NCBI RefSeq assembly: GCF_001553785.1
Contig: NZ_LOJP01000001.1
Coordinates: forward strand, 3,830,929 to 3,894,928
Origin: Actinoplanes sp. TFC3
GTDB lineage: Bacteria; Actinomycetota; Actinomycetes; Mycobacteriales; Micromonosporaceae
Direction of reading: 5' to 3'
Length of the DNA: 64,000 bases
Of this stretch, positions 1-64,000 are shown piece after piece; the first letter of the stretch is position 1; the number at the start of each line of letters is the position of its first letter. Below the pieces are notes generated by a model, which was not told where the DNA came from, searched no databases, and saw only the letters and a program-made list of their open reading frames with translations. A program made the position numbers and the translations under genes.

Positions 1-2
1 TC

Positions 3-317
3 TGGAGCGACAACCCCCCGCCCTCCTTCGCCGGCTGGCTGCAGGCGAACCCCCGCCCCGAAGCGACCATCGCCCAAGTGGCCGACCACATCGACCACAT
101 CCGCAAGGTAGCAGGTGTTGACTGTGTCGGCCTCGGCGGCGACTACGACGGCTGCGAGCGGCTGCCTGTCGGGCTTGAGGACGTGTCGGGGTACCCGCGC
201 CTGTTGGCGGAATTGGCAACGCGTGGCTGGTCGGTCGAGGAATTGGCCAAGTTGACGGGTCGTAACGTGCTACGGGTTTTGCGGGCTGCCGAGGAGCATG
301 CGGGGGAAGCGTTCTAG
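3..317 (+). CDS. Membrane dipeptidase (peptidase M19) family, C-terminal part
   Basis: The reading frame is open from the left edge of the window, so only about 104 C-terminal residues are present. It contains VGLGGDYDG, which corresponds to the conserved GSDFDG segment of zinc-dependent renal/membrane dipeptidases, and it ends with the family's usual helix around [15 protein letters not shown]19 enzymes hydrolyse dipeptides, often containing D-residues, with a binuclear zinc centre in a TIM barrel. The catalytic histidines would lie upstream of the window. The family call rests on this tail alone, but the two motifs are characteristic. Confidence 0.8.
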
Positions 318-486
318 GCAGTTCGCTTCAGCGCCTGCGCCCTCAGTTCTTCTACCGCGCGTCTCTACTCGCACCGCCGCCTTGAGCGCCCCGCGCCCGC
401 GATTCCTCTCCCGCGCATCTTTCGCTTGGTGAAGCAGGTTCAGCTCCTTCCGCTACCTTCCCCGCGTTGCAGGCCGGGTGCGCGGC

Positions 487-1170
487 TCAGGCGAGGCCCG
501 CGTCGTGAACGAGGAGGGCGATCTGGACGCGGTTGTTTAGGTCGAGTTTCACCAGCAGGCGGGAGACGTGGGCCTTGACCGTGGCCACGCTCATGTAGAG
601 GTCGGCGGATACCTCTGCGTTGGACTTGCCTTGGGCGACTGCCAGGGCCACGTCGCGTTCTCGCTCGCTGAGCACGCCCAGCCGGGCGAGGGCTTCCCGC
701 CTGCCGGGGGTGCGATCGGCGGCGGGCGCGTTCGGGCCGACGGGTGCAGCCACGTGGGCGATGAGCCGGCGTGTCACCGTCGGCGAGAGAATTGCTTCCC
801 CGGCCGCCACCTTGCGTACGGCATGCAGGATCTCCCTTGGCGGGGTGTCCTTGAGCAGGAACCCGCTCGCCCCGGCCCGCAGGGCCCGCAGCACGAACTC
901 GTCGGCGTCGAACGTGGTCAGCACGATGATCTCGGGAGCATGAGCCCGGCTCCGCAGCGCTTCCGTCGCCGCCAAACCGTCGACGCGCGGCATCCGGATG
1001 TCCATGAGCACGACGTCCGGCCCGTGAGCCGCCACCGCCGCAGGCACCCCGGAACCATCCGCGGCCTCACCGACCACCGCGATGTCGTCGGCTCCCGACA
1101 GAATCATGGCAAGCCCGGCCCGCACCAGCGCATCGTCATCCACAATCAGCACCTTGATCGTCCCGCTCAA
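487..1170 (-). CDS. NarL/FixJ-type response regulator
   Basis: Two-domain transcription factor of about 227 residues. The receiver starts at KVLIVDDDALVR and has the phospho-acceptor Asp in VVLMDIRMP and the conserved Thr/Lys switch positions (VLTTFD, LLKD). The C-terminus is a LuxR helix-turn-helix (LSERERDVALAVAQGKSN, VATVKAHVSRLL). I chose the TTG at 1170 because GGAG lies 8 nt upstream and it begins just before the receiver; ATG at 1200 or 1272 are alternatives. It lies downstream of and co-directional with the histidine kinase ending at 1461, its probable partner. The pair is divergent from an ABC exporter that it probably controls (inference). Confidence 0.9.
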   Translation of the reverse strand: MSGTIKVLIVDDDALVRAGLAMILSGADDIAVVGEAADGSGVPAAVAAHGPDVVLMDIRMPRVDGLAATEALRSRAHAPEIIVLTTFDADEFVLRALRAGASGFLLKDTPPREILHAVRKVAAGEAILSPTVTRRLIAHVAAPVGPNAPAADRTPGRREALARLGVLSERERDVALAVAQGKSNAEVSADLYMSVATVKAHVSRLLVKLDLNNRVQIALLVHDAGLA

Positions 1171-1365
1171 CGCGCCGTCTCCGGCTCCCCGGCCACCCAT
1201 CTCGGCGGACTCGTCCCCCACACCTCCGACAACCACGTGCTCACCGCCGTCCTCGTCCCATCCTGTGCGCACTCATCCGACGCCCTTGACCGCTTACCCC
1301 CACCACCTATTTCACCGCTGACCTCGCCGCTAACCCCGCCGCGAGGATCCGCCAGCGGAGGTGAA

Positions 1366-1490
1366 CGTGGCAGCCCGGCCGCCCGTTGAGGTAGGAATAG
1401 CCGGCCTTTACGCGGGCCGTGGCAGTCAGGCCACCCGTTCAGGCAAGAGCAGCCGAGCGGCTACTCGGGCCATGGCAGCCAGGCTGCGAG
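1366..1490. repeat. Imperfect tandem repeat, 52-53 bp period, reiterating the kinase 3' end
   Basis: Units begin at 1366 (cgtggcag), 1418 (cgtggcag) and 1471 (catggcag). The third unit is the last codons and stop of the histidine kinase gene; the other two are degenerate copies of that stop region lying in the gap before the response regulator gene. Units one and two look about 70-75 % identical by eye. This accounts for the unusually long kinase-regulator gap. Confidence 0.65.
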
Positions 1491-2729
1491 GACGAAATTT
1501 CCGTGGGGGTCGCGGCCATGCCTGAGGCGGCCGCCCGCGAGGGTGGCGCGTTCGGCGAGACCGATGAGCCCGGTTCCCGTACCCGGAATGGTGATGCCTG
1601 GACCTCCGATCGGAGCAGGATTGCGTACGGTGATGGTCAGGCCGTCGCCCGCTGCTCCGCCCACGGCGACCTTCACCGTAGTGCCGGGCGCGTGTTTGCG
1701 AGCGTTGGTCAGACCTTCCTGGACGATGCGGTAGGCCGTGCGGCCGGTGCCTTCCGGCATCGCCTCGTCGTCGTTCACCTCAAGGTCGAGGCGGACCTTC
1801 ACGCCGGCCGCCTGGGACTCCGCCGCCAGTGAGGGCAGTTCCCGCAGCGTGGGCTGGGGTCTCTCGGGTGCGCCGTCGCCGGTCGGCTCCCGCAGTACGC
1901 TGATCACCTCCCGTAGATCCTGCAGCGCCAGGTGGGCGCTTGCCCTGATCACTGCTGCGGCACTGGCCACGTCGCTGGGAGGCGCATTCGGTTTGATCTC
2001 CAGCGCGCCGGCGTGCAGGCTCAGCAGGGAGATGCGGTGAGCGAGCACGTCGTGCATCTCGCGGGCGATGCGGTTACGTTCGACGGTTCGCGCCTGTGCC
2101 ACGCGGAGCTGCTGCTCGGATTCGGCACGCTCGGCGCGATCGCGCAGGGACAGGACCAGCTCGCGCCGGGAGCGGACCGTCATGCCCCCCAGCTGCACCA
2201 TGATCGCTATGCCCATGCTCAAGGACCACGACTCGAAGTAGCCCGATTCGGTTTCCGGTCGCAAGAGGCCGAACACCGCTGTGGACACCGCGTTGCCGGC
2301 CATCACCCACATGACCGTCGCGAACCGGCGGTGCACGGCAACCGTGAACAGGATGATCAGCGCTGCGGCCGAGCTGGCGAGGGATCCGATGCCCACAACC
2401 ATGGCCGCGATCGCAAGATGTACCGGCCATCGCCGGCGCCACCACAGCGCGATGCACAGCAGCGTACCGGCGGCGACATCGGCCCACGACAGCCACCGCG
2501 GTATATCGGCGAACTGACTGACGATGGTGGGCTGTGCACGCAGTAGATCGTCGGTGAAGGCCACAACCCAGCCGATGCCCACCATGAAGCAGAGCACGTC
2601 GATCATCCAGTCGCGCAGGGTGCGCGGCCGGCCGAGGTTGTCCGATTCCTCCTGCAGCACGGCAGGGAGAAGGAAGCTGTATCTGGACAGCTCCGCCGAA
2701 TCTTGTGCTGTTTCCCCCATGGCGGCCAT
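1461..2729 (-). CDS. Two-component sensor histidine kinase, HisKA_3 (NarX/DesK-like)
   Basis: About 422 residues. Roughly five hydrophobic helices in the first half (for example VLCFMVGIGWVVAF and AALIILFTVAV) are followed by a dimerisation/phospho-acceptor helix with ERNRIAREMHDVLAHR, whose His is the phosphorylation site. A HATPase_c domain follows with its N box (YRIVQEGLTNARKHA) and G box (GTGTGLIGLAERA). There is no extracellular sensor domain, so the signal is probably sensed in or near the membrane. The ATG at 2729 is preferred; 2720 is possible and a TTG at 2765 is less likely. It is divergent from the ABC transporter at 2853 with 123 bp between them, a usual layout for self-contained detoxification modules. 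Confidence 0.92.
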   Translation of the reverse strand: MAAMGETAQDSAELSRYSFLLPAVLQEESDNLGRPRTLRDWMIDVLCFMVGIGWVVAFTDDLLRAQPTIVSQFADIPRWLSWADVAAGTLLCIALWWRRRWPVHLAIAAMVVGIGSLASSAAALIILFTVAVHRRFATVMWVMAGNAVSTAVFGLLRPETESGYFESWSLSMGIAIMVQLGGMTVRSRRELVLSLRDRAERAESEQQLRVAQARTVERNRIAREMHDVLAHRISLLSLHAGALEIKPNAPPSDVASAAAVIRASAHLALQDLREVISVLREPTGDGAPERPQPTLRELPSLAAESQAAGVKVRLDLEVNDDEAMPEGTGRTAYRIVQEGLTNARKHAPGTTVKVAVGGAAGDGLTITVRNPAPIGGPGITIPGTGTGLIGLAERATLAGGRLRHGRDPHGNFVLAAWLPWPE

Positions 2730-2852
2730 GGTAGGTCGGTGCGGCGCCGAGCCGGTAGAAACCAAAGTCGATGGTTTTCATAGACCAAGGTTCAGCCGGG
2801 AAAGACTTCTGGCCGTCGCGGCGGGCGTCTCGGCCCGGCCAGGCTGTGACGC

Positions 2853-3752
2853 ATGATTTCCGTTGACCACCTGAGCAAACGGTACGGAGCCCATCCGGCC
2901 GTCAACGATGTCTCCTTCACCTGCGAGCCCGGCACGGTGACCGGCTTCCTGGGTCCCAACGGCGCCGGTAAGAGCACCACGATGCGCATGATCTGCGGGC
3001 TGACTGCGCCCACGTCGGGCACCGCCACCGTTGACGGGCGGCCTTACCGGCGGATGGGGAACCCGGGACGACGAATCGGGGTGCTGCTCGACGCGTCCGC
3101 TCAGCACTCGGGACGTACAGGAAAAGAGGTCCTGACGGTTGCCGCCATGACGCTGGGCATCGACCGGCGCAAGGTCGACGAGAGCCTCGAGCGCGTGGGG
3201 TTGAACAGGACCGCAGCCAAACGGCGGGTCAAGGCGTATTCGCTCGGCATGCGTCAACGGCTCGGGCTGGCCTACGCGCTGCTCGGCGATCCGGGCATCC
3301 TCATCCTCGACGAGCCGGCGAACGGCCTGGATCCCGAGGGCATCTTCTGGATGCGCGGGCTGCTGCGCGACTTCGCGGACGCGGGCGGGACCGTTCTGCT
3401 CTCCTCCCACCTGCTGCGCGAGGTGGAGGCGGTGGCGGACCGGCTGGTCGTCATCGGTGGCGGCCGCATCGTGGCGCAGGGCGCCAAGGCCGAGCTGCTT
3501 GCGGCCTCGGGCACGGTTGTCCGCGCGTTGGACATGCCGGCGCTGCACACGGTGCTCTCACGCATCGGCCTGACCGCGACGAAGACGACCGACGGGGGCG
3601 TCGTCGTTCAGGCCGATGCCGAGGCCATCGGGCGAGCCGCCGCCGATGCCGGCCTTGTTCTGCTGGAGCTGCGCCCGGCCGGCAGCGGCGGGCTGGAACA
3701 GATGTTCTTGACGTTGACCGCCGGCGACTCGGTGAAGGAGTCCGTTCGATGA
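2853..3752 (+). CDS. ABC transporter ATP-binding protein (ABC-2/BcrA type)
   Basis: A 299-residue nucleotide-binding subunit. It shows Walker A GPNGAGKST near residue 38, an ABC signature variant YSLGMRQRLGLA, Walker B ILILDEPANGLDP and the switch histidine in LLSSHLLREV. The extended C-terminal part after VVIGGGRIVAQG is typical of drug- and lantibiotic-type exporters (CcmA/BcrA family). Its stop overlaps the permease start by four bases (ATGA at 3749), so the two are translationally coupled. With the divergent two-component system it probably forms a sensing and efflux module; the substrate cannot be read from sequence. Confidence 0.93.
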   Translation: MISVDHLSKRYGAHPAVNDVSFTCEPGTVTGFLGPNGAGKSTTMRMICGLTAPTSGTATVDGRPYRRMGNPGRRIGVLLDASAQHSGRTGKEVLTVAAMTLGIDRRKVDESLERVGLNRTAAKRRVKAYSLGMRQRLGLAYALLGDPGILILDEPANGLDPEGIFWMRGLLRDFADAGGTVLLSSHLLREVEAVADRLVVIGGGRIVAQGAKAELLAASGTVVRALDMPALHTVLSRIGLTATKTTDGGVVVQADAEAIGRAAADAGLVLLELRPAGSGGLEQMFLTLTAGDSVKESVR

Positions 3753-4552
3753 CCACGGTGCAGAACCCGCCTGTCAGCCGTCCCGGTATCGCACCGAGCG
3801 GCCCGGCCGTGCCCATGGGCAGGACCTCGATGATCACGTTGACGCGGGTGGAGCTGCGCAAGCTCGCCGACACCCGTTCGGGCCTGTGGTTGCTGCTGGT
3901 GATCGGGGTGGCCGCCGCCGGCACTGCCGCGATCCTGCTCAGCGCCGCGCCGGCGCAGGAGCAGAACTTCCGCGAGCTCTTCTCGTTCGGCATGCTGCCC
4001 GCCAGCGTGCTACTACCCGTGCTGGGCATTTTGTCGATGACCAGCGAGTGGTCCCAACGCACGGCGCTGACGACGTTCACGCTCGTGCCGGAGCGCGGTC
4101 GGGTGATCGCGGCGAAGCTGCTGGCGTGCGTGCTCATCGCCGTGGCGGCAACGGTGGCTGCCGCTGCGCTGTCCGCCGTCGCGAACCTGATCGCCATGGG
4201 CATCGGGGGCGACGGAAGCTGGCACATCACCGCGGATCAGGTCGGCCGGATGCTGGTCAACGAGGTGGTCTACGTGCTGATGGGCGCCGGCTTCGGTGCT
4301 CTGCTGATGAATTCGCCGCTGGCGATCGTGCTGTTCTTCGCCATCCCGACGGCGTGGTCGGTGCTCGGTGAGATGGTGAAGCCGCTGCGCACGGCAGCCG
4401 GGTGGATCGACATCAACATGACGTCGACGCCGCTGAGCGAGGCGACGATGAGCGGCGGCGAGTGGGCCCGGTTAGCGGCTTCGGTCGCACTCTGGGTCGT
4501 GGTACCGCTGGTGCTGGGGACGGTCCGGGTGCTGCGCCGGGAGGTGTCCTGA
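3749..4552 (+). CDS. ABC-2 type transporter permease
   Basis: A 267-residue membrane subunit with about six hydrophobic segments (for example LWLLLVIGVAAAGTAAILL, ASVLLPVLGILSM, LAIVLFFAIPTAW). The N-terminus carries the VELRKLADTRSGLWLLLV signature common in ABC-2 permeases of actinomycetes. The ATGA overlap with the ATPase gene fixes the start. It would form the membrane channel of the exporter with the upstream ATPase, presumably as a homodimer. The first 25 residues are proline-rich and probably cytoplasmic. The substrate is unknown. Confidence 0.88.
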   Translation: MTTVQNPPVSRPGIAPSGPAVPMGRTSMITLTRVELRKLADTRSGLWLLLVIGVAAAGTAAILLSAAPAQEQNFRELFSFGMLPASVLLPVLGILSMTSEWSQRTALTTFTLVPERGRVIAAKLLACVLIAVAATVAAAALSAVANLIAMGIGGDGSWHITADQVGRMLVNEVVYVLMGAGFGALLMNSPLAIVLFFAIPTAWSVLGEMVKPLRTAAGWIDINMTSTPLSEATMSGGEWARLAASVALWVVVPLVLGTVRVLRREVS

Positions 4553-4709
4553 TCTGACGGGTGCGCGGTCGGACGCCGCCCAGGCGGTACAGCGGGGTGC
4601 TCACCGGCCAGGCAGTCGCACCACGGCAGCCGGAGTGCTTGCCGAGACGACCGGGCGGCGACGGCGATCGCGGTCGCTGCGATCGCCTCGCTGGGGCTAC
4701 GCTGACGGT

Positions 4710-4976
4710 ATGCCGATCGGAGCCCAGCCGTCCGGCCGCCGGGGAACGGTCGGTGAGCCGTACAGCCCCTTGAACCTCCGCCTTGTCCTTGCCCTGTTCG
4801 GGTTTGTCATCTGCACGGTGTTGTCCGTGGTGCTGTTCCGGATGGGTTGGACGGTGCCGGGCTGGCTGCTCGCGGCGTGGGCGGCGGTGGCTGTCATCGA
4901 CATTGCGGTGATCCAGATGCGGCGGCGGGCACGCCGGCGCGACGAACACGGCGGCGATCACTCACTGTTCGAATAG
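4710..4976 (+). CDS. DUF6343-like small membrane protein
   Basis: An 88-residue protein from ATG 4710. It has a short polar N-terminus, a segment typical of DUF6343 (PYSPLNLRLVLALFGF) and two hydrophobic helices (VICTVLSVVLFRMGW; WLLAAWAAVAVIDIAVI), and it ends in an Arg-rich cytoplasmic tail. The fold and length match small two-helix membrane proteins widespread in Streptomyces and relatives, for which no function is known. An in-frame ATG at 4635 would add an unlikely Arg-rich extension. The family assignment is from memory of the family pattern, so it is moderate. Confidence 0.6.
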   Translation: MPIGAQPSGRRGTVGEPYSPLNLRLVLALFGFVICTVLSVVLFRMGWTVPGWLLAAWAAVAVIDIAVIQMRRRARRRDEHGGDHSLFE

Positions 4977-5100
4977 CGGCTGTGCAAGCAGGGCCGCACA
5001 GGCAGGCTGGACACGGGGGCGCCACAGCAGGTCGCCACACGGGGACAAGTAGCGGCGTCCTGACCCTTTTGACCGGTATATCCCTGTAGCGTCTCGTGCT

Positions 5101-7347
5101 GTGCGCGCCTACGTCCGCCCCAGCCTCGCCGCCGCGTTTTTGCTGCTGGCGCCCCTGACCCAGCCCGTCACCGCCGCCGCGGCGAGCCCCGCTGCCAAGC
5201 CACCGCAGACCGCCGGCGCTGATCCTTCCCGGTCCGCTGACACTGATCCTTCCCGGTCCGCTGACGCGAAGCCACCACGGGCCGCAAGCGCCGGTTCGTC
5301 ACGAGCTAACGACGCAAGGCTTTTACAGACTGCCGCCGCCAAGTCGTCGCGGGCCGTCGTAAACGACACCCGTGAGCCGTCGCGCCGGACGTACTCGACG
5401 AAGAGCCTTGGCCGTCGCCAGCCTGCCCTCGGGCGCCGGACCATGGACCCCTCCCCGACGCCGCCTACCGGCACGGTCCGGCAATGGCTCGGGCTCGACG
5501 ACGCGGCGGGCAGCCTCTACCGCAAGGACTACACGCTGCGCGCCGTCGGCGAACACATCGAGGTGTGGGTGGCCAACGATCTCGCGTTCCCGGCCGGCGA
5601 CTGCCGCCCGGCCAACTCCGTGACCGTCACCGACGCCCAGGTCGGCAGCCTGGTGCAGGAATTCGACACCACCATCTGGCCGCGCGAGACTGCCGCGTTC
5701 AGCACGCCGAAGGACCGCAACGGCACCGACCCACTGCTGTCCGGCGACTACACCGGCGACGGCGGCAAGACCGTCACGCTGGTCGACAACGTGCGCGACG
5801 ACAACTTCTACACCTTTCCGCAGGCGGCCACGTACATCGCGGGCTTCTTCTCCGCGCAGCTCAACGAGCTGGTCGATCGCAATGTCATGACCATCGACGC
5901 GTACGACTGGCAGCATCGCACCGGCGCCAACCCGCCCGACGAGCCCACCACCGACGTGTGCACCAGCCGCGCCGCCCGGCCCCGCATGTACGAGGGCACC
6001 TTCGCGCACGAGTGGCAGCATCTCCTGCAGTACTACACCGACCCCGGCGAGGATCTCTGGGTCAACGAGGGACTGTCGGACTACGCGCAGACCCTTGTCG
6101 GTTATGTCGACGGCAGCACCACGGTGTTCCATCCCGGAGCCGACACGCACCTGGCGTGTTTCCAGGGCTTCGCGGTGGTGAAGACAGGCTTCAACAGCAA
6201 CCCGCGCGACTGCGGCGGTGCGCAGAACTCGCTGAACCTGTGGAACGAGGGCGCGCCGGTCGAGGTGCTTGCCGACTACGGCAACGCGTACCAGTTCATG
6301 CTCTATCTGCGTGATCGCTTCGGTGCGGCAGCGCTGTCACGTCTGCACCGCGACGGGGCGCATCAAGGTCTAGCAGGAGTGCAGGCGGCTCTGGGCGACG
6401 GCGAGCGGCTGTACGGAGTGCTGCACGATTACCAGACCATGAACCTGGTCGACAAGCTTGTCGGCGACGACCCGGCCGGCCCCATGGCCGGCGTGCCCAA
6501 GGCGCGGGTGACCGCCTCGAACCTGCGAGCGACCGTCAACCTGGCCAACCCCGCGTCGTACGACTATCCGGGGGCCGCACCGAACGGCGCTGACTATGTG
6601 CGGCTGCGGGGCGCGGACGGGCAGTCACTGACCGGAGCGCAAGTGAAATCCGTACGGTTCCAGGGCGCCCGTACGCTACCGCCGCTGCCAATGACGTGGA
6701 CGGTGCGTGACGGGGCACTGTGGTCCGGCGACGGCAACTCGGTGGACGCCGCTGCGGTGCTGTCCGTCCAGGTGCCGAAGAAGAACCCCACCCTGGCGTT
6801 CCGCGCCCAGTACGGTGCCGAGGAAGGCTACGACTACGGGTACGTAACGGTGTCGGCCGACGGCGGGAAGACGTACACCGCGGTGGCCGGTGACCGTACG
6901 GTGCCGGGGCCGCTCGGACCGGGTGTCACGGGGCGTACGGCGGGCTTTGAAGCGCACAGTTACGACCTCTCGGCGTACGCGGGCAAGCGTGTTCTTCTGG
7001 GGTTGCGCTACGTCAGCGATGCCGTGGTGCACGAGGGCGGCTGGTTGATCGACGACGTGACGCTGGGCGGGCGGACGATCAGCGACGGCTCGACGGTGAA
7101 GGGGTTCAAGTCGCCGTCGCAGATCGTCCCGGTGGCCGTGCACGCGTGGAACGTGTGGCTGATCGGGCTCGATGACGCCGGGCGACGTGCTCGTCAGGTT
7201 CCGTTGACGCAGGTCAGCGCGCTGCGGTCGTACGGGAAAATCGTTGCTGTCGTTGCCTATGACGAGCCAACCGGCAAGCTGGAGCAGTACGCGCCTTATG
7301 TTCTGACGGTGAACGGGGTTGTTCAGCCGGGCGGCAGCAAGGCGTAG
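5101..7347 (+). CDS. Secreted zinc metalloprotease, immune-inhibitor-A/M6-like
   Basis: A 748-residue protein with a GTG start and a Sec signal peptide (LAAAFLLLAPLTQPVTAAAA). A low-complexity Ala/Ser/Pro pro-region follows, including an exact 21-bp duplication (5221 and 5245) encoding DPSRSAD twice. The catalytic core has the zinc motif HEWQH followed 15 residues later by a Glu in LWVNEGLSDYA, the likely third ligand. The C-terminal part from about residue 570 (YDYGYVTVSADGGKTY ... GGWLIDDVTLGG) is a jelly-roll accessory domain as found in immune-inhibitor-A and choice-of-anchor-J proteins. It is probably an exported exoprotease. Its 3' end overlaps the convergent cyclase gene by 25 bp. Confidence 0.8.
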   Translation: MRAYVRPSLAAAFLLLAPLTQPVTAAAASPAAKPPQTAGADPSRSADTDPSRSADAKPPRAASAGSSRANDARLLQTAAAKSSRAVVNDTREPSRRTYSTKSLGRRQPALGRRTMDPSPTPPTGTVRQWLGLDDAAGSLYRKDYTLRAVGEHIEVWVANDLAFPAGDCRPANSVTVTDAQVGSLVQEFDTTIWPRETAAFSTPKDRNGTDPLLSGDYTGDGGKTVTLVDNVRDDNFYTFPQAATYIAGFFSAQLNELVDRNVMTIDAYDWQHRTGANPPDEPTTDVCTSRAARPRMYEGTFAHEWQHLLQYYTDPGEDLWVNEGLSDYAQTLVGYVDGSTTVFHPGADTHLACFQGFAVVKTGFNSNPRDCGGAQNSLNLWNEGAPVEVLADYGNAYQFMLYLRDRFGAAALSRLHRDGAHQGLAGVQAALGDGERLYGVLHDYQTMNLVDKLVGDDPAGPMAGVPKARVTASNLRATVNLANPASYDYPGAAPNGADYVRLRGADGQSLTGAQVKSVRFQGARTLPPLPMTWTVRDGALWSGDGNSVDAAAVLSVQVPKKNPTLAFRAQYGAEEGYDYGYVTVSADGGKTYTAVAGDRTVPGPLGPGVTGRTAGFEAHSYDLSAYAGKRVLLGLRYVSDAVVHEGGWLIDDVTLGGRTISDGSTVKGFKSPSQIVPVAVHAWNVWLIGLDDAGRRARQVPLTQVSALRSYGKIVAVVAYDEPTGKLEQYAPYVLTVNGVVQPGGSKA

Positions 7348-8030
7348 ATCAGTGCCGGGGATCCGGAGCCCGCGCGGTTGAGCTGACCGCCGCACAGCAC
7401 GTGGGCTCCGGTTTCGGGCAGCGCGGCGAGGTTCGCGAGCACTTCCAAACTGATCCGGCGCTCGCGGTAGACCAGCTTCGAGACCTCATATGTGGTGTCG
7501 ATGCCGCGGTCGGGGCCGAAGGTGTCCGTGCCGGTGCCGCCGCGCCGGCCCAGCCGACCGGTATCGATCAGCCACCGCACCGCGCTCACGGCGAAGCCGG
7601 GCTGATGCATGACGCCGCGCTCGTCGTAGGCGTAGAACTGCCCGGTGCCCCACTTGGCGTCCCAGCCGGTCCAGAGGATGACGAACGACTCGTCCGGGAT
7701 GCGGCCGTGGCGGCTCTCCCACTCCTGCAGGTCAGCGGCGGACACGGCATGATCCGGATCCGCCGCGCACCGGTCGCGGACGTCGATCTTGACCGCCGGG
7801 CGGCACAGATCATCGACATCGAGGTCGTCAGCGAGCGCGGCGCCCGGCGTGAAGTGCCCGGGCGCGCCCCAATGCGTGCCGGTGTGCTCGCCGCCGCTGA
7901 CCTCGCGCAGGTAGAAGCCGTCGTCCTCGATCGTGGCCACCGTGCGTAACCGCGGCGCCGGGTCGCCCGGGTAAACGCAGACGGTGGCCGGATCGTTGAC
8001 GTGCGACAGCGCGGCCAGGCGCGGCCTCAC
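7323..8030 (-). CDS. Cyclase family protein (metal-dependent hydrolase, kynurenine-formamidase-like)
   Basis: A 235-residue protein carrying the signature HTGTHWGAPGHF, in which the histidines and Asp-like positions bind a metal ion in the cyclase/KynB fold, and YPGD near the N-terminus. Family members hydrolyse formamides, isatin or related cyclic amides; the substrate here cannot be assigned and there is no adjacent tryptophan-degradation gene. The GTG start at 8030 directly abuts the TAA of the dienelactone hydrolase gene, so the two are co-transcribed and probably translationally coupled. It converges with the protease gene. Confidence 0.85.
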   Translation of the reverse strand: MRPRLAALSHVNDPATVCVYPGDPAPRLRTVATIEDDGFYLREVSGGEHTGTHWGAPGHFTPGAALADDLDVDDLCRPAVKIDVRDRCAADPDHAVSAADLQEWESRHGRIPDESFVILWTGWDAKWGTGQFYAYDERGVMHQPGFAVSAVRWLIDTGRLGRRGGTGTDTFGPDRGIDTTYEVSKLVYRERRISLEVLANLAALPETGAHVLCGGQLNRAGSGSPALIYALLPPG

Positions 8031-8789
8031 TTACGCGAAGACCTCGTCGAGGAAGCCGGTCAGACGCTGCCAGCTGCGGGCATCGGCCTTGGGCCGGTAC
8101 GCGTCGACCTCGGGCAGCGTGAACGCGTGCGGGGCACCCGAGTAGCTGACGACCTCGAAGTCGACGTCCGCGGCCCGCAGCTCGTTCTCGTACGCCACGA
8201 CGGCCTCGTCAGGGACCACCGGGTCCGCCGCACCCGTCAGGATGAGCAGCGGTGCCTTGATCTGATCGGCGTCGCTGGGCTCGTGCACCGTGAGCGCGCC
8301 ATGGAAGGACACGGCTCCGCGCAGGGGCGCACCCGTGCGGGCGAATTCGAGCGCCGCCGAACCACCGAAGCAGTAACCGATGATCACGACGCGGTCGGGG
8401 TCGACTCGCGGGTCCGCGATCAGCTGCTCGTAACCGGCCTGCACACGCGCGCGGAACAGCTTGGTGTCGCCGTAGAACTTGTTTGCCTCAGCGGAGGCAG
8501 CCTCGAAACCCTCGGGGCGGATGCCGGCGCCGTAGACGTCGATGGCAAAGGCCGCATAGCCCAGCCGGGCCAGCATCTGAGCGCGCACCTTGGGATAGTC
8601 GCGCAGACCGGTCCAGTCGTGCACCACCAGCACCGCTGGGCGGCGTTCGGTGATGGCGGTGTCGTGCGCGAAGTAGCCCTCCAGGGCGGTGCCTTCATGC
8701 GTGTACCCGACGGTCTCGCCCTCTATCCGCGCCCCCGCACCGGCGGGAACGGAGTCGAGGAGAGCCTGATGCGCTGCGGAAAAAGTCAC
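8031..8789 (-). CDS. Dienelactone hydrolase family protein
   Basis: A 252-residue alpha/beta hydrolase. The nucleophile elbow GYCFGG has the Cys typical of dienelactone hydrolases in place of Ser; the acid Asp is in GAADPVVPDEA and the His in GAPHAF. Such enzymes open lactone or ester rings in aromatic catabolism, and many actinomycete members are general esterases of unknown substrate. It starts at GTG 8789 and is followed immediately by the cyclase gene, so a small catabolic operon of two hydrolases is likely. It is divergent from the MerR gene, with a perfect palindrome in the shared upstream region. Confidence 0.88.
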   Translation of the reverse strand: MTFSAAHQALLDSVPAGAGARIEGETVGYTHEGTALEGYFAHDTAITERRPAVLVVHDWTGLRDYPKVRAQMLARLGYAAFAIDVYGAGIRPEGFEAASAEANKFYGDTKLFRARVQAGYEQLIADPRVDPDRVVIIGYCFGGSAALEFARTGAPLRGAVSFHGALTVHEPSDADQIKAPLLILTGAADPVVPDEAVVAYENELRAADVDFEVVSYSGAPHAFTLPEVDAYRPKADARSWQRLTGFLDEVFA

Positions 8790-8848
8790 GACGAAAGGCT
8801 AGCGCGGAAGTCATGCCCGCTATCCGGACGTGCTGCGGAATTCACCTG

Positions 8849-8878
8849 TTGACACTGTCACGGTGACAGTGTCAGGAT
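8849..8878. promoter_or_regulatory. Perfect 25-bp palindrome overlapping a -35 box (probable MerR operator)
   Basis: Arms tgacactgtcac at 8850-8861 and gtgacagtgtca at 8863-8874 flank a single central g. The left end contains a consensus -35 hexamer TTGACA (8849-8854). A weak -10 caggat lies 18 bp further on at 8873-8878, right at the MerR start. Overlong spacers with an operator over the promoter are typical of MerR control, so autoregulation and possibly control of the divergent operon are likely. Confidence 0.7.
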
Positions 8879-9608
8879 GGTCGGCGTGTGGACGATGGAC
8901 GAGCTTGTGGATCGGGTACGCCAAGCGCTGGCGGCCGAGTACTCCGGCGCGCCCAACGGCCGGGTCCGTGACGTACCCGACCGGCGAGCGATCCGCTGGT
9001 ACACCTCGACCGGGCTGGTGGATCGGCCTTTGGGCATGCAAGGGCGCACCGCGATCTACGGGCCGCGGCACCTGCTGCAGATCGTGGCCGTCAAGCGGCG
9101 TCAGGCTCAGGGACACGCGCTGGCGGCCATTCAAGCCGAGCTGACCGGCGTGTCCGATGAAGACCTCGCGACGGTCGCGCGGCTGCCCGCCGACCTGCTC
9201 GCCGGCGGCAACCGACAGCTTGATGCCGGGCCTGCACGCCCGCACTTCTGGACCCAGTCACCGGCGCGCGCTGCCAATACCGCGGCTGGACCGCCGGCGG
9301 CTGAACCGTCCCCCACGGCCGCTCCGTCTCCTGCGGCCGCTCGATCGCCCTCGGATGTGCTGTCGAGCCTCACGGAGATCGGCGGCGTCGCTCTGGGCGG
9401 CGGTGCCTTCCTGGTGCTCCCGGTGCGCCCGACCATGATGGACATTGTCGAGCTCAGCTCCGCAGCGCGGCCGCTTCTCACCGTCCTGGTCGAGCGCGGC
9501 CTGCTGCACCACTCCCCCGCCGAGCCGCATCCGGCCGCCCAGCCGTCTTCCCCAGGCGCACCGCACGACGCAGACCTGCTGACAACCGATGATCGGAGCG
9601 CGTCATGA
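8877..9608 (+). CDS. MerR-family transcriptional regulator
   Basis: A 243-residue protein. The N-terminus has a MerR-like winged-helix pattern: DRRAIRWYTSTGLVDRP, then YGPRHLLQIVAVKRRQAQGHALAAIQAEL. The middle is a Pro/Ala-rich linker, and the C-terminal 80 residues (SLTEIGGVALGGGAFLVLP ...) form a non-MerR extension. ATG 8877 is annotated, but given the palindromic promoter the in-frame GTG 8886 or ATG 8895 could be used on a near-leaderless transcript. The stop overlaps the VIT/VWA gene start (ATGA at 9605), so this regulator is translationally coupled to that gene. Confidence 0.82.
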   Translation: MVGVWTMDELVDRVRQALAAEYSGAPNGRVRDVPDRRAIRWYTSTGLVDRPLGMQGRTAIYGPRHLLQIVAVKRRQAQGHALAAIQAELTGVSDEDLATVARLPADLLAGGNRQLDAGPARPHFWTQSPARAANTAAGPPAAEPSPTAAPSPAAARSPSDVLSSLTEIGGVALGGGAFLVLPVRPTMMDIVELSSAARPLLTVLVERGLLHHSPAEPHPAAQPSSPGAPHDADLLTTDDRSAS

Positions 9609-12025
9609 CCCTGTCCGTCACGCCGATGGAGCCGGCGGAAATCGGCCGGATCCGGATCCTGCCCGACGCCGGGCTTGGGGCGTTGCACACCGAGCGTGGC
9701 AACTTGCCCCTCGATCGCCTCGACGTGCAGGCGCACATCAGCGGCCTGGTCGCCCGGACGCAGGTCACGACCGAGTTCGTCAACGCCTACGACACCGCGC
9801 TGGAAGCGACCTATATCTTTCCGTTGCCCGACCGTGCCGCGGTGACGGGCATGACGATGACCGCCGACGGCCGCACGGTGCAGGCCGAGCTGCAGGAGCG
9901 CGCCGCCGCCCGGGAGGCGTACGACCAGGCCATCCAGGCCGGTAAGCGGGCGTCCATCGCCGAGGAGGAACGGCCCGACGTGTTCACCATGCGCGTCGGC
10001 AACATCCAACCCGGCGAGCGCGTGGTGGTTGAGCTGTCGCTGGTCGGTCCGCTGCCCTGGGAGGACGACGCGGCGACGTTCCGCTTCCCGCTCGTGGTGG
10101 CACCGCGCTACGTGCCCGGCACGCCGCTGCCTGGCGAGCCGGTCGGCGATGGCCAGCTACGCGACACCGACGCGGTGCCCGACGCGTCGCGGATCACACC
10201 GCCGGTTCTGCTTCCAGGGTTCCCGAATCCGCTGCGCCTGTCCGTGGGGGTCGACATCGACCCCGCCGGGCTGCCGCTGGGCGAGATCCGGTCCAGCCTG
10301 CACACCGTGACGACCTCCGGCACCCGCGTGGAGATCGCGCCGGGCGAGCGCGCGGACCGCGACTTCATCCTGCGTTTGCCGTATGCCGCTGACGGCTCCA
10401 GTGCTGTGGTCGTACCGGACGCCGGCACCGCCGAGGGCACGGTGCAGCTCGTGGTGCTGCCACCGGCATCTCCGTCAACCGCGCCCCGGCCCAAGGACGT
10501 TGTGCTGCTGCTCGACCGCTCGGGCAGCATGGGCGGCTGGAAGATGGTCGCTGCGCGCCGAGCCGCCGCGCGCGTCGTCGACACGCTGACCAACGGCGAC
10601 CGGTTCGCCGTGCTCACCTTCGACCACCAGGTGGGCCACCCCGACGACCTGGGTTCCGGGCTGTCCGACGCGACGGACCGGCACCGTTTCCGGGCTGTCG
10701 AGCACCTCGCCCGAGCCGAGGCCCGCGGGGGGACCGAACTTCTCACACCGTTGCGCGACGGTCTGGCGCTGCTCTCCGACGTCAAGGATCGTGACCGGGT
10801 GCTGGTGCTCGTGACCGATGGGCAGGTGGGCAACGAGGACCAGATCCTGGCCGAGGTCAGCACGCTGGTCGGCAGCACCCGCATCCACACCGTTGGCATC
10901 GACCGCGCGGTCAACGCCGGCTTCCTCGGACGTCTGGCTGCCATCGGAGCCGGGCGCTGCGAACTCGTGGAGAGCGAGGACCGGCTGGACGAGGCGATGG
11001 AGCAGATCCACCGCCGGATCGGCGCACCACTGGTCACCGACGTAACGGTGTCCGGTGTGGACACCGGCCGGGCGCAGTCTCTGTTCCCCGGCGTCCCGCT
11101 CGTCCTGTTCGGCCGCCACCAAGGAGAACCACCGGCCACGGTGACTGTTCGGGGACGCACCCGCGAGGATGAGGACTTCACGTCCGAGATTGCGCTGGAA
11201 CGCCGCGACGAGCCCGCCGTCACCGCACAGTGGGCGCGCAGCCATCTGCGCGACATGGAGGACCGCTACGCGGCCGGCGACCACAGCATCGAGCAGGAAA
11301 TCGTCGCCACCTCCCTGCGCTTCGGTGTGCTGTGCCGCTTCACCGCCTTCGTGGCCGTCGACAGCCAGGTCGTCAACGAGGGCGGTGACAATCGTCGCGT
11401 CACCCAACCGGTCGAGTCGCCGTCCGGCTGGCAGCCTTACGAATCAGCGAACACGTCGTTCCTCATCGCCGGGGACCCTGCCCCCGCACCGTCTCCGATC
11501 GCCTCGGCTGCCCCCGCTCCGACCCCGCCGCCGTTCGGCAGCCCGAGCACACCCGGCTTCGCCCCTGTGCGTGCTCGCTCCGCCCGCGGTGCCACCGGTG
11601 CCCCCGGTCCCACCGGAGCACCCGGCACCCCCGGCGGACCCCAGCCGTTTGCGGCCGTCCCCGCCTCCATCGCGGCGGCGGGCCGGGCATCAGGATCCGG
11701 GCGCCAGGCCAAGCTCGCCTCGATGGGCAACACAGCCCTGTCCCTGAAGGACTTGACCGCCCTCGTCGAGGTCGAAGCCAAGCGCCTGCACGATGCCGAC
11801 GGCCGCCCCGCCTACGAACGCCGCGACCTGCTCGACGACCTGGCAAGCCGGCTGGCCGCACTGCTCGAAGGAAGAACCGACCCCGAGGTGGCGCCGCTGC
11901 AAGCCCTGATCACCTACCTCACGGTCGACACCGGCCTGGCGTCGAAGTGGGCGGAGGCGACGAAGGTGCTCGAGAGCTTCCGGCCAGAGGGCTCGTCCGG
12001 ACGAAAGGCCTTCTGGAGGCGCTGA
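9605..12025 (+). CDS. VIT and von Willebrand A domain protein
   Basis: An 806-residue protein. Residues about 15-160 form a VIT domain (LDVQAHISGLVARTQVTTEF, VFTMRVGNIQPGERVVVELS). Residues about 295-470 form a vWA domain with an intact MIDAS motif (DRSGSMGGW) and LVTDGQVGNEDQI. A Pro/Ala/Gly-rich linker (about 620-700, with a collagen-like GAPGPTGAPGTPGG stretch) precedes a small helical C-terminal domain ending SSGRKAFWRR. No signal peptide or membrane helix is evident. VIT/vWA proteins of the inter-alpha-trypsin-inhibitor type occur widely in bacteria without known function. Coupling to a dedicated MerR regulator implies tightly controlled, ligand-dependent expression. Confidence 0.9.
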   Translation: MTLSVTPMEPAEIGRIRILPDAGLGALHTERGNLPLDRLDVQAHISGLVARTQVTTEFVNAYDTALEATYIFPLPDRAAVTGMTMTADGRTVQAELQERAAAREAYDQAIQAGKRASIAEEERPDVFTMRVGNIQPGERVVVELSLVGPLPWEDDAATFRFPLVVAPRYVPGTPLPGEPVGDGQLRDTDAVPDASRITPPVLLPGFPNPLRLSVGVDIDPAGLPLGEIRSSLHTVTTSGTRVEIAPGERADRDFILRLPYAADGSSAVVVPDAGTAEGTVQLVVLPPASPSTAPRPKDVVLLLDRSGSMGGWKMVAARRAAARVVDTLTNGDRFAVLTFDHQVGHPDDLGSGLSDATDRHRFRAVEHLARAEARGGTELLTPLRDGLALLSDVKDRDRVLVLVTDGQVGNEDQILAEVSTLVGSTRIHTVGIDRAVNAGFLGRLAAIGAGRCELVESEDRLDEAMEQIHRRIGAPLVTDVTVSGVDTGRAQSLFPGVPLVLFGRHQGEPPATVTVRGRTREDEDFTSEIALERRDEPAVTAQWARSHLRDMEDRYAAGDHSIEQEIVATSLRFGVLCRFTAFVAVDSQVVNEGGDNRRVTQPVESPSGWQPYESANTSFLIAGDPAPAPSPIASAAPAPTPPPFGSPSTPGFAPVRARSARGATGAPGPTGAPGTPGGPQPFAAVPASIAAAGRASGSGRQAKLASMGNTALSLKDLTALVEVEAKRLHDADGRPAYERRDLLDDLASRLAALLEGRTDPEVAPLQALITYLTVDTGLASKWAEATKVLESFRPEGSSGRKAFWRR

Positions 12026-12074
12026 CACCATTCCGGCGGCGGTGCGGTCTGAGAGTGGGTGCTTAGCACGTAGA

Positions 12075-12135
12075 CGGTCCAGGGCAGGCCCCGCTCCACC
12101 AGGACGCGCGGCGGAACGGGGCCTGCCCTGGACCG
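12075..12135. terminator. 19-bp perfect inverted repeat, probable terminator
   Basis: The left arm 12075-12093 (cggtccagggcaggccccg) pairs perfectly with the right arm 12117-12135 across a 23-nt loop. It lies 50 bp past the VIT/VWA stop. There is no U-tract, as is usual for terminators in this GC range. Confidence 0.65.
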
Positions 12136-12194
12136 AGGCTGGCCGGATCCAGTCGTTCGGGGCCGCAGGAGTCGGTCTATCAGCCGTTTTCTGC

Positions 12195-12229
12195 CGGGAC
12201 CGGCCTACCCCCTCGGCGGGCCGGTCCCG
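12195..12229. terminator. 11-bp perfect inverted repeat, probable terminator
   Basis: Arms cgggaccggcc (12195-12205) and ggccggtcccg (12219-12229) enclose a 13-nt loop. This is a second hairpin in the convergent region and probably serves the minus-strand gene ending at 12412. Confidence 0.55.
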
Positions 12230-12411
12230 ACTGGTTCCACAAGCCGCCGCTTCCGGCACCTCTTTCAACGAGCCGCGTCCGTCCCGCCAAGCAGCACCCC
12301 AAGCCACAGTCGGCCCCGGCTCTACTCGCTGCGGGCCGATCCACGAAACGCTTCCCGCCATCGGACGAAACCTCGGATGCCGCCCGGCGGTTGGGGTGCG
12401 TTGACGCTTGG

Positions 12412-13404
12412 TCAGGGAGCGGTCAGCGGTGCGGTGAGACCGTCGGGCGAGGTGCGGGGGGTGAGGCGGCTGGACGGGGGAACCGGGGCGGGGAAGCCCA
12501 GCGTGGCTAGGCGGCCCTTCACCTGGTTCTGGGCTTGGCAGTCCTCGGTGCAGGTGGTCGGCGGGTTCGCTACCTCGGTGGCATCCTCACCGGTGACCAT
12601 GCCCATGCGGCCTCCGCTGGCTACGTCCCAGATGCTGGTGGCGCCGCAGTGGTCCTTGGTTTCGGACAGTCCGAGCGTGTTGGTGAAGTCCGGGCCGCAC
12701 GACGCCTGGGGGATGCGGGTCGCCACCTGGGCGCTGTCGCGGAGGACCAGGGCCGGGGCGGTGCCGCTGGCGATGTTGACGCGGGGGCTCACGCGGACGC
12801 AGAACTGGCCAGCCGGGCCGGTTTGCACGTCGGTGCAGCCGGAGCCGAGCCAGTTGCCGAGTTGGGCGCGGAAACGGGGGTTGTCGTAGTAGAAGGCCGA
12901 GCCGGCGAGGGTGTGGACGATGCGGGTACGGGTGCCGTCGCCGCGGGAGGGTTCCATTTGGAAAACGCCGCCCTGGGCGCAGTCCTTGGCTTGGATTTTC
13001 ACGCTGAGGCCGCTGGCGCCGGTGCGGGTGATTGTCAGGCTGTCGTCACGCAGTTCCAGGCTGATGGCACTGGTGAGGCTCAGACCCCGGTGGTCGGGGA
13101 CCTTGCCGGCGTACACCGGGGTGAACCGGCCGCCGGTCATGTCGCCGGGGTTGGGGGCACCGGTGAAGGCGTAGTCGTAGATGGCGAACGTGGCCGGGTC
13201 GATGGTGAACTGGGTGTAGCGGCCCTGGACCACGAAGCGGCCGGCGGGGGCTGGGACCGTACCCCGGAAACGGTCCTTTGTGCCGGTTTTGCCCAGGACA
13301 GTGTAGCTGCCGCCGTCGCAGAACTTGGAGCTGGCCGCCTGAGCCGGTTCGGCGGCGAAGGCAGCGGCCAGGGCCGCAAGGCTCTTCGTGCGGAGAGTCG
13401 ACAT
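12412..13404 (-). CDS. Secreted protein of unknown function
   Basis: A 330-residue protein with a short N-terminal signal sequence (LAALAAAFAAEPAQA, cleavage likely after AQA) and an all-beta, low-Lys mature part with eight or more cysteines (for example FCDGG, KDCAQGG, GSGCTDV, FCVRV, ASCGPDF, DHCGA, CTEDC). The cysteines suggest several disulfides in an exported protein. ATG 13404 is preferred, with GAG about 8 nt upstream; a GTG lies 9 nt earlier. I do not recognise a catalytic motif or family. It converges with the VIT/VWA gene and is divergent from the ricin-lectin gene. Confidence 0.75.
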   Translation of the reverse strand: MSTLRTKSLAALAAAFAAEPAQAASSKFCDGGSYTVLGKTGTKDRFRGTVPAPAGRFVVQGRYTQFTIDPATFAIYDYAFTGAPNPGDMTGGRFTPVYAGKVPDHRGLSLTSAISLELRDDSLTITRTGASGLSVKIQAKDCAQGGVFQMEPSRGDGTRTRIVHTLAGSAFYYDNPRFRAQLGNWLGSGCTDVQTGPAGQFCVRVSPRVNIASGTAPALVLRDSAQVATRIPQASCGPDFTNTLGLSETKDHCGATSIWDVASGGRMGMVTGEDATEVANPPTTCTEDCQAQNQVKGRLATLGFPAPVPPSSRLTPRTSPDGLTAPLTAP

Positions 13405-13709
13405 GGCGGTCACTCTCGCGGGCCTGGCGCTAACAGCGAGTTAGTCAACGGTTAAAGCAACGATAAGGCGGTGCTGATCTTGGCCGATCGGCCGCTGCGC
13501 GGAAACGGGCGCGAGCCGATAACGTCCGGAGTAGCCGGCGGCGCGCTGAGGGAAAGACCGACGCGCGACAAGGCAGGGCAGGATGAACCGAAGGACAGCC
13601 GGGCAAGGAACGAGGCAAGCGCGGCGCGGGTAAGCGACAAACGGGCAAGGTAAAACGGGCACGGCAAAGCGGGCAAGGCGCAGGCACGGCAAGACAGGGC
13701 AGGGCGGGA
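13405..13709. other. Divergent intergenic region with purine-rich degenerate repeats
   Basis: This is the shared upstream region of the secreted protein gene (-) and the lectin gene (+). From about 13565 to 13705 the plus strand is built of degenerate copies of gggcaagg/gggcacgg/ggcaagg separated by a few bases, ending at the lectin gene's SD. No clear promoter hexamers were found. Confidence 0.5.
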
Positions 13710-14633
13710 ATGGCACAACAGCGCGACGGTGATGGGGATCCTCTGCTGGTCAGGCCATATGTTCGGCGGGACAGCGAGGCTCCTGGGCTCGCCGCTACCT
13801 GGCCGGCCCAGCCTGTTTCGCCGGCTCCCAAGGACAGCGCTGATCCGACAGTGGTGTTGCCGGCGGTCACCGACGCTCCGCCACGGAGGTCGCGACGACT
13901 CCTTCTGACCGTTGCCGGAGCAGGGGCGCTCGTGGTCGCGCTCGGCGGTGTTGGGTTGGCCAATGTCCTGCGCTCTGACCCGGGTCGTACGCCGCAAGCC
14001 ATCACCGATGTCAGCTTGCCGCCCTGGTCGACCGCGGCGTCCGAAGCTCCCGCGCTGCCCTCGACGTCACCGACCGCCACGCTCGCACCGGTCGCGCCGG
14101 CTCCGACCACGCAGAACCAGACCCCGGCGAAGACGAAGGCGTCCTCGGCACCAGCAACAGCGACGGCACCGCCGACTACCACGGTGAGCGCCGCACCGTC
14201 CACGTCGACGGCACCGGCGGAGAAGATCAAGCCGACATCCACGCTCTCGCAGGCCCCGTCGGCGGCCCGGACCGGTTTGATCACCGGGGGTAGTGGGCTG
14301 TGCCTGGATCTCAACGGCGGCGTGGCTGTGGATACCAATCACATTCAGGTGTTCGACTGCAATGGGACGTCCGCGCAGGTGTGGACGCTGGAGACCGACG
14401 GCACGCTGCGGGTGAGCGGCAAGTGCGCGCGGGCCGGGCAGGACACCGCGGTGCAGATCATCACATGCGGCGGCCAGGCCGATGCGCAGTGGCGGGCGGG
14501 GCAGAGCCGCACGCTGGTCAACGTTGCGACGAACGAATGCCTGACCGACCCTTCGGGCGGAAGGCAAATCGGTTCCGGGGTACGAACACAGCAATGCACC
14601 GGCGCCCGCGACCAACGGTGGCGGCTGCCCTAG
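13710..14633 (+). CDS. Membrane-anchored ricin-type beta-trefoil lectin domain protein
   Basis: A 307-residue protein. Residues 1-60 are polar and cytoplasmic, a single membrane helix follows a basic cluster (RRSRRLLLTVAGAGALVVALGGVGLA), and about 80 residues of Pro/Thr/Ser/Ala-rich linker lead to a C-terminal ricin B-like domain (about 185-307). That domain carries the repeated GLCLDLNGG / CNGTSAQVWTL and ECLTDPSGG / CTGARDQRWRL patterns (QxW motifs). It probably binds sugars on the cell surface or in the wall; the ligand is unknown. The start ATG follows gggcggga. Confidence 0.8.
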   Translation: MAQQRDGDGDPLLVRPYVRRDSEAPGLAATWPAQPVSPAPKDSADPTVVLPAVTDAPPRRSRRLLLTVAGAGALVVALGGVGLANVLRSDPGRTPQAITDVSLPPWSTAASEAPALPSTSPTATLAPVAPAPTTQNQTPAKTKASSAPATATAPPTTTVSAAPSTSTAPAEKIKPTSTLSQAPSAARTGLITGGSGLCLDLNGGVAVDTNHIQVFDCNGTSAQVWTLETDGTLRVSGKCARAGQDTAVQIITCGGQADAQWRAGQSRTLVNVATNECLTDPSGGRQIGSGVRTQQCTGARDQRWRLP

Positions 14634-14664
14634 CGGGCTGGCGGGGCTCAGTCATGCTTGCTGA

Positions 14665-15039
14665 GTGCGCTTCCTTCTCAACGTCCTCTGGTTCATCTTC
14701 GGCAGCGGTTTCCTGCTCGGCATCGGGTACGGACTGGCTGCCCTGATCTGCTTCGCCCTCATCATCACGATTCCGTTCGGGATCGCGGCCATGCGGCTGG
14801 CGGTGTACTCGTTGTGGCCCTTCGGACGCACGGTGGTCAGCCGGCCCGACGCCGGGGTGGCGTCCGGGCTGGCCAACATCATCTGGGTGGTCGTGGCGGG
14901 CTGGTGGCTGGCACTGACCCACATCGTGGCCGGGGTCGCCTTGTGCGTCACCATCATCGGCATTCCGTTCGGCGTGGCCAACTTCAAGCTGGTGCCCGTC
15001 GCCTTCTGGCCCCTCGGCCGCGAGATCGCCGAAATCTAG
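14665..15039 (+). CDS. YccF-domain inner-membrane protein
   Basis: A 124-residue integral membrane protein from GTG 14665. It contains two YccF repeats: FALIITIPFGIAAMRLAVYSLWPFGR in the first half and CVTIIGIPFGVANFKLVPVAFWPLGR in the second, each with the IPFG...WPxGR signature after hydrophobic helices. YccF proteins are small and widespread, with no defined biochemical role. It stands alone between the lectin gene and the convergent SWIM-finger gene. Confidence 0.88.
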   Translation: MRFLLNVLWFIFGSGFLLGIGYGLAALICFALIITIPFGIAAMRLAVYSLWPFGRTVVSRPDAGVASGLANIIWVVVAGWWLALTHIVAGVALCVTIIGIPFGVANFKLVPVAFWPLGREIAEI

Positions 15040-15086
15040 CGAGCTGAGACCCACGGCGGCCCCCAAGAAAAGCCGGCGGGAAAGGC

Positions 15087-15211
15087 GGCGGGAAAGCGCC
15101 AAGGGGCAGCCGGCGGGAAAGCGCCAAGGGGCAGCCGGCGGGAAAGCGCCAAGGGGCAGCCGGCGGGAAAGCGCTAAGGGGCAGCCGGCGGGAAAGCGCT
15201 AAGGGGCGGCC
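15087..15211. repeat. Five tandem copies of a 25-bp repeat over the 3' end of the SWIM gene
   Basis: Unit ggcgggaaagcgccaagggg plus cagcc, starting at 15087, 15112, 15137, 15162 and 15187. Copies 1-3 read gccaag, while copies 4-5 read gctaag. That C-to-T change makes TAG on the minus strand, and copy 5 supplies the stop codon of the SWIM gene. A degenerate sixth copy begins at 15212. Because 25 is not a multiple of three, each copy shifts frame. Confidence 0.9.
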
Positions 15212-15939
15212 GGCGGCAACGCCAAGTACGCGGGCCTGAGCAACTCCGCCAGCGGCGTGCCGTCGTAGCGCAGAGGCGGCGCGTCCAACTGGTCCAGCAG
15301 CAGGTCCGGGCGGGATGTCGCGGGGTGCGGGGCGGGTGCTGTGGTCGTACCGGATGACCAGAAGTTTGCCGGGTCTCCCAGGGTTTGGGTTGCGGCCTTC
15401 GGTGCTGGGGGTGCTTCGGCGGTGCCGCTTAGCTGGGTGAGGTGACCCAGCAGTTCGTCGCGGGTGCGGCCACGCCAGGTGAAGGCGCCGAAGGGGTCGG
15501 TTTCGAACGAGTCGGCCAGCGCGTAGCAGGTGGCAGCGAGGTGCACGCACGGCATGGGCCAGCGTTCGCAGCTGCAGTCCATGGCCACCTCGTTCAGCGA
15601 CAACGGCAGCAGGGTCAGCCCGGCGCGGTGGAAAACCTCCTCGACGTTGCCGGGCATGCGACCGGCCAGCAGGTCCGCCACGTAGCGCGCCTGGCTGGCC
15701 AGCGTGTCCTGCAGGCCGGCCCATTCCGCGGCGCCGAACGCCCGAACGGCGATGCGGGACCGGAAGGCGCGAGGGTCATCGGGGCCGCGGACCTGGGCGA
15801 TGACCAGGCTGCTGGAGATGCTCAGGCTGCGAACGTGCCCGGCTCGGGCGTCGCGGCGGCCGCGGGCGAAGGTCGGGGCCATGCGCAGCGCCTCGAACAT
15901 GGCGACGAACGGGCCTGAGAAGCGGGTGGGGTCAGTCAC
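15199..15939 (-). CDS. SWIM zinc-finger protein
   Basis: A 246-residue protein with a SWIM finger at about residue 120 (MDCSCERWPMPCVHLAATCYAL), the CxCx(n)CxH zinc ligand pattern. The N-terminal half (RSLSISSSLVIAQVRGPDDPRAFRS) is typical of actinomycete SWIM proteins encoded next to SNF2 helicases. It starts 8 bp inside the SNF2 gene, so it is co-translated and probably works with the helicase on DNA or nucleoprotein. The C-terminus is low-complexity and ends inside a 25-bp tandem repeat, so its length may vary between strains. Confidence 0.88.
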   Translation of the reverse strand: MTDPTRFSGPFVAMFEALRMAPTFARGRRDARAGHVRSLSISSSLVIAQVRGPDDPRAFRSRIAVRAFGAAEWAGLQDTLASQARYVADLLAGRMPGNVEEVFHRAGLTLLPLSLNEVAMDCSCERWPMPCVHLAATCYALADSFETDPFGAFTWRGRTRDELLGHLTQLSGTAEAPPAPKAATQTLGDPANFWSSGTTTAPAPHPATSRPDLLLDQLDAPPLRYDGTPLAELLRPAYLALPPAAP

Positions 15940-18835
15940 CGACGGCCTCCGGGTCCAGGCGCGTCAGGTCGCGCAGCTCGTCGGTGGACAGGGTGGTCAG
16001 CCAGCCCTCGCCGGTGCCGACCACCCGCTCGGCCAGCACACCTTTCTCCGCGATGAGCCGGTCGATGCGTTCCTCCAGGGTGCCCAGGCAGACCAAGGTG
16101 TGCACCCGCACGTCGCGGTGCTGGCCGATGCGGTACGCCCGGTCGGTGGCCTGCGCCTCGGTGGCGGGGTTCCACCAGCGGTCCACGTGCACCACATGGT
16201 TGGCCGCGGTCAGGTTGAGCCCGGTGCCGCCGGCCTTGAGCGACAGCACGAAGATGCCGGGGCGGCGGTCGGCTTGGAACTCGGCGACCATGGCGTCGCG
16301 GGCCCCGCGCGGCGTCCCACCGTGCAGATAACGCACCGGTACGCCGAAGCGGGCGCTCAGATGCGGCACCAGCAGGGATCCGAAGCGGGTGAACTGGGTG
16401 AAGCAGAGCACGCTTTCGTTCTCGGCCAGCGCGGCGTCGAGGATCTCCTCCAGCCGTTCGAGTTTGCCCGAGCGCCCGGCCAGCGCCGAGCCGTCGCCGA
16501 GGAAGTGGGCGGGATGGTTGCACACCTGTTTGAGCTTGGTCATCGCGGCCAGCACGACACCCTTGCGCCGGGTTTCGTTCGCCTTTTTCAACTGCTGGGT
16601 CATGTCGTCGAGCACCGCGCGGTACAGGGTGGCCTGCTCGGTGGTCAGGCCGCACAGATGCCGTACCTGGCGTTTGCCGGGCAGGTCGTCGATGACGGCC
16701 GGGTCCGACTTGACGCGGCGCAGCAGGAACGGGCGGGTGGCTTGGCGCAGACGGGCCGCCGCGTCCTCGTCGCCGTAGCGTTCGATGGGCACCGCGTACC
16801 TGTTGCGAAAGGTGTGGGCGCTGCCGAGCAACCCGGGGTTCAGGAAGTCCAGAATGGACCACAGTTCGGCGAGGCGGTTCTCCACCGGCGTACCGGTCAG
16901 GGCAATCCTGGATCGGGCCGGGAAGCGACGGACGGCCTTGGCGGCGCCGCTGGAACTGTTCTTGATGTGCTGCGCCTCGTCCAGCACCACGCGATCCCAG
17001 GCGACAGCGGTCAGCGCCTCAGCGTCCAGCGTCGCGGTCGCGTAGGTGGTCAGCACCACATCCGCCCCCTCGGCCAGCGTCGCCGGGTCGGGCCGATCGG
17101 CTCCGTGCAACACCCGCACCCGCAACGACGGGGCAAACCGCGCCGCTTCCCGCTGCCAGTTGCCGAGCACCGACAGCGGGCACAGCAGCAGCGTCGGCCC
17201 CGGACCCTTGGCCAGCAGCAACGCCAGCACCTGCACGGTCTTGCCCAGCCCCATGTCATCCGCGAGCAGCGCCCCCAGCCCCAGACCGTCCAGGAACGAC
17301 AACCAGGAAAAACCCCTCATCTGGTACGTCCGCAGCACCCCGGCCAGTTCCGTTGGAGGAGCCAGGAGTTCGAGGCTCTCCCCCAGCCGCCCGGACAGCA
17401 GATCAGCCACCCAGCCCCGGCCCCGCACCTCGGTCACCGGCACCGGCAGCTCTTCCGGCGGCATCAGCCGGATCAGCCGCACCGCATCCCCGGCGGTCAT
17501 CGAGCCGCCGCCGCGCTTGAGGAACTCCAACCCGGCCCGCAGCCGGTCGGCGTCGAGATAGACCCAGCGGCCCCGCAGCCGGACCAGGGGAACCTTGACC
17601 CGGGCCAGCTCGGCCAGCTCGTCGTCGGTGAGTGTCCTGCCGCCCAGGGCCAGCCCCCAGTCGTACGAGACCATGCCCTTGAGGTTGACGGCCTCGTCAC
17701 GCAGCACCGGCGCGGCGGCCTCCCGGCTGCGCACCTCGATCGTAAGTCCCAGCCGCAGCGGCTCGCGCCACCAGGCCGGCAGCAGCACCCCGTAGCCGGC
17801 CTGTTCCAGCAGCCCGGCATGCCCGAGGAACCGGTATGCCCCCTCGGTGTCGAGCACCAGCTCAGCCGGGCAAGCCTCCCGCAGCGCCGCGTCCAGGCCG
17901 GGGAACAACTTCGCCGCCCGCCCGAGCCCGGCGATCAGCCGCTCCCCCGGCCGCTGGGTCCAGCGCCGCAGCGGCGCGATCGCATCCCGCCACACCTCGG
18001 CAGCCGGTACGAGCAGACTGGGCTCGTCAATCGGCTGCACCAAGAACTCCAGCAGCCACGATTCCTCGCTGTCCTCCTCCTCCGGCAGGTGACTCAGCCG
18101 GAACACCACCCGCACGGCGGTGCCCCTGCTGGCCTCGGCGTGCCACTCATCCAGCACGTCGGCCAGGGTGCCGAGTTCTCCCCCACCGTTGAAGGTGCCG
18201 TCGTCGCTGCTCAACGCGGTGAGCCAGGGCGCACCGGCCAGCGTCACACCGGCCTCGGCCAGCCGGGTACGAACCAGCCCGTCGACCAGCCGGTGCAACG
18301 CGACGTGCAGCGCGTCGGCAGCGGGCAGGGCGTCGACCTCACCGGGTCGTACGCGCTCAGCCCGGCAGGCGGGCGGCATCTGCATGACCAGGTCGTCGTA
18401 CCGGGCGGCGTCGGGCCCGGTCAGCACCGGGCGCCACGATGCGCTCGGAGCGTCGGGGCGGACGGTGGGCAGCACCCGGCCCCGGGCCACCAGGTCGGCG
18501 GCGAACGCGCAGACCTCGGCCAGGTAGGTGAGCGAGGGAGCGGGCCGGGCTTCGTACTCGTCGGCGAGGTCCGCGGTGATGAAGGGGTGCACGACGGCCG
18601 GGAGCGTCCAGGGCTTGAGCTGGGGTGTCCCGCGGCGCGGCGCAAGCCCGAGAGCCGGGGACGGCAGCGGGCCGGCCGTGGTCGAGGGCAGCAGCAGGAT
18701 GGCCGGGCGGACCGGGCCGGCACCGGGGGCGACGGCCGAGGGATGATGCCCGCGCCCGGCCGCGGTGCCGTGTTCACTTTCCAGCCAGAGGGCCAGCTCG
18801 CCGTCGCGCGCGATGAACCCGTGCAGAACCGTCAT
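15932..18835 (-). CDS. SNF2/RapA-like DEAD/DEAH ATPase (helicase)
   Basis: A 967-residue protein. The N-terminal 450 residues are a bacterial SNF2-associated region. The ATPase core follows with motif I (DDMGLGKT), motif II (LDEAQHIKN), motif III (LTGTPVENR), a helicase C-terminal domain with LHGGTPRGARD, motif V (AGGTGLNLTAANHV) and motif VI (QATDRAYRIGQ). These ATPases translocate on double-stranded DNA and remodel protein-DNA complexes; the bacterial role is undefined. ATG 18835 is chosen because it overlaps the stop of the DUF5990 gene (ATGA) and has GGAG close upstream. It is the middle gene of a DUF5990-SNF2-SWIM operon. Confidence 0.93.
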   Translation of the reverse strand: MTVLHGFIARDGELALWLESEHGTAAGRGHHPSAVAPGAGPVRPAILLLPSTTAGPLPSPALGLAPRRGTPQLKPWTLPAVVHPFITADLADEYEARPAPSLTYLAEVCAFAADLVARGRVLPTVRPDAPSASWRPVLTGPDAARYDDLVMQMPPACRAERVRPGEVDALPAADALHVALHRLVDGLVRTRLAEAGVTLAGAPWLTALSSDDGTFNGGGELGTLADVLDEWHAEASRGTAVRVVFRLSHLPEEEDSEESWLLEFLVQPIDEPSLLVPAAEVWRDAIAPLRRWTQRPGERLIAGLGRAAKLFPGLDAALREACPAELVLDTEGAYRFLGHAGLLEQAGYGVLLPAWWREPLRLGLTIEVRSREAAAPVLRDEAVNLKGMVSYDWGLALGGRTLTDDELAELARVKVPLVRLRGRWVYLDADRLRAGLEFLKRGGGSMTAGDAVRLIRLMPPEELPVPVTEVRGRGWVADLLSGRLGESLELLAPPTELAGVLRTYQMRGFSWLSFLDGLGLGALLADDMGLGKTVQVLALLLAKGPGPTLLLCPLSVLGNWQREAARFAPSLRVRVLHGADRPDPATLAEGADVVLTTYATATLDAEALTAVAWDRVVLDEAQHIKNSSSGAAKAVRRFPARSRIALTGTPVENRLAELWSILDFLNPGLLGSAHTFRNRYAVPIERYGDEDAAARLRQATRPFLLRRVKSDPAVIDDLPGKRQVRHLCGLTTEQATLYRAVLDDMTQQLKKANETRRKGVVLAAMTKLKQVCNHPAHFLGDGSALAGRSGKLERLEEILDAALAENESVLCFTQFTRFGSLLVPHLSARFGVPVRYLHGGTPRGARDAMVAEFQADRRPGIFVLSLKAGGTGLNLTAANHVVHVDRWWNPATEAQATDRAYRIGQHRDVRVHTLVCLGTLEERIDRLIAEKGVLAERVVGTGEGWLTTLSTDELRDLTRLDPEAVGD

Positions 18836-19278
18836 GGCTCCAGGCCCCACGCGATGTCCGGCGGCCGCACCCGGGCACAGCGCGGCCCCCCGTCCGGGTC
18901 CGTCAGCCCGAGCTCGGCGGTCAGGCTCCCGGAGCCCTCGTGGGCCGCCCGCAGCATGGCCGTCGGGATGTCGCCGAACAACAGCTTCGCCCGCCGGAAC
19001 ATGGTGAACGTGTCCGCGTCGAGGGTGCCCCAGCTCAGGTACAGGAAGCGAGCCCCGGGCCGCCCATGCACGAACGGCCCGCCCACGTCGAGCAGCTCAT
19101 CGACCTCCCGGCTGGTGACGTCGAACTCCCAGAGGGCGCGGTCACCGGAGGCGGGGAAGCGTTCGATGACCTCGGCCTTGCGCTGCACGCCGACATGCAC
19201 GTTGCCGCGGCGCAGGGCATCAGCCTCCACGCCACCCCGCCGCCCTGGCAGGTCATTGCCCACGATCCGGATCCGCAC
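18832..19278 (-). CDS. DUF5990 family protein
   Basis: A 148-residue protein from GTG 19278. The start MRIRIVGNDLPG and the regular beta-rich pattern (NVHVGVQRKAEVIERFPASG, FLYLSWGT, FRRAKLLFGDIP) match my memory of the DUF5990 family, which has no known function. The ATGA overlap with the SNF2 gene implies coupled translation. A longer frame from ATG 19365 would add 29 residues that read through the upstream fragment and look non-coding. Confidence 0.72.
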   Translation of the reverse strand: MRIRIVGNDLPGRRGGVEADALRRGNVHVGVQRKAEVIERFPASGDRALWEFDVTSREVDELLDVGGPFVHGRPGARFLYLSWGTLDADTFTMFRRAKLLFGDIPTAMLRAAHEGSGSLTAELGLTDPDGGPRCARVRPPDIAWGLEP

Positions 19279-19316
19279 GCAGTGAACTGTAGGCCGTGGG
19301 TCTGACAAGATCGCAG

Positions 19317-19490
19317 CTACGGGCCCTCGGCCTTCCCGGCGTGGCGGGGGCAGTCCTTCCACCATTCCTCGTCGCTGGCCAGGATGACCCTGCCGAGCGC
19401 CTTGTCCAGCACGCTCAGCCAGCGTTGCTCCGGTCCGGCACCGAGGATCTTGAGGGCACCCTCCAGCGAGAGGGCCGGTTCACGTCGCAC
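19317..19490 (-). pseudogene. Short ORF resembling the N-terminus of a NACHT-NTPase (NNH-like), truncated
   Basis: A 57-residue frame from GTG 19490 to TAG 19317 encodes MRREPALSLEGALKILGAG, then WLSVLDKALGRVILASD, then a short tail. This resembles the first helices of the N-terminal helical domains found on actinomycete NACHT-NTPase proteins (pattern RxPALSxxxALxILG ... LDKxxGGxxL). Nothing of the NTPase follows. It could be a relic of a deleted NACHT gene, or a small standalone protein. It lies 9 bp past the ATP-grasp stop on the same strand and has no convincing SD. The similarity is from memory only. Confidence 0.4.
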
Positions 19491-19499
19491 GCGTCATAT

Positions 19500-20735
19500 C
19501 TAACCCCGTTCGGCCAGCCAGGCGTCGATCAGCCCGCCGAAGTGGCCGAGGAACTTTTCGTGCTCGTGGGGCGGGTACATGGTTCGCACGGTTTCGGTGA
19601 GCAGGCTGCGGAACTCCGGGGAGCTGACCCAGTCGTGGACCATCTCGTCGACGTGAGCCAGGTGCTTCTCGCAGAACTCCTGGTAGCGCTCGGTTTCGAA
19701 GTAGCCGTCGGCGAGCTTGCGGTAGGCGGCGAGCTTCTCCTCGTACGACAGCTCGGGGTTGTCCGCGACCTTGAAGTAGGCCGAGGTGTCCATGTCGAGG
19801 CGGGGGCGGCGGTTGGTCACCACGCAGAACACCGTCCAGCGCAGCAGCGCCGTCATCGCCCACGGGAAGTAGTAGTGCAGCGAGGTCACGGCCACGTCGG
19901 GGCAGGCGTTGGCGTAGTCGATGGGGTGGACCTCGGTGCCCTTGATCAGCGACTCGCAGGAGTTGAACTCCCAGCGGAAGAACGCGTTGACCAGCCGGGA
20001 GATCGTCACCACCTCGTCGCCGACGGCCGGGGCGAGGAAGTCGTGGCTGACCGCGTACCGCTCGTGCATGGGCAGCTCGGGGCGGAACTTCATCACCATG
20101 GTCTCGGGCCCGATGGTCAGCGAGCGGGCGAACACGTCGTAGTCCTCGACCGCGGCCTGCAGGTGCATCAGCCGCTCACCCGAGGCGTCGTAGGCGGCGT
20201 GCAGCTCATCGCTGTTGCGGATCTTGGACACGCCGACCCAGGCGCCGCCGTCGTAGGGCTTCATGTACATCGGATAACCCACCGACTCGGCGAGCGCATC
20301 GAGGTCGAACGGCTGGTTGTAGCGGGCCGAGGTGTAGGCCCAGCGCGAGTTGTCCAGCGGGTTCTTGAACGGCACCAGCACCGTCTCGGGCACCTTGAGA
20401 CCCAGGCGCAGCATGGCGCAGTAGGCCGCGTGTTTCTCCATCGACTGGAACGTGAACGGGCTGTTGAGCAGGTACACGTCGTCCATCAGCGCGGCCTTCT
20501 TCAGCCATTCCCGCGGGTGGTAGTACCAGTACGCCAGCCGGTCGATGACCAGGTCGTGCTGCGGCTTGTCGCGGAGGTTGAACGGCTCGATGCTCACCCG
20601 CACGGAGCGGATCCGATGGGTACGACCGGACGGCTCGGTGATCGCCCCCACCCGCCGCAGCAACGCCTCGTAGGCCCGTGGCCAGTCCTCTTCGGTCCCC
20701 AGCAGCAGTCCGATGGTGTGCTCGACGTCAGCCAT
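19500..20735 (-). CDS. ATP-grasp domain protein (RimK-like ligase of unknown substrate)
   Basis: A 411-residue protein. The central region has ATP-grasp features: a nucleotide-binding lysine in GYPMYMKPYDGGAWVGVSKI and FNLRDKP/DDVYLLNSPFTFQSMEKHAAY, which resembles the pre-ATP-grasp fold and the N-terminal part of the grasp. After about residue 250 the chain is helical (DTSAYFKVADNPELSYEEKLAAYRKLADG). ATP-grasp enzymes join carboxylates to amines or thiols through acyl-phosphates; the substrates here are not evident. It is the last gene of a STAS-esterase-ATP-grasp operon, and an esterase partner suggests a soluble ester or amide product. Confidence 0.75.
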   Translation of the reverse strand: MADVEHTIGLLLGTEEDWPRAYEALLRRVGAITEPSGRTHRIRSVRVSIEPFNLRDKPQHDLVIDRLAYWYYHPREWLKKAALMDDVYLLNSPFTFQSMEKHAAYCAMLRLGLKVPETVLVPFKNPLDNSRWAYTSARYNQPFDLDALAESVGYPMYMKPYDGGAWVGVSKIRNSDELHAAYDASGERLMHLQAAVEDYDVFARSLTIGPETMVMKFRPELPMHERYAVSHDFLAPAVGDEVVTISRLVNAFFRWEFNSCESLIKGTEVHPIDYANACPDVAVTSLHYYFPWAMTALLRWTVFCVVTNRRPRLDMDTSAYFKVADNPELSYEEKLAAYRKLADGYFETERYQEFCEKHLAHVDEMVHDWVSSPEFRSLLTETVRTMYPPHEHEKFLGHFGGLIDAWLAERG

Positions 20736-20757
20736 CGCGCGCCCTCTTTCCCAGGAA

Positions 20758-21414
20758 CTAGCGGAACACCTTCTTCAGCAGGTCAGTGAAGTGCGGGTCG
20801 AACGCAGCCCGCCAGGATTCCCAGTCGTGGCCGCCCCGAACTTCGGCGAACTCCACCGCGTAACCCTGACCGGCCAGCACGGCGGCCATGTCCCGGTTGT
20901 TGGCGAGGTTCTCCTCCACCGTGCCGCATGTGAGCGCGATTGGCACGCCGGGGCCACCGGTTGACCTGATCACGCGGCCGGTGAAGCGCACAATGCGCAG
21001 CCAGCGGGCGAACCCGGACTCCTGACGGTCGAAGCGGGGCTGGAAGAAGCTGCCGGACTGCAGCAGCAGACCGGCGAAGCGGGCGGGATGGCGGCGCTGA
21101 GCGTGCAGCATGGCCAGCGCGCCGAGGCTGGCCCCCACCCCGAGCACCGGCTTGTCGGTGCCGAGCCGCTCGAACAGCTCGGGCAGGAACTTCTCGGCCA
21201 GGGCGCGGGCGTAGACCGGATTGGCCGAGTAGTCCTCGAGGCGATCGTCGCTGGAGATCAGGGCCAGATGGTACGGCCGCACGTGCCCGGCCTTGATGAC
21301 CTGCTCGGAGAACGCGACGATCGCGCCGTACCGCTGATAGTCGGGCCCGTCATGGACCACGACGATGCGGTCCGCGGGCACCGGGGGTGACCAGAGCGTG
21401 GCCGTGATCTCCAA
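20758..21414 (-). CDS. Alpha/beta-hydrolase esterase (enterochelin-esterase-like)
   Basis: A 218-residue alpha/beta hydrolase of the Esterase/Fes type. The nucleophile Ser is in GVGASLGALAM, the catalytic His is in RGGHDWESW, and an acidic residue is likely in TCGTVEENL. The N-terminus VVVHDGPDYQRYG matches the family's first strand and oxyanion segment. It lies 4 bp after the STAS gene and 22 bp before the ATP-grasp gene. No siderophore genes are nearby, so the name reflects fold only. It may act on the product of the ATP-grasp ligase (inference). Confidence 0.82.
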   Translation of the reverse strand: MEITATLWSPPVPADRIVVVHDGPDYQRYGAIVAFSEQVIKAGHVRPYHLALISSDDRLEDYSANPVYARALAEKFLPELFERLGTDKPVLGVGASLGALAMLHAQRRHPARFAGLLLQSGSFFQPRFDRQESGFARWLRIVRFTGRVIRSTGGPGVPIALTCGTVEENLANNRDMAAVLAGQGYAVEFAEVRGGHDWESWRAAFDPHFTDLLKKVFR

Positions 21415-21418
21415 GGTC

Positions 21419-21754
21419 TTACGGGGTGTAGCTCTGCGGCCCGGTGGGATGCGCGGGCAGGCCGAACATCTCGGTCAGACCGGTGACGCGCAACTGGTGG
21501 TGCACGAACTCGCTGGGGTTGCGCAGCACGAAGCGGGTGCCGGTCTCGCGGGCGGCGTTGTAGCCGGCCACCAGCGCACCCACCCCCATCGAATCCATGA
21601 ACGTCACGAACGTGAGGTCGACGATCATCGTCATCGGTCGTTGCGCGTGCAGCGTGGTGAGCAGCGCGGTGCGCAAGGCATCCACCGTTGCCGCGTCGAG
21701 CATGCCGCGCACGTCGACCACGATGGTCCCGTCGGCCTGACGCCGGGTGGTCAT
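21419..21754 (-). CDS. STAS-domain protein (anti-sigma-factor antagonist-like)
   Basis: About 111 residues, a single STAS domain. The motif VTFMDSMGVGALVAGYNAAR contains the Ser in D-S-M-G that corresponds to the residue phosphorylated by anti-sigma kinases in SpoIIAA/RsbV. ATG 21754 with GAGG 5-6 nt upstream is chosen; ATG 21769 would add five residues. It is the first gene of the operon with the esterase and ATP-grasp genes. No anti-sigma kinase is encoded nearby, so it may respond to a kinase elsewhere or act as a localisation or regulatory subunit. Confidence 0.85.
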   Translation of the reverse strand: MTTRRQADGTIVVDVRGMLDAATVDALRTALLTTLHAQRPMTMIVDLTFVTFMDSMGVGALVAGYNAARETGTRFVLRNPSEFVHHQLRVTGLTEMFGLPAHPTGPQSYTP

Positions 21755-21994
21755 CACGGCCTCGCCCATGAACTCTCTCGCCCCACTTCCCGCCTGCGTA
21801 GAAGCTCACCGTACAACGGGCCTCTGCTTCATCGCAGGCTGCCGCACCATTGCGTGGTCACGGCGGACCGGGAGTCCGGCGCAGCGTCACGTGAGCGTGA
21901 CCCACCGCAGGCGCGAGAGGGCAAGCCATCGGGGCAAGTTTCTCGTATCTTGCAGATCATCTTGCGGGCGGCGCAGGTGAACGACATGTTGACA

Positions 21995-22017
21995 CCGGAG
22001 GTCATCGATACCTCCGG
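21995..22017 (+). promoter_or_regulatory. Hairpin just upstream of the permease gene, SD-like arm
   Basis: Arms ccggaggt (21995-22002) and acctccgg (22010-22017) around a 7-nt loop end 14 bp before the start at 22032. The left arm looks like an SD and the right arm like an anti-SD, and the true SD (gagagg) follows. It could modulate translation; no known riboswitch fold was recognised. Confidence 0.4.
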
Positions 22018-22031
22018 GGAGAGGGTGGGTC

Positions 22032-23495
22032 ATGACAACCAGCTCCGGTCAACGGCCGGGAATTTTCGCCATTCGCGACGTCCGTTCCTTGCTCACCGAG
22101 ACGGCCGAGGAGGGACACGGGCTCAAGAAGGCCGTCGGCGCGACACAACTGACCGCCATGGGCGTCGGCGCGATCATCGGCACCGGCATCTTCGTGGTCA
22201 TCGGCGAGGGCGCCGGGGTGGCCGGTCCCGCGGTGATCCTGTCGTTCGTGCTTGCCGCGGTGGCCTGTGCGTTCTCCGCGCTGTCCTACGCCGAGCTGGC
22301 CTCCTCCATCCCGGTGTCCGGCAGCGCCTACACCTACACCTACGCCACGCTGGGCGAGATCGTGGCGTGGATCATCGGGTGGGACCTGATCCTGGAGTAC
22401 GGGGTGAGCGTGGCCGCCATCGCGGTCGGCTGGGGTGGCAACCTCAACGCCTTCCTCGACGCCGCGTTCGGCTGGACCCTGCCCGACGCGATAGCCAAGT
22501 CGCCCGAGGACGGCGGCATCTTCAACCTGCCGGCCGTGTTCATCGTCCTGGCGATCACGCTGCTGCTGGTGCGCGGCGTCACCGAGAGCGCCCGGGTGAA
22601 CCTGGTGATGGTGGCGATCAAGCTGGTCGTGCTGACCTTCTTCATCGTGGTGGCGCTGTTCAACTTCGGCACCGGCAACTTCCACAACTTCGCCCCCTCC
22701 GGCGTCGACGGGGTGACCTCGGCCGCGGCGATCATCTTCTTCGCCTACATCGGCTTCGACGCGGTGTCCACCGGCAGCGAGGAGGCCAAGAACCCGGCGC
22801 GTGACCTGCCGCTGGCCATCATCGGCTCGCTGATCATCTGCACGATCTTCTACGTGCTCACCGCGGTCGGCGCGATCGGCATCGCCACCCCGGCCGAGCT
22901 GGAATCGAGCGACGCACCGCTGGCGGCAGCCCTGGACAAGGGCGCGGGCATCAGCTGGGCGGCGGGACTGCTCGCACTGGGTGCGGTGGTCGCGATCACC
23001 AGCGTCGTGCTGGTCATCATGTACGGCCAGACCCGCATCTTCTTCGCCATGTGCCGCGACGGCCTGCTCCCCCAGCGGCTGGCCACCGTCAACCAGCGCT
23101 ACGGCACCCCGGCCCGGCTGACCATCGGCCTCGGTGTGCTGATCGCGATCCTCGCCGCGCTCGTGCCGCTTTCCGAGATCGTCAAGCTGGTCAACATCGG
23201 CACTCTGTTCGCGTTCGTGCTGGTCAACATCGGTGTGATCATCCTGCGCCGGACCCGCCCGGACATGCCCCGGCCGTACCGGGTGCCATGGTCGCCGGTG
23301 CTGCCGGTCATCGGCGTGGCCTTCGCCATCTACCTGATGAGCGACCTGCCGCTGTCCACCTGGATCCGGTTCGTGGTGTGGCTGGTCATCGGGCTGGCGA
23401 TCTACTTCCTGTACGGCTACCGCAACTCCCGGCTGCGCCGCGAGCACGCCTCGGGCACCCCGGGCTGGGCCCAGAAGGACGGTGAGCAGCCGTGA
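22032..23495 (+). CDS. APC-superfamily amino acid permease (cationic amino acid transporter type)
   Basis: A 487-residue membrane protein with 12 or more helices. The first helix has the substrate-binding GAIIGTGIFVVIGEGAG signature of the APC/CAT family, and later FFAYIGFDAVSTGSEEAKNP and ARLTIGLGVLIAIL match bacterial CAT/YfnA-type transporters. The tail ends cytoplasmic. It probably imports or exchanges an amino acid or related amine. The downstream universal stress protein gene overlaps by 4 bp (GTGA), so permease and stress protein are translationally coupled. It is divergent from the STAS/esterase/ATP-grasp operon. Confidence 0.92.
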   Translation: MTTSSGQRPGIFAIRDVRSLLTETAEEGHGLKKAVGATQLTAMGVGAIIGTGIFVVIGEGAGVAGPAVILSFVLAAVACAFSALSYAELASSIPVSGSAYTYTYATLGEIVAWIIGWDLILEYGVSVAAIAVGWGGNLNAFLDAAFGWTLPDAIAKSPEDGGIFNLPAVFIVLAITLLLVRGVTESARVNLVMVAIKLVVLTFFIVVALFNFGTGNFHNFAPSGVDGVTSAAAIIFFAYIGFDAVSTGSEEAKNPARDLPLAIIGSLIICTIFYVLTAVGAIGIATPAELESSDAPLAAALDKGAGISWAAGLLALGAVVAITSVVLVIMYGQTRIFFAMCRDGLLPQRLATVNQRYGTPARLTIGLGVLIAILAALVPLSEIVKLVNIGTLFAFVLVNIGVIILRRTRPDMPRPYRVPWSPVLPVIGVAFAIYLMSDLPLSTWIRFVVWLVIGLAIYFLYGYRNSRLRREHASGTPGWAQKDGEQP

Positions 23496-24361
23496 CCGCC
23501 CCCGTGGTGGTCGGCGTGGACGGCGGGGAATCCGGGCGCGACGCCGTCGTGCTGGGAGCCTGGGCGGCCTCCGCGCTGGAGGCCCCCCTGGTGGTGGCCG
23601 TCGTGCACCCGGCCCCGGCCGCGCTGGGCTCGGGCCGGGTCGACGCCGAGTGGGTCGCCGAGCGGCACCGCGCCGCGCAGTCCGTGCTCGACGGGGCCCG
23701 GGCGGTGGCCGCCGAACTCGACGCTGCGGCCGAGTACCGGATGGTCGCTTCGACCTCGGCCGCGCACGGGCTCAACGACCTGGCCGAGGAACTCGGGGCC
23801 GAGACGATCGTGGTGGGCTCGGGCCGCGCCGGCCCCCGGCACCGGCTGTTCGCCGGCAGCACCGCCGACCGGCTGCTGGCCGGCAGCGTCTGCCCGGTGG
23901 CGGTGGCCCCGTCCGGCCTGGAACGGGCGCCCGGCTCGGTGGGGCGCATCGGGGTGGCCTACGTGGACACGATGGACGGGCGCGCGGCACTTGAGCGGGC
24001 CGCCCGGCTGGCGGCGCTCACCAAGACCCCGATCCGGCTGTACACGGTGGTGGCAGATGCTGACGCGACGCTGCCGTGGCTGGTCGGGCAGGACGCCGAG
24101 CACGCTTTTCTGGACACCGCGCGCGAAACCTACGAGCTGGCGTTGAGCCGGGCCGCCGAGTCGGTCAGCGGAACCCCTGTGGACTGGGAGATCCGCACCG
24201 GCGACGTGGTCGACCAGCTCGCCGAGCTGGACGAGGTGGACGTGCTGATCACCGGCTCACGCGGGTACGGACCCGCCCGGCGGGTGCTGCTCGGCGGGGT
24301 GTCGACCCGGCTGGTGCGCCGCGCCCGGCGCCCGGTCGTCGTGGTGCCGCGCAGCGGCTGA
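23492..24361 (+). CDS. Universal stress protein, tandem UspA domains
   Basis: A 289-residue protein of two UspA domains. The first ends with the nucleotide-loop pattern VVGSGRAGPRHRLFAGSTADRLL and VCPVAVAP; the second with ITGSRGYGPARRVLLGGVSTRLV and RRPVVVVP. These G-2X-G-9X-G(S/T) loops suggest both domains can bind ATP. The GTG start overlaps the permease stop. USP/transporter pairs are common in actinomycetes and may gate the transporter under energy stress. A strong terminator hairpin follows at 24372. Confidence 0.9.
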   Translation: MTAPVVVGVDGGESGRDAVVLGAWAASALEAPLVVAVVHPAPAALGSGRVDAEWVAERHRAAQSVLDGARAVAAELDAAAEYRMVASTSAAHGLNDLAEELGAETIVVGSGRAGPRHRLFAGSTADRLLAGSVCPVAVAPSGLERAPGSVGRIGVAYVDTMDGRAALERAARLAALTKTPIRLYTVVADADATLPWLVGQDAEHAFLDTARETYELALSRAAESVSGTPVDWEIRTGDVVDQLAELDEVDVLITGSRGYGPARRVLLGGVSTRLVRRARRPVVVVPRSG

Positions 24362-24369
24362 GCGGGTGC

Positions 24370-25353
24370 TCAGGCCCGGTGGCGGCCGGGCCTTTCATCC
24401 TCGGTGTCGATGTCGTCCTCGAAGGGCGGCATCGCCACGTCGGTCGGGGCCTCGGCCGCCCGCTCGTCCCACGGTGACACGGCCGAGGGGCGCGGCGTGC
24501 GCTCACCGAAATCGACAAGTGGCACGTACACGCGGGCGTCCACGGCCTCGGCCAGCAGCAGCGCGGCGACCAGCGCGGTAGGGCGTTCCGCGGGGTCCTT
24601 GTCGAGGCAGCGCGAGCACAGGTCGAGCACCTCGGTGGCCAGGCCCTCGATCGGCGGCAGCGGGTCGGGGTGGCGATAGCGCTGGGCGTACACCAGCGCG
24701 GTGCCGGATTCGACCTGCCACGGCAGGCGCCCGGACAGGCAGTGGTAGAGCAGCACGCCGAGGGCGTACATGTCCGACGCCGGGCTGGCGGGCAGGCCCT
24801 GGAAGCGCTCGGGGGCCACATACGCCGGGGTGCCCATCACCGGCCCGTCGGGATCGGGGTCCTGGCTGCCCGCGGCGGCGGCGATGCCGAAGTCGAGCAC
24901 CTTGGCGCCCGAGGGCGTGAGCATGATGTTCGACGGCTTGATGTCGCGGTGCACCACGTCCTGGGCGTGCGCGGCGGCCAGCGCGGCGGCCACCTCGGCG
25001 CAGATGCGCACGGCGATGCGCCAGTCCAGCCCGCCCGCGGCGAGGTGCTCGCTGAGCGTCTGGCCGTCGATGAGTTCCATCACGATGTAGGGCACGTCGC
25101 GGTCGTGCGCCGGTGAGGTGCCGAAATCGTGCACGCCGGCCACGTTGGGATGGGCCAGCCGGGCTGCCGAGCGGGCCTCGGTGCGGACCAGGTCGACGCT
25201 GTCCACATCGCCCAGCGTGCCCTCCACCGCCGGGGCCATGATCTTGACGGCCACCGGGCGGTCGAGGACCTGGTCGTGGCCGCGCCACACCTCGGCCATG
25301 CCGCCGATGCCGATCCGCTGCTCGAGCTGATACCTCCCGCCCAGCGTGCGCAT
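24370..25353 (-). CDS. Serine/threonine protein kinase (PknB-like catalytic domain)
   Basis: A 327-residue Hanks-type kinase. The Gly loop GIGGMAEVWRG lies at residues 15-25, ATP-binding Lys at 37, catalytic HRDIKPSN at 135-142 and DFG at 154-156; the activation segment has VMGTPAYVAPE. All catalytic residues are present. It lacks a membrane helix and PASTA domains, so it is cytosolic; the 60-residue tail is acidic. ATG 25353 is chosen because it directly precedes the kinase fold. It is third in the same-strand unit after the SpeD-like and acyltransferase genes, with an 89-bp gap that may hold its own promoter. Confidence 0.93.
   Translation of the reverse strand: MRTLGGRYQLEQRIGIGGMAEVWRGHDQVLDRPVAVKIMAPAVEGTLGDVDSVDLVRTEARSAARLAHPNVAGVHDFGTSPAHDRDVPYIVMELIDGQTLSEHLAAGGLDWRIAVRICAEVAAALAAAHAQDVVHRDIKPSNIMLTPSGAKVLDFGIAAAAGSQDPDPDGPVMGTPAYVAPERFQGLPASPASDMYALGVLLYHCLSGRLPWQVESGTALVYAQRYRHPDPLPPIEGLATEVLDLCSRCLDKDPAERPTALVAALLLAEAVDARVYVPLVDFGERTPRPSAVSPWDERAAEAPTDVAMPPFEDDIDTEDERPGRHRA
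24372..24393. terminator. Hairpin terminator between convergent USP and kinase genes
   Basis: Arms aggcccgg (24372-24379) and ccgggcct (24386-24393), a 6-nt loop, then tt on the plus strand. It overlaps the end of the kinase gene and probably stops transcription from both sides. Confidence 0.7.
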
Positions 25354-25442
25354 CCTCGGAACCCCCTGTCGCGGCTGACCCGGGCCTTGCCGCCCCCCGG
25401 CCCGGTTCGAGATCGGTACCCGCGGCCCAGCGGGCACAAACG

Positions 25443-26195
25443 TCACGCCCGGGTGGTGTCCACGATGAGGTGGTCCAGGTCGCGCCCGGTGCCCACGCGC
25501 AGCGACGCGGTGGCGGCCAGCCGGGCGCTCACCCATCGGCGCCAGCCGCCGGGGCGCAGCAGCGCCAGCGAGGGGCGCGCGGCGGCGCGCAGCTCACGGG
25601 CGTGCGCCGTGACCGCGGGGGCGATCGCCGGGAAGTCCATGTAGACCGCCCGGTTCTCGGCCGAGCCGAGATATTCGAACGGCCCGGACCCGGCCAGCGG
25701 CTGCAGGGGCGTGCCGAGCAGGGCGATGCCCCGGTACGCCCGGCGGTCGAGCATCGAGACGGCGTGGCGTACGCCGCGGCGCGCCCCCATCACCAGGAAC
25801 GTGCGGTACAGCAGCGAGCTGACCAGCAGCCCGGTGCGCCGCCCGCGATACTCCGGCTGCACCGCGAGGGTGGCGCAGTCCCAGATCAGGCCGCCATCCA
25901 TGCCGTGGCGGGCCAGGATCTCCTGCAGCGGCACGCCGATGTGCGCGGGGGCGTCGTCGATGGTCTTGTTGCCCGCGCCGGTGCTCTCGATCATCCGGGC
26001 CACCCCGGCCGGTACGCCGCGGCGGCGGTCCAGCACCACGAAGAAAAGGCTGTTCAGCTCGTACGGGCTGTACTCGGCCTGCATGACCTGCTCGTCGTTG
26101 CCGAACGTGCTGTCGAAGATGCGCCGTTCCAGCTCACGCCCGGCGTCAGCCAGCTCGGAAGCGGGACCGGTGACCACGCAGACGAAGCGGGCCAT
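25443..26195 (-). CDS. GNAT/autoinducer-synthase-fold N-acyltransferase
   Basis: A 250-residue protein. The layout matches the N-acyl amino acid or N-acyl-homoserine-lactone synthase branch of the GNAT superfamily: ELERRIFDSTFG in the N-terminal arm, SLFFVVLDRRRGVPAGVARMI as core strands, LIWDCATLAVQPEYRGRRTG as the cofactor-binding strand and loop (RGRRTG in place of RxxGxG), then RRAYRGIALLGTPLQPL. It would move an acyl group from CoA or ACP to an amine. ATG 26195 starts 2 bp after the stop of the SpeD-like gene, so these two are co-translated. The acyl acceptor might be the product of that gene (inference). Confidence 0.7.
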   Translation of the reverse strand: MARFVCVVTGPASELADAGRELERRIFDSTFGNDEQVMQAEYSPYELNSLFFVVLDRRRGVPAGVARMIESTGAGNKTIDDAPAHIGVPLQEILARHGMDGGLIWDCATLAVQPEYRGRRTGLLVSSLLYRTFLVMGARRGVRHAVSMLDRRAYRGIALLGTPLQPLAGSGPFEYLGSAENRAVYMDFPAIAPAVTAHARELRAAARPSLALLRPGGWRRWVSARLAATASLRVGTGRDLDHLIVDTTRA

Positions 26196-26197
26196 GG

Positions 26198-26548
26198 TCA
26201 GAAGTCCTTGCCCACGATCTCGGTGGCCTGGAAATAGTCGCGGGTGAAATCGATGACCGCGCCCGGGTCGAACGCCTTGCACGTGTAGACGTCGACGCTG
26301 AAGAACGCGATCGGCCGTTCCCAGGAGTAGAAGTGCGCTCCCGAGGTCTCCCAGTGGATCCAGCCGGCCCAGCCGTAGCGGTCGCTGACGTGGGTGACCG
26401 GATCGATCAGCGTGACCATGCCGGTAACCTCGGACAGGCGGCTCAGATAGTCGCGGATGTGGGCGTCGGTGATCGGATAAGCCGGATATCCCTCGACGAC
26501 CAGCCGCTGACGCGTGATGGCCGGGGCGAGATCCTTGAAGTCCAGCAT
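26198..26548 (-). CDS. SpeD-fold protein (S-adenosylmethionine decarboxylase-like) with altered active site
   Basis: A 116-residue protein from ATG 26548, with AAGG upstream. Its length and pattern match class-1b prokaryotic AdoMetDC: TGMVTLIDPVTHVS in the strand before the cleavage site, then WETSGAHFYSWERP, then FFSVDVYTC. Aligned by eye, the pyruvoyl-forming Ser (Ser69), the Trp seven residues later (76) and the catalytic Cys (90) are kept. The Glu before the Ser is Thr68, and the two His of the canonical ESHxxxHTW are Gly70 and Tyr74, with a His at 72 instead. Self-processing and substrate may therefore differ. It is first in a unit with an acyltransferase. Confidence 0.68.
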   Translation of the reverse strand: MLDFKDLAPAITRQRLVVEGYPAYPITDAHIRDYLSRLSEVTGMVTLIDPVTHVSDRYGWAGWIHWETSGAHFYSWERPIAFFSVDVYTCKAFDPGAVIDFTRDYFQATEIVGKDF

Positions 26549-26856
26549 CGGCTCAACCTTTTCCTGCACCTTGCACAGTGAACAATCGACGCCGGGCAGC
26601 TTGTCATCCCGCGGCGCCGGCTTCAAACAGGCTCCGGCGCGACCCAGTCACGCACGGTGAACCTGCACAAAGCAAACATGGCGAAGCTCGTCCTTGTGGA
26701 ACGGGCTCCGCCATGGTGGCTGTACCGTCAAATCCGCCTTTTATGGTGGCGGGAGCCGGACAGCCGATTCACTTCTGACGATCAAGCTAGGCGTCAGCGG
26801 TCACGGACCGTCATCCGGGGGGCCCGCACGTGACCCGGCTAACATCGCCGGTCATC
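26549..26856. other. Upstream region of the SpeD-like unit, no gene seen
   Basis: This stretch separates the SpeD-like start from the 3' end of the beta-propeller gene on the same strand. It contains an imperfect inverted repeat (ggctccgcc at 26704-26712; ggcgggagcc at 26748-26757) enclosing two copies of a ccgcc...atggtggc motif. On the minus strand a TTGACG lies inside this repeat and could be a -35 box. No convincing -10 box was found. Confidence 0.4.
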
Positions 26857-27750
26857 TCAGTAGGTGATCTCCGTGCGCAGGTCGTGGGCGCCGTCCTCGC
26901 GGGTCGCCTCGTAATAGATGCGGTTGCGACCGTCCGGCAACGCGACCACGCTGACGTAGCGCAGGCCGTTCGGGGCATGCGGGCTGCCCAGCGGTTCGCC
27001 GTCCTCGGCGGTCAGCGGGCCGAAGCTTCCGTCGCTGCGGCGCTCGCCGCGGGCCACACCGGTGCGCTCCTCCCAGTTCTCCCCCGCGGTGGCGCGCCCG
27101 TCGTAGGCGGCCAGCACGGTGCCGCCGTCGACAGTGACCGAGGAGACGCGCACGCCCCGGGCGTCCCACTGGCCGGGCCGGCCGGCGAGCGCGGTGCCAC
27201 GCCAGGTCCAGCTGATCCCGTCCGGGCTGGTCGCATACTCGGTGGTCATGCGGTCGGCGTTGTCCCAGGACTCCAGCGGGTGCACCGAGGCCCAGAGGTG
27301 CCAGCCGTGCTCGTCGTGGTGCAGCACGGGGTCCTTCACGCCGATGGTCTCATCCCCGGCGAGCACCGTGCGCGCCGGCGCGGTGGCCAGGCCCTCGGGC
27401 GTCTCGGCCTCGATGAGGTCCACCCGCCAGTGCTTGGTGCCCGGGGTGGCGACGCTGACGTAGAGCCGCCAGCGGCCCTGCGGGGTGCGCACCAACGCCG
27501 GGCGCTCCAGCGACTCGGCCCCGAACTGGTCCTTGTCGACCTGGGCGACGATCTCGAAGGACTCCCCGTCGGTGGAGCGGGCCACCACGTTGGAGATGCC
27601 CCGGCCCTCGCCGATCGGCAGCCGGAGACGGTACGCAAGGTAGATGTAACCGTCAGCGACGATCGCCGAGGGAGCCCCGGCCCACGCACCCGGTTCATCA
27701 CCCGGAGGCTCGACCACAACTACCGAGTCTTCCCAGGCAGGCAGCGACAT
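26857..27750 (-). CDS. Five-bladed beta-propeller glycosidase-like protein (GH43/GH130 type)
   Basis: About 297 residues of repeated beta-propeller blades: APSAIVADGYIYLAYRLR, ERPALVRTPQGRWRLYVS, VKDPVLHHDEHGWHLWAS, TEYATSPDGISWTWRG, APNGLRYVSVVALPDGRNRIYYEA. These blade sequences with an acidic residue at the blade start are typical of GH43/GH62/GH130-like folds. It lacks a signal peptide if ATG 27750 is the start, as chosen; an in-frame ATG at 27819 would add a weakly hydrophobic leader. It is probably a cytosolic glycosidase or phosphorylase at the edge of the polysaccharide region; the substrate is unknown. Confidence 0.68.
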   Translation of the reverse strand: MSLPAWEDSVVVVEPPGDEPGAWAGAPSAIVADGYIYLAYRLRLPIGEGRGISNVVARSTDGESFEIVAQVDKDQFGAESLERPALVRTPQGRWRLYVSVATPGTKHWRVDLIEAETPEGLATAPARTVLAGDETIGVKDPVLHHDEHGWHLWASVHPLESWDNADRMTTEYATSPDGISWTWRGTALAGRPGQWDARGVRVSSVTVDGGTVLAAYDGRATAGENWEERTGVARGERRSDGSFGPLTAEDGEPLGSPHAPNGLRYVSVVALPDGRNRIYYEATREDGAHDLRTEITY

Positions 27751-27850
27751 TGTCGGGGTTCCGATGGACAAGGCGGCTCCGTTTCGTGGCAGCGGTGACA
27801 CAGCGAGCAGTAGCGCCATCAGTGTGCAACATCTATCGGCCTGATAGGGA

Positions 27851-28786
27851 TTAGGACGTCTTGGCGTGTCGATCCACCGACAGCCAGTCGTCGTAACGCT
27901 CCCCCGTCACGTCCTGCAGCAACGCGATGTCGTCCACGAACAGCGGGAGCAGCGCCTCCCGCTCGGCCGGCGTGGTCACCGGCCGGTTGCCCCGCTTGCG
28001 GTGCAGCAGGGTCAGCAGCGGCCCGCGGGCGGCCAGCCGCAGCGGCACCGGGAAGTGGTGACCGTAGGTCCCACCGGTGCGCAGCAGCGCGCGGAGCACC
28101 GTGTTGAGGTTGTTGTCCTCGACCAGGTGCCGGTTCACGTTCTCCCGGGGGATCTCGCGGACCAGGCCTGTCTCCACCCCGAGGAACGAGCAGACCCGGT
28201 CCAGGGTCGCGGCCGGGGCGTCCTTGAGTTCGCGGTAGCGCAGCAGCAGCACCTGCTCACGCGGGAACACCTTGAACAGGTGCTGCACCTGCCGGCCGTA
28301 CAGCCCCAGGCTCACGTAGTGCCAGAAGTCGGCCCAGCCCGCGGCTTTGCGCCGATCCTCGGCGCGGCAGGCGGTCAGGAAGTCGGCCTCGGGTTCCAGG
28401 CCGGCGTTCCACAGGTGCGTCCAGTTGGAGTGGGCCCGGTCGACGGGGTCGCGCAGGAGCACCACCAGTTTGGCGCCGGGGATCAGCGCCCGGATGCGCT
28501 CGTGCGAGCCGTGGTCGTACAGGTAGAAGGGGGTTGCCTCGCCTTTGAGGGTGTGCGGCGGCGCGGGGGCGAACAGCGCCTCGTAGTCCGCGCGGCGCCA
28601 GACGTGCTCCTGGTAGGTCTGCACGTCGCCGGGGCCGCCGGTGGCCGGAGGCCTGCCGTCGGACAGGAAGAACTTGGGCTCCTTGACCGTCGGCAGGAAC
28701 AGCCCGGGATGGCGGACCAGCGCGGCGTGCAACGCGGTGGTTCCGGCCTTCGGCACACCTGCGATCAGAAAATCAGGAAGCGGCAT
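27851..28786 (-). CDS. Sulfotransferase family protein
   Basis: A 311-residue protein starting MPLPDFLIAGVPKAGTTALHAAL, which contains the 5'-phosphosulfate-binding loop PKAGTT. The 3'-phosphate-binding segment VVLLRDPVDRAHSNW follows, then HYVSLGLYGRQVQHLF and VLLLRYRELKDAP, all hallmarks of Sulfotransfer_1 enzymes of the heparan-sulfotransferase type. They move sulfate from PAPS to a hydroxyl or amine, often on a glycan. A clear SD (gggagaa) precedes ATG 28786. Next to glycosyltransferases, it may sulfate the surface polysaccharide or a glycolipid (inference). Confidence 0.9.
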   Translation of the reverse strand: MPLPDFLIAGVPKAGTTALHAALVRHPGLFLPTVKEPKFFLSDGRPPATGGPGDVQTYQEHVWRRADYEALFAPAPPHTLKGEATPFYLYDHGSHERIRALIPGAKLVVLLRDPVDRAHSNWTHLWNAGLEPEADFLTACRAEDRRKAAGWADFWHYVSLGLYGRQVQHLFKVFPREQVLLLRYRELKDAPAATLDRVCSFLGVETGLVREIPRENVNRHLVEDNNLNTVLRALLRTGGTYGHHFPVPLRLAARGPLLTLLHRKRGNRPVTTPAEREALLPLFVDDIALLQDVTGERYDDWLSVDRHAKTS

Positions 28787-28947
28787 TGAGGTTCTCCCTC
28801 CAGGTGCGCAGCGCGGCGGTGCCCGAGGTCCGGCACCCCGCGCAAGGAAGCCATAGCCTACCCAACCAATAGGCGTGCTGCCCGGCGACGGCTGGGCCCC
28901 GCCCGCCCCTTGGTCATGCTGCCGGGCAGTTGCCGGGGCCCGCCCGC

Positions 28948-29088
28948 TCAGCGGCGACGCCACCAGGTGCGCCGGCGGTAGCGGGGGCAGCGCTCGGGGC
29001 CACAGCGGGCGCACTCGCTGCCGCGGCGGTAGTGGACATGGGCGCTGCGCTCGTGGCCGCAGACACAGAGCGCTTCTTCACCGGTCAT
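28948..29088 (-). CDS. Small cysteine-rich protein, probable zinc binder
   Basis: A 46-residue protein from ATG 29088 (ggtgat upstream). It has CVCGHERSAHVHYRRGSECARCGPERCPRY in overlapping pieces: a CxCGHxxxxH half followed by CxxCxxxxC, then an Arg/Trp-rich tail. Short proteins with this CGH...H...C..CG spacing recur in actinomycetes and probably bind one zinc ion; no role is known. An in-frame upstream extension to 29346 is possible but includes non-typical sequence. Like the genes after it, it is transcribed away from the glycosyltransferase operon. Confidence 0.5.
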   Translation of the reverse strand: MTGEEALCVCGHERSAHVHYRRGSECARCGPERCPRYRRRTWWRRR

Positions 29089-29602
29089 CTCATCACCCAC
29101 CGTGCCGACGACCTCGGGTGAGGGCGCGCCCGGCACCGCGCCGGCGACTCGTCTCGGCTGCCAAGAGTAGGCATCGATGCGCCGCCGTGGTGCTCCCACG
29201 CCGAAACAACCGTCCTGCAACCATTGCTTATACGCAGCGTCATATGACGGTCGGTGACCAAACTTTCGGCGACATGTCGGACAAAAATTTTTCCTGCCCG
29301 GGTGCGAACACCGAAGGTCGCTATCCGATTTGTCACGAGCCGCCATTCTGTGCCCTTCTCTCCCTCGCTGTCCATTACCGACTGTAACGGGTGGGTCGAA
29401 CGGTGATCTTGTGACGTAAGAGTATTGCCGCAGGTCAACCGACTGGTTAGATCTCGCCGCACGGGTGTCGAGTCCATGGACTTTTGGTTATTTGACGCTA
29501 CGTAGCGTGCAGCTACATTTGTCGACAGAAGCCGGCGACCCGGATTTCCGCTCCCGGAATTTGCCGATCCACCTCGCTTCTGCAGCCTGCGAAGGGAACG
29601 AC
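29089..29602. other. Long palindrome-rich intergenic region upstream of the glycosyltransferase operon
   Basis: At 514 bp this is among the longest gene-free stretches and is locally AT-rich (for example acaaaaatttttcc near 29281). It contains three perfect palindromes: cgtcatatgacg at 29238-29249, cgacatgtcg at 29270-29279 and acgctacgtagcgt at 29495-29508. It also holds a probable promoter, annotated separately. It lies between divergent genes and looks like a regulatory hub for the polysaccharide operon. Confidence 0.55.
29492..29519 (+). promoter_or_regulatory. Probable promoter with palindromic operator in the spacer
   Basis: A -35 TTGACG (29492-29497) and a -10 TACATT (29514-29519) are separated by 16 bp. 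The 14-bp palindrome acgctacgtagcgt (29495-29508) overlaps the -35 and spacer. It lies 84 bp upstream of the first glycosyltransferase gene. A regulator bound here would control the operon. Confidence 0.5.
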
Positions 29603-30577
29603 ATGCAGCTCCCACCGTCCTCCGACACCACGGCGGGTAACCGTTCACCGTCACCGACCGTAAGCGTCGTCATTCCGACCCTCAACGAGGAGCGGAACCT
29701 GCCGCACGTGTTCGCCGCGCTGCCCGAGGGCATCGACGAGGTGATCCTGGTGGACGGGGGCTCGATCGACCGCACCGTCGAGGTGGCCCGCGAGCTGCGC
29801 CCGGACGTCGTGGTGGTGCAGCAGTCGCGCACCGGCAAGGGCAACGCGCTGGCCTGCGGGTTCGCCGCCTGCACGAGCGACATCATCGTGATGATCGACG
29901 CCGACGGCTCAACCGACCCGGCGGAGATCCCGCTGTTCGTGGCCGAACTGGTCGACGGCGCCGACTTCGTCAAGGGCTCGCGGTTCGCCAAGGGCGGGCA
30001 CAGCCACGACATCACCCGGCTGCGCAAGCTGGGCAACGACGGGCTCAACATCGTGGTGAACGTGCTGTTCGGCACCCGCTTCACCGACCTGTGCTACGGC
30101 TACAACGCCTTCTGGGCGCGCGTGGTGCCCACGCTCGACCTGCCCGACCCGGCCCTGCCGCGGCCCATCGACGGCGCCAAGCTGTGGGGCGACGGCTTCG
30201 AGATCGAGACAATGATCAACATTCGGGCGGCCGCCGACGGCATGCGGGTCGGCGAGGTGGGCAGCATCGAGCATGCCCGCATCCACGGCCAGAGCAACCT
30301 GAACACCTTCCGCGACGGCTTCCGGGTGCTGCGGACCATCTTCAGCGAGTACGGCCGGATGCGCCGAACCCGCCGCACCGGCGCGAACACCGGCGGCGTG
30401 ATCGTGCACCAGCACCCGTCGGCGGCCCGCAACACCCCGCCGGCCCACACCCTCAGCAAGGTCGTCAACCGCCCACCGGCCGCCGCCTCGGAGCCGCGCC
30501 AGCACGTGGCCAGCCTCAACCGGGCCACGCGTCCCGAGTCGTCGCTGCGCCGCGACGAGAACCGGCCCGCTCGCTGA
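29603..30577 (+). CDS. Glycosyltransferase family 2 (polyprenyl-phosphate hexosyltransferase-like)
   Basis: A 324-residue GT-A enzyme. It shows VSVVIPTLNEERNLPHVF, VILVDGGSIDRTVEVA, the metal-binding DADGSTDP (variant DxD) and the acceptor-side FTDLCYGYNAFW. The pattern is that of DPM1/ArnC-like enzymes that charge polyprenyl phosphate with a sugar, though no C-terminal membrane helices are present; the tail is Arg/Pro-rich. ATG 29603 is chosen for the gaaggga SD. It is the first gene of an operon with two more GT2 genes and two membrane proteins. Confidence 0.9.
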   Translation: MQLPPSSDTTAGNRSPSPTVSVVIPTLNEERNLPHVFAALPEGIDEVILVDGGSIDRTVEVARELRPDVVVVQQSRTGKGNALACGFAACTSDIIVMIDADGSTDPAEIPLFVAELVDGADFVKGSRFAKGGHSHDITRLRKLGNDGLNIVVNVLFGTRFTDLCYGYNAFWARVVPTLDLPDPALPRPIDGAKLWGDGFEIETMINIRAAADGMRVGEVGSIEHARIHGQSNLNTFRDGFRVLRTIFSEYGRMRRTRRTGANTGGVIVHQHPSAARNTPPAHTLSKVVNRPPAAASEPRQHVASLNRATRPESSLRRDENRPAR

Positions 30578-30605
30578 ACCCCCTGCCGTCCTAGGAGCTC
30601 CTGCC

Positions 30606-31568
30606 GTGGATTCCACGACCCCCCGTCCCGCCGTCAGCATCGTCATCCCGACCCACACCGAGAAGCGCTGGTCGTCGATCGTCCGCACGGTCGCGGCGGC
30701 GAAGTCACAGACCTGCACCCCGGCCGAAATCGTGCTGGTGGTCGATCACAACCCGGCCCTGTACCTGCGGGCCCGGCGTGACCTCAGCGGCGTGACGGTG
30801 CTGGAGAACCTGTACGCCCAGGGCGTCTCCGGCAACCGCAACACCGGGGCGTTCCACACCTCCACGTCGCTGATCGCCTTCGTCGACGACGACGTCACCA
30901 TGGGCCCGGACTGGCTGGCCAGCCTGGTCACGCCGTTCACCGACCCGCGGGTGGTGGGCGCGGGCGGCGGCATCAGCCCGGCCTGGGCCAAGCGGGCGCC
31001 GCGCTGGATGCCCGAGGAGTTCCTGTGGGCGGTCGGCGGCTCGTACGCGGGGATGCCCACCACGGTGTCGCGCATCCGCAACGTGTGGTCGGCCGGCATG
31101 GTCGTGCGCCGCGACGCGTTCCTGGCTGTCGGCGGCTTCCGGGTCGGCTTCGGCAAACTCGGCAGCATGAACCGCCCCGAGGACACCGAGCTGTGCCTGC
31201 GGATGAGCGCCGTCGAAGGCGGGCACTGGATGTACGTTCCCGACGCGGTGATCCGCCATGACGTACCCGCCACCCACTCGACGTTCGGCTTCTTCCTGCG
31301 CCGCTGCTACGCCGAGGGCCGGGGCAAGGTGGCGATGGCCGGGCTGCTCGACGGCTCGCAAAGCCTGGGCTCGGAACGCAGCTACCTCAAGTCGCTGCCG
31401 CTCGCGGTGGTGCGCAACCTTGGTGCGGCGGCCCGGGGACGCGGTGTCGATCACGTCCTCAAGGCCGGTGGCGTGCTCGCCGGGGTGGCCGCCGCCGGCT
31501 GGGGCGGGGTGGTGGAGACGGTCGCCGCACGGCGCACGGCTCAGCCGGCGCTGGAGGTGGCCCGATGA
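30606..31568 (+). CDS. Glycosyltransferase family 2
   Basis: A 320-residue GT2 enzyme: VSIVIPTHTEKRW at the nucleotide site, LIAFVDDDVTMGPDWLASL with the DDD metal-binding motif, GMVVRRDAFLAVGGF and PEDTELCLRM as the acceptor-side ED motif. The GTG start at 30606 is supported by AGGAG 8 nt upstream; that SD is part of the self-complementary aggagctcct. It probably adds a sugar to a growing surface glycan in the cytosol. The stop overlaps the next gene (ATGA at 31565). Confidence 0.9.
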   Translation: MDSTTPRPAVSIVIPTHTEKRWSSIVRTVAAAKSQTCTPAEIVLVVDHNPALYLRARRDLSGVTVLENLYAQGVSGNRNTGAFHTSTSLIAFVDDDVTMGPDWLASLVTPFTDPRVVGAGGGISPAWAKRAPRWMPEEFLWAVGGSYAGMPTTVSRIRNVWSAGMVVRRDAFLAVGGFRVGFGKLGSMNRPEDTELCLRMSAVEGGHWMYVPDAVIRHDVPATHSTFGFFLRRCYAEGRGKVAMAGLLDGSQSLGSERSYLKSLPLAVVRNLGAAARGRGVDHVLKAGGVLAGVAAAGWGGVVETVAARRTAQPALEVAR

Positions 31569-32866
31569 GCGCCCCGACGATCGGTTCGGGGGTGCAGGAC
31601 CTGCCTGCCGTGGTGCTCGACGTCGACCTGGCCCGGCCGCTGCCCGCGGTGCCGGCCACCGGTCCGGGTGGGCGCCGGGTGCGCAATGCCTGGGTATTGG
31701 TGCGGTTGTTCGATGAGGCGCTGGGAACGGTGCTTGTGGCCGTACCCGATGATGGTTTGAGCCCTGCTGATCTGGCTGCCGCCGTTGACGCCGAGCTGGC
31801 TTCGCAGCTACAGGTTCGTGGTTTGGCGGCGGCGCCGGTGGACGGCTTTGAGCCCGCGCACGAACCGGCGTTCCTGGCTCGCCGTCGTGAGGTGCTGGCC
31901 GATGCGCCAGCGATCACTGTGGTCGTCTGCACGCGGGAGCGGCCCGGAGCGCTCGCCCGCTGCCTCGACAGCTTGATCGCGCAGAACTACCCCGACTTCA
32001 AGATCCTCGTCGTCGACAACGCCCCGACGACCCAGGCCACCTTCGAGGTGGTCAACTCGGCCGCCCGCCGCGGCCCGGTCAGCTACCTGCGCGAGGACAA
32101 GGCGGGCCTGTCGTTCGCCCGCAACGCCGCCCAGCGGGCCGCCGCCGGCGAGATCATCGCCTGGATGGACGACGACGAGTACGCCGACCCGCACTGGCTC
32201 GCCGAGATCGCCCGCGCCCTGGCCGACCACCCGGAAGCCGACGTGGTGTCCGGCGTGATCGTCCCCGCCGAAATCGACACCCAGGCCCAGCTCTGGTTCG
32301 AGCAGTTCGGCGGCCACAGCAAGGGCCGCGGCTTCAAGCCGGACAAGTTCAACGCCGCGCACCCGCAGAGCCCGTTGTACCCGCTGCCCCCGTTCGGCAC
32401 GGGCGCCAACATGACCTTCCGCCCCGGCGTGATGGAAGAAGTCGGAGGGTGGGACACCGCGCTGGGCGCCGGCACCCCCGCCATGGGCTCGGAGGACACC
32501 CTCGCGTTCACCCAGGTCCTGCTGTCCGGCGGCACCATCGTCTACCAGCCGACCGCGATCACCCACCACTACCACCGGCCGGACTTCGAGGGCCTGCAGA
32601 AGCAGATGATCGGGTACGGAACCGGCTTGACGGCCGCGTACACGAGCCTGCTCCTGCGCCGCCCCGGCCTGCTCTGGTCCCTGCTCAAGCTGGCTCCGAC
32701 GGCATTGCGCGACCTGACCAGCAAGGACAGCCTGCGCGTCTCCACCCTGCAAGACGACTTCCCCCGCGAACTGCTCGGAGCCAACCGCCGCGGCATGCTC
32801 GCCGGTCCCCGCGCCTACCTCAAGGGCCGCCGCGCCGCCCGCGCCGTGGCCCGGGGCAGCCGCTGA
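31565..32866 (+). CDS. Glycosyltransferase family 2 with N-terminal extension
   Basis: A 433-residue protein. The first 110 residues form an extra domain (VLDVDLARPLPAVPAT ... AWVLVRLFDEALGTVLVAVP) found on some actinomycete mycofactocin- and polysaccharide-type GT2 enzymes. The GT2 core follows: ITVVVCTRERPGALARCLDSL, ILVVDNAPTT, IIAWMDDDEYADPHWLAEI and GSEDTLAFTQVL. It is coupled by ATGA overlap to the preceding GT gene. The acceptor and donor are unknown. Confidence 0.9.
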   Translation: MSAPTIGSGVQDLPAVVLDVDLARPLPAVPATGPGGRRVRNAWVLVRLFDEALGTVLVAVPDDGLSPADLAAAVDAELASQLQVRGLAAAPVDGFEPAHEPAFLARRREVLADAPAITVVVCTRERPGALARCLDSLIAQNYPDFKILVVDNAPTTQATFEVVNSAARRGPVSYLREDKAGLSFARNAAQRAAAGEIIAWMDDDEYADPHWLAEIARALADHPEADVVSGVIVPAEIDTQAQLWFEQFGGHSKGRGFKPDKFNAAHPQSPLYPLPPFGTGANMTFRPGVMEEVGGWDTALGAGTPAMGSEDTLAFTQVLLSGGTIVYQPTAITHHYHRPDFEGLQKQMIGYGTGLTAAYTSLLLRRPGLLWSLLKLAPTALRDLTSKDSLRVSTLQDDFPRELLGANRRGMLAGPRAYLKGRRAARAVARGSR

Positions 32867-32976
32867 TCGTGCGGTTCACCGGACAACCACCCGAGAAAGA
32901 CGGCATTCTCGGTGCAGATGACGCAAACAACCGGCCCAGGAGTGGCCGCTCCAAGGATGTGGGGAGCGGGCGGCGG

Positions 32977-35781
32977 ATGCTGAGCACTTCTGGGCCGGGG
33001 GATTCGTCCTCTCCCTCTCCGGACGGCGGACGCGAGGTGCAGGAGCCAGCGCGTAATGGTGGGCCGCTCGTTCGGCGGGCCACCCCCATGACTTCCATCC
33101 AGCAGGCCGAGGCGCCTGTTGATGTCGTGATCTGCGAGGTACACCCGAGTCCGTCCGGCGTGCCGGCAAACGGTGCCAAACCCGGGGCGGACGAGGGCGG
33201 CAAGACCATGGTCCTGCCGTCACCGGCCGACGCGGACGCCACGCAGGTCATCCGGACACCGGCACCGGGCGTTTCCGGCTCGGGGCCATCCAGTTCCGGC
33301 GCCGGACAGGAAGGCGGCGCTACCACCGGCAGCGCCGCGAGCGCGGAGGCATCGGAGGCGGACCGTCAGGCTGAGGCGGCTGACAGCGAAGGATCCGATC
33401 AGACGCCGGACGCCGCCGAGCATGCAGACGCCGGCGCAGGCTCAAGCCATGCGGACACGCAAAGCGACGCCGCCGGCCCCGTAAACGCTGAACCCGATCA
33501 AGCCGACGCCGAGGACCCTGACCCGCAAGGCGCCCCCGCTCAGAGCGCCGGCCCGGCCCCCGGCACGGCAAAAGCAAACGCAGACACGGACGCCACCCAG
33601 GTGATCCGCCTGCGACCAGACAGCGACGCCACCCAGATCATCACCGTCAACGCCCCGCACGCGAAGGATCCCGGCGAGACGCAGATCATCAAGGACGCGG
33701 ACGCCACCCAGGTCATCAGCACCGCCGAACCGGACGCCACGCAAGTCATCAAGTTCGACGCCGACGCGACCACCGTCCTTGCGCAGCTGAATCCCGGCGA
33801 TGCCACCACGGTCATTCCGAAAACAGGCAAGGGCACAGACGGCTCAGCCACGACGCTGATTCCCGTCGTTGCGGGGCGCAAGGATGGGCTTCGCACGCGT
33901 ATCGCCCCGCCCCGGGATCCTGGTCGTGCGCCGCGCCCCGCCCGGCCCCGGCGGGAGCCCATGGATCTCGGGCATGCGCCTGCGGTGCTGACCATCTCTG
34001 CGCTTGGCGTGCTGATGGTGGCCCTCGGTTATGCCGGGGGGCGGATCGGCACGGGCAATGCCCAGTTCGCGTACTGGGTGGGTCAGGTCGTGGTTTTCAC
34101 GCCGGTGGTTGTCCGGCTGCTGAGCCGGCGGATGGCCGGGGTTGCCGAGTCTTTTGTGCTTGTCATGGGGCTGGCGCTCCATCAGTATCTGCTGAAATGG
34201 ATGTACAGCCCGGATCAGTTCCGCTTTCCCGACGAATTGCAGCACTGGCTCGGCACCACGATCATTGTGCAATCCGGGGAGCTTTTCCAACCGAATCCGG
34301 CGCTGCCGCCGGCCGTGCATTTTCCGGGGCTGGCCGAGATGGGCGCCGCGCTGACGTCCATGACGGGGTTGCCGGTCACCGCTTCGGGTGTCATCGTTGC
34401 CGGGATCGCGCACCTCATCTTCGTAGCGATGATTTTCGCGGCCGTGCTGCGGGCCAGCAATTCACCGGCCGTGGCGGGTGTGGCCTGCGCGACCTATGCC
34501 ACCGCACTGCACTATCTCTTCTTCAATTCCATGTTCCTTTATCAGACCGCGGCCCTGCCCTTCTTCATGCTCACGGTCTGGGCGGTACGACGGTGGCGCG
34601 CCGAGGGCAACTGGCGCTTCGTTGCGCTGGCCGTCGCCGGGATGGGCGTCACCACGGTCAGTCACCACGTCACGGCGTTTGCCATGGTGCTCACCCTGAC
34701 CCTGCTCGCCGTGGTCGAGCTTGTGGTGCAGAAACCGCGCCGCTGGAGCGCCCTGATCATGCCGGGTGCGGCGCTGCTGATGGTGGCGTCGTGGGTGGCG
34801 ACTGTGGCGCGCGACGTCGTCAACTACCTCGAGGCGCCTGCCGACCAGGTCGTTCACACCATTGAGAACCTGATCAGCGGTACGTCCGAAGCATCCTCGA
34901 CCACGGCAGCAGTCAGCATCGGGCAGCTCATCGTCCAGGGCGCCGGCCTGCTCGCCCTGTTCGTCCTCTATCTCGCGTTGCTGCGCGACATGGTGCAGCG
35001 CCGGGATCGCGATGCCTGGCGCTGGGCCGCTGTCGCCGGGGGCACCATTTTTTTCGCCGGTAACGCGGTGCGATTCCTCGGGCAGAACGGGCCGGAAATC
35101 GCCGCCCGGTTGTCCACGTTCACCTACGTTCCCATTTCTATTCTCGCGGCCATCGCGCTGGTCCGGGGCGTGCAGATCATCCCGGCCAAGGATGGCGAGG
35201 GGCACCGCTGGCGGGCGTCTCCCCCGGCCATCGACGTCATCGCGCCGGGCGGCTGGAACCTGTACAGCCGGACCGCGGCGGGTTCGTTGATGATCACGGT
35301 GCTGATGATCGGGGCGCGAGCCGGTGGCTGGCCGCCGATCGGGTCGATTCTTCCCGGGCCGTATCTGGCCGGTGGCTTCGAGCGCTCGGTCGATGCGTCC
35401 GGCATTGCCGCGGCCGATTGGCAACGGGACACGCTCGGGCACGACAACCGGGTGGGTGGCGATGTGACGTCGGTGTCGCTCGCTTCGACGTACGGCCGGC
35501 AGGATCCTGTCCGTGAAGTCGGTTCCCTTTACTACGCAGACGAATGGGGATTGGAGCAGCAGCAGCTCGTCGACGGGCTGGCCATTCAGTATCTCGTCGT
35601 GGACAAGCGGCTCAGCGAGCAACTCCCCGAGGGCGAGGCGTATTTCGAGAATGACCCGCACGCGGGTTCGATCACGTCGCCGTTGACCTCCACCCAGATC
35701 GGCAAGTTTGATGCGCTGACCGGTGTCGACCGGCTGTACGACAACGGCACGGTTCGCGTCTACCGGATGGGGAATCTGTGA
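32977..35781 (+). CDS. Polytopic membrane protein with an N-terminal array of TxxI/L motifs
   Basis: About 934 residues. The first about 330 are disordered, acidic and Ala/Pro-rich and carry nine motifs of type D-A-T-Q-V-I (first at 33235, last near 33860). The rest is a membrane protein with ten or more helices and FPDELQHWLGTTI, HYLFFNSMFLYQ and TTVSHHVTAF, resembling GT-C-type or O-antigen-ligase-like enzymes, and a C-terminal outer domain. In each motif Thr is followed at +3 by Ile or Leu, the pattern bound by FHA domains when Thr is phosphorylated. ATG 32977 has GGGGAG 10 nt upstream; GTG 32869 or ATG 33088 are alternatives. It belongs to the glycosyltransferase operon. Confidence 0.78.
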   Translation: MLSTSGPGDSSSPSPDGGREVQEPARNGGPLVRRATPMTSIQQAEAPVDVVICEVHPSPSGVPANGAKPGADEGGKTMVLPSPADADATQVIRTPAPGVSGSGPSSSGAGQEGGATTGSAASAEASEADRQAEAADSEGSDQTPDAAEHADAGAGSSHADTQSDAAGPVNAEPDQADAEDPDPQGAPAQSAGPAPGTAKANADTDATQVIRLRPDSDATQIITVNAPHAKDPGETQIIKDADATQVISTAEPDATQVIKFDADATTVLAQLNPGDATTVIPKTGKGTDGSATTLIPVVAGRKDGLRTRIAPPRDPGRAPRPARPRREPMDLGHAPAVLTISALGVLMVALGYAGGRIGTGNAQFAYWVGQVVVFTPVVVRLLSRRMAGVAESFVLVMGLALHQYLLKWMYSPDQFRFPDELQHWLGTTIIVQSGELFQPNPALPPAVHFPGLAEMGAALTSMTGLPVTASGVIVAGIAHLIFVAMIFAAVLRASNSPAVAGVACATYATALHYLFFNSMFLYQTAALPFFMLTVWAVRRWRAEGNWRFVALAVAGMGVTTVSHHVTAFAMVLTLTLLAVVELVVQKPRRWSALIMPGAALLMVASWVATVARDVVNYLEAPADQVVHTIENLISGTSEASSTTAAVSIGQLIVQGAGLLALFVLYLALLRDMVQRRDRDAWRWAAVAGGTIFFAGNAVRFLGQNGPEIAARLSTFTYVPISILAAIALVRGVQIIPAKDGEGHRWRASPPAIDVIAPGGWNLYSRTAAGSLMITVLMIGARAGGWPPIGSILPGPYLAGGFERSVDASGIAAADWQRDTLGHDNRVGGDVTSVSLASTYGRQDPVREVGSLYYADEWGLEQQQLVDGLAIQYLVVDKRLSEQLPEGEAYFENDPHAGSITSPLTSTQIGKFDALTGVDRLYDNGTVRVYRMGNL

Positions 35782-36644
35782 ACGCGCTGCTTTCCCGTCT
35801 GGTGTGGGCGGGCACGACATTGTCGGCGCTGGCCGTCGCGCTGGGCCCCTTGCCGTTGACCGTTGCGGGTGGGCTGCTGCTCGGATTGGTTCTCCCGGGA
35901 ATTGCGCTGACCGGGGCTTTGCTGCGCGGTCGTGACCTGGCGGTGGTCGAGCGGATCACGTTGGCGCCGGCGTTGAGTTTGGCCACGCTGGTGATCTCGG
36001 GGCTGGTTCTGTACGTGTGCGGCGCGCCCTTGAACCGGGTTTCGTGGACGGCTGCGACGGCGGGGGTGACGATTCTGGCGTTGATTGCCGCACTTTTCCC
36101 CGTACCCCGAAGCATTACTGTTGCCGAACCTGCCGAGGTAACCGAACCCGTTGCTGTTGCCGCTGCTCCGGCGATGACCGAGGCGCACACCATTGTGATG
36201 TCGGTGGTGCCGCCAACTCCGGAGGAACAGCTGGCCGCGGAGTACCGCACGAAACGCAACCGGCTGATCAGACAGTCATTGCCGTTGCTGCTGGTCATTG
36301 CGGTTCTGGGCGGTGCGAGCTGGATTTCCTACCACACGTCGCGGGAAACGTTCCAGACGACGGTTACTGCCTTGTCAGCCGCTCCCGCCGGGCCGGTGGG
36401 AAACGACGGGAACCGCACGGTTGTCGTTTCGGCGTCCGGCTTACTGCCCGAGGACGGCCCTTATACGGTACGCGTGAGCGCGGTTGCCGGTAAAACGCCC
36501 GCCAGCCGCAGCGTCGCCGTTTCCGATAGCGGCGCCTGGTCGGAGACTCTTACCGTTCCGGGGGATGAGCGCGTCACCATTGCGCTGTATCGCAGCGGCG
36601 ACACCTCGGCTTATCGCACAATCTCGGTCAGCGCTACCGAGTGA
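35778..36644 (+). CDS. Membrane protein, DUF1616-like N-terminus
   Basis: A 288-residue protein. Three or four N-terminal helices (LSALAVALGPLPLTVAGGLLLGLVLPGIALTG ...) with the segment VLPGIALTGALLRGRDLAVVERITLAPALSLA resemble DUF1616 membrane proteins of archaeal and actinobacterial surface-glycan loci. A cytoplasmic loop, one more helix (LPLLLVIAVLGGASWISY) and a beta-rich extracytoplasmic domain of about 95 residues follow. GTG 35778 overlaps the stop of the upstream membrane protein, so the two are coupled and may form a complex. Confidence 0.7.
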   Translation: MNALLSRLVWAGTTLSALAVALGPLPLTVAGGLLLGLVLPGIALTGALLRGRDLAVVERITLAPALSLATLVISGLVLYVCGAPLNRVSWTAATAGVTILALIAALFPVPRSITVAEPAEVTEPVAVAAAPAMTEAHTIVMSVVPPTPEEQLAAEYRTKRNRLIRQSLPLLLVIAVLGGASWISYHTSRETFQTTVTALSAAPAGPVGNDGNRTVVVSASGLLPEDGPYTVRVSAVAGKTPASRSVAVSDSGAWSETLTVPGDERVTIALYRSGDTSAYRTISVSATE

Positions 36645-36685
36645 CGCGATTCGCTGGCCCGGCCGGGCACACGGCATACTGGGCG

Positions 36686-36762
36686 GCGACACGCGACTGG
36701 CGGCATCGAGGATGGGATCACCATCGGGGAGCTCGTCGTGGGGGCCGTCCGCCTGGGTGCCC
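36686..36762 (+). promoter_or_regulatory. ZTP (pfl) riboswitch upstream of folD
   Basis: The sequence fits the ZTP aptamer from 5' to 3'. P1 left is gcgac-ac-gc (36686-36694). The conserved GACTGGCGG follows (36695-36703), then a hairpin gatgg/ccatc (36711-36725), the conserved CGGGGAGC, P1 right gc-tc-gtcgt (36731-36739), and the conserved CCGCCTGGG (36749-36757). CCGCC can form the pseudoknot with GGCGG (36699-36703). ZTP riboswitches sense the folate-shortage alarmone ZMP/ZTP and switch on one-carbon genes. The SD (gggaggg, 36768-36774) lies just downstream, so control of translation or early transcription of folD is expected. Confidence 0.9.
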
Positions 36763-36782
36763 ACGCTGGGAGGGACGCCCGC

Positions 36783-37652
36783 ATGCCCGAATCCTCTGAG
36801 GCCCGCCTGCTGCCCGGCAAGCCGGTGGCCGACGCCGTCCTGGCCGATGTGGCGCAGCGCGTCGCCAAGCTCAAGGAGAGCGGTGTCCAGCCGTCACTTG
36901 CCACGATCCTGGTGGGCGACGACGACGCCAGCGCCGGCTACATCCGCATCAAGCAGCGCCAGGCGGCCGAGCTGGGCTTCGTCTCCCCGCACGAGCACCT
37001 CGGCGCCGACGCCACGCAGGACGACCTGCTGCGCGTGATCGACCGGTTGAACGCCGACAAGAACGTGCACGCGCTGCTCATCCAGTACCCACCGCCCGCG
37101 CACATCGACTATGACGCCGCGCTGATGACCGTCGACCCGGACAAGGACGTCGACGGCATGCACCCGCTCAACCTGGGCCGGCTGTCGGTGGGCCTGCCCG
37201 GTCCCCGCCCGTGCACCCCGGCCGGCATCGAAGCCCTGCTGGCGCACTACGAGGTCCCGGTGTCCGGCCACGAGGTGGTCATCCTCGGCCGCGGCGCCAC
37301 CATCGGCCGCCCGCTGGCCATGATGCTGTCGCAGAAGCGCCCGACGGCCAACGCTGCGGTCACCGTCGTGCACACCGGGGTGCCGGACTGGCAGCGCTAC
37401 ACCCAGCGTGCCGATGTGCTCGTGGCAGCTGCGGGCGTACCCGGAATCATCCAGCCGGAGCACGTCAAGCCCGGAGCGACAGTCATCGGCGCGGGCGTGC
37501 GCTATGCGGGCCGGCGCCTGCTGCCGGACGTCGCGGAAGAGGTCGCCACGGTCGCCGGCGCGGTGACGCCGCGAGTGGGCGGCGTGGGACCGACGACGGT
37601 GGCCATGCTGTTCCGCAATGCCATCGAGGCGGCGGAGAAAGCCTCCCGCTGA
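36783..37652 (+). CDS. folD: Bifunctional methylenetetrahydrofolate dehydrogenase/methenyl-THF cyclohydrolase
   Basis: A 289-residue protein interconverting 5,10-methylene-, methenyl- and 10-formyl-tetrahydrofolate with NADP. The catalytic Lys is in GYIRIKQRQAAELG, the folate site has IQYPPPAH (a variant of QLPLPxH) and DKDVDGMHPLNLG, and PRPCTPAGIEALL and GRGATIGRPLAMML give the nucleotide-binding half; it ends GGVGPTTVAMLFRN. ATG 36783 follows gggaggg at 8 nt; longer frames would run into the riboswitch. It sits alone, downstream of the polysaccharide operon but under its own ZTP riboswitch, so it is regulated by folate status. Confidence 0.96.
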   Translation: MPESSEARLLPGKPVADAVLADVAQRVAKLKESGVQPSLATILVGDDDASAGYIRIKQRQAAELGFVSPHEHLGADATQDDLLRVIDRLNADKNVHALLIQYPPPAHIDYDAALMTVDPDKDVDGMHPLNLGRLSVGLPGPRPCTPAGIEALLAHYEVPVSGHEVVILGRGATIGRPLAMMLSQKRPTANAAVTVVHTGVPDWQRYTQRADVLVAAAGVPGIIQPEHVKPGATVIGAGVRYAGRRLLPDVAEEVATVAGAVTPRVGGVGPTTVAMLFRNAIEAAEKASR

Positions 37653-37668
37653 GCTGTCCCATCGGGAT

Positions 37669-37702
37669 CCTTCCTGCGGGCGGCATGCTGGCTGCAGGAA
37701 GG
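37669..37702. terminator. Hairpin downstream of folD
   Basis: Arms ccttcctgc (37669-37677) and gcaggaagg (37694-37702) give a perfect 9-bp stem with a 16-nt loop, 17 bp past the folD stop. It is a plausible terminator, and it lies within the 53-bp duplicated segment. Confidence 0.5.
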
Positions 37703-37780
37703 CCGCGCCATCCGCTGAAGCAGGGGCTGCGGGCGGCATGCCACCTGCAGGAAGGACGCGCTATCCGCTGAAGCGGGCGC
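37675..37780. repeat. 53-bp imperfect tandem duplication over the GH26 gene 3' end
   Basis: Units start at 37675 and 37728 (both tgcgggcggcatg), with a further tgcgggc at 37781. The second unit contains the last codons and stop of the GH26 gene on the minus strand; the first is a near copy past that stop. The two match at about 43 of 53 positions by eye. Confidence 0.75.
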
Positions 37781-38825
37781 TGCGGGCCATGGCTACGTAG
37801 GCGGCGAGGGACTGCTGGTTGGTGTCGATGCGCCAGCGCTCGTCGTAGCCGGGGTGGGTGTCGGTGTCGAACCAGACCACGCCGCCGATTGCAGGATGGG
37901 CCTCGACCCATTGTGCGAACAGGGAGATCCAGTCGGCCTTGGTGCGGCCGCCATAATCGACGGCTCCCACCTCGGTGATCATGATGGGCTTGCGGGTGCC
38001 ATAAGCCTGATAGATGGGGCCGAACAGGGTGTCAGGGGTTTCGTGGTGCAGGTTGTAGCCCGAAACTCCCACCCAGTCGACGTAGCTGTCGCCCGGATAC
38101 AAGGCGGCGTAGGTGTTCCAGTCCGCGACCGGGGAACTGTTCCAGTTCGGGCTCCACACCCAGGACACATTGTCGGCGCCCTCGGCGGCGAAAATGGCAT
38201 GCAGGTGCTTCCAGGAGGTGATGTAGCCGGCCGGGTCGTTGCTGTTCTTGGCGGCGCCCCAGGCGTACCAGTCGCCGTTCATCTCCCAGCCCCAGCGCAG
38301 CAGCACCGGCCGCTTCATCGCTTTCAGGCGCCGGGCAGCCCGCGCAATGAGGTCATCATTGTCGCCCTTGATGATGCTGTCGTATGTCGCGCCACGCCAC
38401 GAGACCATGGGAATGCCGTCATCGGGCAAGCCGGCAATTGTTGTGGGCAACGTGTCGCCCCAGCCGAAAAACACATGCACAATTCTTTCGGACCGGCCGA
38501 GCTGGGTGCGCCGCAAGGCCTGCGACTGGGTTGCGGTTTTCCCGGACAGATCCAGGTACGCCCCCAGCATCGCCTTTCCCCTGCTGAACCCCACAGTGCC
38601 GCCGCCCTTGGCCACCGCGGCCGGCAACGCGGCAGCCGACGCCGACGCCGAACTCGGTGCGGTGGCACCCCGACCGGGCGACGTGGTCGCCTCGGCAGCA
38701 CCGTCGCGGCTGCGCACCTGCTGCACCCCGGCCACGGCCGCGGGTACAGCAGCGAGCGCGCCGAGCCCGAGCACCACTCGGCGGCTGAGCGCTTGTCCCG
38801 GCGCCCGGTGACTACCGCGGCTCAC
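37761..38825 (-). CDS. Tat-exported glycoside hydrolase family 26 protein (beta-mannanase-like)
   Basis: A 354-residue protein. The N-terminus has a twin-arginine signal (LSRRVVLGLGALAAVPAAVAG) and a Ser/Ala linker. The catalytic domain shows the GH26 acid/base Glu in LLRWGWEMNGDWYAWG and the nucleophile Glu in KPIMITEVGAVDYGG, plus VSWVWSPNWN and YPGDSYVDWVGVSGYN. GH26 enzymes cut beta-mannans or related beta-1,3/1,4 glycans. GTG 38825 is the start. It probably trims the polysaccharide made by the nearby operon at the cell surface, or degrades external mannan. It converges with folD. Confidence 0.87.
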   Translation of the reverse strand: MSRGSHRAPGQALSRRVVLGLGALAAVPAAVAGVQQVRSRDGAAEATTSPGRGATAPSSASASAAALPAAVAKGGGTVGFSRGKAMLGAYLDLSGKTATQSQALRRTQLGRSERIVHVFFGWGDTLPTTIAGLPDDGIPMVSWRGATYDSIIKGDNDDLIARAARRLKAMKRPVLLRWGWEMNGDWYAWGAAKNSNDPAGYITSWKHLHAIFAAEGADNVSWVWSPNWNSSPVADWNTYAALYPGDSYVDWVGVSGYNLHHETPDTLFGPIYQAYGTRKPIMITEVGAVDYGGRTKADWISLFAQWVEAHPAIGGVVWFDTDTHPGYDERWRIDTNQQSLAAYVAMARSARFSG

Positions 38826-38870
38826 CGCACCCCACCTCGACCCCCGCGGACAGCGATGACCGTAGCCGCC

Positions 38871-39683
38871 TCATGTCAGGTTCCGGCCGGCGGCTCGGGC
38901 AGCGCGGCGGGCCAGGCGCCAGCCCGGCTGGGCCAGTTGCTTGAGTTTGGGGATCAGGGGCGAGCCGCCTCCGGCCACCAGCTCCACCAGCTCGGCGCCG
39001 GTCACATCAGGGGTCGGCTGCAGCCGGGGAATGGCGAAGCGCCGCTCGCCGGGGGTGTGCAGGCGGCGGCCCACCTCGGTGGCGTTGTCGTGACCCGCGG
39101 CCAGCACTGCGGCACGGACCTTGGCGCCGTTGTAGCCGTGAGGGTAGGCGAAGCCGCGCACCCGCCGGCTCAGGCGTTGCTCCAGTTCGTCCTTGCTCAG
39201 CACGGTTTCCGCACGTAGTTGCGCGGCCGGGATGACATCCAACGGGTGGTGGATCAGGCTGTGGTTGGCGATCTCGACGCCGGCGCCGGCCACCTCGGCG
39301 AGTTCGTCCCAGGTGAGCAGTTTGCCGAAGTCGGGGGCCCAGCGACCGAGCCAGTCCGCGTGTTCGCCCAGGTGGCCGACCGAGGCGTACAGGGTGGCGG
39401 TGGCACCGGCGTCGGCCAGCACGGGCACGCCCGCGGTCAGGAAGTTGCGGTAGCCGTCGTCGAACGTGACGGCCACCAGTTTGCCGGTGCAGCCCTCGTC
39501 GAGCAGGTCCAGGGCTTCGGTGAGCCCGACCAGGCGGTACCCGGCGGCCGTAAGGGCCGACAAGTGCTCCTTGAGGCGGGCCGGGGGGACCGCCAAGTCG
39601 CGCATCGGGCCGGCCACGGCAGACACGGAGTGATACATCAGGGCCGGCAGGGTTTCCCACGCCGACGGTCCCGCGACGGTCAC
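38871..39683 (-). CDS. Polysaccharide deacetylase (CE4/NodB) family protein
   Basis: A 270-residue protein with NodB motifs: MT1 TFDDGYRN (catalytic Asp and metal-binding Asp), MT2 NHSLIHHPL (the HxxxH metal ligands), and FAYPHGYNGAKV as MT3. Such enzymes remove N-acetyl groups from chitin-, peptidoglycan- or exopolysaccharide-type polymers. GTG 39683 is chosen: it has GGAGGAG upstream and overlaps the stop of a small upstream gene (GTGA). No signal peptide is visible, which is unusual for a family that often acts outside the cell. The C-terminus is basic. Confidence 0.88.
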   Translation of the reverse strand: MTVAGPSAWETLPALMYHSVSAVAGPMRDLAVPPARLKEHLSALTAAGYRLVGLTEALDLLDEGCTGKLVAVTFDDGYRNFLTAGVPVLADAGATATLYASVGHLGEHADWLGRWAPDFGKLLTWDELAEVAGAGVEIANHSLIHHPLDVIPAAQLRAETVLSKDELEQRLSRRVRGFAYPHGYNGAKVRAAVLAAGHDNATEVGRRLHTPGERRFAIPRLQPTPDVTGAELVELVAGGGSPLIPKLKQLAQPGWRLARRAARAAGRNLT

Positions 39684-39907
39684 CGCACTCCTCCCCCACT
39701 GCTCACGGACATGACCACTATCGGCCAGAATCCCGGTGAGCTTCGTGGTTCGGCGCACTGGTTACCGGGTTCGTCGCGCGGCACGTTTGCGCCGCTCAAA
39801 GCCACGGTACGACGCGGTTCGGGCAGCGTCCAGCGCCCATCAGGCCGGTATCGTTGGCGGTCAATGGCGAGTTGCCAGCGACAAACCGGACATCGGCCGA
39901 AAGTCAT
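39680..39907 (-). CDS. Small CxxC protein, translationally coupled to the deacetylase
   Basis: A 75-residue frame from ATG 39907, with a strong SD (GGAGG, 7 nt spacing). It begins MTFGRCPVCRWQLAIDRQRY and has a third Cys in GNQCAEP. The CPVC motif and Arg-rich body resemble half of a zinc ribbon. Its TGA overlaps the GTG start of the polysaccharide deacetylase, which argues that it is a genuine coupled gene. I do not recognise a family. Confidence 0.5.
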   Translation of the reverse strand: MTFGRCPVCRWQLAIDRQRYRPDGRWTLPEPRRTVALSGANVPRDEPGNQCAEPRSSPGFWPIVVMSVSSGGGVR

Positions 39908-39968
39908 AGGGCGGCCTCCGGCCGGGGAGGGAAGCCAACCCACCCTGCGTGACGGCAGGGTGAGGACC

Positions 39969-40211
39969 ATGACTGCAGACCGAGCGCGCCGGCTGGCCGA
40001 GGCCGGCGCTGAGGCCGGGACAGCGCTGGGCGCCGCGGCGTTCCCCGTCGCCTGGCGCGCCCTGGATGCCCACCTGGTGGTGGTGCTCGCCGTGATGTTC
40101 GCCGGGCTCACCGCCGCTACCTACGCGTTACACGCCGTCACCTTCGACTGCTTGCGGCTGACCGGTGACCGGGGGCGGGGCAAATTTTCGTTTACCCAGC
40201 GTAAGGAGTGA
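39969..40211 (+). CDS. Small single-span membrane protein, unknown
   Basis: An 80-residue frame from ATG 39969 with gagg a few bases upstream. An amphipathic Ala/Arg-rich N-terminus (RARRLAEAGAEAGTALG) is followed by one hydrophobic helix (HLVVVLAVMFAGLTAATYALHAV) and a basic tail. It is divergent from the small CxxC gene with about 60 bp between. No family recognised; it could be a spurious frame. Confidence 0.45.
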   Translation: MTADRARRLAEAGAEAGTALGAAAFPVAWRALDAHLVVVLAVMFAGLTAATYALHAVTFDCLRLTGDRGRGKFSFTQRKE

Positions 40212-40278
40212 ACCGAGCGGTTCTCCGGACCGTACCCCGGGATGCACCTGTTCTTCATCACCCCCGGGAGTGACCAGG

Positions 40279-40920
40279 ATGTTCCGGCTCATCCAGCTCC
40301 ACGCTCAGCACGGCGTCCCCCGCATCGGCGTCGATCCCGACGGCTACGGCAGCGAACACGCGGCCCTGGCCCGCTACCGCGAAACCCCCGCCACCTACTT
40401 CGGCATCGGCCGCTTCGACGAATCCGGGCGGCTGGCCGAGATCATCATGGACAGCGAGTGCGGCGACTGCGCCGGGCCGGCTGTGGTCGTACACGCGGAG
40501 ACTTTTCAGCCGTTGTGTGACACCTGCTCGTTCGGCCTGGAGGTGCTGACCGTTCCTGATCTGTCGGTGCGGCTGGGCGTTGCGGTGCGGCTCGCACCGG
40601 TGCTGGCTCCTTCCGGGCGTCATGCGGCCCCCGACGAAAGTTGCGCGGTGACCAACCGGATCGCCCGGGAGCTGATGCAGCACATCGAGGACCCGGTGTG
40701 GCGCATGGAGTTGTGCAGCGAACTGGCCCGCACGCCGGGCGCGGTGAACGGGCTGCTGATCGGGGTCGGCGCGCTGAGCCACCGCGACGTGCTGGACCTG
40801 TACCCGGCGTTGTGCGCGCTCGGCACCCAACTGCCGGGGACCATCCACGCCGACCTGGTCCGGGCCACCGCGCGGCCGCTGTCCCCGGCGGGGGTCGCGG
40901 CGCTGCGGCTGGGTTTGTAG
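40279..40920 (+). CDS. Hypothetical protein with two CxxC motifs
   Basis: A 213-residue protein from ATG 40279 (gggag 8-9 nt upstream). The N-terminal part has ECGDCAG and LCDTCSF about 25 residues apart, which together could bind one zinc ion. The C-terminal half is helical (SCAVTNRIARELMQHI ... VLDLYPALCALGTQLP). There is no signal peptide or membrane segment. I do not recognise a family. A strong hairpin follows the stop. Confidence 0.65.
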   Translation: MFRLIQLHAQHGVPRIGVDPDGYGSEHAALARYRETPATYFGIGRFDESGRLAEIIMDSECGDCAGPAVVVHAETFQPLCDTCSFGLEVLTVPDLSVRLGVAVRLAPVLAPSGRHAAPDESCAVTNRIARELMQHIEDPVWRMELCSELARTPGAVNGLLIGVGALSHRDVLDLYPALCALGTQLPGTIHADLVRATARPLSPAGVAALRLGL

Positions 40921-40929
40921 GCCCGAAGC

Positions 40930-40957
40930 GGCGGGGCCCGGAGACCGAGGCCCCGCC
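40930..40957. terminator. Hairpin terminator
   Basis: Arms ggcggggcc (40930-40938) and ggccccgcc (40949-40957), a perfect 9-bp stem with a 10-nt loop, 10 bp after the preceding stop codon. Confidence 0.65.
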
Positions 40958-40979
40958 CGAGCAAAGCCAGAGGCGGATC

Positions 40980-41183
40980 CTGACCAGGTTCGGCTCGTTC
41001 TTCCACGCCCTGCCCGACATCGGGTACACAGGACCGGTGACCTTCGAATCATTGTCGTCAGCGGTGGTGGCCGCCGGGCTCACCCGTGACCCCGCCATCT
41101 GGCGCACCCTGTGGACCGGCGGCGAAGCCCAGGCCCGCCACGCCCGCGAGTTCCTGGCCAACCAGCTCACGGCCCGGTCCTGA
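40980..41183 (+). pseudogene. C-terminal remnant of a sugar phosphate isomerase/epimerase (TIM-barrel) gene
   Basis: About 68 codons encode FFHALPDIGYTGPVTFESLS, then VVAAGLTRDPAIWRTLW and ARHAREFLANQL. This matches the last strand and helix of xylose-isomerase-like TIM-barrel epimerases. The frame has no start and, upstream of about 40980, runs into a terminator hairpin and the previous gene, so the N-terminal three quarters are gone. Its TGA directly abuts the ATG of the sugar-kinase-like gene, as in an intact operon. Proteins of the two kinds are often encoded together in sugar catabolism loci. Confidence 0.6.
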
Positions 41184-41852
41184 ATGCACTTCGAAGACTT
41201 GGTACGGCGAGCCCGCGCGCTTGTCGTGAACGGTCAGCGGGCGGTCCTGGGCATCGCCGGACCACCCGCGGCGGGCAAGACCACCCTGGCCGAGGAACTC
41301 GCGGCCGCCATCGCCAAGGAGAGCCCGCCGCTCTGGGTGGCACACGTGCCGATGGACGGCTTCCACCTCGCCGACGCCGAGCTGGAACGCCTCGGCAACC
41401 GCGACCGCAAGGGCGCCCCGGACACCTTCGACGCCCTCGGCTACGCCGCCCTGCTGCGCCGGCTGCACGAGGACACCGACGAGATGATCTACGCGCCGGG
41501 CTTCGAGCGGGTCATCGAGCAGCCGATCGCGGGGGCCATCCCGGTTCCCCGCGCGGCTCGCCTGATCATCTCCGAGGGCAATTACCTGCTGGTCGAGGAC
41601 GAGCGCTGGACGCAGGTACGACCGCTGCTCAGCGAGATCTGGTACGCCGAGCTGGACCAGCAGTCGCGCCTGGACCGCCTGATCGCCCGGCACATCCGCT
41701 TCGGCAAGGACGAGCAGTCGGCGATCGCCTGGGCAACCGGCACCGACGAACGCAACGCAGCCGTGATCGCAGCCACCCGCGGACGCGCCGACCTGATCGT
41801 GCCACCCGCGCTGATCCACGGCATCGGCACGCCCCCGGCGCCGGCCCCCTGA
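41184..41852 (+). CDS. P-loop nucleoside/nucleotide kinase family protein (PRK/uridine-kinase-like, possible sugar kinase)
   Basis: A 222-residue kinase. Walker A is GPPAAGKTTLAEEL at about residue 26, followed by VPMDGFHLADAELERLG, the substrate-binding DGFH typical of the PRK/PanK/FrcK group, GAPDTFDALGY, and IISEGNYLLVEDERW as the Walker B region. RLIARHIRFGKDEQSAIAW is the lid. Members phosphorylate nucleosides, pantothenate or sugars such as fructose; the adjoining isomerase remnant favours a sugar role. There is no SD between the genes, so it probably depended on coupling to the lost gene. Confidence 0.85.
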   Translation: MHFEDLVRRARALVVNGQRAVLGIAGPPAAGKTTLAEELAAAIAKESPPLWVAHVPMDGFHLADAELERLGNRDRKGAPDTFDALGYAALLRRLHEDTDEMIYAPGFERVIEQPIAGAIPVPRAARLIISEGNYLLVEDERWTQVRPLLSEIWYAELDQQSRLDRLIARHIRFGKDEQSAIAWATGTDERNAAVIAATRGRADLIVPPALIHGIGTPPAPAP

Positions 41853-41895
41853 CCGGGCGCCACAGGCAGACGCAAGCGCGTGGCAGACTTGCGGC

Positions 41896-43077
41896 GTGTC
41901 AGTGGGTCAGGGTGTCGAGACGCAGCCGCAGCGGCGCAGGGGGCGGGCTGCGCGGTTCGCGGTCATCGTTGTCGCGGTGCTGGTTCTGCTGTTCGGGGTG
42001 CCGTGGTGGACGCTGATCTGGTCCGGTAACCGGTGGCCCACCGCGGTGTTCATCATCGGCACGGCCGTGTTCGCGCTGGCCGCCGCCTGCTTCCCGGCGC
42101 TGATGGCCACCGGGCACGGCGGTCAGCACCGCGACGGCCCGGCCCGCATCGCCGACACCCTGCTGGGCATCGTCTGGGTGCTGTTCGTGCAGGCCATCAT
42201 CGGCAACGTGCTGCGCGCCGTGCTGGCCCTGGCCGGAGTCGCCGACCCGGCCCGCTCGCGGATCGTGACCGCTGTGGTCGCGGTGGTCGCCCTGATCCTG
42301 CTGGCGTGGGGGCACTGGGAGGCAATGCGAGTTTCCCGCGTACGAACAATCGACGTTGATCTTCCTCGGTTGGGCGCCTCGCTCGACGGGTTGAAGGTTG
42401 TGCTGCTCACCGACACCCACTACGGCCCCATCAACCGGACCCGCTGGTCGCGCGGCGTCATCGACGTGGTCAACTCCCTGGAGGCCGACGTGGTGGCGCA
42501 CACCGGCGACATCGCGGACGGCGAGGTGAGCCAGCGCCGCGAGCAGGCTGCCCCGCTGGGAGACGTCCGCGCCAAACTCGCCCGCGTGTACGTCACCGGC
42601 AACCACGAATACTTCTCCGGCGCCCAGCGCTGGGTGGAACACATGGCCTCACTGGGCTGGGAGGCGCTGCACAACCGCCACGTCGTGGTGACCCGCGGCG
42701 ACAGCAGCCTGATCATTGCCGGCGTGGACGACCGCACGGCCGCCGGTTCCGGGGTACCCGGGCACCACATGGACCACGAGACCGCCCTCGCGGGCACCGA
42801 CCCCGGCCTGCCGGTGCTGCTGCTGGCCCACCAGCCACAGCAGATCACCGGGGCGGTGGAGCACGGGGTGGACCTGCAGCTGTCCGGGCACACCCACGGC
42901 GGGCAGATCTGGCCCTTCCACTACCTGGTCCGGCTCGATCAGCCGGTGCTGCAGGGCCTGAGCCGCCACAGCGACCGCACGCAGCTGTACACCTCGCGGG
43001 GCACCGGGTTCTGGGGGCCGCCGTTCCGGGTGTTCGCCCCCAGCGAGATCACGCTGCTGACCTTGCACGCCCGCTAG
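41896..43077 (+). CDS. Membrane metallophosphoesterase (YkuE-like)
   Basis: A 393-residue protein. About four N-terminal membrane helices (AVIVVAVLVLLFGVPWWTLI, AVFIIGTAVFALAAACF, ...) are followed by a calcineurin-like phosphoesterase domain with all five metal motifs: LLTDTHYGP, AHTGDIADGE, VTGNHEYF, LLLAHQP and SGHTHGGQIWP. Related proteins act on phospholipid or lipid-linked pyrophosphate substrates; the exact substrate is unknown. The GTG start at 41896 precedes a second GTG two codons on. The stop lies in the left arm of a bidirectional terminator. Confidence 0.9.
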   Translation: MSVGQGVETQPQRRRGRAARFAVIVVAVLVLLFGVPWWTLIWSGNRWPTAVFIIGTAVFALAAACFPALMATGHGGQHRDGPARIADTLLGIVWVLFVQAIIGNVLRAVLALAGVADPARSRIVTAVVAVVALILLAWGHWEAMRVSRVRTIDVDLPRLGASLDGLKVVLLTDTHYGPINRTRWSRGVIDVVNSLEADVVAHTGDIADGEVSQRREQAAPLGDVRAKLARVYVTGNHEYFSGAQRWVEHMASLGWEALHNRHVVVTRGDSSLIIAGVDDRTAAGSGVPGHHMDHETALAGTDPGLPVLLLAHQPQQITGAVEHGVDLQLSGHTHGGQIWPFHYLVRLDQPVLQGLSRHSDRTQLYTSRGTGFWGPPFRVFAPSEITLLTLHAR

Positions 43078-43100
43078 GGCTGGAGCGGGCCCTAGCGGGC
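43069..43100. terminator. Bidirectional terminator containing both stop codons
   Basis: Perfect 11-bp stem: gcccgctaggg (43069-43079) and ccctagcgggc (43090-43100), loop 10 nt. Each arm, read on its own strand, encodes Ala-Arg-stop of the phosphoesterase and DUF4267 genes respectively. Confidence 0.8.
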
Positions 43101-43463
43101 GAACAGCAGGGCGGCGCTGATCAGCACCACGATCGCGGTTGCGAAGTGGATGCCGAACGCGGTGGCCTTGGAGCCCCCGTGGCGCAGGACGATGAGGGTG
43201 TCGCCCAGCGGGATGATCGCGCAGGCGAGCATGTACCAGCCCACTGCGTGGGCGGTGGAGAAGGCGAGCAGGGCCGCGCCGACCAGGCCGAGGGCCAGAT
43301 CGCGTTCGCCCTTGACGAGCAGGTACGCCCGGTCGCCGTCGACTTTGGCCGGCACGCCATAGCCGGCTGCTGCGGTCTGAGGCGCCAGCAGGAACCGGAA
43401 GCCCAGCCAGACGACAAAGCCGACAACGACGATGGCAAGCCCGTAGGCCACGGGAGTGAGCAT
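43092..43463 (-). CDS. DUF4267 family membrane protein
   Basis: A 123-residue protein of four helices: VAYGLAIVVVGFVVWLGFRFLL, ERDLALGLVGAALLAF, GWYMLACAIIPLGDTLIVL and HFATAIVVLISAALLFA. Between helices one and two is YGVPAKVDGDRAYLLVKGERD, the conserved loop of DUF4267. The function is unknown, but the family is often encoded beside a TetR regulator, as here. ATG 43463 has AAGGAG 9 nt upstream. The shared upstream region with the TetR gene carries CTAGCnnnGCTAG operators, so this gene is probably the TetR target. Confidence 0.88.
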   Translation of the reverse strand: MLTPVAYGLAIVVVGFVVWLGFRFLLAPQTAAAGYGVPAKVDGDRAYLLVKGERDLALGLVGAALLAFSTAHAVGWYMLACAIIPLGDTLIVLRHGGSKATAFGIHFATAIVVLISAALLFAR

Positions 43464-43478
43464 GAGACATCTCCTTTT

Positions 43479-43541
43479 CTAGCACCGCTAGGAATACGAA
43501 CGACGCTAGCAGATCATCGAAAGAATCGCTAGCGATGCTAG
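43479..43541. promoter_or_regulatory. Two TetR-type operators CTAGCnnnGCTAG plus a partial site
   Basis: Site one is ctagcaccgctag (43479-43491), next to the DUF4267 SD; site two is ctagcgatgctag (43529-43541), just before the TetR start. Both are perfect inverted repeats with 3-bp centres. A lone gctagc lies between them (43505-43510). The placement fits control of both divergent genes by the TetR protein. Confidence 0.8.
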
Positions 43542-43551
43542 GATGATTGCC

Positions 43552-44124
43552 ATGACCACCCAGGCACGACGCCGGCGCGAACAGGCCGACCGGGAAAAGC
43601 TGATCATCAAGGCGGCCCGCGACCTGGCCGAGGCCGAAGGCTGGGACGCGGTCACCACCCGCCGCCTGGCGGCCGAGATCGAGTACAGCCAGCCGGTGCT
43701 CTACAGCCACTTCAAGGGCAAGGACGCCATCATGGCCGCCGTCGCCACCGAAGGCTTCACCGACCTGGCGGCCGAGCTGCACACCGCTCGCACGTCAGCG
43801 CCCGAGGCCCGCTTGGCCCTGACCGCTGTCGGTGCGGCCTACGCAGCCTTCGCCGACCGCCGTCCCGCGGTGTACGACGCGATGTTCACCCACGCGGTCG
43901 ACCTGACCTTCGCCTCCCCCGAGACCCCGGCGATTCTGCAGGCGGGGTTCACCGAGCTACTGGAAACGGTGCGCCCGCTCGCGGGGGACGATGACGTGGC
44001 GGCGCTGGCGGAGACGTTCTGGAGTGGGCTGCACGGGCTGGTGACGCTGATGAGAAACGGCCGCCTGCGCCGCGAGGACCACGACAAACGCCTGGCCATC
44101 CTGTTCGGCCGGTTCGCGGCGTGA
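43552..44124 (+). CDS. TetR/AcrR family regulator
   Basis: A 190-residue repressor. The N-terminal helix-turn-helix is AARDLAEAEGWDAVTTRRLAAEI...YSQPVLYSHFKGKDAIMAAV, and the C-terminal ligand domain has the TetR_C pattern (FADRRPAVYDAMFTHAVDLTF, FWSGLHGLVTLM). ATG 43552 is preferred over 43543 for its AGGA spacing. It probably represses itself and the divergent DUF4267 gene through the CTAGC inverted repeats. Its 3' end is tandemly reiterated downstream with a 32-bp period. Confidence 0.92.
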   Translation: MTTQARRRREQADREKLIIKAARDLAEAEGWDAVTTRRLAAEIEYSQPVLYSHFKGKDAIMAAVATEGFTDLAAELHTARTSAPEARLALTAVGAAYAAFADRRPAVYDAMFTHAVDLTFASPETPAILQAGFTELLETVRPLAGDDDVAALAETFWSGLHGLVTLMRNGRLRREDHDKRLAILFGRFAA

Positions 44125-44197
44125 GGTTTCGCTTCTCTGGCCGGATCGCGGCGTGAGCTGCCGTCTCCTCGGTCAGCTCGCGGCTTGAGCCGCGCGG
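44102..44197. repeat. 32-bp period repeat over the TetR gene 3' end
   Basis: The stop region (cggttcgcggcgtgag) recurs as cggatcgcggcgtgag and cagctcgcggcttgag, with the gtgag/gtgag/ttgag positions at 44121, 44153 and 44185, exactly 32 bp apart. Copies two and three lie beyond the stop codon. Confidence 0.65.
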
Positions 44198-44213
44198 CAG
44201 GCGGCAGGCTTCA

Positions 44214-44330
44214 GCCGAAGGTGAGCGGGAAGTCCACCAGGGTCAGCGAGCCCACCGACGCCAGCCCCCTTCGTGCCGACCAGCGCGGGAGCCCCGAATT
44301 CGTTGATCGGTAAGGCAACCGTGTCACCGC
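44214..44330 (-). pseudogene. Possible decayed C-terminal gene fragment
   Basis: On the minus strand one frame reads DTVALPINEFGAPALVGTKG and an adjacent frame continues SVGSLTLVDFPLTFG followed by a stop. Together they look like a single protein tail broken by a frameshift. There is no start, no SD and no recognisable family. Confidence 0.25.
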
Positions 44331-44402
44331 CGGCCCTGCTGAAGCGGCTGCTGCGCTGAAATGCCCCGTCACGCGGTGGTCCTTGTCGGTCACCATGTGA
44401 CT

Positions 44403-45827
44403 ATGGGTCGACTGGGGAGACCAGGGTTGCTGCTCGGCGCGGGGGCCGGGCTGCTTGTGGTGGCCGCGGTGCTGGATCTGCGGCCGTGGCGCTATGTGCC
44501 CTGGCCGGTCCTCGGGTCGGTGCTGGCCGGGCATGTCGTGCTGCTGGTGCTGGGGATTCCCGCGCTGGCCGTGCTGATCACGGGGGCCGGGCTGCGACGG
44601 CGGCGGCCGCGGGACGGGACATGGCCGTGGCTGCTGTCGTACCCGGGGGTGCTGAGCGTGGCGGGCGCGGTGACGGTGCACGGCGTCGCAGCGCTGATCG
44701 TCATGCTGCACCTGGCCGCCCGGTCACCAGCCGCCGAGCGTCCCGCGCTGCAGATCGATGCGATCAAGTACGGGCTGGGCATCGTGGCGGCGGCCGGTGC
44801 GGCGGCGGCGCTCCTCTTGGGGGTACGACGCCAGCAGCACACCGAGCAGGCGCAGGCGTACACCGAGTTGGACGCGGCCGAGCGGCGCGTCACCGACCTG
44901 TACACCAAGGCGGTCGAGCAGCTCGGGCACGCCGACGCCGCGGTCCGGCTCGGGGGCCTGTACGCGCTGGAGCGGGTGGCGCAGAGCTCGGAGCAACAGC
45001 GCCAGACGATCGTCAACGTGCTGTGTGCGTACCTGCGGATGCCCTTGAGCCGTGAGCCCGGCCCGGAATCCCAGGTCCGGCTGACCGCCCAGCGCATCCT
45101 CACCACGCACCTGGCCCCCGGCGGCGGACCGGCGTTCTGGCCGGGCCTGAGCCTCGACCTCACCGGCGCCACCCTGACCGATTTCGATCTGCACAGCGCC
45201 CAGGTCGCCACGGTCCGGTTCAGCGCCGCCACCTTCACCGGCGACACCCGCTTCGATCGCACCTCGTTCACCGGCACGGCCCGCTTCGACGGCGCCACCT
45301 TCACCGGCGTGACCCGCCTCGACAACGCCCACTTCGCCAACGCCGCCATTTTCCGCGCGGCGAGCTTCGGCGAGGCGGCCTGGTTCGGCGGCACCACGTT
45401 CACCCGGGACGCCAGCTTCGACAACGCCCGGTTCGGCAAGGATTCCTGGTGGTACGGCGTGACGTTTCGCGGGGCCGCCTGGTTCGGCAACGCCGCCTTC
45501 ACCGGCGAGACCAGCTTCGAGGACGCGCACTTCGCCGACGCCGCCTGGTTCCGCGGCGCCGCGTTCACCCACTCGGCCCGGTTCCGGCGCGCCCTGTTCT
45601 ACGGCAACGCGCAGTTCGACAACGCCGAGTTCGGTGGGCGCGCGCAGTTCGAGGAGACGACGTACCTGGGTGACGCGACCTTCGACGCGGCGTCGTTCAC
45701 GCAGTTCCCGGGGTTCGGGCAGTGCCGGATCGTACCGCGCGCCGACCGGGCCGACGTGTGGCCGCAGGGGTGGCTGGTCGCCCCGGAGACCGATGACGTG
45801 GGGACGCTGCTCCGCTCGGGTCCGTAA
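44403..45827 (+). CDS. Membrane protein with pentapeptide-like repeats
   Basis: A 474-residue protein. Two to four N-terminal helices and a cytosolic helix (TELDAAERRVTDLYTKAVEQLGHADAAVRLGGLYALERVA) precede a long right-handed beta-helix of pentapeptide repeats from about residue 265: ATFTGDTRFDRTSFTG, ARFDGATFTGVTRLDNAHF, SFDNARFGKDSWWYG. The segment before the repeats is the standard lead-in of actinomycete pentapeptide-repeat membrane proteins. The role is unknown; such coils mimic DNA in Qnr/MfpA but this one is membrane-tethered. ATG 44403 is preferred over 44361. Confidence 0.85.
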   Translation: MGRLGRPGLLLGAGAGLLVVAAVLDLRPWRYVPWPVLGSVLAGHVVLLVLGIPALAVLITGAGLRRRRPRDGTWPWLLSYPGVLSVAGAVTVHGVAALIVMLHLAARSPAAERPALQIDAIKYGLGIVAAAGAAAALLLGVRRQQHTEQAQAYTELDAAERRVTDLYTKAVEQLGHADAAVRLGGLYALERVAQSSEQQRQTIVNVLCAYLRMPLSREPGPESQVRLTAQRILTTHLAPGGGPAFWPGLSLDLTGATLTDFDLHSAQVATVRFSAATFTGDTRFDRTSFTGTARFDGATFTGVTRLDNAHFANAAIFRAASFGEAAWFGGTTFTRDASFDNARFGKDSWWYGVTFRGAAWFGNAAFTGETSFEDAHFADAAWFRGAAFTHSARFRRALFYGNAQFDNAEFGGRAQFEETTYLGDATFDAASFTQFPGFGQCRIVPRADRADVWPQGWLVAPETDDVGTLLRSGP

Positions 45828-45855
45828 GCTCGCCGGACGGGGCAGGAGCCGGCCG

Positions 45856-45876
45856 ACTCTCCCGCGCCGGGAGGGT
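45856..45876. terminator. Hairpin terminator between convergent genes
   Basis: Arms actctcccg (45856-45864) and cgggagggt (45868-45876) form 9 pairs including one G-T, with a 3-nt loop. It lies between the pentapeptide-repeat gene and the MarR gene and touches the MarR stop. Confidence 0.65.
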
Positions 45877-46328
45877 CAGCAGGAGTCCGGCATGGCGCCC
45901 GGCTTGGTGAACAGCAAAGGCATCTCCAGGGCGCCGGCCAGGGTGTTCAGCAGGCGCTCGAAGGTGGCGCGGTCGGCAGCGGGCAGACCCGCCAGAACCT
46001 CCGGCACGCAGTCGTCGATGGCGGCGTAGAGCGACTCGACGCTCTTCTGCCCCAGCGGGGTCGTGCTGACGGTGACGGCCCGGCGGTCGAGGCCGTGGGT
46101 GTCGCGCTGGACCAAGCCCAGCTTCTCGGCGCGAATGACCAGGCCGGTGAGCCCGGGGCGCTCCAGACCCATGCCCTGGGCCAGTTCCTTCATGCCGCGC
46201 GGGCGTTCCTTGAGCATGCACAGCAGCAGGGCCTGCGCGGGCGTGAGGTCGTGCTCGGCGCAGATCTGGGCATGACGGCGCTGGATCAGCACCGAGAGGC
46301 CGAGCATCGTGGTGCCCAAGCCGGCCAT
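45876..46328 (-). CDS. MarR-family transcriptional regulator
   Basis: A 150-residue protein with a winged helix: LTPAQALLLCMLKERPRGMKELAQGMGLERPGLTGLVIRAEKLGLVQRDTHGLDRRAVTVSTT in overlapping pieces, where DxRxxxVxLT is the wing. ATG 46328 has GAGGAG 7 nt upstream. It is divergent from the old yellow enzyme gene, and the shared region contains three TTCGCGGCGCGAA-type palindromes that this regulator probably binds. Such pairs usually respond to an electrophile or oxidant that the reductase removes. Confidence 0.9.
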   Translation of the reverse strand: MAGLGTTMLGLSVLIQRRHAQICAEHDLTPAQALLLCMLKERPRGMKELAQGMGLERPGLTGLVIRAEKLGLVQRDTHGLDRRAVTVSTTPLGQKSVESLYAAIDDCVPEVLAGLPAADRATFERLLNTLAGALEMPLLFTKPGAMPDSC

Positions 46329-46379
46329 CGTCGCACTCCTCACATCTCCCGGTTCACCACGATCGTACCCTTGCGAAAC

Positions 46380-46429
46380 TTCGCGGCGCGAAATAGTTTG
46401 TTTCGCGGCACGAAGTTTCGCGGCGCGAA
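46380..46429. promoter_or_regulatory. Three palindromic operators between MarR and ene-reductase genes
   Basis: Sites ttcgcggcgcgaa (46380-46392), ttcgcggcacgaa (46402-46414, one mismatch) and ttcgcggcgcgaa (46417-46429). Sites one and three are perfect inverted repeats around a central g. Centre spacings are 22 and 15 bp, so site two is not on the same helical face as both neighbours. Confidence 0.8.
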
Positions 46430-46451
46430 AAGATCCGAGGAGACGACGGAC

Positions 46452-47528
46452 ATGAGCAGAGCATTCGAGTCGTACGACCTGGCCGGCACCAAGCTGGCCA
46501 ACCGCATCGCGATGGCGCCGATGACCCGCAGCCGGGCGCACGGGCCGGGCTTGAGTCCCACCGAGCTGACGGCCCAGTACTACGCCCAGCGGGCCAGCGC
46601 CGGGCTGATCATCACCGAGGGCACCCAGCCGTCGGTGATCGGGCAGGGCTACACCAGCACTCCGGGGCTGCACTCGCCGGAGCAGATCGCCGCGTGGCGA
46701 ACGGTGACCGGCGCCGTGCACGCCAAGGGCGGCGTGATCTTCGCGCAGCTCATGCACGCCGGGCGCATCGGGCACCCGAGCCTGCTGCCCGGCGACCTGA
46801 CCCCGGTGGCGCCCTCGGCGGTGCGAGCGGCCGGGCAGGTGTTCACCGACACCGGCCTGCAGGACATGGAAACGCCGAAAGAACTCACCGAGGCCGAGAT
46901 CGAGCAGACCATCGCCGACTTCGCGCAGGCCGGCCGCAACGCGATCGAAGCCGGGTTCGACGGCGTGGAGATCCACGGCGCGAACGGCTACCTCGTGCAC
47001 CAGTTCCTGTCGTCGAATGCGAACCTGCGCACCGACGGCTGGGGCGCCTCGATCGAGGGCCGGGTCCGCTTCGGCGTCGCGGTGGCCACGGCGCTCGCCC
47101 AGGCCATCGGCGGCAACCGCGTCGGCTACCGGATCTCCCCCGGGGGCACCCCGCTCAACGACCTGGCCGAGGAGCACACCGAGCAGCTGTACGACGCCCT
47201 GCTCGCCGGTCTCGCCCCGCTCGGCCTGGCGTACCTGCACGTGCTGGAAAGCCCCGACCGGGAGCTGACCCGGCGGCTGCGCGCACAGTGGCCGGGAACG
47301 TTTGTCCTCAACCCGTTCACCCACCCCGAACCGACCGGCCCGCAATCGCTGACGCTGCTCGAGGACGGGACGGCCGACCTGATCGCCTTCGGCGCGCTGT
47401 TCCTGGCCAACCCGGATCTGCCGGCCCGGCTCGCCGCCGGTGGCCCGTTCAACGCCGCGGACCCCAGCTCGTTCTTCGGCGGCGACCACCGCGGCTACAC
47501 CGACTACCCCGCGCTGGCCGGGAACTAG
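46452..47528 (+). CDS. Old yellow enzyme family alkene reductase (NemA-like)
   Basis: A 358-residue FMN-dependent NAD(P)H oxidoreductase. It begins with LANRIAMAPMTRSRA (FMN-binding loop), has AQLMHAGRIGHPS, and the substrate-binding pair in DGVEIHGANGYLVHQFL (HxxN), then GNRVGYRISPGG and LIAFGALFLANPDLPARL at the phosphate site. Such enzymes reduce activated C=C bonds, nitro groups and quinones. ATG 46452 with GAGGAG upstream is the start. It is divergent from the MarR gene with three operators between. The 3' end overlaps the convergent gene by 4 bp. Confidence 0.94.
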   Translation: MSRAFESYDLAGTKLANRIAMAPMTRSRAHGPGLSPTELTAQYYAQRASAGLIITEGTQPSVIGQGYTSTPGLHSPEQIAAWRTVTGAVHAKGGVIFAQLMHAGRIGHPSLLPGDLTPVAPSAVRAAGQVFTDTGLQDMETPKELTEAEIEQTIADFAQAGRNAIEAGFDGVEIHGANGYLVHQFLSSNANLRTDGWGASIEGRVRFGVAVATALAQAIGGNRVGYRISPGGTPLNDLAEEHTEQLYDALLAGLAPLGLAYLHVLESPDRELTRRLRAQWPGTFVLNPFTHPEPTGPQSLTLLEDGTADLIAFGALFLANPDLPARLAAGGPFNAADPSSFFGGDHRGYTDYPALAGN

Positions 47529-48196
47529 GGTTCCACGCTGAAAACCGCGGGTGCGCCGGTGCCGGCGATGGTGAGGCCGTCGCCGGCGCCGACGCGCACC
47601 GGGTCGGCGCCCTGCGTGAGCCCGTTCCCGGCCTGGGTGGCGGTCAGGGTGAACTGCTGGGCCTCGTCCTTGGCGTTGCAGATGCGGATGTGCAGCACCT
47701 GGTCGTCCTCGACGGCCGCGCACACCTCTCCTGCGGGACGCTTGGTCACCTGGACGAGCTGGTGGCTGTCCCCGGCGGCCGGGCGCAGCAGCCAGCGGTT
47801 ACGCAGCGCGGCATCCTTGCCCTCGGTGGCCTCGGCGATGACCCGGTCGTCGTCGTCATAGCCGGCCACGATCGCCGCTCCGGTGGACAGCAAACGCAGC
47901 GTCACCTTCTCCCGTCCGGCCAGCACGGCGGACGGCAGTGGTCCGGGGCTGGCGCTGGGCTGCGCCGCCGGGGGGATGCCGGGGGCAACGGTGCGCGGGT
48001 GGTCGCCCGCTACCAGGAAGGCGCCGCCGGCGATCCCGAGGACGGCGGCCGCCAACCCGGCGGTTCCGGCGAGGCGCTGATTGCGGCGGCGCCGGCGGCC
48101 GCGGTCGATGACGGCGGTGACCGGGCGGGGCTTGAGGACCCGGGTGCCGTGGGCGGCGAGGGCCTGCAGGTCGTCGTGCAGCTCAAGCTCGGGCAT
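47525..48196 (-). CDS. Membrane protein coupled to an ECF sigma factor (putative anti-sigma/sensor)
   Basis: A 223-residue protein. A short cytosolic N-terminus (MPELELHDDLQALAAHGTRVLKPRP) is followed by a basic stretch, one membrane helix (LAGTAGLAAAVLGIAGGAFLVAG), a Pro/Ser linker and an extracytoplasmic beta-rich domain with two Cys (EVCAAV, IRICNA). It overlaps the sigma gene by 14 bp. The N-terminus is too short for a classic zinc anti-sigma domain, so the regulatory link is inferred from the coupling. It could instead be the regulated effector. Confidence 0.7.
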   Translation of the reverse strand: MPELELHDDLQALAAHGTRVLKPRPVTAVIDRGRRRRRNQRLAGTAGLAAAVLGIAGGAFLVAGDHPRTVAPGIPPAAQPSASPGPLPSAVLAGREKVTLRLLSTGAAIVAGYDDDDRVIAEATEGKDAALRNRWLLRPAAGDSHQLVQVTKRPAGEVCAAVEDDQVLHIRICNAKDEAQQFTLTATQAGNGLTQGADPVRVGAGDGLTIAGTGAPAVFSVEP

Positions 48197-48686
48197 GGGA
48201 CATACTTCCTTCGTCGGTGCCGGCGTCGGTCAGCAGGGCGGCGAGGGCCTTGCGGCCGCGGGCGAGGCGGGCCTTGACCGTGCCGGTGGGCGCGCCCGTC
48301 TCGGCGGCGATCTCGGCAACGGACAGACCGACGAGGTGGTGCAGCACGATGTCGCGGCGCTGAGCGGCCGGGATGCCGCGCAGCGCGGTCATCAGGGCGA
48401 CATGGTCGGGGCTGAGCCCGTCCAGGGCCTGGTCGGCGGTGGCGCGATGGTGGGCCTTGAGCCGGTTCACCGTCTTGCGCCAGCCGCTCACCGCGATCCG
48501 GGCGGCGACGCTGCGCACCCAGGCCTCGGGGCTGTCGGCCAGCGACACCGTGGACCACCGCTGCCAGGCCCGGGCGTAGGCCTCGGCGGCGGCGTCCTCC
48601 GCCTCCGCGCGGTTGCCGGTCATCACGAACAACTGACCGAGCACCCGCGCGGAGGTGGCGCTGTAGAACTCCTCGAAATCCCGCAA
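48183..48686 (-). CDS. ECF RNA polymerase sigma factor
   Basis: A 167-residue sigma-70 family protein. Region 2 has FEEFYSATSARVLGQLFVMTGNRAEAEDAAAEAYARAWQRW (in pieces), including the DA-E-AY core-binding stretch. Region 4 has RRDIVLHHLVGLSVAEIAAETGAPTGTVKARLARGRKAL, the HTH that reads the -35. TTG 48686 is the likely start (AGGA four bases upstream). The downstream membrane protein gene overlaps. It is the first of three sigma genes within 3 kb. Confidence 0.9.
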   Translation of the reverse strand: MRDFEEFYSATSARVLGQLFVMTGNRAEAEDAAAEAYARAWQRWSTVSLADSPEAWVRSVAARIAVSGWRKTVNRLKAHHRATADQALDGLSPDHVALMTALRGIPAAQRRDIVLHHLVGLSVAEIAAETGAPTGTVKARLARGRKALAALLTDAGTDEGSMSHARA

Positions 48687-48852
48687 TGTCCTGCGTCCTT
48701 CTTCCCGCTGGCTTCAGGGAAAGACGCCTGACCTCCCAACCCGGTTACGCCCAGTGACGCAGGTCACATGAGGAGGATTGGCGCAGGTCAGCCTGCCAGC
48801 GCGGTCCGGGACCCGTCGTCCACACCGTTTCTGTCGATGCCCAGCGCCCGCG

Positions 48853-49881
48853 TCAGGAGCAGCTGAACTCCCGGCGGTAGTCGCCGGGGGGCTCGCCGTC
48901 CGCCAGCCGGTCAGCTTTTTCCCAGAACACCTGCGGGAAGTCGCCCGCGCTGGCCATCCTGGTCAGCGCGGGCCACTGGCGGCTCCCGCCCAGCACACTC
49001 ACGACCCGGGCCGCGGCCGGTGCGTCGCCCAGCTTCTTGGCCTGGGTCCACTCGTCGAGCCAGCCGCAGCCCACCCGGCCGATCACATTCGCGGCGAAGT
49101 GGTAAGAGTCGTTGATGCCGCCAATGTCGAGCGTGGACGCGGAGACGCCGGGTGGCAGCGGCACGCCGGTGAGCACGCCGGACGCGGCCTCGGCCACGGT
49201 GTCCGGGGTGACCACCTCGGGCGGCATCGCGGCCACGAACTTGCTGGGCGTCACCCGGCTCAGGCCGGCGAGCACGGCGTCGAACTCGGCGCGCTGCCAG
49301 GGACCGGAGGTGCGCAGCATGGCGAAGACGTCGCCGCGGGGGCGCAGCATGAGTTCCCAGTCGCTGTCGCTGTAGGTGAACACGTCCCCGGCCCAGCCGT
49401 CGACCTTGCCCGGCGCGGGGGGACTGACCTCGAGGCGGTCGTCGTAGAAGCTGGGGTAGTACTCGGCGGCGTTCCAGCTGATGTCGAGCGACAGGTCGCC
49501 CTTGGCGAACTCGATGGTGCCGTCGAGCCCGGTGAAACCGTAGACGCTGGTGACCTTCCAGCCCGAGGCGCGCAGCAGGAGCAGGACTGTGGTCGTACCC
49601 GTGTCGAGAAGTTTGGTCTTGGACTTCAGGTCGAAAGCGGGGGAAGCGACGGCTTGGACGGGGGTGTCACTGCGGTGGGTCGTCAGAACCGCGGGCACGG
49701 CGAGCACGGCGGTGATGGCGGCGGCTGCCGAAAGAATCGCCGCGGTACGACCGAAGCGCACCCGCCGCACCCGCACGATCTCCTCCAGCAGGTCCTGCTC
49801 CGCACCCTCCAGACGCGTGAGCACCCCGGGCCGGTAGGGGTCGGCGGCGCGCACGAGCCGGTCAAGTTCGTCGTCGGTCAT
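48853..49881 (-). CDS. Membrane protein coupled to an ECF sigma factor (putative anti-sigma/sensor)
   Basis: A 342-residue protein: 45 cytosolic residues (TDDELDRLVRAADPYRPGVL), a membrane helix (RTAAILSAAAAITAVLAVPAVL), then a large extracytoplasmic domain of about 270 residues (LRASGWKVTSVYGF, DLSLDISWNAAEYYPSFYDDRL, GCGWLDEWTQAKKLGD). The cytosolic motif LDRLVRAADPYRP occurs in many actinomycete proteins encoded after ECF sigma genes. It overlaps the upstream sigma gene by ATGA, so the pair is co-translated. An anti-sigma role is inferred. Confidence 0.72.
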   Translation of the reverse strand: MTDDELDRLVRAADPYRPGVLTRLEGAEQDLLEEIVRVRRVRFGRTAAILSAAAAITAVLAVPAVLTTHRSDTPVQAVASPAFDLKSKTKLLDTGTTTVLLLLRASGWKVTSVYGFTGLDGTIEFAKGDLSLDISWNAAEYYPSFYDDRLEVSPPAPGKVDGWAGDVFTYSDSDWELMLRPRGDVFAMLRTSGPWQRAEFDAVLAGLSRVTPSKFVAAMPPEVVTPDTVAEAASGVLTGVPLPPGVSASTLDIGGINDSYHFAANVIGRVGCGWLDEWTQAKKLGDAPAAARVVSVLGGSRQWPALTRMASAGDFPQVFWEKADRLADGEPPGDYRREFSCS

Positions 49882-50444
49882 CGCTTCTCCTCGGGCCGGG
49901 CGCTGGTCAGCATGTCAAGCACATGTCCGGGCGGCCCGCAATCGTCACCGACCAGCTCGCGCAACCGGGCGCGGGCGCGGGACAACCGGGTACGCACAGC
50001 CGCCGGGCTCAACGCGAGAACCTGCGCCACCTCCCGCGGTTGCAGTTCCTCCCACACGGTCAGCGTCAGCACCTCCCGGTCCAGCTCCCCCAACCGGTTA
50101 AGGGCGGCATGCACCGCCAGGCGCTCCGGCACCTCGGTCCCCGGGTCCGCCGGCACCGCCGAGGTCAGCCGCTGACGCAGCCGGTCCCCCAGCCGCTCGC
50201 GCCGCCGATCACCGCGCTGCTGGTTGGCCAGCACCCGCCGGGCGACCCCGTACAGCCAGAGCCGCGTCTCGTCGCCGGCCGGCATCTCCCGGGCCCGCCG
50301 CCACGCCACCAGGAACGTCTCGGCGACCACGTCCGCCGCGTCCTCGGGGTCGCCGACCCGGCGCAGGGCGTAGGCCAGCAGCGGCTCGAAGCAACTGGCG
50401 TACGCGCTACGGAAGTGGTTCTCACGCTCGTTTCCCGGGCTCAC
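49878..50444 (-). CDS. ECF RNA polymerase sigma factor
   Basis: A 188-residue sigma factor. Region 2 is FEPLLAYALRRVGDPEDAADVVAETFLVAWRR and region 4 LDREVLTLTVWEELQPREVAQVLALSPAAVRTRLSRARARL. GTG 50444 is chosen as the nearest in-frame start to region 2, with GGGG five bases upstream. It is followed by an ATGA-coupled membrane protein and is divergent from another sigma gene (50580), with 135 bp between, an arrangement that could allow cross-control. Confidence 0.9.
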   Translation of the reverse strand: MSPGNERENHFRSAYASCFEPLLAYALRRVGDPEDAADVVAETFLVAWRRAREMPAGDETRLWLYGVARRVLANQQRGDRRRERLGDRLRQRLTSAVPADPGTEVPERLAVHAALNRLGELDREVLTLTVWEELQPREVAQVLALSPAAVRTRLSRARARLRELVGDDCGPPGHVLDMLTSARPEEKR

Positions 50445-50579
50445 GACTACCCCATGTCCGCTCCGGGCCGCAACGTTACGCCGTGGAAAGCTTTCCTTCG
50501 ACCGGGTCAGGTTTGCGGTGCAACCTTTTGCCGCCCCCCACCCGACAGGTGGGTGAGGACGGCCGGGGAGAGGAGCGGG

Positions 50580-51110
50580 ATGCGGCCCGATCAAGAACGG
50601 GATTACATCGAGTACGTGACGGGACGGCTGGCCCGGCTGCACCGCACGGCGTACATGCTCTGCGGCGACGCACACCGGGCTGACGACATCGTGCAGACCA
50701 CGCTGACCGCGCTGTACACCCATTGGAAGCGGGTGGCCACGGCCGACAACATCGACGGGTACGTGCACAGCATTCTCGTACGCCGCTACCTCGACGAACG
50801 CCGGCTGCGGTGGTCCCGGGTGCGCCTGGGTGAGGTGCCGGTGCACGCGGCGGTGGCCGGCGCCGCCGATCACGACATCGTCGAACGCGACGCGCTGATG
50901 ACCGCGCTGCGCGCCCTGCCCAAGGGCCAGCGGGCCGTGGTGGTGCTGCGCTACTTCGACGATCTGAGCGTCGAAGCCACCGCCGAGGCGCTCAAGTGCT
51001 CGGTCGGCAACGTGAAGAGCCAATGTGCGCGGGGACTGGCGACCCTGCGAGCCGTACTCGGCCCGGACCGCCAGGTCAGCACCGCGCTAGGAATGAGGGA
51101 CGCATCATGA
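50580..51110 (+). CDS. SigE-family ECF RNA polymerase sigma factor
   Basis: A 176-residue sigma factor of the actinobacterial SigE family: DYIEYVTGRLARLHRTAYMLCGD and HRADDIVQTTLTALYTHWKR in region 2, LPKGQRAVVVLRYFDDLSVEATAEALKCSVGNVKSQCARGLATL in region 4 (given in pieces). ATG 50580 has a strong AGGAG. The stop overlaps the next gene by ATGA. Unlike its neighbours it lies on the plus strand, divergent from the sigma gene at 50444. Confidence 0.93.
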   Translation: MRPDQERDYIEYVTGRLARLHRTAYMLCGDAHRADDIVQTTLTALYTHWKRVATADNIDGYVHSILVRRYLDERRLRWSRVRLGEVPVHAAVAGAADHDIVERDALMTALRALPKGQRAVVVLRYFDDLSVEATAEALKCSVGNVKSQCARGLATLRAVLGPDRQVSTALGMRDAS

Positions 51111-52300
51111 TCGGCGAGCAGGACGTACGCGAACAGATGCAGTCAGTTCAGGTCCCGGCGAGCAGCCTGCGGGTGGAGGCGCTGGTGGCCGGCGGGCGCA
51201 AGCGGGTGCTGCGGCGCCGGATGGTGCGGGCCGGCTGCGGGGTGGCGCTGGCCGCCGGCCTGCTGGCCGGGGTGCCCTCGCTGGTGCTCGACGGCGGCGG
51301 CAGCTCGCTGGCCGATCAGGCCGCGGCGGCGCCGAGCGCCTCGGGCGGGCCGCAGCAGGGCGCGACGAACCCCGCATCGCCGTTGGTGCGGTGCCCCGGC
51401 ACGAGCCTGCCGATCCCGGACGGGATGGGCGCGGTGCAGCCCGCGGGCGTGGACCCGAGCGGCAGGTACGTGCTCGGCAACAACGCGAGCAACAGCATGA
51501 AGTCGACCCCGGAGGGAAAGGTCTCGGGCGTCGCGGCGTCCCAGGTGATCCTCTGGACCGATGGTCAGCCGCAGGTGCTGCCCATGGTCCGCGACTGGGT
51601 GCTTTCCAGCGCGGTGAACGCCGACGGCGTGGTCGCGGCGGTGGCCGGGCCCAAGGACAAGGGGGCCGACACCGTGGTCCGCTACACCAACGGAATGCCC
51701 GAGATGTTCCCGTCCCCGGCCGGCAAGTGGGAATTCCGGCTGGCCTCGATCAACGCGGCCGGAGACGTGCTGGTCAACGCCTACCGCCCCGGCGGCGGGC
51801 TGGGCGCCGACGCGGTGCTGCTGTGGAAGGCCGGCTCGGCGGCGCAGAAGCTGCCGCTGCCGGCCAAGGCCGAGGGGATGAGCCTGCTCGACGACGGGTC
51901 GATCGTGGGCCGGATCATCTCCAACAAGGGTGGCAAGGTCACCTCGTACGTGTGGGATCAGCAGGGCACCGGGCAGGCCCTGCAGACCCCGGCCGGGCAG
52001 GACGGCTCGGTGTTCAGCGCCCGCGGCGACTGGGCCGCCGGTAACGTGTCACCCTCCGGGGTGGCGCGCTGGAACCTCAAGACCGGCGACCTGCGGGAGT
52101 TGAAGATCGGCGCGCCCGCCAACGGCATCAACGCCTCGGGCTGGATCGCCGCGAACGGCACGGTGCTGCGCGACGACGCCAACGTCGAACTCGGCCTGGC
52201 CGACGGCAAGCGGGGCGACCCGATGTACGTCGCCGACAACGGCCTCGTGGTGGGCTTGCCGTTCGACGGCAGCTCCGGCGCGATCACCTGGCGCTGCTGA
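51107..52300 (+). CDS. Membrane-anchored beta-propeller-like protein coupled to the SigE-family sigma factor
   Basis: A 397-residue protein with a short cytosolic segment (IGEQDVREQMQSVQVPASSLRVEALVAGGRKRVLRRR), one membrane helix (AGCGVALAAGLLAGVPSLVL) and an extracytoplasmic domain of repeated blades: GVDPSGRYVLGNNAS, AVNADGVVAAVAGP, SINAAGDVLVNAYR, LLDDGSIVGRIIS, GINASGWIAANGTVL. These resemble HAF-type propeller repeats. ATGA coupling to the sigma gene suggests a sensor or anti-sigma role, inferred only. A terminator hairpin follows. Confidence 0.75.
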   Translation: MIGEQDVREQMQSVQVPASSLRVEALVAGGRKRVLRRRMVRAGCGVALAAGLLAGVPSLVLDGGGSSLADQAAAAPSASGGPQQGATNPASPLVRCPGTSLPIPDGMGAVQPAGVDPSGRYVLGNNASNSMKSTPEGKVSGVAASQVILWTDGQPQVLPMVRDWVLSSAVNADGVVAAVAGPKDKGADTVVRYTNGMPEMFPSPAGKWEFRLASINAAGDVLVNAYRPGGGLGADAVLLWKAGSAAQKLPLPAKAEGMSLLDDGSIVGRIISNKGGKVTSYVWDQQGTGQALQTPAGQDGSVFSARGDWAAGNVSPSGVARWNLKTGDLRELKIGAPANGINASGWIAANGTVLRDDANVELGLADGKRGDPMYVADNGLVVGLPFDGSSGAITWRC

Positions 52301-52315
52301 GCCGATGCTCAAGAA

Positions 52316-52345
52316 GGTGCCCGGTCCCGGGTGGGGCCGGGCACC
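52316..52345. terminator. Hairpin terminator after the sigma/propeller operon
   Basis: Arms ggtgcccgg (52316-52324) and ccgggcacc (52337-52345) pair perfectly; the stem can extend inward through tccc/gggg. It lies 16 bp past the stop, between convergent genes. Confidence 0.7.
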
Positions 52346-52459
52346 CCTGGCGTCAGATCCTGCCGGTTCCGGCGCCGGCCGTGACGGTGGCGCTGGACCT
52401 CGGGGTGCCGGGTAAAAATCGACATCCCTCAAGGCGCCGTCCGGTGAGCGGTCTCACGC

Positions 52460-53656
52460 TCACCAGCACACCGGCAGGGCGGCCGGGCCTCGTACCACTG
52501 TGTTGTCCTTGAACGGGATCTCGCTGAGCGGGACCGCAAGACGCAGCGTGGGCACCCGGGTGGCCAGCTCGCGCAGCACCGTCGACAACTCCATCCGGGC
52601 GATCTGCTGACCCACGCAGGCGTGCGCGCCGTGCCCGAAACCCAGGTGCGGCGGGGTTTTGCGGGTCACGTCGAGCTGATCGGCGTGCGGGCAGACACCG
52701 GGGTCGCGGTTCGCCGACTGGATCTCCACGATGATGTAGTCGCCGGCCTTGATGGGCTGACCGTTGACGGTGGTGTCCTGGGTGGCCTCGCGCATCAGGC
52801 CGACGCCGACGCCCAGGTAGCGCACCAGTTCCTCGGCGGCGGCGGGCGCCAGCGACGGATCGGCGCACAGGTGCTCCCACTGCCCGGGTGAGGCGAGCAG
52901 GGCGACCAGTCCGTGCGAGAGCAGCGAGGCGGTGGTGTCGAAGCCGGCCACCAGCAGCGCGCCGTTCATCATCACCAGCTCGTCGTCGGTGAGCGGGCGT
53001 TCGTCGTCGGCGCTGTGGCGGATCATGCGGCTCAGGACGTCGTCGCCGGGGGCGGCCCGGCGGGTGGCGACCAGGCCGTACAGGTAGGCGAACAGCGGTT
53101 GCAGGGCCTTCGGCAGTTCGTCGACGGTCGTGCTCGCATCGAACAGGGCTGCGGCTGCCTGGTGCAGCAGGTGACGATTCTCCATCGGTACGCCGATGAG
53201 TTCGGCGATCACCGCGGTGGTGATCCGGCGGGAGAACTCGGCGTGCAGCTCGACGGGCTGCGGCAGGGTGAGCAGGTGGTCGATGGCCTCGCCGGTGATC
53301 TGCTCGACCATCGGGCGCAGCTCGGCCAGGCGCCGCAGGTGGCTGACCTGAGGAGCGAAGTTGCGGCGGATGCGGACGTGGCCGGGGCCGTCCATGCGGG
53401 AGAACTGGCCGTTCACGGGCTGGTCGGGGTCGAACGCGGCGAGCACGTGCGCGGCCTGCCCGGGGCGGGCGCTGAAGCGGTGGCCGTCGCCCAGCACCTC
53501 GCGCACCCCGGCGTAGTCGCTGACCACCCACGCGTCGAAACCGGTCGGGCAGGCCACCCGCACGACGGCCCGGTCCTGGCGCCAGCCGGCGAGTTCGGGC
53601 GGTGGGTCGAAGGGGAACTGGGCTTCCTGGGGCAGCGGCAGCGCGGGCAGCGACAT
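52460..53656 (-). CDS. Cytochrome P450 (bacterial CYP)
   Basis: A 398-residue P450. The heme-binding loop is GFGHGAHACVGQQIARME, with the proximal Cys. The oxygen-activation I-helix has LLVAGFDTTASLL, the ExxR motif is in AEELVRYL, and ANRDPGVCPHADQLDVTRK leads to the heme region. Actinomycete P450s of this size hydroxylate or cross-link secondary metabolites, using separate ferredoxin partners; none is encoded here. ATG 53656 has GGAGG 6-7 nt upstream. The gene follows a small ORF on the same strand, so it could modify a small peptide (speculative). Confidence 0.93.
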   Translation of the reverse strand: MSLPALPLPQEAQFPFDPPPELAGWRQDRAVVRVACPTGFDAWVVSDYAGVREVLGDGHRFSARPGQAAHVLAAFDPDQPVNGQFSRMDGPGHVRIRRNFAPQVSHLRRLAELRPMVEQITGEAIDHLLTLPQPVELHAEFSRRITTAVIAELIGVPMENRHLLHQAAAALFDASTTVDELPKALQPLFAYLYGLVATRRAAPGDDVLSRMIRHSADDERPLTDDELVMMNGALLVAGFDTTASLLSHGLVALLASPGQWEHLCADPSLAPAAAEELVRYLGVGVGLMREATQDTTVNGQPIKAGDYIIVEIQSANRDPGVCPHADQLDVTRKTPPHLGFGHGAHACVGQQIARMELSTVLRELATRVPTLRLAVPLSEIPFKDNTVVRGPAALPVCW

Positions 53657-53681
53657 GGTGCACCTCCGGGGGATCAGGAAC

Positions 53682-53927
53682 TCAGGCGGGTGAACACGGC
53701 GGCAGGCTCGGCGAAGCGGCGGTTTCGGGCCAGGTCGGCACCCCGGGTGCCGAGGCGCTGCTCGTACCCGGCTCGCCGGTGCGTGCGGTGAGCTTCGGCC
53801 CACGCGCGGACAGCGGCGGTCCGGCCGGCGTGCCGGTGACCGCCAGGTCGACAGCCCGGTCGAGCGAGAGCGCCCGGCCTTCGACGGTGGCGGTGGACAG
53901 GGGTGCCAGGGTTGGTACGACAGTCAT
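53682..53927 (-). CDS. Small ORF upstream of the P450 gene, possible peptide precursor or frameshifted gene
   Basis: An 81-codon frame from ATG 53927 with a strong SD (AAGGAG, 9 nt). It begins MTVVPTLAPLSTATVEGRAL and is low in charged residues, ending in a Pro/Ser/Ala-rich tail. From about 53830 onward another minus-strand frame (AVRAWAEAHRTHRRAGYEQR ... RRFAEPAAVFTRLSS, ending 53674) looks more protein-like by composition. This suggests either a frameshift or two overlapping small genes. Its position 25 bp before the P450 start suggests co-transcription. No known RiPP core motif was recognised. Confidence 0.4.
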   Translation of the reverse strand: MTVVPTLAPLSTATVEGRALSLDRAVDLAVTGTPAGPPLSARGPKLTARTGEPGTSSASAPGVPTWPETAASPSLPPCSPA

Positions 53928-54220
53928 CTCGGGCGGCTCCTTCGCGGCCGGATCCAGCCTCGGTCCGCGGGCACCGCAGGGTCAAGATGACTGTCGGCTA
54001 CCCGCCGACCTGCCTCACCCCGCGCCTCCCCCGCAGCGGCGGCGCAATCTCTGTGGCGTTCACGAGGTTCGCATCACCACGGGTGACGCCTGGCCCGGCA
54101 GCACCAACACCGATACGGCGACGCGCGACGTAGTCGTGCCGGACGACCTGCTCCACGCCGAGCCGAAGGCATTGTCCTGATCGAGTTCCTCACGGGTGGC
54201 CGGGGTTTCCCGGCCACCCG

Positions 54221-54505
54221 TCACGCTGCCTGCTCGAAGCGCTCCAGTTCCTGCACCTCGCGGGCGTAACGGGCCAGCAGGTGCACCGTGCGCGGGCCGG
54301 CCACCCCGTCGGCGTCGAGCCCGACGTAGGCCTGGAACTCGCGCACCGCGGCGGTCAGCTCGGCTTCGCCGGGACCGAGCGGCGAGCCCAGCTCGGCGAA
54401 CAGCCGGCGCAGGGCTGCCGGGTCGGCGGCCGGGGCCGCGTCGCTCCAGCCGATGAGGCCACCGACGGCCGTACCCACCACGCTGAGCATTCCACGTGCC
54501 GACAT
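54221..54505 (-). CDS. Peptidoglycan-binding (PF01471-like) small protein
   Basis: A 94-residue protein. After a weakly hydrophobic N-terminus (MLSVVGTAVGGLIGW) it has a helical peptidoglycan-binding domain: PAALRRLFAELGSPLG, then AELTAAVREFQAYVGLDADGVAGPRTVHLLARYA. The D-G-V-A-G-P-x-T signature is that of PG_binding_1. ATG 54505 has GGAGG 6 nt upstream. No cleavable signal peptide is clear, so export is uncertain. It is divergent from the HtrA-like protease gene. Confidence 0.8.
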   Translation of the reverse strand: MSARGMLSVVGTAVGGLIGWSDAAPAADPAALRRLFAELGSPLGPGEAELTAAVREFQAYVGLDADGVAGPRTVHLLARYAREVQELERFEQAA

Positions 54506-54723
54506 CGTGAACCTCCTTCAGATCTGGACCGTTGCCTCAAGGATCCGCAAAAGCCCTGTGCCCGGCCTCTGCCTGCGAGCCGCTTTCGCTGTGAATCCGA
54601 TACGACTTTCGGCCAATAGCCGGCTGGGCCGGGCTTACAGCGATTCCACAGACTGCTCACCGGTACGCCACAAGCACGCGGGCCACAGTCATGACATCAC
54701 CGCTGAACGAAGGCAGGCGCGTC

Positions 54724-55578
54724 ATGACTGAGCTACTGGACCGGCCCACGTACACCTACGACGTACCGCCGTCGCTGCCGCCGAACGTGGTCAGCCACCG
54801 GCGCAGCCGCTGGCCGCGCCGGGTGGCCGGAGGTGCCGCGCTGCTCGCCCTGATAGGCGGGGGCGGGGCCAGCGGGGCGATCATCGCCGAGCACTACGCC
54901 ACGGCCACCCCCGCCGCCGCGACGAGCACGGTGACCACGGCCACCGCCACGCCGGCCAGCACAGAGACCGCGAACCTGGCCGCGGTGGCCGCCAAGGTCT
55001 CCCCCAGCATCGTCACCGTGCTGATCGACGGGCGCAACGAGTCGGCCCTGGGCTCGGGTGTGGTGCTCAGCGCCGACGGGCTGGTGCTGACCAACAACCA
55101 CGTCATCTCCTCCGGTGGCACGGCGAGCGTGCGGCTCTCGGATGGTCGTACCGTTCCGGCCGAGGTGGTTGCCACCGACACCACCCACGACTTGGCGCTG
55201 GTGCAGGCCACCGGGCTGAGCGGGCTGACCCCTGCGACGTTCGGCACCGATGACTCGGTGGCGGTCGGCGACACGGTGCTGGCCTTCGGTGCCCCGCTGG
55301 GCCTGGAGGGCACGGTGACCTCGGGCATCGTGTCGGCGCTGGACCGCGAGGTGAACACCGGCTCGGAGAAGCTGACCGGCCTGCTGCAGACCGACGCCGC
55401 GATCAACGAGGGCAACTCCGGCGGCGCCCTGGTCGACACGTCCGGCAAGGTGATCGGCATCAACGTGGCCATCGCGACGGCCGACACCCAGAGCACCGGC
55501 AGCGTGGGGCTGGGTTTCGCCATCCCGGCCGACACCGCCACCCAGGTCATCCAGACCCTGCAGAGCCAGATCAGTTGA
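54724..55578 (+). CDS. HtrA/DegP-like S1C serine protease without PDZ domain
   Basis: A 284-residue protein. A polar N-terminal region and one membrane helix (VAGGAALLALIGGGGASGAIIAEHY) are followed by a Thr/Ala linker and a chymotrypsin-fold domain. The triad is His in LTNNHVIS, Asp in TTHDLALVQ and Ser in NEGNSGGALVD; GLGFAIPADT closes the domain. It ends without a PDZ domain, so regulation by substrate recognition differs from classic HtrA. It is probably a surface quality-control or regulatory protease. ATG 54724 is preferred over 54691. It converges with the large ABC gene. Confidence 0.92.
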   Translation: MTELLDRPTYTYDVPPSLPPNVVSHRRSRWPRRVAGGAALLALIGGGGASGAIIAEHYATATPAAATSTVTTATATPASTETANLAAVAAKVSPSIVTVLIDGRNESALGSGVVLSADGLVLTNNHVISSGGTASVRLSDGRTVPAEVVATDTTHDLALVQATGLSGLTPATFGTDDSVAVGDTVLAFGAPLGLEGTVTSGIVSALDREVNTGSEKLTGLLQTDAAINEGNSGGALVDTSGKVIGINVAIATADTQSTGSVGLGFAIPADTATQVIQTLQSQIS

Positions 55579-55616
55579 GCCCGGACCAGTGACGTTCCTG
55601 GCGGCACGGGAGCCGG

Positions 55617-58600
55617 TCAGCCGGCCAGATGGCCGTAGCGGTCGGCCAGCTCGGCGCAACTGCCCTGCGCGACCGCGCGCCCGCCGATCAGCACCACGAC
55701 CCGGTCGGCGCGGGTCAGCGCCGCCCGCTTGGACGTCGAGCCGACCACGGTCACGCCGTGCTCGCGCAGCGCCCGCCACAGCTCCAGCTCGGTGGTCACG
55801 TCGAGCGCCGAGGACACGTCGTCGGCCACCAGCAGCTCGGTGCGCGGGGCCAGCGCCCGGGCCAGCGCCAGACGCTGCAGCTGACCACCGGACAGCCGCG
55901 TGCCCTTGTGCCCGATCAGGAGCTGCAGCCCGCCCCCGCCGGTGGCCAGGTCGTGTTCGAGCTGCGCGGTGGTGACCGCGTCGGCGGCGTCCACCTGGTG
56001 ACCCAGCGCGATGTTGTCGGCCACCGTGCCGGACAGCACCCGGGGTAGCTGGGCCACGTAGCCGACCTGGTTGGGCCGCAGGAACGTCTCCGGCTCGTCG
56101 ACCGGTTCGCCGTTCCAGGCCAGCGTGCCGGTGTGGTGCACGATGCCGGCCAGCGCGCGCAGCAGCGAGGACTTGCCCGAGCCGACCGGGCCGACGACCA
56201 GGACCAACTCGCCGCGGTTGACGGTCAGGTCGATGTCCTGCGCTCCGACCGTACCGTTCTCGTGAACGGCACTGAAACCGGCCAGCTTGAGCGTTCGCAG
56301 CGGGTTGCGGGGCGCCGCAGGCGGTGCTTCGGCCGTGCCCGCGTCGATGTCCACCCCCGGCACGGACGCCGAGTAGGCACCCACGCCGGCCATGGCCACC
56401 GTGCGCCTGGTCCACACCCGCGCCGACGGGAAATGCGACACCAGTGACGCCGTGGTCCATGCGAACCAGCGCGCCGCCCCCAGCACCGCCACCGCGATCA
56501 GCGTGGCCGCGGCGGACAGGTTGCCGTGCAGGTACATGGCCCAGGCCGCGATCGGCAGCAGCCCGCTGAGCACCGAGGGCGTCGAACGCGCCCACACCTG
56601 AATGGCGATCTCGCTGCGCTGGCGTTCGCTGCGCTTCTCATCGAGCCCGGCCAGGTGGTTGAGCACCGGCACGGTCGCCCCGGCCAGCTTCACCGTGCGC
56701 GCCGCCGACAGCGACGAGACCAGCGCGGTGGCGAACGACGCCCGGGCCGCCACGGTACGGCGGGCCGCGCGTTCCAGCCGCGGACCGAACAGCGTGGCCG
56801 CCAGCCCCGACACCAGCATCGTGCCGACGAAGAACAACGCCGGGACGTACGAGTGCGACGCCCAGGTCATCGCCACGATCATCACGATCGCCATGGCGTT
56901 GTCGATCATGTTGTCGGCCAGCATGACGACCCGCTCGGTGTCACCGCCCTGGGCCACCACCTCGGCCGGGGTGTACGAGCTGATCCGCCGCGGCCCGATC
57001 TGGCCGTGCACGAGCCGCTGGCTGATCCGCAGCATCTGGCGCACCCACCACTCGGGGAACCAGGCGCCGGTCCAGAACAGCGTCGGGATCGCCACGATCA
57101 GCGCCGCAGCGATGCCGATGGCCGGCCCCATCGGGTCGCCGACGCCGTCGACCACGTCGGCCCACAGCAGCGGCAGGATCGCCCCGTCCAGCCCCAGCAG
57201 CACCAGCACCCCGAACAGCACCACCGCGGCCACGCCGTAGCGAGCGTCGTTGGTGGTCAGCCGGGCGATCTCCCGCAGCGTGCGGGCCCTCGGCGGCTCC
57301 GGCAGCGGCGGTGGGTCGGCCATCGGCAGCGTGTTGCCCAGCTCCGAGGCCGGCGGTTCGGGCTCGCGTTCCAGCACGGCCACCCCGCCACCGGTGCGCG
57401 CCGGGGCCACCACGTTGCTGCTGGCCAGCAGCTCGGCGAAGCGCCGGGACTCGGCCATCGGACCGGCTTCGAGCACCTCGCCGTCGGAGAGCACCACGAC
57501 CTCGTCGCAGCGTTGCACCGAGGAGAGCCGGTGCGCCACGATCACGCCGATGCGCCCGAGCAGCAACCGGTCGGTGGCCCGCTGCACCCACGCCTCGGTC
57601 ACCGGGTCCATCCGCGCGGTTGCCTCGTCGAGGATGACCACCTTGGGGTCGCGCACCAGGATCCGCGCGAACGCCACGAGCTGTTCCTGCCCGGCCGACA
57701 GCACGTAGCCGCCCTCGCCGAGCCGGGTGTTGATGCCCTCGGGCAGGGTGGCCGCCCAGCTCGTCAGCCCAAGCTCGGCCAGGGCCTCATCGGCGCGTGG
57801 CAGCAACTGCGGGTCGAACAGCGCGATGTTCTCCGCGAGCGTGCCGGCCAGGATCTCGGTGCGCTGCGGCACGATCGCCGTCCACCGCCGCAACCCCTCG
57901 ACGTCAAGATCCATCAGGTCGGTGCCGGCCAGATACACCGATTCCCGGGGTACGTCCACAGCTCGCGTGAGCACCTTGGCCAGCGTCGACTTGCCGGACC
58001 CGGTGCGCCCGATCAGCGCGTACGACCGGCCCCGGCGGAACACCAGGTTGACGTTCTGCAGAGCGGCCGGGCGGCCCGAGTCGGCTTCGCCGTACCGGAA
58101 AGTCAGGTTCTTGACCGTGAGGTCGCCGTCGCCGGGCTGCTCGCCGCCGCTGGGCTCCTGCGGCACGTCGCGCAGCAACTGCACCCGGCCCCAGGCGCCC
58201 AGCGCGTTCTGCAGCTCCGGCACCATGCGGGTGACGTGTTCCAGCGTGCCGCCGAAGCCGAGCGCGAGCAGCCACACCGCGGTCAGCCGGGCGCTGTCCA
58301 CGTGCCCGGCCACCAGCGCCCACGCCCCGGCGACCACGAGCACGGCGATCAGCGTGCGGGTGATGGCCCCGGCGCCCATGGTGATCTTCGAGGACTCACG
58401 CCAGACCCGGCGGCCTCGGCGCAGCACCTCACGGGCGCGCCCGGCGTACAGGCCGCGCACGTAGGGGGCGGCGAGGCTGGTGCGCACGTCGTCCTGGCCG
58501 TGGATGGCCTCCTCCATCACCGCGGCCAGGTCGGACCAGGCTTCCTCCTCGCTGATGCGCAGCGGGGAGATGCGCTGGATCGGCTTGTTCATGACCAGCA

Positions 58601-59075
58601 CGAGAATGATCGACACGATGACCATGCCGACCGCCGCGGGCCACCAGGCGAAGAACGCGGTGACGATGGACAGCGCGGCGACCGCGAGCGACTGGGCCAG
58701 CCGCACGCCGCTGCCGCGCAGCTCCGAGCCGACCTGGTAGACGTCGCTGTCGATGCGGTCGAGCAGCTCGCCGACCGGGGTGTTCTCCAGCGTCGGCACG
58801 TCCTGGCCGAACGCCACCCGGCACAGCCCGCGGCGCACGGCGGCGGTCCAGTCGGCGGTCAGCCGGGCCGCGGCCAGTCCCACCACCACGTCGGTCAGCA
58901 CGGAGACCACCAGGGCGGCCGCGAGCACCCCGAACAGCGGCATCGACCGGTTCACCAGCACCGCACCGGCCAGCCCCAGCGCACCGGCGGTCCCGGCCGC
59001 CCCGAGCACGATCAGCACGGCGATGAAGGCGGTGCGTCGGGGGGAGGTGACCCAGAGGTCGCGGAGCAGGCGCAT
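55617..59075 (-). CDS. Fused double ABC exporter (TMD-NBD-TMD-NBD) with one degenerate ATP site
   Basis: A 1152-residue protein, two half-transporters in one chain. NBD1 has Walker A GRTGSGKST, signature LSAGQ, Walker B VVILDEATARMDP (catalytic Glu present) and the H-loop IVAHRLSS. NBD2 has Walker A GPVGSGKSS, signature LSGGQLQRLALARAL, Walker B ELLVADDVSSALD with Asp in place of the catalytic Glu, and STSKRAAL where the H-loop His should be. So only the site built from NBD1 motifs plus the NBD2 signature is catalytically complete, as in heterodimeric type-IV exporters. Six or so helices form each TMD. ATG 59075 follows GGAGG very closely. The substrate is unknown, probably a lipid, peptide or drug. 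Confidence 0.92.
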   Translation of the reverse strand: MRLLRDLWVTSPRRTAFIAVLIVLGAAGTAGALGLAGAVLVNRSMPLFGVLAAALVVSVLTDVVVGLAAARLTADWTAAVRRGLCRVAFGQDVPTLENTPVGELLDRIDSDVYQVGSELRGSGVRLAQSLAVAALSIVTAFFAWWPAAVGMVIVSIILVLVMNKPIQRISPLRISEEEAWSDLAAVMEEAIHGQDDVRTSLAAPYVRGLYAGRAREVLRRGRRVWRESSKITMGAGAITRTLIAVLVVAGAWALVAGHVDSARLTAVWLLALGFGGTLEHVTRMVPELQNALGAWGRVQLLRDVPQEPSGGEQPGDGDLTVKNLTFRYGEADSGRPAALQNVNLVFRRGRSYALIGRTGSGKSTLAKVLTRAVDVPRESVYLAGTDLMDLDVEGLRRWTAIVPQRTEILAGTLAENIALFDPQLLPRADEALAELGLTSWAATLPEGINTRLGEGGYVLSAGQEQLVAFARILVRDPKVVILDEATARMDPVTEAWVQRATDRLLLGRIGVIVAHRLSSVQRCDEVVVLSDGEVLEAGPMAESRRFAELLASSNVVAPARTGGGVAVLEREPEPPASELGNTLPMADPPPLPEPPRARTLREIARLTTNDARYGVAAVVLFGVLVLLGLDGAILPLLWADVVDGVGDPMGPAIGIAAALIVAIPTLFWTGAWFPEWWVRQMLRISQRLVHGQIGPRRISSYTPAEVVAQGGDTERVVMLADNMIDNAMAIVMIVAMTWASHSYVPALFFVGTMLVSGLAATLFGPRLERAARRTVAARASFATALVSSLSAARTVKLAGATVPVLNHLAGLDEKRSERQRSEIAIQVWARSTPSVLSGLLPIAAWAMYLHGNLSAAATLIAVAVLGAARWFAWTTASLVSHFPSARVWTRRTVAMAGVGAYSASVPGVDIDAGTAEAPPAAPRNPLRTLKLAGFSAVHENGTVGAQDIDLTVNRGELVLVVGPVGSGKSSLLRALAGIVHHTGTLAWNGEPVDEPETFLRPNQVGYVAQLPRVLSGTVADNIALGHQVDAADAVTTAQLEHDLATGGGGLQLLIGHKGTRLSGGQLQRLALARALAPRTELLVADDVSSALDVTTELELWRALREHGVTVVGSTSKRAALTRADRVVVLIGGRAVAQGSCAELADRYGHLAG

Positions 59076-59156
59076 GCCTCCATCCTGCGATCCGGCGCGC
59101 CCGGGCTCAACGCAATTACGTGGTCCGCAACCGTCGGCTGTGTCACTATCGCGCTC

Positions 59157-59426
59157 GTGTCCGATCCTTACATCCCCGCCCCGGTACGAGCCAAAGCGGC
59201 CGGCTCTTGGCTGGCCGGGCTGCCGGCGCGGTTGACCCGGCTGGCCGCGCAGTGGGGGTTCACCGCGGGCCGGGCGCACGAGGACGCCACCGAGGCCCAT
59301 ACCGCGGCGGCGATCTGGGAGTGGGGCGTGGCCGACCGCGTGGCGACCGGGCTCACCCTGACCGGAATCGGACTCGAACCGGTCGCCGGTCAGACGCTCA
59401 GGGCCGCGGACGCGCTGTCCGGGTAG
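59157..59426 (+). pseudogene. Internally deleted aminoglycoside/hydroxyurea phosphotransferase relic
   Basis: An 89-codon frame from GTG 59157. The start (YIPAPVRAKAAGSWLAGLPARLTRLAAQWGF in pieces) matches the N-terminus of APH(6)/hydroxyurea kinases, and the end (GVADRVATGLTLTGIGLEP) resembles their last helices. The roughly 200 residues between, including the kinase loop and catalytic HGDxxxxN, are missing. The frame stays open across the junction, so a short product could still be made. The similarity is from memory of the family. Confidence 0.5.
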
Positions 59427-59497
59427 CCCGCTCGGCGGTGGCCAGCACCAGAAACCTCAGGTCCGGCGGCTCGGTCTCCGCAAGGCCGGCGGCCGGC

Positions 59498-59890
59498 TCA
59501 GGCGGAGGCGTTGTCGTACGCGACCCGGTTGGTGAAGACATCGTCCATGTGCGTCTGCGCCCACAGTTTCAGCCCGCGCATCATGGTGAACAGCGACAGC
59601 CCCAGCTCGGTCAGCTCGTAGGAGACCGTCACCGGCACGGTCGCCACCACCGTGCGGGTGATCAGCCCGTCGCGTTCGAGGCTGCGCAGGGTCTGGGTGA
59701 GCATCTTCTGGCTGACCCCGGCCAGCAACCTCGACAGCTCGGAGTAGCGCATCGCCCGAGGCTGCCCGGCGCAGTCCGGCCCGCTGCCCAGCGCCGACAG
59801 GATCAGCGCGACCCACTTGCCGGAGATCCGTTCGAGCAGCTTGTGGCTGGGACATGCGGACAGGAACGCGTTGTACTCGGCCTTGTCCAT
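59498..59890 (-). CDS. HxlR-family transcriptional regulator
   Basis: A 130-residue winged-helix protein: CPSHKLLERISGKWVALILSAL, then MRYSELSRLLAGVSQKMLTQTLRSLERDGLITRTV, the conserved HxlR recognition region, and VSYELTELGLSLFTMM as the wing. The N-terminal Cys (SACPSH) is the residue used for redox or electrophile sensing in relatives such as HypR. ATG 59890 has GGGGGAG. It is divergent from an aldo-keto reductase gene with an ACTTCC...GGAAGT palindrome between them, so it probably controls that gene in response to electrophiles. Confidence 0.93.
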   Translation of the reverse strand: MDKAEYNAFLSACPSHKLLERISGKWVALILSALGSGPDCAGQPRAMRYSELSRLLAGVSQKMLTQTLRSLERDGLITRTVVATVPVTVSYELTELGLSLFTMMRGLKLWAQTHMDDVFTNRVAYDNASA

Positions 59891-59933
59891 CGTCGCTCCC
59901 CCTCGTAGGTAGGTTACGCACTCAAAGGTGCCT

Positions 59934-59950
59934 ACTTCCCGATAGGAAGT
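59934..59950. promoter_or_regulatory. Probable HxlR operator
   Basis: Inverted repeat acttcc (59934-59939) and ggaagt (59945-59950) with a 5-bp centre, between the divergent HxlR and aldo-keto reductase genes, 22 bp before the reductase start. Confidence 0.65.
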
Positions 59951-59971
59951 TACCCGCTCATAGTAGAGCGC

Positions 59972-60847
59972 ATGACTGATCTTTCCCTCCCCGGCGGCAC
60001 CTGGACCCTGGGCGACCTTAGCGTCACCCGCTTCGGCTACGGCGCCATGCAGCTCGCCGGGCCGCGGGTCATGGGCCCGCCCGCCGACCACGACGGCGCC
60101 CTGGCCGTGCTGCGCGAGGCCGTCGAGCTCGGCATCACCCACATCGACACCGCCGACGCGTACGGCCCGCACGTCACCAACGAGCTGATCCGCGAGGCTC
60201 TGCACCCCTACCCCGGCTCGCTGCACATCGCCACCAAGGTCGGCGCCACCCGCGACGAGCAGGGCGGCTGGCCCCCGGCACGCGACCCGCAGAGCCTGCG
60301 CCGGGCCGTGCACGACAACCTGCAGCGTCTCGGGCTCGACACCCTCGGCCTGGTCAACCTGCGGCTGGGCAACGCCGAGGGCCCGGTGCCCGGCTCGCTC
60401 GCCGAAGCCTTCGAAACCCTCGCCGAGCTGCAGCAGCAGGGCCTGATCCGGCATTTGGGGGTGAGCAACGCGACCGCCGAGCAGGTGAGCGAGGCGCAGG
60501 GCATCGCGCCGATCGTGAGCGTGCAGAACATGTACAACCTGGCCTTCCGGCACGACGACGCTCTGATCGACACGCTGGCCGCCCAGCACATCGCGTACGT
60601 GCCGTTCTTCCCGCTCGGCGGCTTCAACCCGCTGCAGTCCGCGGCACTGTCGGCGGTGGCCACCCGGCTGGGCACGACACCGATGGCAGTGGCGCTGGCC
60701 TGGCTGCTGCACCGCTCGCCGAACATCCTGCTGATCCCCGGCACCAAGTCCACCAAGCATCTGCGGGAGAACATCGCCGGCGCCGGGATCCCGCTGTCCG
60801 AGCACGACCGGGCCGAGCTGGACCGCATCGGCTCCCCCACCGGGTGA
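59972..60847 (+). CDS. Aldo/keto reductase
   Basis: A 291-residue NADPH-dependent reductase. It starts with VTRFGYGAMQLAG, has the catalytic Asp and Tyr in HIDTADAYGPHVTN and the Lys in IATKVGATRD. Where most AKRs have a His after the fifth strand, this one has Asn in GLVNLRLGN, as in the YdbC-like subgroup. The C-terminal PGTKSTKHLRENI binds the 2'-phosphate of NADPH. It probably detoxifies aldehydes or ketones under HxlR control. Confidence 0.93.
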   Translation: MTDLSLPGGTWTLGDLSVTRFGYGAMQLAGPRVMGPPADHDGALAVLREAVELGITHIDTADAYGPHVTNELIREALHPYPGSLHIATKVGATRDEQGGWPPARDPQSLRRAVHDNLQRLGLDTLGLVNLRLGNAEGPVPGSLAEAFETLAELQQQGLIRHLGVSNATAEQVSEAQGIAPIVSVQNMYNLAFRHDDALIDTLAAQHIAYVPFFPLGGFNPLQSAALSAVATRLGTTPMAVALAWLLHRSPNILLIPGTKSTKHLRENIAGAGIPLSEHDRAELDRIGSPTG

Positions 60848-60872
60848 GCGCGGGCGGGCTTACACTCAGCCG

Positions 60873-63593
60873 ATGATGCTCGGACGGACCGCCGAACGCG
60901 CATCCATCGACGCCTTGCTGCAGGGGGCGCGAGCCGGGCACAGCGACGTCCTCGTGCTCACCGGTGAGCCGGGCATCGGCAAGACCACGCTGATGAAGTA
61001 CGCCATCGAGCGGGCCGGCGGGCTGCGGGTGCTCAAGGCCCGCGGCTACGAGGCCGAGTCCGAGATCCCGTTCGCCGGGCTGGCCGATCTGGTCCGCCCG
61101 GTGCTGTCCGGATTGGACGACCTGCCCGCCCCGCAGGCCGCGGCGTTGCGCAGCGCCCTGGCGCTGGGCCCGCCGGTGGCCGGGGACCGGTTCTCGATCT
61201 GCGCCGCCACCGTGGGCATCCTGGCCGCGGCCGCCGAGCAGACGCCACTGCTGGTGGTCGTGGACGATCTGCAGTGGCTGGACGCGTCGTCGCGGGAGGC
61301 GGTGTTCTTCGCGGGGCGGCGGTTGCAGGCCGACGGGATCGCCCTGCTGCTGGCCACCCGCAACCCCGAGGACGCCCGGGAGTTGCACACCCGCCACCTC
61401 GAGGTGGGCGGGCTGAGCCTGCCCGAGGTGGAGACGCTGGCCCGCGCCTCGCTGCCGGCGCCGCCCGACGGGGTGGCGGCCCGGCTGCACGAGGCCACCG
61501 CGGGCAACCCGCTCGGCGTGATCGAGCTGTGCCGGGCGTGGACCGGGCCGGCCGACGACCTGGCCGGGGCGCCACTGATGCCCACCGGCTCGCGCATCGA
61601 GCGGGCCCTGGCCGCCCGGCTGACCCCGCTGCCGCCGGCCACCCGCACGGCGCTGGTGCTGGCGGCGGCCTCGGCCGGCGGGGACATCAGCACGCTGCTG
61701 GCCGCGGCCCGCAAGTCCGATCTGCAGCTACGTGACTTCGCCCCGGCCGAGCAGGCCGGGCTGGTCGACATCGACGAGCGGCGGGTCGACTTCCGGCACC
61801 CGCTGCTGCGCTCGGTGGTCTATCACGGCGCCACCATGGACGAACGGTGCATCGCCCATTCGGCGCTGGCCGCCGCGCTCGCCGACGTGCCGGGCGATGC
61901 GGCCGCCGATGCCCGCGCCTGGCATCTCGCGGCGGCCACCCTCGAACCCGACCTCGCGGTGGCCGACGAGCTGGAACAGGCGGCCAAGCGGGCCAACCAG
62001 CGCGCCGGTTACGTGGCGGCGGCGCGGGCATTCGGTCACGCGGCGCGGCTGAGCCGGGGCCCGGACCGGCCACGCCGGTTGCTGCGCGCGGCCCGCAACT
62101 GGCAACTGGCCGGGCGCGTCGACCAGGCCATCCCGCTGCTGGACGAGGCGCTGCCGCTGACCACGAACCCGAGCCGGCGGGCGCTGATCCAGCAGATGAG
62201 CGCGTACGTGCGGATGTGGCGCGGGCGCCCCGACGAGGTGCTGGCCACGCTGACCGCCGACGCGCAGGCGGTGGAGCAGGCCGATCCGGGCCGGGCGGCG
62301 CTGATGTACGCCGATACCTGCGTGCCCTCGTTCATGGTGGGGCGCATCGACGAGGTGCAGGCGGCCGCCCGGCGCGGGCACGAGCTGGGCTCAGGTGCCG
62401 GTGGGGTGGCCCGGCTCGCCGCGACCGTCGCGTACGCCGCGGGGCGGGTGCTGGCCGGGGAACGCGCCCAGGCGATGAACCTGCTAGCCGACTGTCACGA
62501 GCAGTTGATGGCCGCCGACCCGGTGGCGCGCGCGCAGGAGCTGTGCCATGCGGCGCTGACCTGGGTCTGGCTGGAGGACTACGAGCGCGCCGGGCAGCTC
62601 ATCGACCGGGTGGTCGGGGCAGCCCGGACAACCGGCGCGCTGGGGTTGCTGCCCCAGGCTCTCGGGGTGGAGTCGGAGCTGCACTTCCGGGTCGGGCGCT
62701 GGCACGACGCGCGGGCCAACGCCGCGGAAACGTTGCGGCTGGCCAGTGAGACCCGCGCCGCCAACCTGTACGGCCGGTTCTTCGCCGGGCGCCTCGACGC
62801 TGTGCAGGGCCGGACGGAGGCATGCCGGGAGCACGCGGCGCGCACCGATGAGGTGTCCGAGCGGCTCGGCATCAACCTGATGTTCCTCTACACCGGCCAT
62901 CAGCGGGCGCTGCTGGCGCTCAGCGAAGGTGACTACGCGGAGGTGATCACCCGGCTCGAGGCGGTGCGCGGGTTGCCCGTGGTCGCCCACATCCACGAAC
63001 CGGCTGTGGTGCCGTGGGTGTTCGACCTGGTCGAGGCGTACGTGCGCTCCGGTCGTACCGGTGAAGCCGTGGCCTTGATGCAAGCTCCCGAGGCCCAGGG
63101 CACCAGCCCGTGGACGCTCGCCGCGGCCGCTCGCTGCCGGGCCCTGCTCGCCGGACCCGACGACGCCCGGGAGGCCTTCGAAGCGGCCCTGGCCACCGCC
63201 CCGGCGCCGTTCGAACGCGCCCGCACCCAGCTTGCCTACGGCGAGCGGCTGCGCCGGCACCGGCAGCGCGCCCAGGCCCGCCGTCACCTGCGCGACGCCC
63301 TGGACACCTTCGACCGCCTCGGCGCGGAACCCTGGGCCGAAAAAGCCCGCCTCGAGCTGCGTGCCACCGGCAGCACGGTCAGCACCGGGGCAACGACCGC
63401 GCTGCCCGGCCTCACCCCGCAGGAGCTGCAGGTGGCCCTCGTGGTCGGCCGCGGCGCCACGAACCACGAAGCCGCGGCCACGCTGTTCCTCAGCCAGAAA
63501 ACCATCGAGTACCACCTGAGCAACATCTACCGCAAAACCAACATCCGCAGCCGCACCGAGCTCGCCGGGTTCGCCGCCGCCCAAGCTGCCTGA
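60873..63593 (+). CDS. LAL-type LuxR regulator (AAA ATPase plus LuxR HTH)
   Basis: A 906-residue large ATP-binding regulator of the MalT/LAL type. An N-terminal ATPase has Walker A GEPGIGKTTLM at about residue 31 and Walker B LLVVVDDLQWLD. A long TPR-like helical middle follows (WLEDYERAGQLIDRVVGAAR, ALLALSEGDYAEVITRLEAVRG). The C-terminal LuxR HTH is LTPQELQVALVVGRGATNHEAAATLFLSQKTIEYHLSNIYRK in pieces. Such proteins activate metabolic or antibiotic operons after binding ATP and an inducer. No obvious target cluster adjoins; the AKR gene upstream is co-directional, 25 bp away. Confidence 0.93.
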   Translation: MMLGRTAERASIDALLQGARAGHSDVLVLTGEPGIGKTTLMKYAIERAGGLRVLKARGYEAESEIPFAGLADLVRPVLSGLDDLPAPQAAALRSALALGPPVAGDRFSICAATVGILAAAAEQTPLLVVVDDLQWLDASSREAVFFAGRRLQADGIALLLATRNPEDARELHTRHLEVGGLSLPEVETLARASLPAPPDGVAARLHEATAGNPLGVIELCRAWTGPADDLAGAPLMPTGSRIERALAARLTPLPPATRTALVLAAASAGGDISTLLAAARKSDLQLRDFAPAEQAGLVDIDERRVDFRHPLLRSVVYHGATMDERCIAHSALAAALADVPGDAAADARAWHLAAATLEPDLAVADELEQAAKRANQRAGYVAAARAFGHAARLSRGPDRPRRLLRAARNWQLAGRVDQAIPLLDEALPLTTNPSRRALIQQMSAYVRMWRGRPDEVLATLTADAQAVEQADPGRAALMYADTCVPSFMVGRIDEVQAAARRGHELGSGAGGVARLAATVAYAAGRVLAGERAQAMNLLADCHEQLMAADPVARAQELCHAALTWVWLEDYERAGQLIDRVVGAARTTGALGLLPQALGVESELHFRVGRWHDARANAAETLRLASETRAANLYGRFFAGRLDAVQGRTEACREHAARTDEVSERLGINLMFLYTGHQRALLALSEGDYAEVITRLEAVRGLPVVAHIHEPAVVPWVFDLVEAYVRSGRTGEAVALMQAPEAQGTSPWTLAAAARCRALLAGPDDAREAFEAALATAPAPFERARTQLAYGERLRRHRQRAQARRHLRDALDTFDRLGAEPWAEKARLELRATGSTVSTGATTALPGLTPQELQVALVVGRGATNHEAAATLFLSQKTIEYHLSNIYRKTNIRSRTELAGFAAAQAA

Positions 63594-63596
63594 GCA

Positions 63597-64000
63597 TCAG
63601 TGCCACACGCGGGGGCCCAGGCCGCTGCCTTCCAGGCTGGTACGCAGCTTGCGCAGCGAGCGCATGCGGGTCGGCCCGATGCTGCCGACGGGCATGTCCG
63701 TGGCCCGAGCGAACTCGGCGTACCCGGGGGCGGTGCTGCTGCTCAGCACGGTCAGCAGGGTGCGCGCCGGCGGCGGCAACTCGTTGACGTGCTGCCAGAG
63801 CAGGTCGTTCATGGTGCGTTCGACGGCGGTGCGCTCGGGCTGCGGCGACTTCTCGTCGGGCCGGTCCGCCTCGACCGGCAACCCGATGACCTCCCGCTTG
63901 CCGCTGCGCAGCATCTGCAGGCACTCGCGGCGCGCGATCGTGGTGAGCCACGCACCGGTGCGCTGCGGGTCGCGGATCTCGCTCAGGTGCTCGTACATGC
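63597..64000 (-). CDS. ECF RNA polymerase sigma factor, N-terminus cut off by window end
   Basis: The frame is open to the right edge, so the gene starts outside the window. Visible are the end of region 2 (YEHLSEIRDPQRTGAWLTTIARRECLQML) and region 4 (LPPPARTLLTVLSSSTAPGYAEFARATDMPVGSIGPTRMRSLRKL in pieces). The GAWL-TTARREC stretch marks the subgroup common in actinomycetes. Region 4 is shorter and less regular than usual. It converges with the LAL regulator, with only 3 bp between the stops. Confidence 0.85.
   Translation of the reverse strand, partial: MYEHLSEIRDPQRTGAWLTTIARRECLQMLRSGKREVIGLPVEADRPDEKSPQPERTAVERTMNDLLWQHVNELPPPARTLLTVLSSSTAPGYAEFARATDMPVGSIGPTRMRSLRKLRTSLEGSGLGPRVWH

Follow-up and report, generated by a model that had tools for sequence, protein, structure and literature searches.

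The window, by which we mean the whole 64-kb stretch of DNA analysed, carries on its minus strand two genes separated by only 2 bp. The first (26198..26548) encodes a SpeD-like protein of 116 aa, assigned to the AdoMet decarboxylase fold from PF02675 and a structure model. The second, immediately downstream (25443..26195), encodes a 250-aa protein that we assign, from a structure model and its adjacency to the first gene, as a putative N-acyltransferase of the LuxI/FeeM type. A TTG at 26626, upstream of the SpeD-like gene, is a possible alternative start.

An initial annotation had proposed eight reading frames in this region, and all eight were found as it had placed them. The spacings that it gave are also correct: in addition to the 2 bp within the pair, there are 4 bp between the STAS and esterase genes and 22 bp between the esterase and ATP-grasp genes, and the permease and universal stress protein (USP) genes overlap at GTGA. 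It had described the SpeD-like, acyltransferase and kinase genes as one tightly packed minus-strand unit. This is accurate for the first two, but not for the kinase, whose likely start is an ATG at 25353; because 89 bp separate this codon from the acyltransferase gene, the kinase is less tightly packed. The proposed protein families are supported by Pfam for the STAS, esterase, amino-acid permease, Usp, Ser/Thr kinase and AdoMet_dc proteins, but the ATP-grasp matches lie below the Pfam cut-offs. The acyltransferase has no Pfam match at E-values up to 1, and its fold assignment is instead supported by a structure model. Genes in the compared loci were called with a home-made caller based on GC content by codon position, combined with six-frame searches, and their start sites are approximate.

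A conserved two-gene unit

The SpeD-like and acyltransferase genes form a true two-gene unit that is widely conserved. Eleven named Micromonosporaceae loci were found using the acyltransferase alone, and in all 11 a SpeD gene lies directly upstream of it. Named relatives with the pair include Couchioplanes caeruleus and Catenuloplanes japonicus. The genes are likewise adjacent in three more congeners (G090, G102 and G119), and in another actinomycete order they are adjacent in all 13 testable loci. In one locus of that order, L125, they are fused into a single frame of 409 aa. The functional link that had been suggested for these two proteins is therefore supported by both adjacency and fusion in distant lineages, and the two genes are presumably co-transcribed. 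The pair is present in 7 of 121 sampled Micromonosporaceae genomes and in 14 of 248 genomes of the other order. In one acyltransferase search of genomes, two of the three genomes with strong matches (G403 and G306) were already rows of the query alignment, and in another search this was true of nine of the strongest rows.

When the genes of L031, L032 and L034-L037 were clustered with those of other loci, no third gene emerged that is constant beside the pair in Micromonosporaceae. We built trees of both proteins for 29 loci, leaving out the duplicates L010, L011 and L015. Micromonosporaceae rows group together in both trees. We make no claim that the trees are congruent, as many internal branchings are weak and L039, on a long branch, is placed among the Micromonosporaceae rows in the acyltransferase tree. 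Each gene also has relatives that lack the other. SpeD is missing from L132 and L134, which carry the acyltransferase and a GGDEF-EAL gene, and for the remote SpeD relatives L016, L017, L040-L045, L101, L102 and L131 we found no homologous acyltransferase in the DNA examined. Searches of plasmids gave no match to the acyltransferases of the window and L135, and three remote matches to SpeD (30-34% identity); a search of phages gave no SpeD match.

Folds and conserved residues

The SpeD fold had initially been read from sequence, and is supported by a structure model (pLDDT 92.3) and fold comparison. The model aligns with Thermotoga maritima AdoMet decarboxylase (AdoMetDC; 1vr7) over 106 residues at 17% identity (Z 13.9, rmsd 2.6). 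The protein scores 35.8-36.4 bits against PF02675, whose cut-off is 25, and 13.8 bits against TIGR03330, below that model's NCBIfam equivalog cut-off of 75.65. A sequence search of the PDB with the SpeD profile gave no match. A PF02675 search of the window's own genome gave no matches, but it also missed the SpeD protein of the window, and therefore says nothing certain about a second SpeD.

Judging by the alignments, both the pyruvoyl-forming serine and the active-site cysteine of AdoMetDC are present. Ser69 (codon at 26342..26344, minus strand) aligns with the pyruvoyl-forming Ser63 of the T. maritima enzyme; this correspondence was mapped via L041 onto 1tlu, and the number Ser63 is also found in the title of 1tmi. 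Cys90 (codon at 26279..26281, minus strand) aligns with Cys83, the active-site cysteine of the T. maritima enzyme. Both residues are invariant in our alignments A1, A4 and A6 and in all 40 rows of a wide alignment, and the surrounding block hardly varies among the eight sequences, from three families, of alignment A6. Two further positions differ from AdoMetDC. Each of the 33 acyltransferase-type SpeD rows in the wide alignment has Ala at the position of Ser55 (Ala61 in the window protein) and Tyr at that of His68 (Tyr74); the canonical-looking L041 retains Ser and His. Ser55 and His68 are processing residues of AdoMetDC. Because these processing or catalytic positions are changed throughout the 33 rows, it is uncertain that the SpeD-like protein forms a pyruvoyl group.

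The initial annotation's autoinducer-synthase-like fold for the acyltransferase is similarly supported by a structure model (pLDDT 90.1) and fold comparison. With VIA-align, the highest-scoring structures were RpaI (Z 16.7, 193 aligned residues, rmsd 2.8), FeeM (2g0b, Z 16.1), LasI (Z 16.0) and BjaI (Z 15.9). The margin over a general GNAT fold is small, since the plain GNAT protein 5jph is close behind at Z 15.3 with 142 aligned residues. The best Foldseek match is FeeM (E 1.7e-7), to which identity is 12-16%. The protein thus models best as an AHL synthase/FeeM-type enzyme. Sequence profiles find little of this resemblance: among 10 acyltransferase members, none matches the Pfam Autoind_synth model at E-values up to 1, and PF13444 matches five weakly (best E 1.8e-4), the window protein not being one of them. 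The fused L125 protein scores 21.5 against PF13444 (cut-off 22.4) and 11.9 against PF21926 (cut-off 27). Nothing useful was found for the acyltransferase by sequence in the PDB (best E 0.3).

A possible signalling module and its alternatives

In lineages outside Micromonosporaceae, membrane proteins of one family are found near the pair in all 14 loci (13 loci and L039). According to tblastn, 12 of these proteins (L038, L039 and L118-L127) have GGDEF and EAL domains, and the remaining two share the membrane domain, which precedes a PAS domain, and are cut off by the end of the contig. Pfam matches to GGDEF/EAL were obtained for L031, L038, L039 and L135. With neighbours defined as the three closest genes to either side, and gene number taken as one per kb, 12 EAL neighbours were observed in the 14 loci where 0.38 are expected under random placement (P about 5e-18). 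The pair and the membrane gene of L127 are separated by two small called frames. A crude hydropathy count gives the membrane domain about 6-9 helices. Considering first pattern matches only, the L125 neighbour has no GGDEF string, and in L120, L123 and L127 the EAL pattern matches an EVL string that is perhaps not the motif. Because a membrane protein linked to c-di-GMP sits near the pair in these bacteria, the pair may be a chemical signalling system. Within Micromonosporaceae, the flanks examined contain a GGDEF-EAL gene at only one of the 11 loci, L031, where it is of another type (PAS), and no match to either domain was found in the 64-kb window. The membrane domain itself occurs in 86 of the 121 Micromonosporaceae genomes, compared with 7 for the pair, and is common with or without it.

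A different pair takes the place of the SpeD pair at one chromosomal site, consisting of a gene like that of pyruvoyl-dependent arginine decarboxylase (PvlArgDC) and one for a related acyltransferase. Genome G403 has acyltransferase and SpeD genes at this site, while G674 has a PvlArgDC gene (PF01862, E 1.2e-23) and an acyltransferase; in both, the site lies next to orthologous ABC-F (80%) and GGDEF-EAL (53%) genes, and its far flank is not common to both. Over 200 residues, the G674 acyltransferase shares 42% identity with the acyltransferase that accompanies SpeD in L039. The PvlArgDC-like protein scores 52.5 bits, below the NCBIfam equivalog cut-off of 106.95, and this replacement is a single case.

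We propose the following model. The substrate of the SpeD-fold enzyme would be an amino acid, with arginine or a near relative the likeliest, and its decarboxylation would yield agmatine or a similar amine. The acyltransferase partner would join a fatty-acyl group to this amine, and the resulting N-acyl amine would serve as a lipophilic signal, which the adjoining multi-pass membrane GGDEF-EAL protein of several lineages in the other order might read, changing c-di-GMP. That the pair makes a fatty-acylated amine is probable; the reactions, the substrate and the signal role are what we infer from the evidence given here. We also suppose that the pair in the window acts like those of other lineages, although no GGDEF-EAL gene adjoins it.

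The model is supported by the adjacency and fusion of the pair, the two folds, the GGDEF-EAL neighbour, the PvlArgDC replacement, and the existence of SpeD homologues that decarboxylate arginine or ornithine. It is weakened by the residue changes in SpeD, by a PvlArgDC replacement that is a single case and scores below the equivalog cut-off, by the 10 of 11 Micromonosporaceae loci without GGDEF-EAL, by L132 and L134, by the remote SpeD relatives without an acyltransferase, and by a membrane domain that is common regardless of the pair. On balance, we judge a two-gene module that makes an N-acyl amine signal, sensed through c-di-GMP proteins, to have about an even chance of being correct. We put forward more tentatively, as something that may well prove wrong, the stronger claim of a new class of autoinducer, in which a pyruvoyl-type decarboxylase (SpeD-fold or PvlArgDC) would supply agmatine or a like amine, a LuxI-fold enzyme would acylate it, and a GGDEF-EAL protein would sense the N-acyl amine within the membrane, with no LuxR involved, and directly set c-di-GMP.

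The substituted processing residues could also mean that the SpeD-like protein has no enzymatic role and is a regulatory or substrate-binding subunit needed by the acyltransferase, which would acylate a free amine or amino acid. Trypanosome prozyme and the N-terminal domain of spermine synthase are SpeD-fold parts with such roles, and both a prozyme complex (5tvm) and spermine synthase (3c6k) are among the fold matches of the SpeD-like model; the L125 fusion would fit a permanent complex. However, Ser69, Cys90 and their nearly invariant surroundings are unusual for a dead enzyme, and in G674 it is a decarboxylase-like protein that accompanies the acyltransferase beside the orthologous GGDEF-EAL gene. 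We regard the subunit explanation as unlikely, though it deserves serious consideration.

A rather unlikely explanation is that the pair makes a lipid, surfactant or antibiotic N-acyl amine, with a GGDEF-EAL neighbour whose part is confined to regulating that production or sensing the state of the membrane. The title of the FeeM structure 2g0b, N-acyl amino acid synthase, would suit such a product, as would the absence of a GGDEF-EAL neighbour from most Micromonosporaceae loci. Palmitoylputrescine, a compound originating from environmental DNA, is named in papers among the matches listed and also favours a product of this kind. On the other hand, the membrane GGDEF-EAL protein is constant across several gene arrangements in other lineages, and its gene stays with the acyltransferase in L132 and L134, where SpeD is missing.

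It is improbable that the SpeD-like protein is a true AdoMetDC and that the acyltransferase, in the manner of AHL synthases, takes its amine from SAM or decarboxylated SAM, giving an AHL-related product. Both folds do belong to SAM-using families, and Trp76, which aligns with the adenine-stacking Trp70 of AdoMetDC, is invariant in the 40 rows. However, the position of Glu72, which binds ribose in AdoMetDC, is occupied by Arg, Glu, Asp, Ser, Thr or Val among the 33 rows (Glu in five), the spermidine synthase N-terminal domain PF17284 was not found in the window's own genome, no acyltransferase member matches the Pfam autoinducer-synthase model, and the replacement in G674 belongs to an arginine-decarboxylase family.

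The initial annotation had placed all eight genes (SpeD, acyltransferase, ATP-grasp, esterase, permease, USP, STAS and kinase) in one interleaved metabolite-signal locus with a common pathway. The eight do adjoin in the window and in five of the 11 named loci (L027, L028, L029, L030 and L033). Because GH43-like, sulfotransferase and glycosyltransferase genes are common to those loci as well, the presence of the six other genes beside the pair is plain synteny. In the remaining six named loci, the flanks examined have the pair without orthologues of these genes, L032 having only a kinase match of 35%, and two genomes of the same genus (L082 and L083) have the six genes without the pair. The suggested association of ATP-grasp with the pair is seen in the family sample (ATP-grasp in 5 of 7 genomes with the pair and 19 of 114 without) but not in a sample of eight genomes of the genus, in which the pair is found in six, ATP-grasp in seven and both in five. 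Across relatives, the pair, the esterase and ATP-grasp genes, and the STAS, permease, USP and kinase genes vary separately; the pair therefore consists of conserved neighbours, but the larger grouping does not. The esterase and ATP-grasp genes are a unit of their own in 18 of 19 loci; a second esterase-like gene (named from its sequence) is present in 11 of the 19 and lies between the two in most of the loci listed. This separate occurrence rules out the eight genes as a conserved unit, the six are ordinary neighbours, and a single eight-gene signal locus is extremely improbable.

Comparison with known systems

We return to the two-gene model. No description of a SpeD-acyltransferase pair was found among the matches listed for the PMC open set, as represented by titles and the beginnings of abstracts. 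PvlArgDC (PF01862) differs in fold from SpeD, and the setting in G674, beside an acyltransferase and an orthologous GGDEF-EAL gene, was found once. Confirmation of the module would bring acyl-amine chemistry, enzymes of the polyamine type and c-di-GMP together in a single small cassette.

The neofunctionalised AdoMetDC homologues SpeDA and SpeDC have proven L-arginine or L-ornithine decarboxylase activity (PMC10407285). Like these proteins, the window protein has the SpeD fold with conserved Ser and Cys, and its genome has no detected spermidine synthase domain. According to that paper, SpeDA and SpeDC sit with polyamine genes (speY, speB, speE and others), whereas the window protein sits with an acyltransferase and also differs in its Ala and Tyr at the positions of Ser55 and His68.

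The AHL synthases LasI, RpaI and BjaI, of the LuxI family, are among the best structural matches of the modelled acyltransferase, which would also make an N-acyl product. Unlike them, the window enzyme has no Pfam autoinducer-synthase match and is paired with a decarboxylase-fold protein. The N-acyl amide synthases represented by FeeM and PF13444 are similar in that FeeM is the best Foldseek match and half of the members match PF13444 weakly, but the amine of the window enzyme is proposed to come from its partner decarboxylase. NspS-MbaA polyamine receptors, as titles and the beginnings of abstracts describe them, resemble the proposed system in tying an amine cue to c-di-GMP; they differ from it in that the membrane domain discussed here has several helices and the cue would be made and acylated by the products of adjacent genes. 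A 2026 study describes LuxI homologues of Gram-positive Actinomycetota that stand alone, without LuxR partners (PMC13136126). Our module would be another set of partners for a LuxI-fold enzyme, namely a possible amine-supplying decarboxylase and a possible membrane reader linked to c-di-GMP.

A two-gene unit inside a syntenic region

All eight reading frames that the initial annotation had placed at 19500-26548 are present where it put them. Pfam supports the assignments of the STAS, esterase, amino-acid permease, Usp, Ser/Thr kinase and AdoMet_dc (SpeD-like) genes; the ATP-grasp has Pfam matches under the cut-off, and the acyltransferase has no Pfam match of its own. The nearest loci among named records are from Micromonosporaceae, e.g., Couchioplanes, Pseudosporangium and Nucisporomicrobium.

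When a species collection was queried with the acyltransferase family alone, 11 loci were recovered. In all 11, a SpeD-like gene lies directly upstream of the acyltransferase gene on the same strand, as it does in the window (SpeD-like, 26198..26548; acyltransferase, 25443..26195; both minus strand), with called frames ranging from a 7 bp overlap to a 5 bp gap. The surroundings of this pair differ in six of the loci (L031, L032 and L034-L037). We consider it nearly certain that the two genes form one unit. A close SpeD homologue occurs in 7 of 121 family genomes, and two further genomes have remote ones (33-34% identity). In L032, L035 and L036, one or more genes that read as ABC-transporter-like lie directly upstream of the pair, and might encode an exporter.

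The proposal that all eight genes constitute a single metabolite-signal locus was not borne out. Just 5 of the 11 loci have orthologues of the remaining six genes around the pair, and in those five, which have all six, GH43-like, sulfotransferase and glycosyltransferase genes are likewise in place, so the region is simply syntenic there. An ATP-grasp orthologue is found in 24 of the 121 family genomes, with four further weak matches. The suggested co-occurrence of the SpeD-like and ATP-grasp genes does appear as an enrichment at the level of the family (both in 5 of 121 genomes), but this enrichment vanishes in a sample of eight genomes of the genus, where the pair is present in six, the ATP-grasp in seven and both in five. 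Moreover, two genomes of this sample (L082 and L083) carry consecutive STAS, permease, USP, kinase and GH43-like genes and lack the pair at the kinase-GH43 junction, a natural empty site.

The esterase and ATP-grasp genes are a unit of their own, apart from the SpeD pair: they adjoin in 18 of 19 loci taken from outside the SpeD-bearing set, and STAS, permease and kinase genes are near them in 3 of the 19. In 11 of the 19 loci, this conserved Micromonosporaceae unit (19500-21414 in the window; L082-L099) comes with a further esterase-like gene. The window's esterase (20758-21414) has 218 aa, its N-terminus being about 115 residues shorter than those of its relatives (330-341 aa in L029, L030 and L033), and it is because of this shortening that the gene lies just 4 bp from STAS.

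The pair in distant bacteria and its membrane-protein neighbour

Across the phylum, a SpeD profile run against 396 genomes gave matches in nine (four strong), and a separate search of 396 with the acyltransferase gave matches in six (three strong, two of which had contributed rows to the acyltransferase query). The three genomes with strong acyltransferase matches are all among the four with strong SpeD matches; in the fourth (L040), no acyltransferase was seen on the contig, which is 7.9 kb long. No acyltransferase was found beside five weaker SpeD relatives (L041-L045; 3.2-14.1 kb of sequence), nor in the sequence examined around five remote ones (L016, L017, L101, L102 and L131). Among these relatives, those of L042-L045, from four genomes of one distant family, closely follow a gene that reads as aminotransferase-like; that of L102 (Acaryochloris marina plasmid pREC2) has a GNAT family gene on one side and an SDR gene on the other, and that of L016 (Micromonosporaceae) has an apparent SDR-like gene just upstream.

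In the order to which one distant SpeD genome belongs, SpeD occurs in 14 of 248 genomes, and an acyltransferase adjoins it in 13 of 13 testable loci; in the fourteenth (L128), SpeD is at a contig end. In L125 both domains are part of a single 409-aa frame (SpeD, residues 22-129; acyltransferase, 146-362). Because of this fusion and the conserved adjacency, a functional link between the two proteins is close to certain.

Of 14 loci (the 13 testable ones plus L039), 12 (L038, L039 and L118-L127) have beside the pair a gene whose product bears both GGDEF and EAL domains, all 12 products sharing one multi-pass N-terminal domain. In the other two (L129 and L130), the gene immediately following the acyltransferase encodes the same membrane domain, with weaker scores (52-53 bits), and then PAS, before being cut off by the contig end; the membrane domain is thus beside the pair in 14 of 14 loci. 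These genomes have 3-27 EAL genes each. Under random placement, with a density of one gene per kb and a neighbourhood of three genes to either side, 0.38 EAL neighbours would be expected across the 14 loci versus the 12 seen (P about 5e-18); one of the 12 (L127), where two small called frames intervene, falls outside a limit of two genes a side. Gene arrangements are convergent, divergent or codirectional, or the GGDEF-EAL gene lies between the SpeD and acyltransferase genes (L039), and therefore the link outlives rearrangement.

The membrane domain occurs elsewhere in 41 of the 248 genomes, nine of the strongest rows having been in the query alignment, and, at lower scores, in 86 of the 121 Micromonosporaceae genomes. 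Six further membrane-domain loci were compared: an acyltransferase is beside the membrane-domain gene without SpeD in L132 and L134 and with another decarboxylase in L135, and neither enzyme is near it in L133 (4 kb examined), L136 or L137. Only L031 among the 11 Micromonosporaceae loci has a GGDEF-EAL gene nearby, one that carries PAS and belongs to another type, and a domain search found no such gene within the 64 kb window. The source genome is 7.75 Mb in size and has 51 EAL-domain matches, versus 3-27 in the 14 smaller genomes compared.

Predicted structures and a probable decarboxylase swap

The SpeD-like model (pLDDT 92.3) matches T. maritima AdoMetDC with Z 13.9 (rmsd 2.6, 106 aligned, 17% identity). 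We mapped residues via a bridging sequence, L041, that aligns to solved AdoMetDCs. Ser69 maps to the pyruvoyl Ser63, Cys90 to Cys83, Trp76 to Trp70, Ala61 to Ser55 and Tyr74 to His68. Ala61 and Tyr74 are present in 33 of 33 acyltransferase-type rows (including three duplicates and one row at a contig end), whereas L041 has Ser and His.

The acyltransferase is not in Pfam's autoinducer-synthase family. Its model (pLDDT 90.1) is closest to RpaI (Z 16.7, rmsd 2.8, 193 aligned), FeeM (16.1; 2.9, 177), LasI (16.0; 3.2, 183) and BjaI (15.9; 2.9, 191), with a plain GNAT next (15.3 over 142 residues); the predicted shape is therefore that of AHL synthases and FeeM.

In L135 the genes run ABC-F (judged by its sequence), membrane GGDEF-EAL, PvlArgDC-family (PF01862, E 1.2e-23) and acyltransferase. 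The PvlArgDC-family protein is a divergent one, scoring 52.5 bits with TIGR00286 (cut-off 106.95). Orthologues of the L135 ABC-F (80%) and GGDEF-EAL (53%) proteins are encoded at the L038 site, which has acyltransferase and SpeD instead and a far flank not common to L135. The L135 acyltransferase belongs to the SpeD-linked type of L039 (42% identity over 200 residues). Given the orthologous neighbours and related acyltransferase, two kinds of pair, one with SpeD and one with a pyruvoyl arginine-decarboxylase-like gene, replace each other at one site. This swap, a single case, gives the strongest reason to take the SpeD-like protein for a decarboxylase, with arginine as a candidate substrate.

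A proposed pathway and known systems

In the mechanism we favour, the SpeD-like protein would convert an amino acid to an amine, the LuxI/FeeM-like acyltransferase would convert this to an N-acyl amine, and the membrane GGDEF-EAL protein, where present, would sense the product. We regard decarboxylation plus acylation as rather probable; the odds that the pair has a signal role seem even, and arginine is a tentative choice of substrate.

The module is not described by title or abstract start among the matches listed by a limited search of the open-access literature. Word searches found no decarboxylase in PMC5539150, no decarboxylase, SpeD or GGDEF in the main text of PMC13136126, and no word starting acyltransferase, autoinducer or LuxI in the main text of PMC10407285. 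Actinomycetota LuxI homologues are solitary in a 2026 study (PMC13136126), and it is established that SpeD homologues can decarboxylate arginine or ornithine (PMC10407285).
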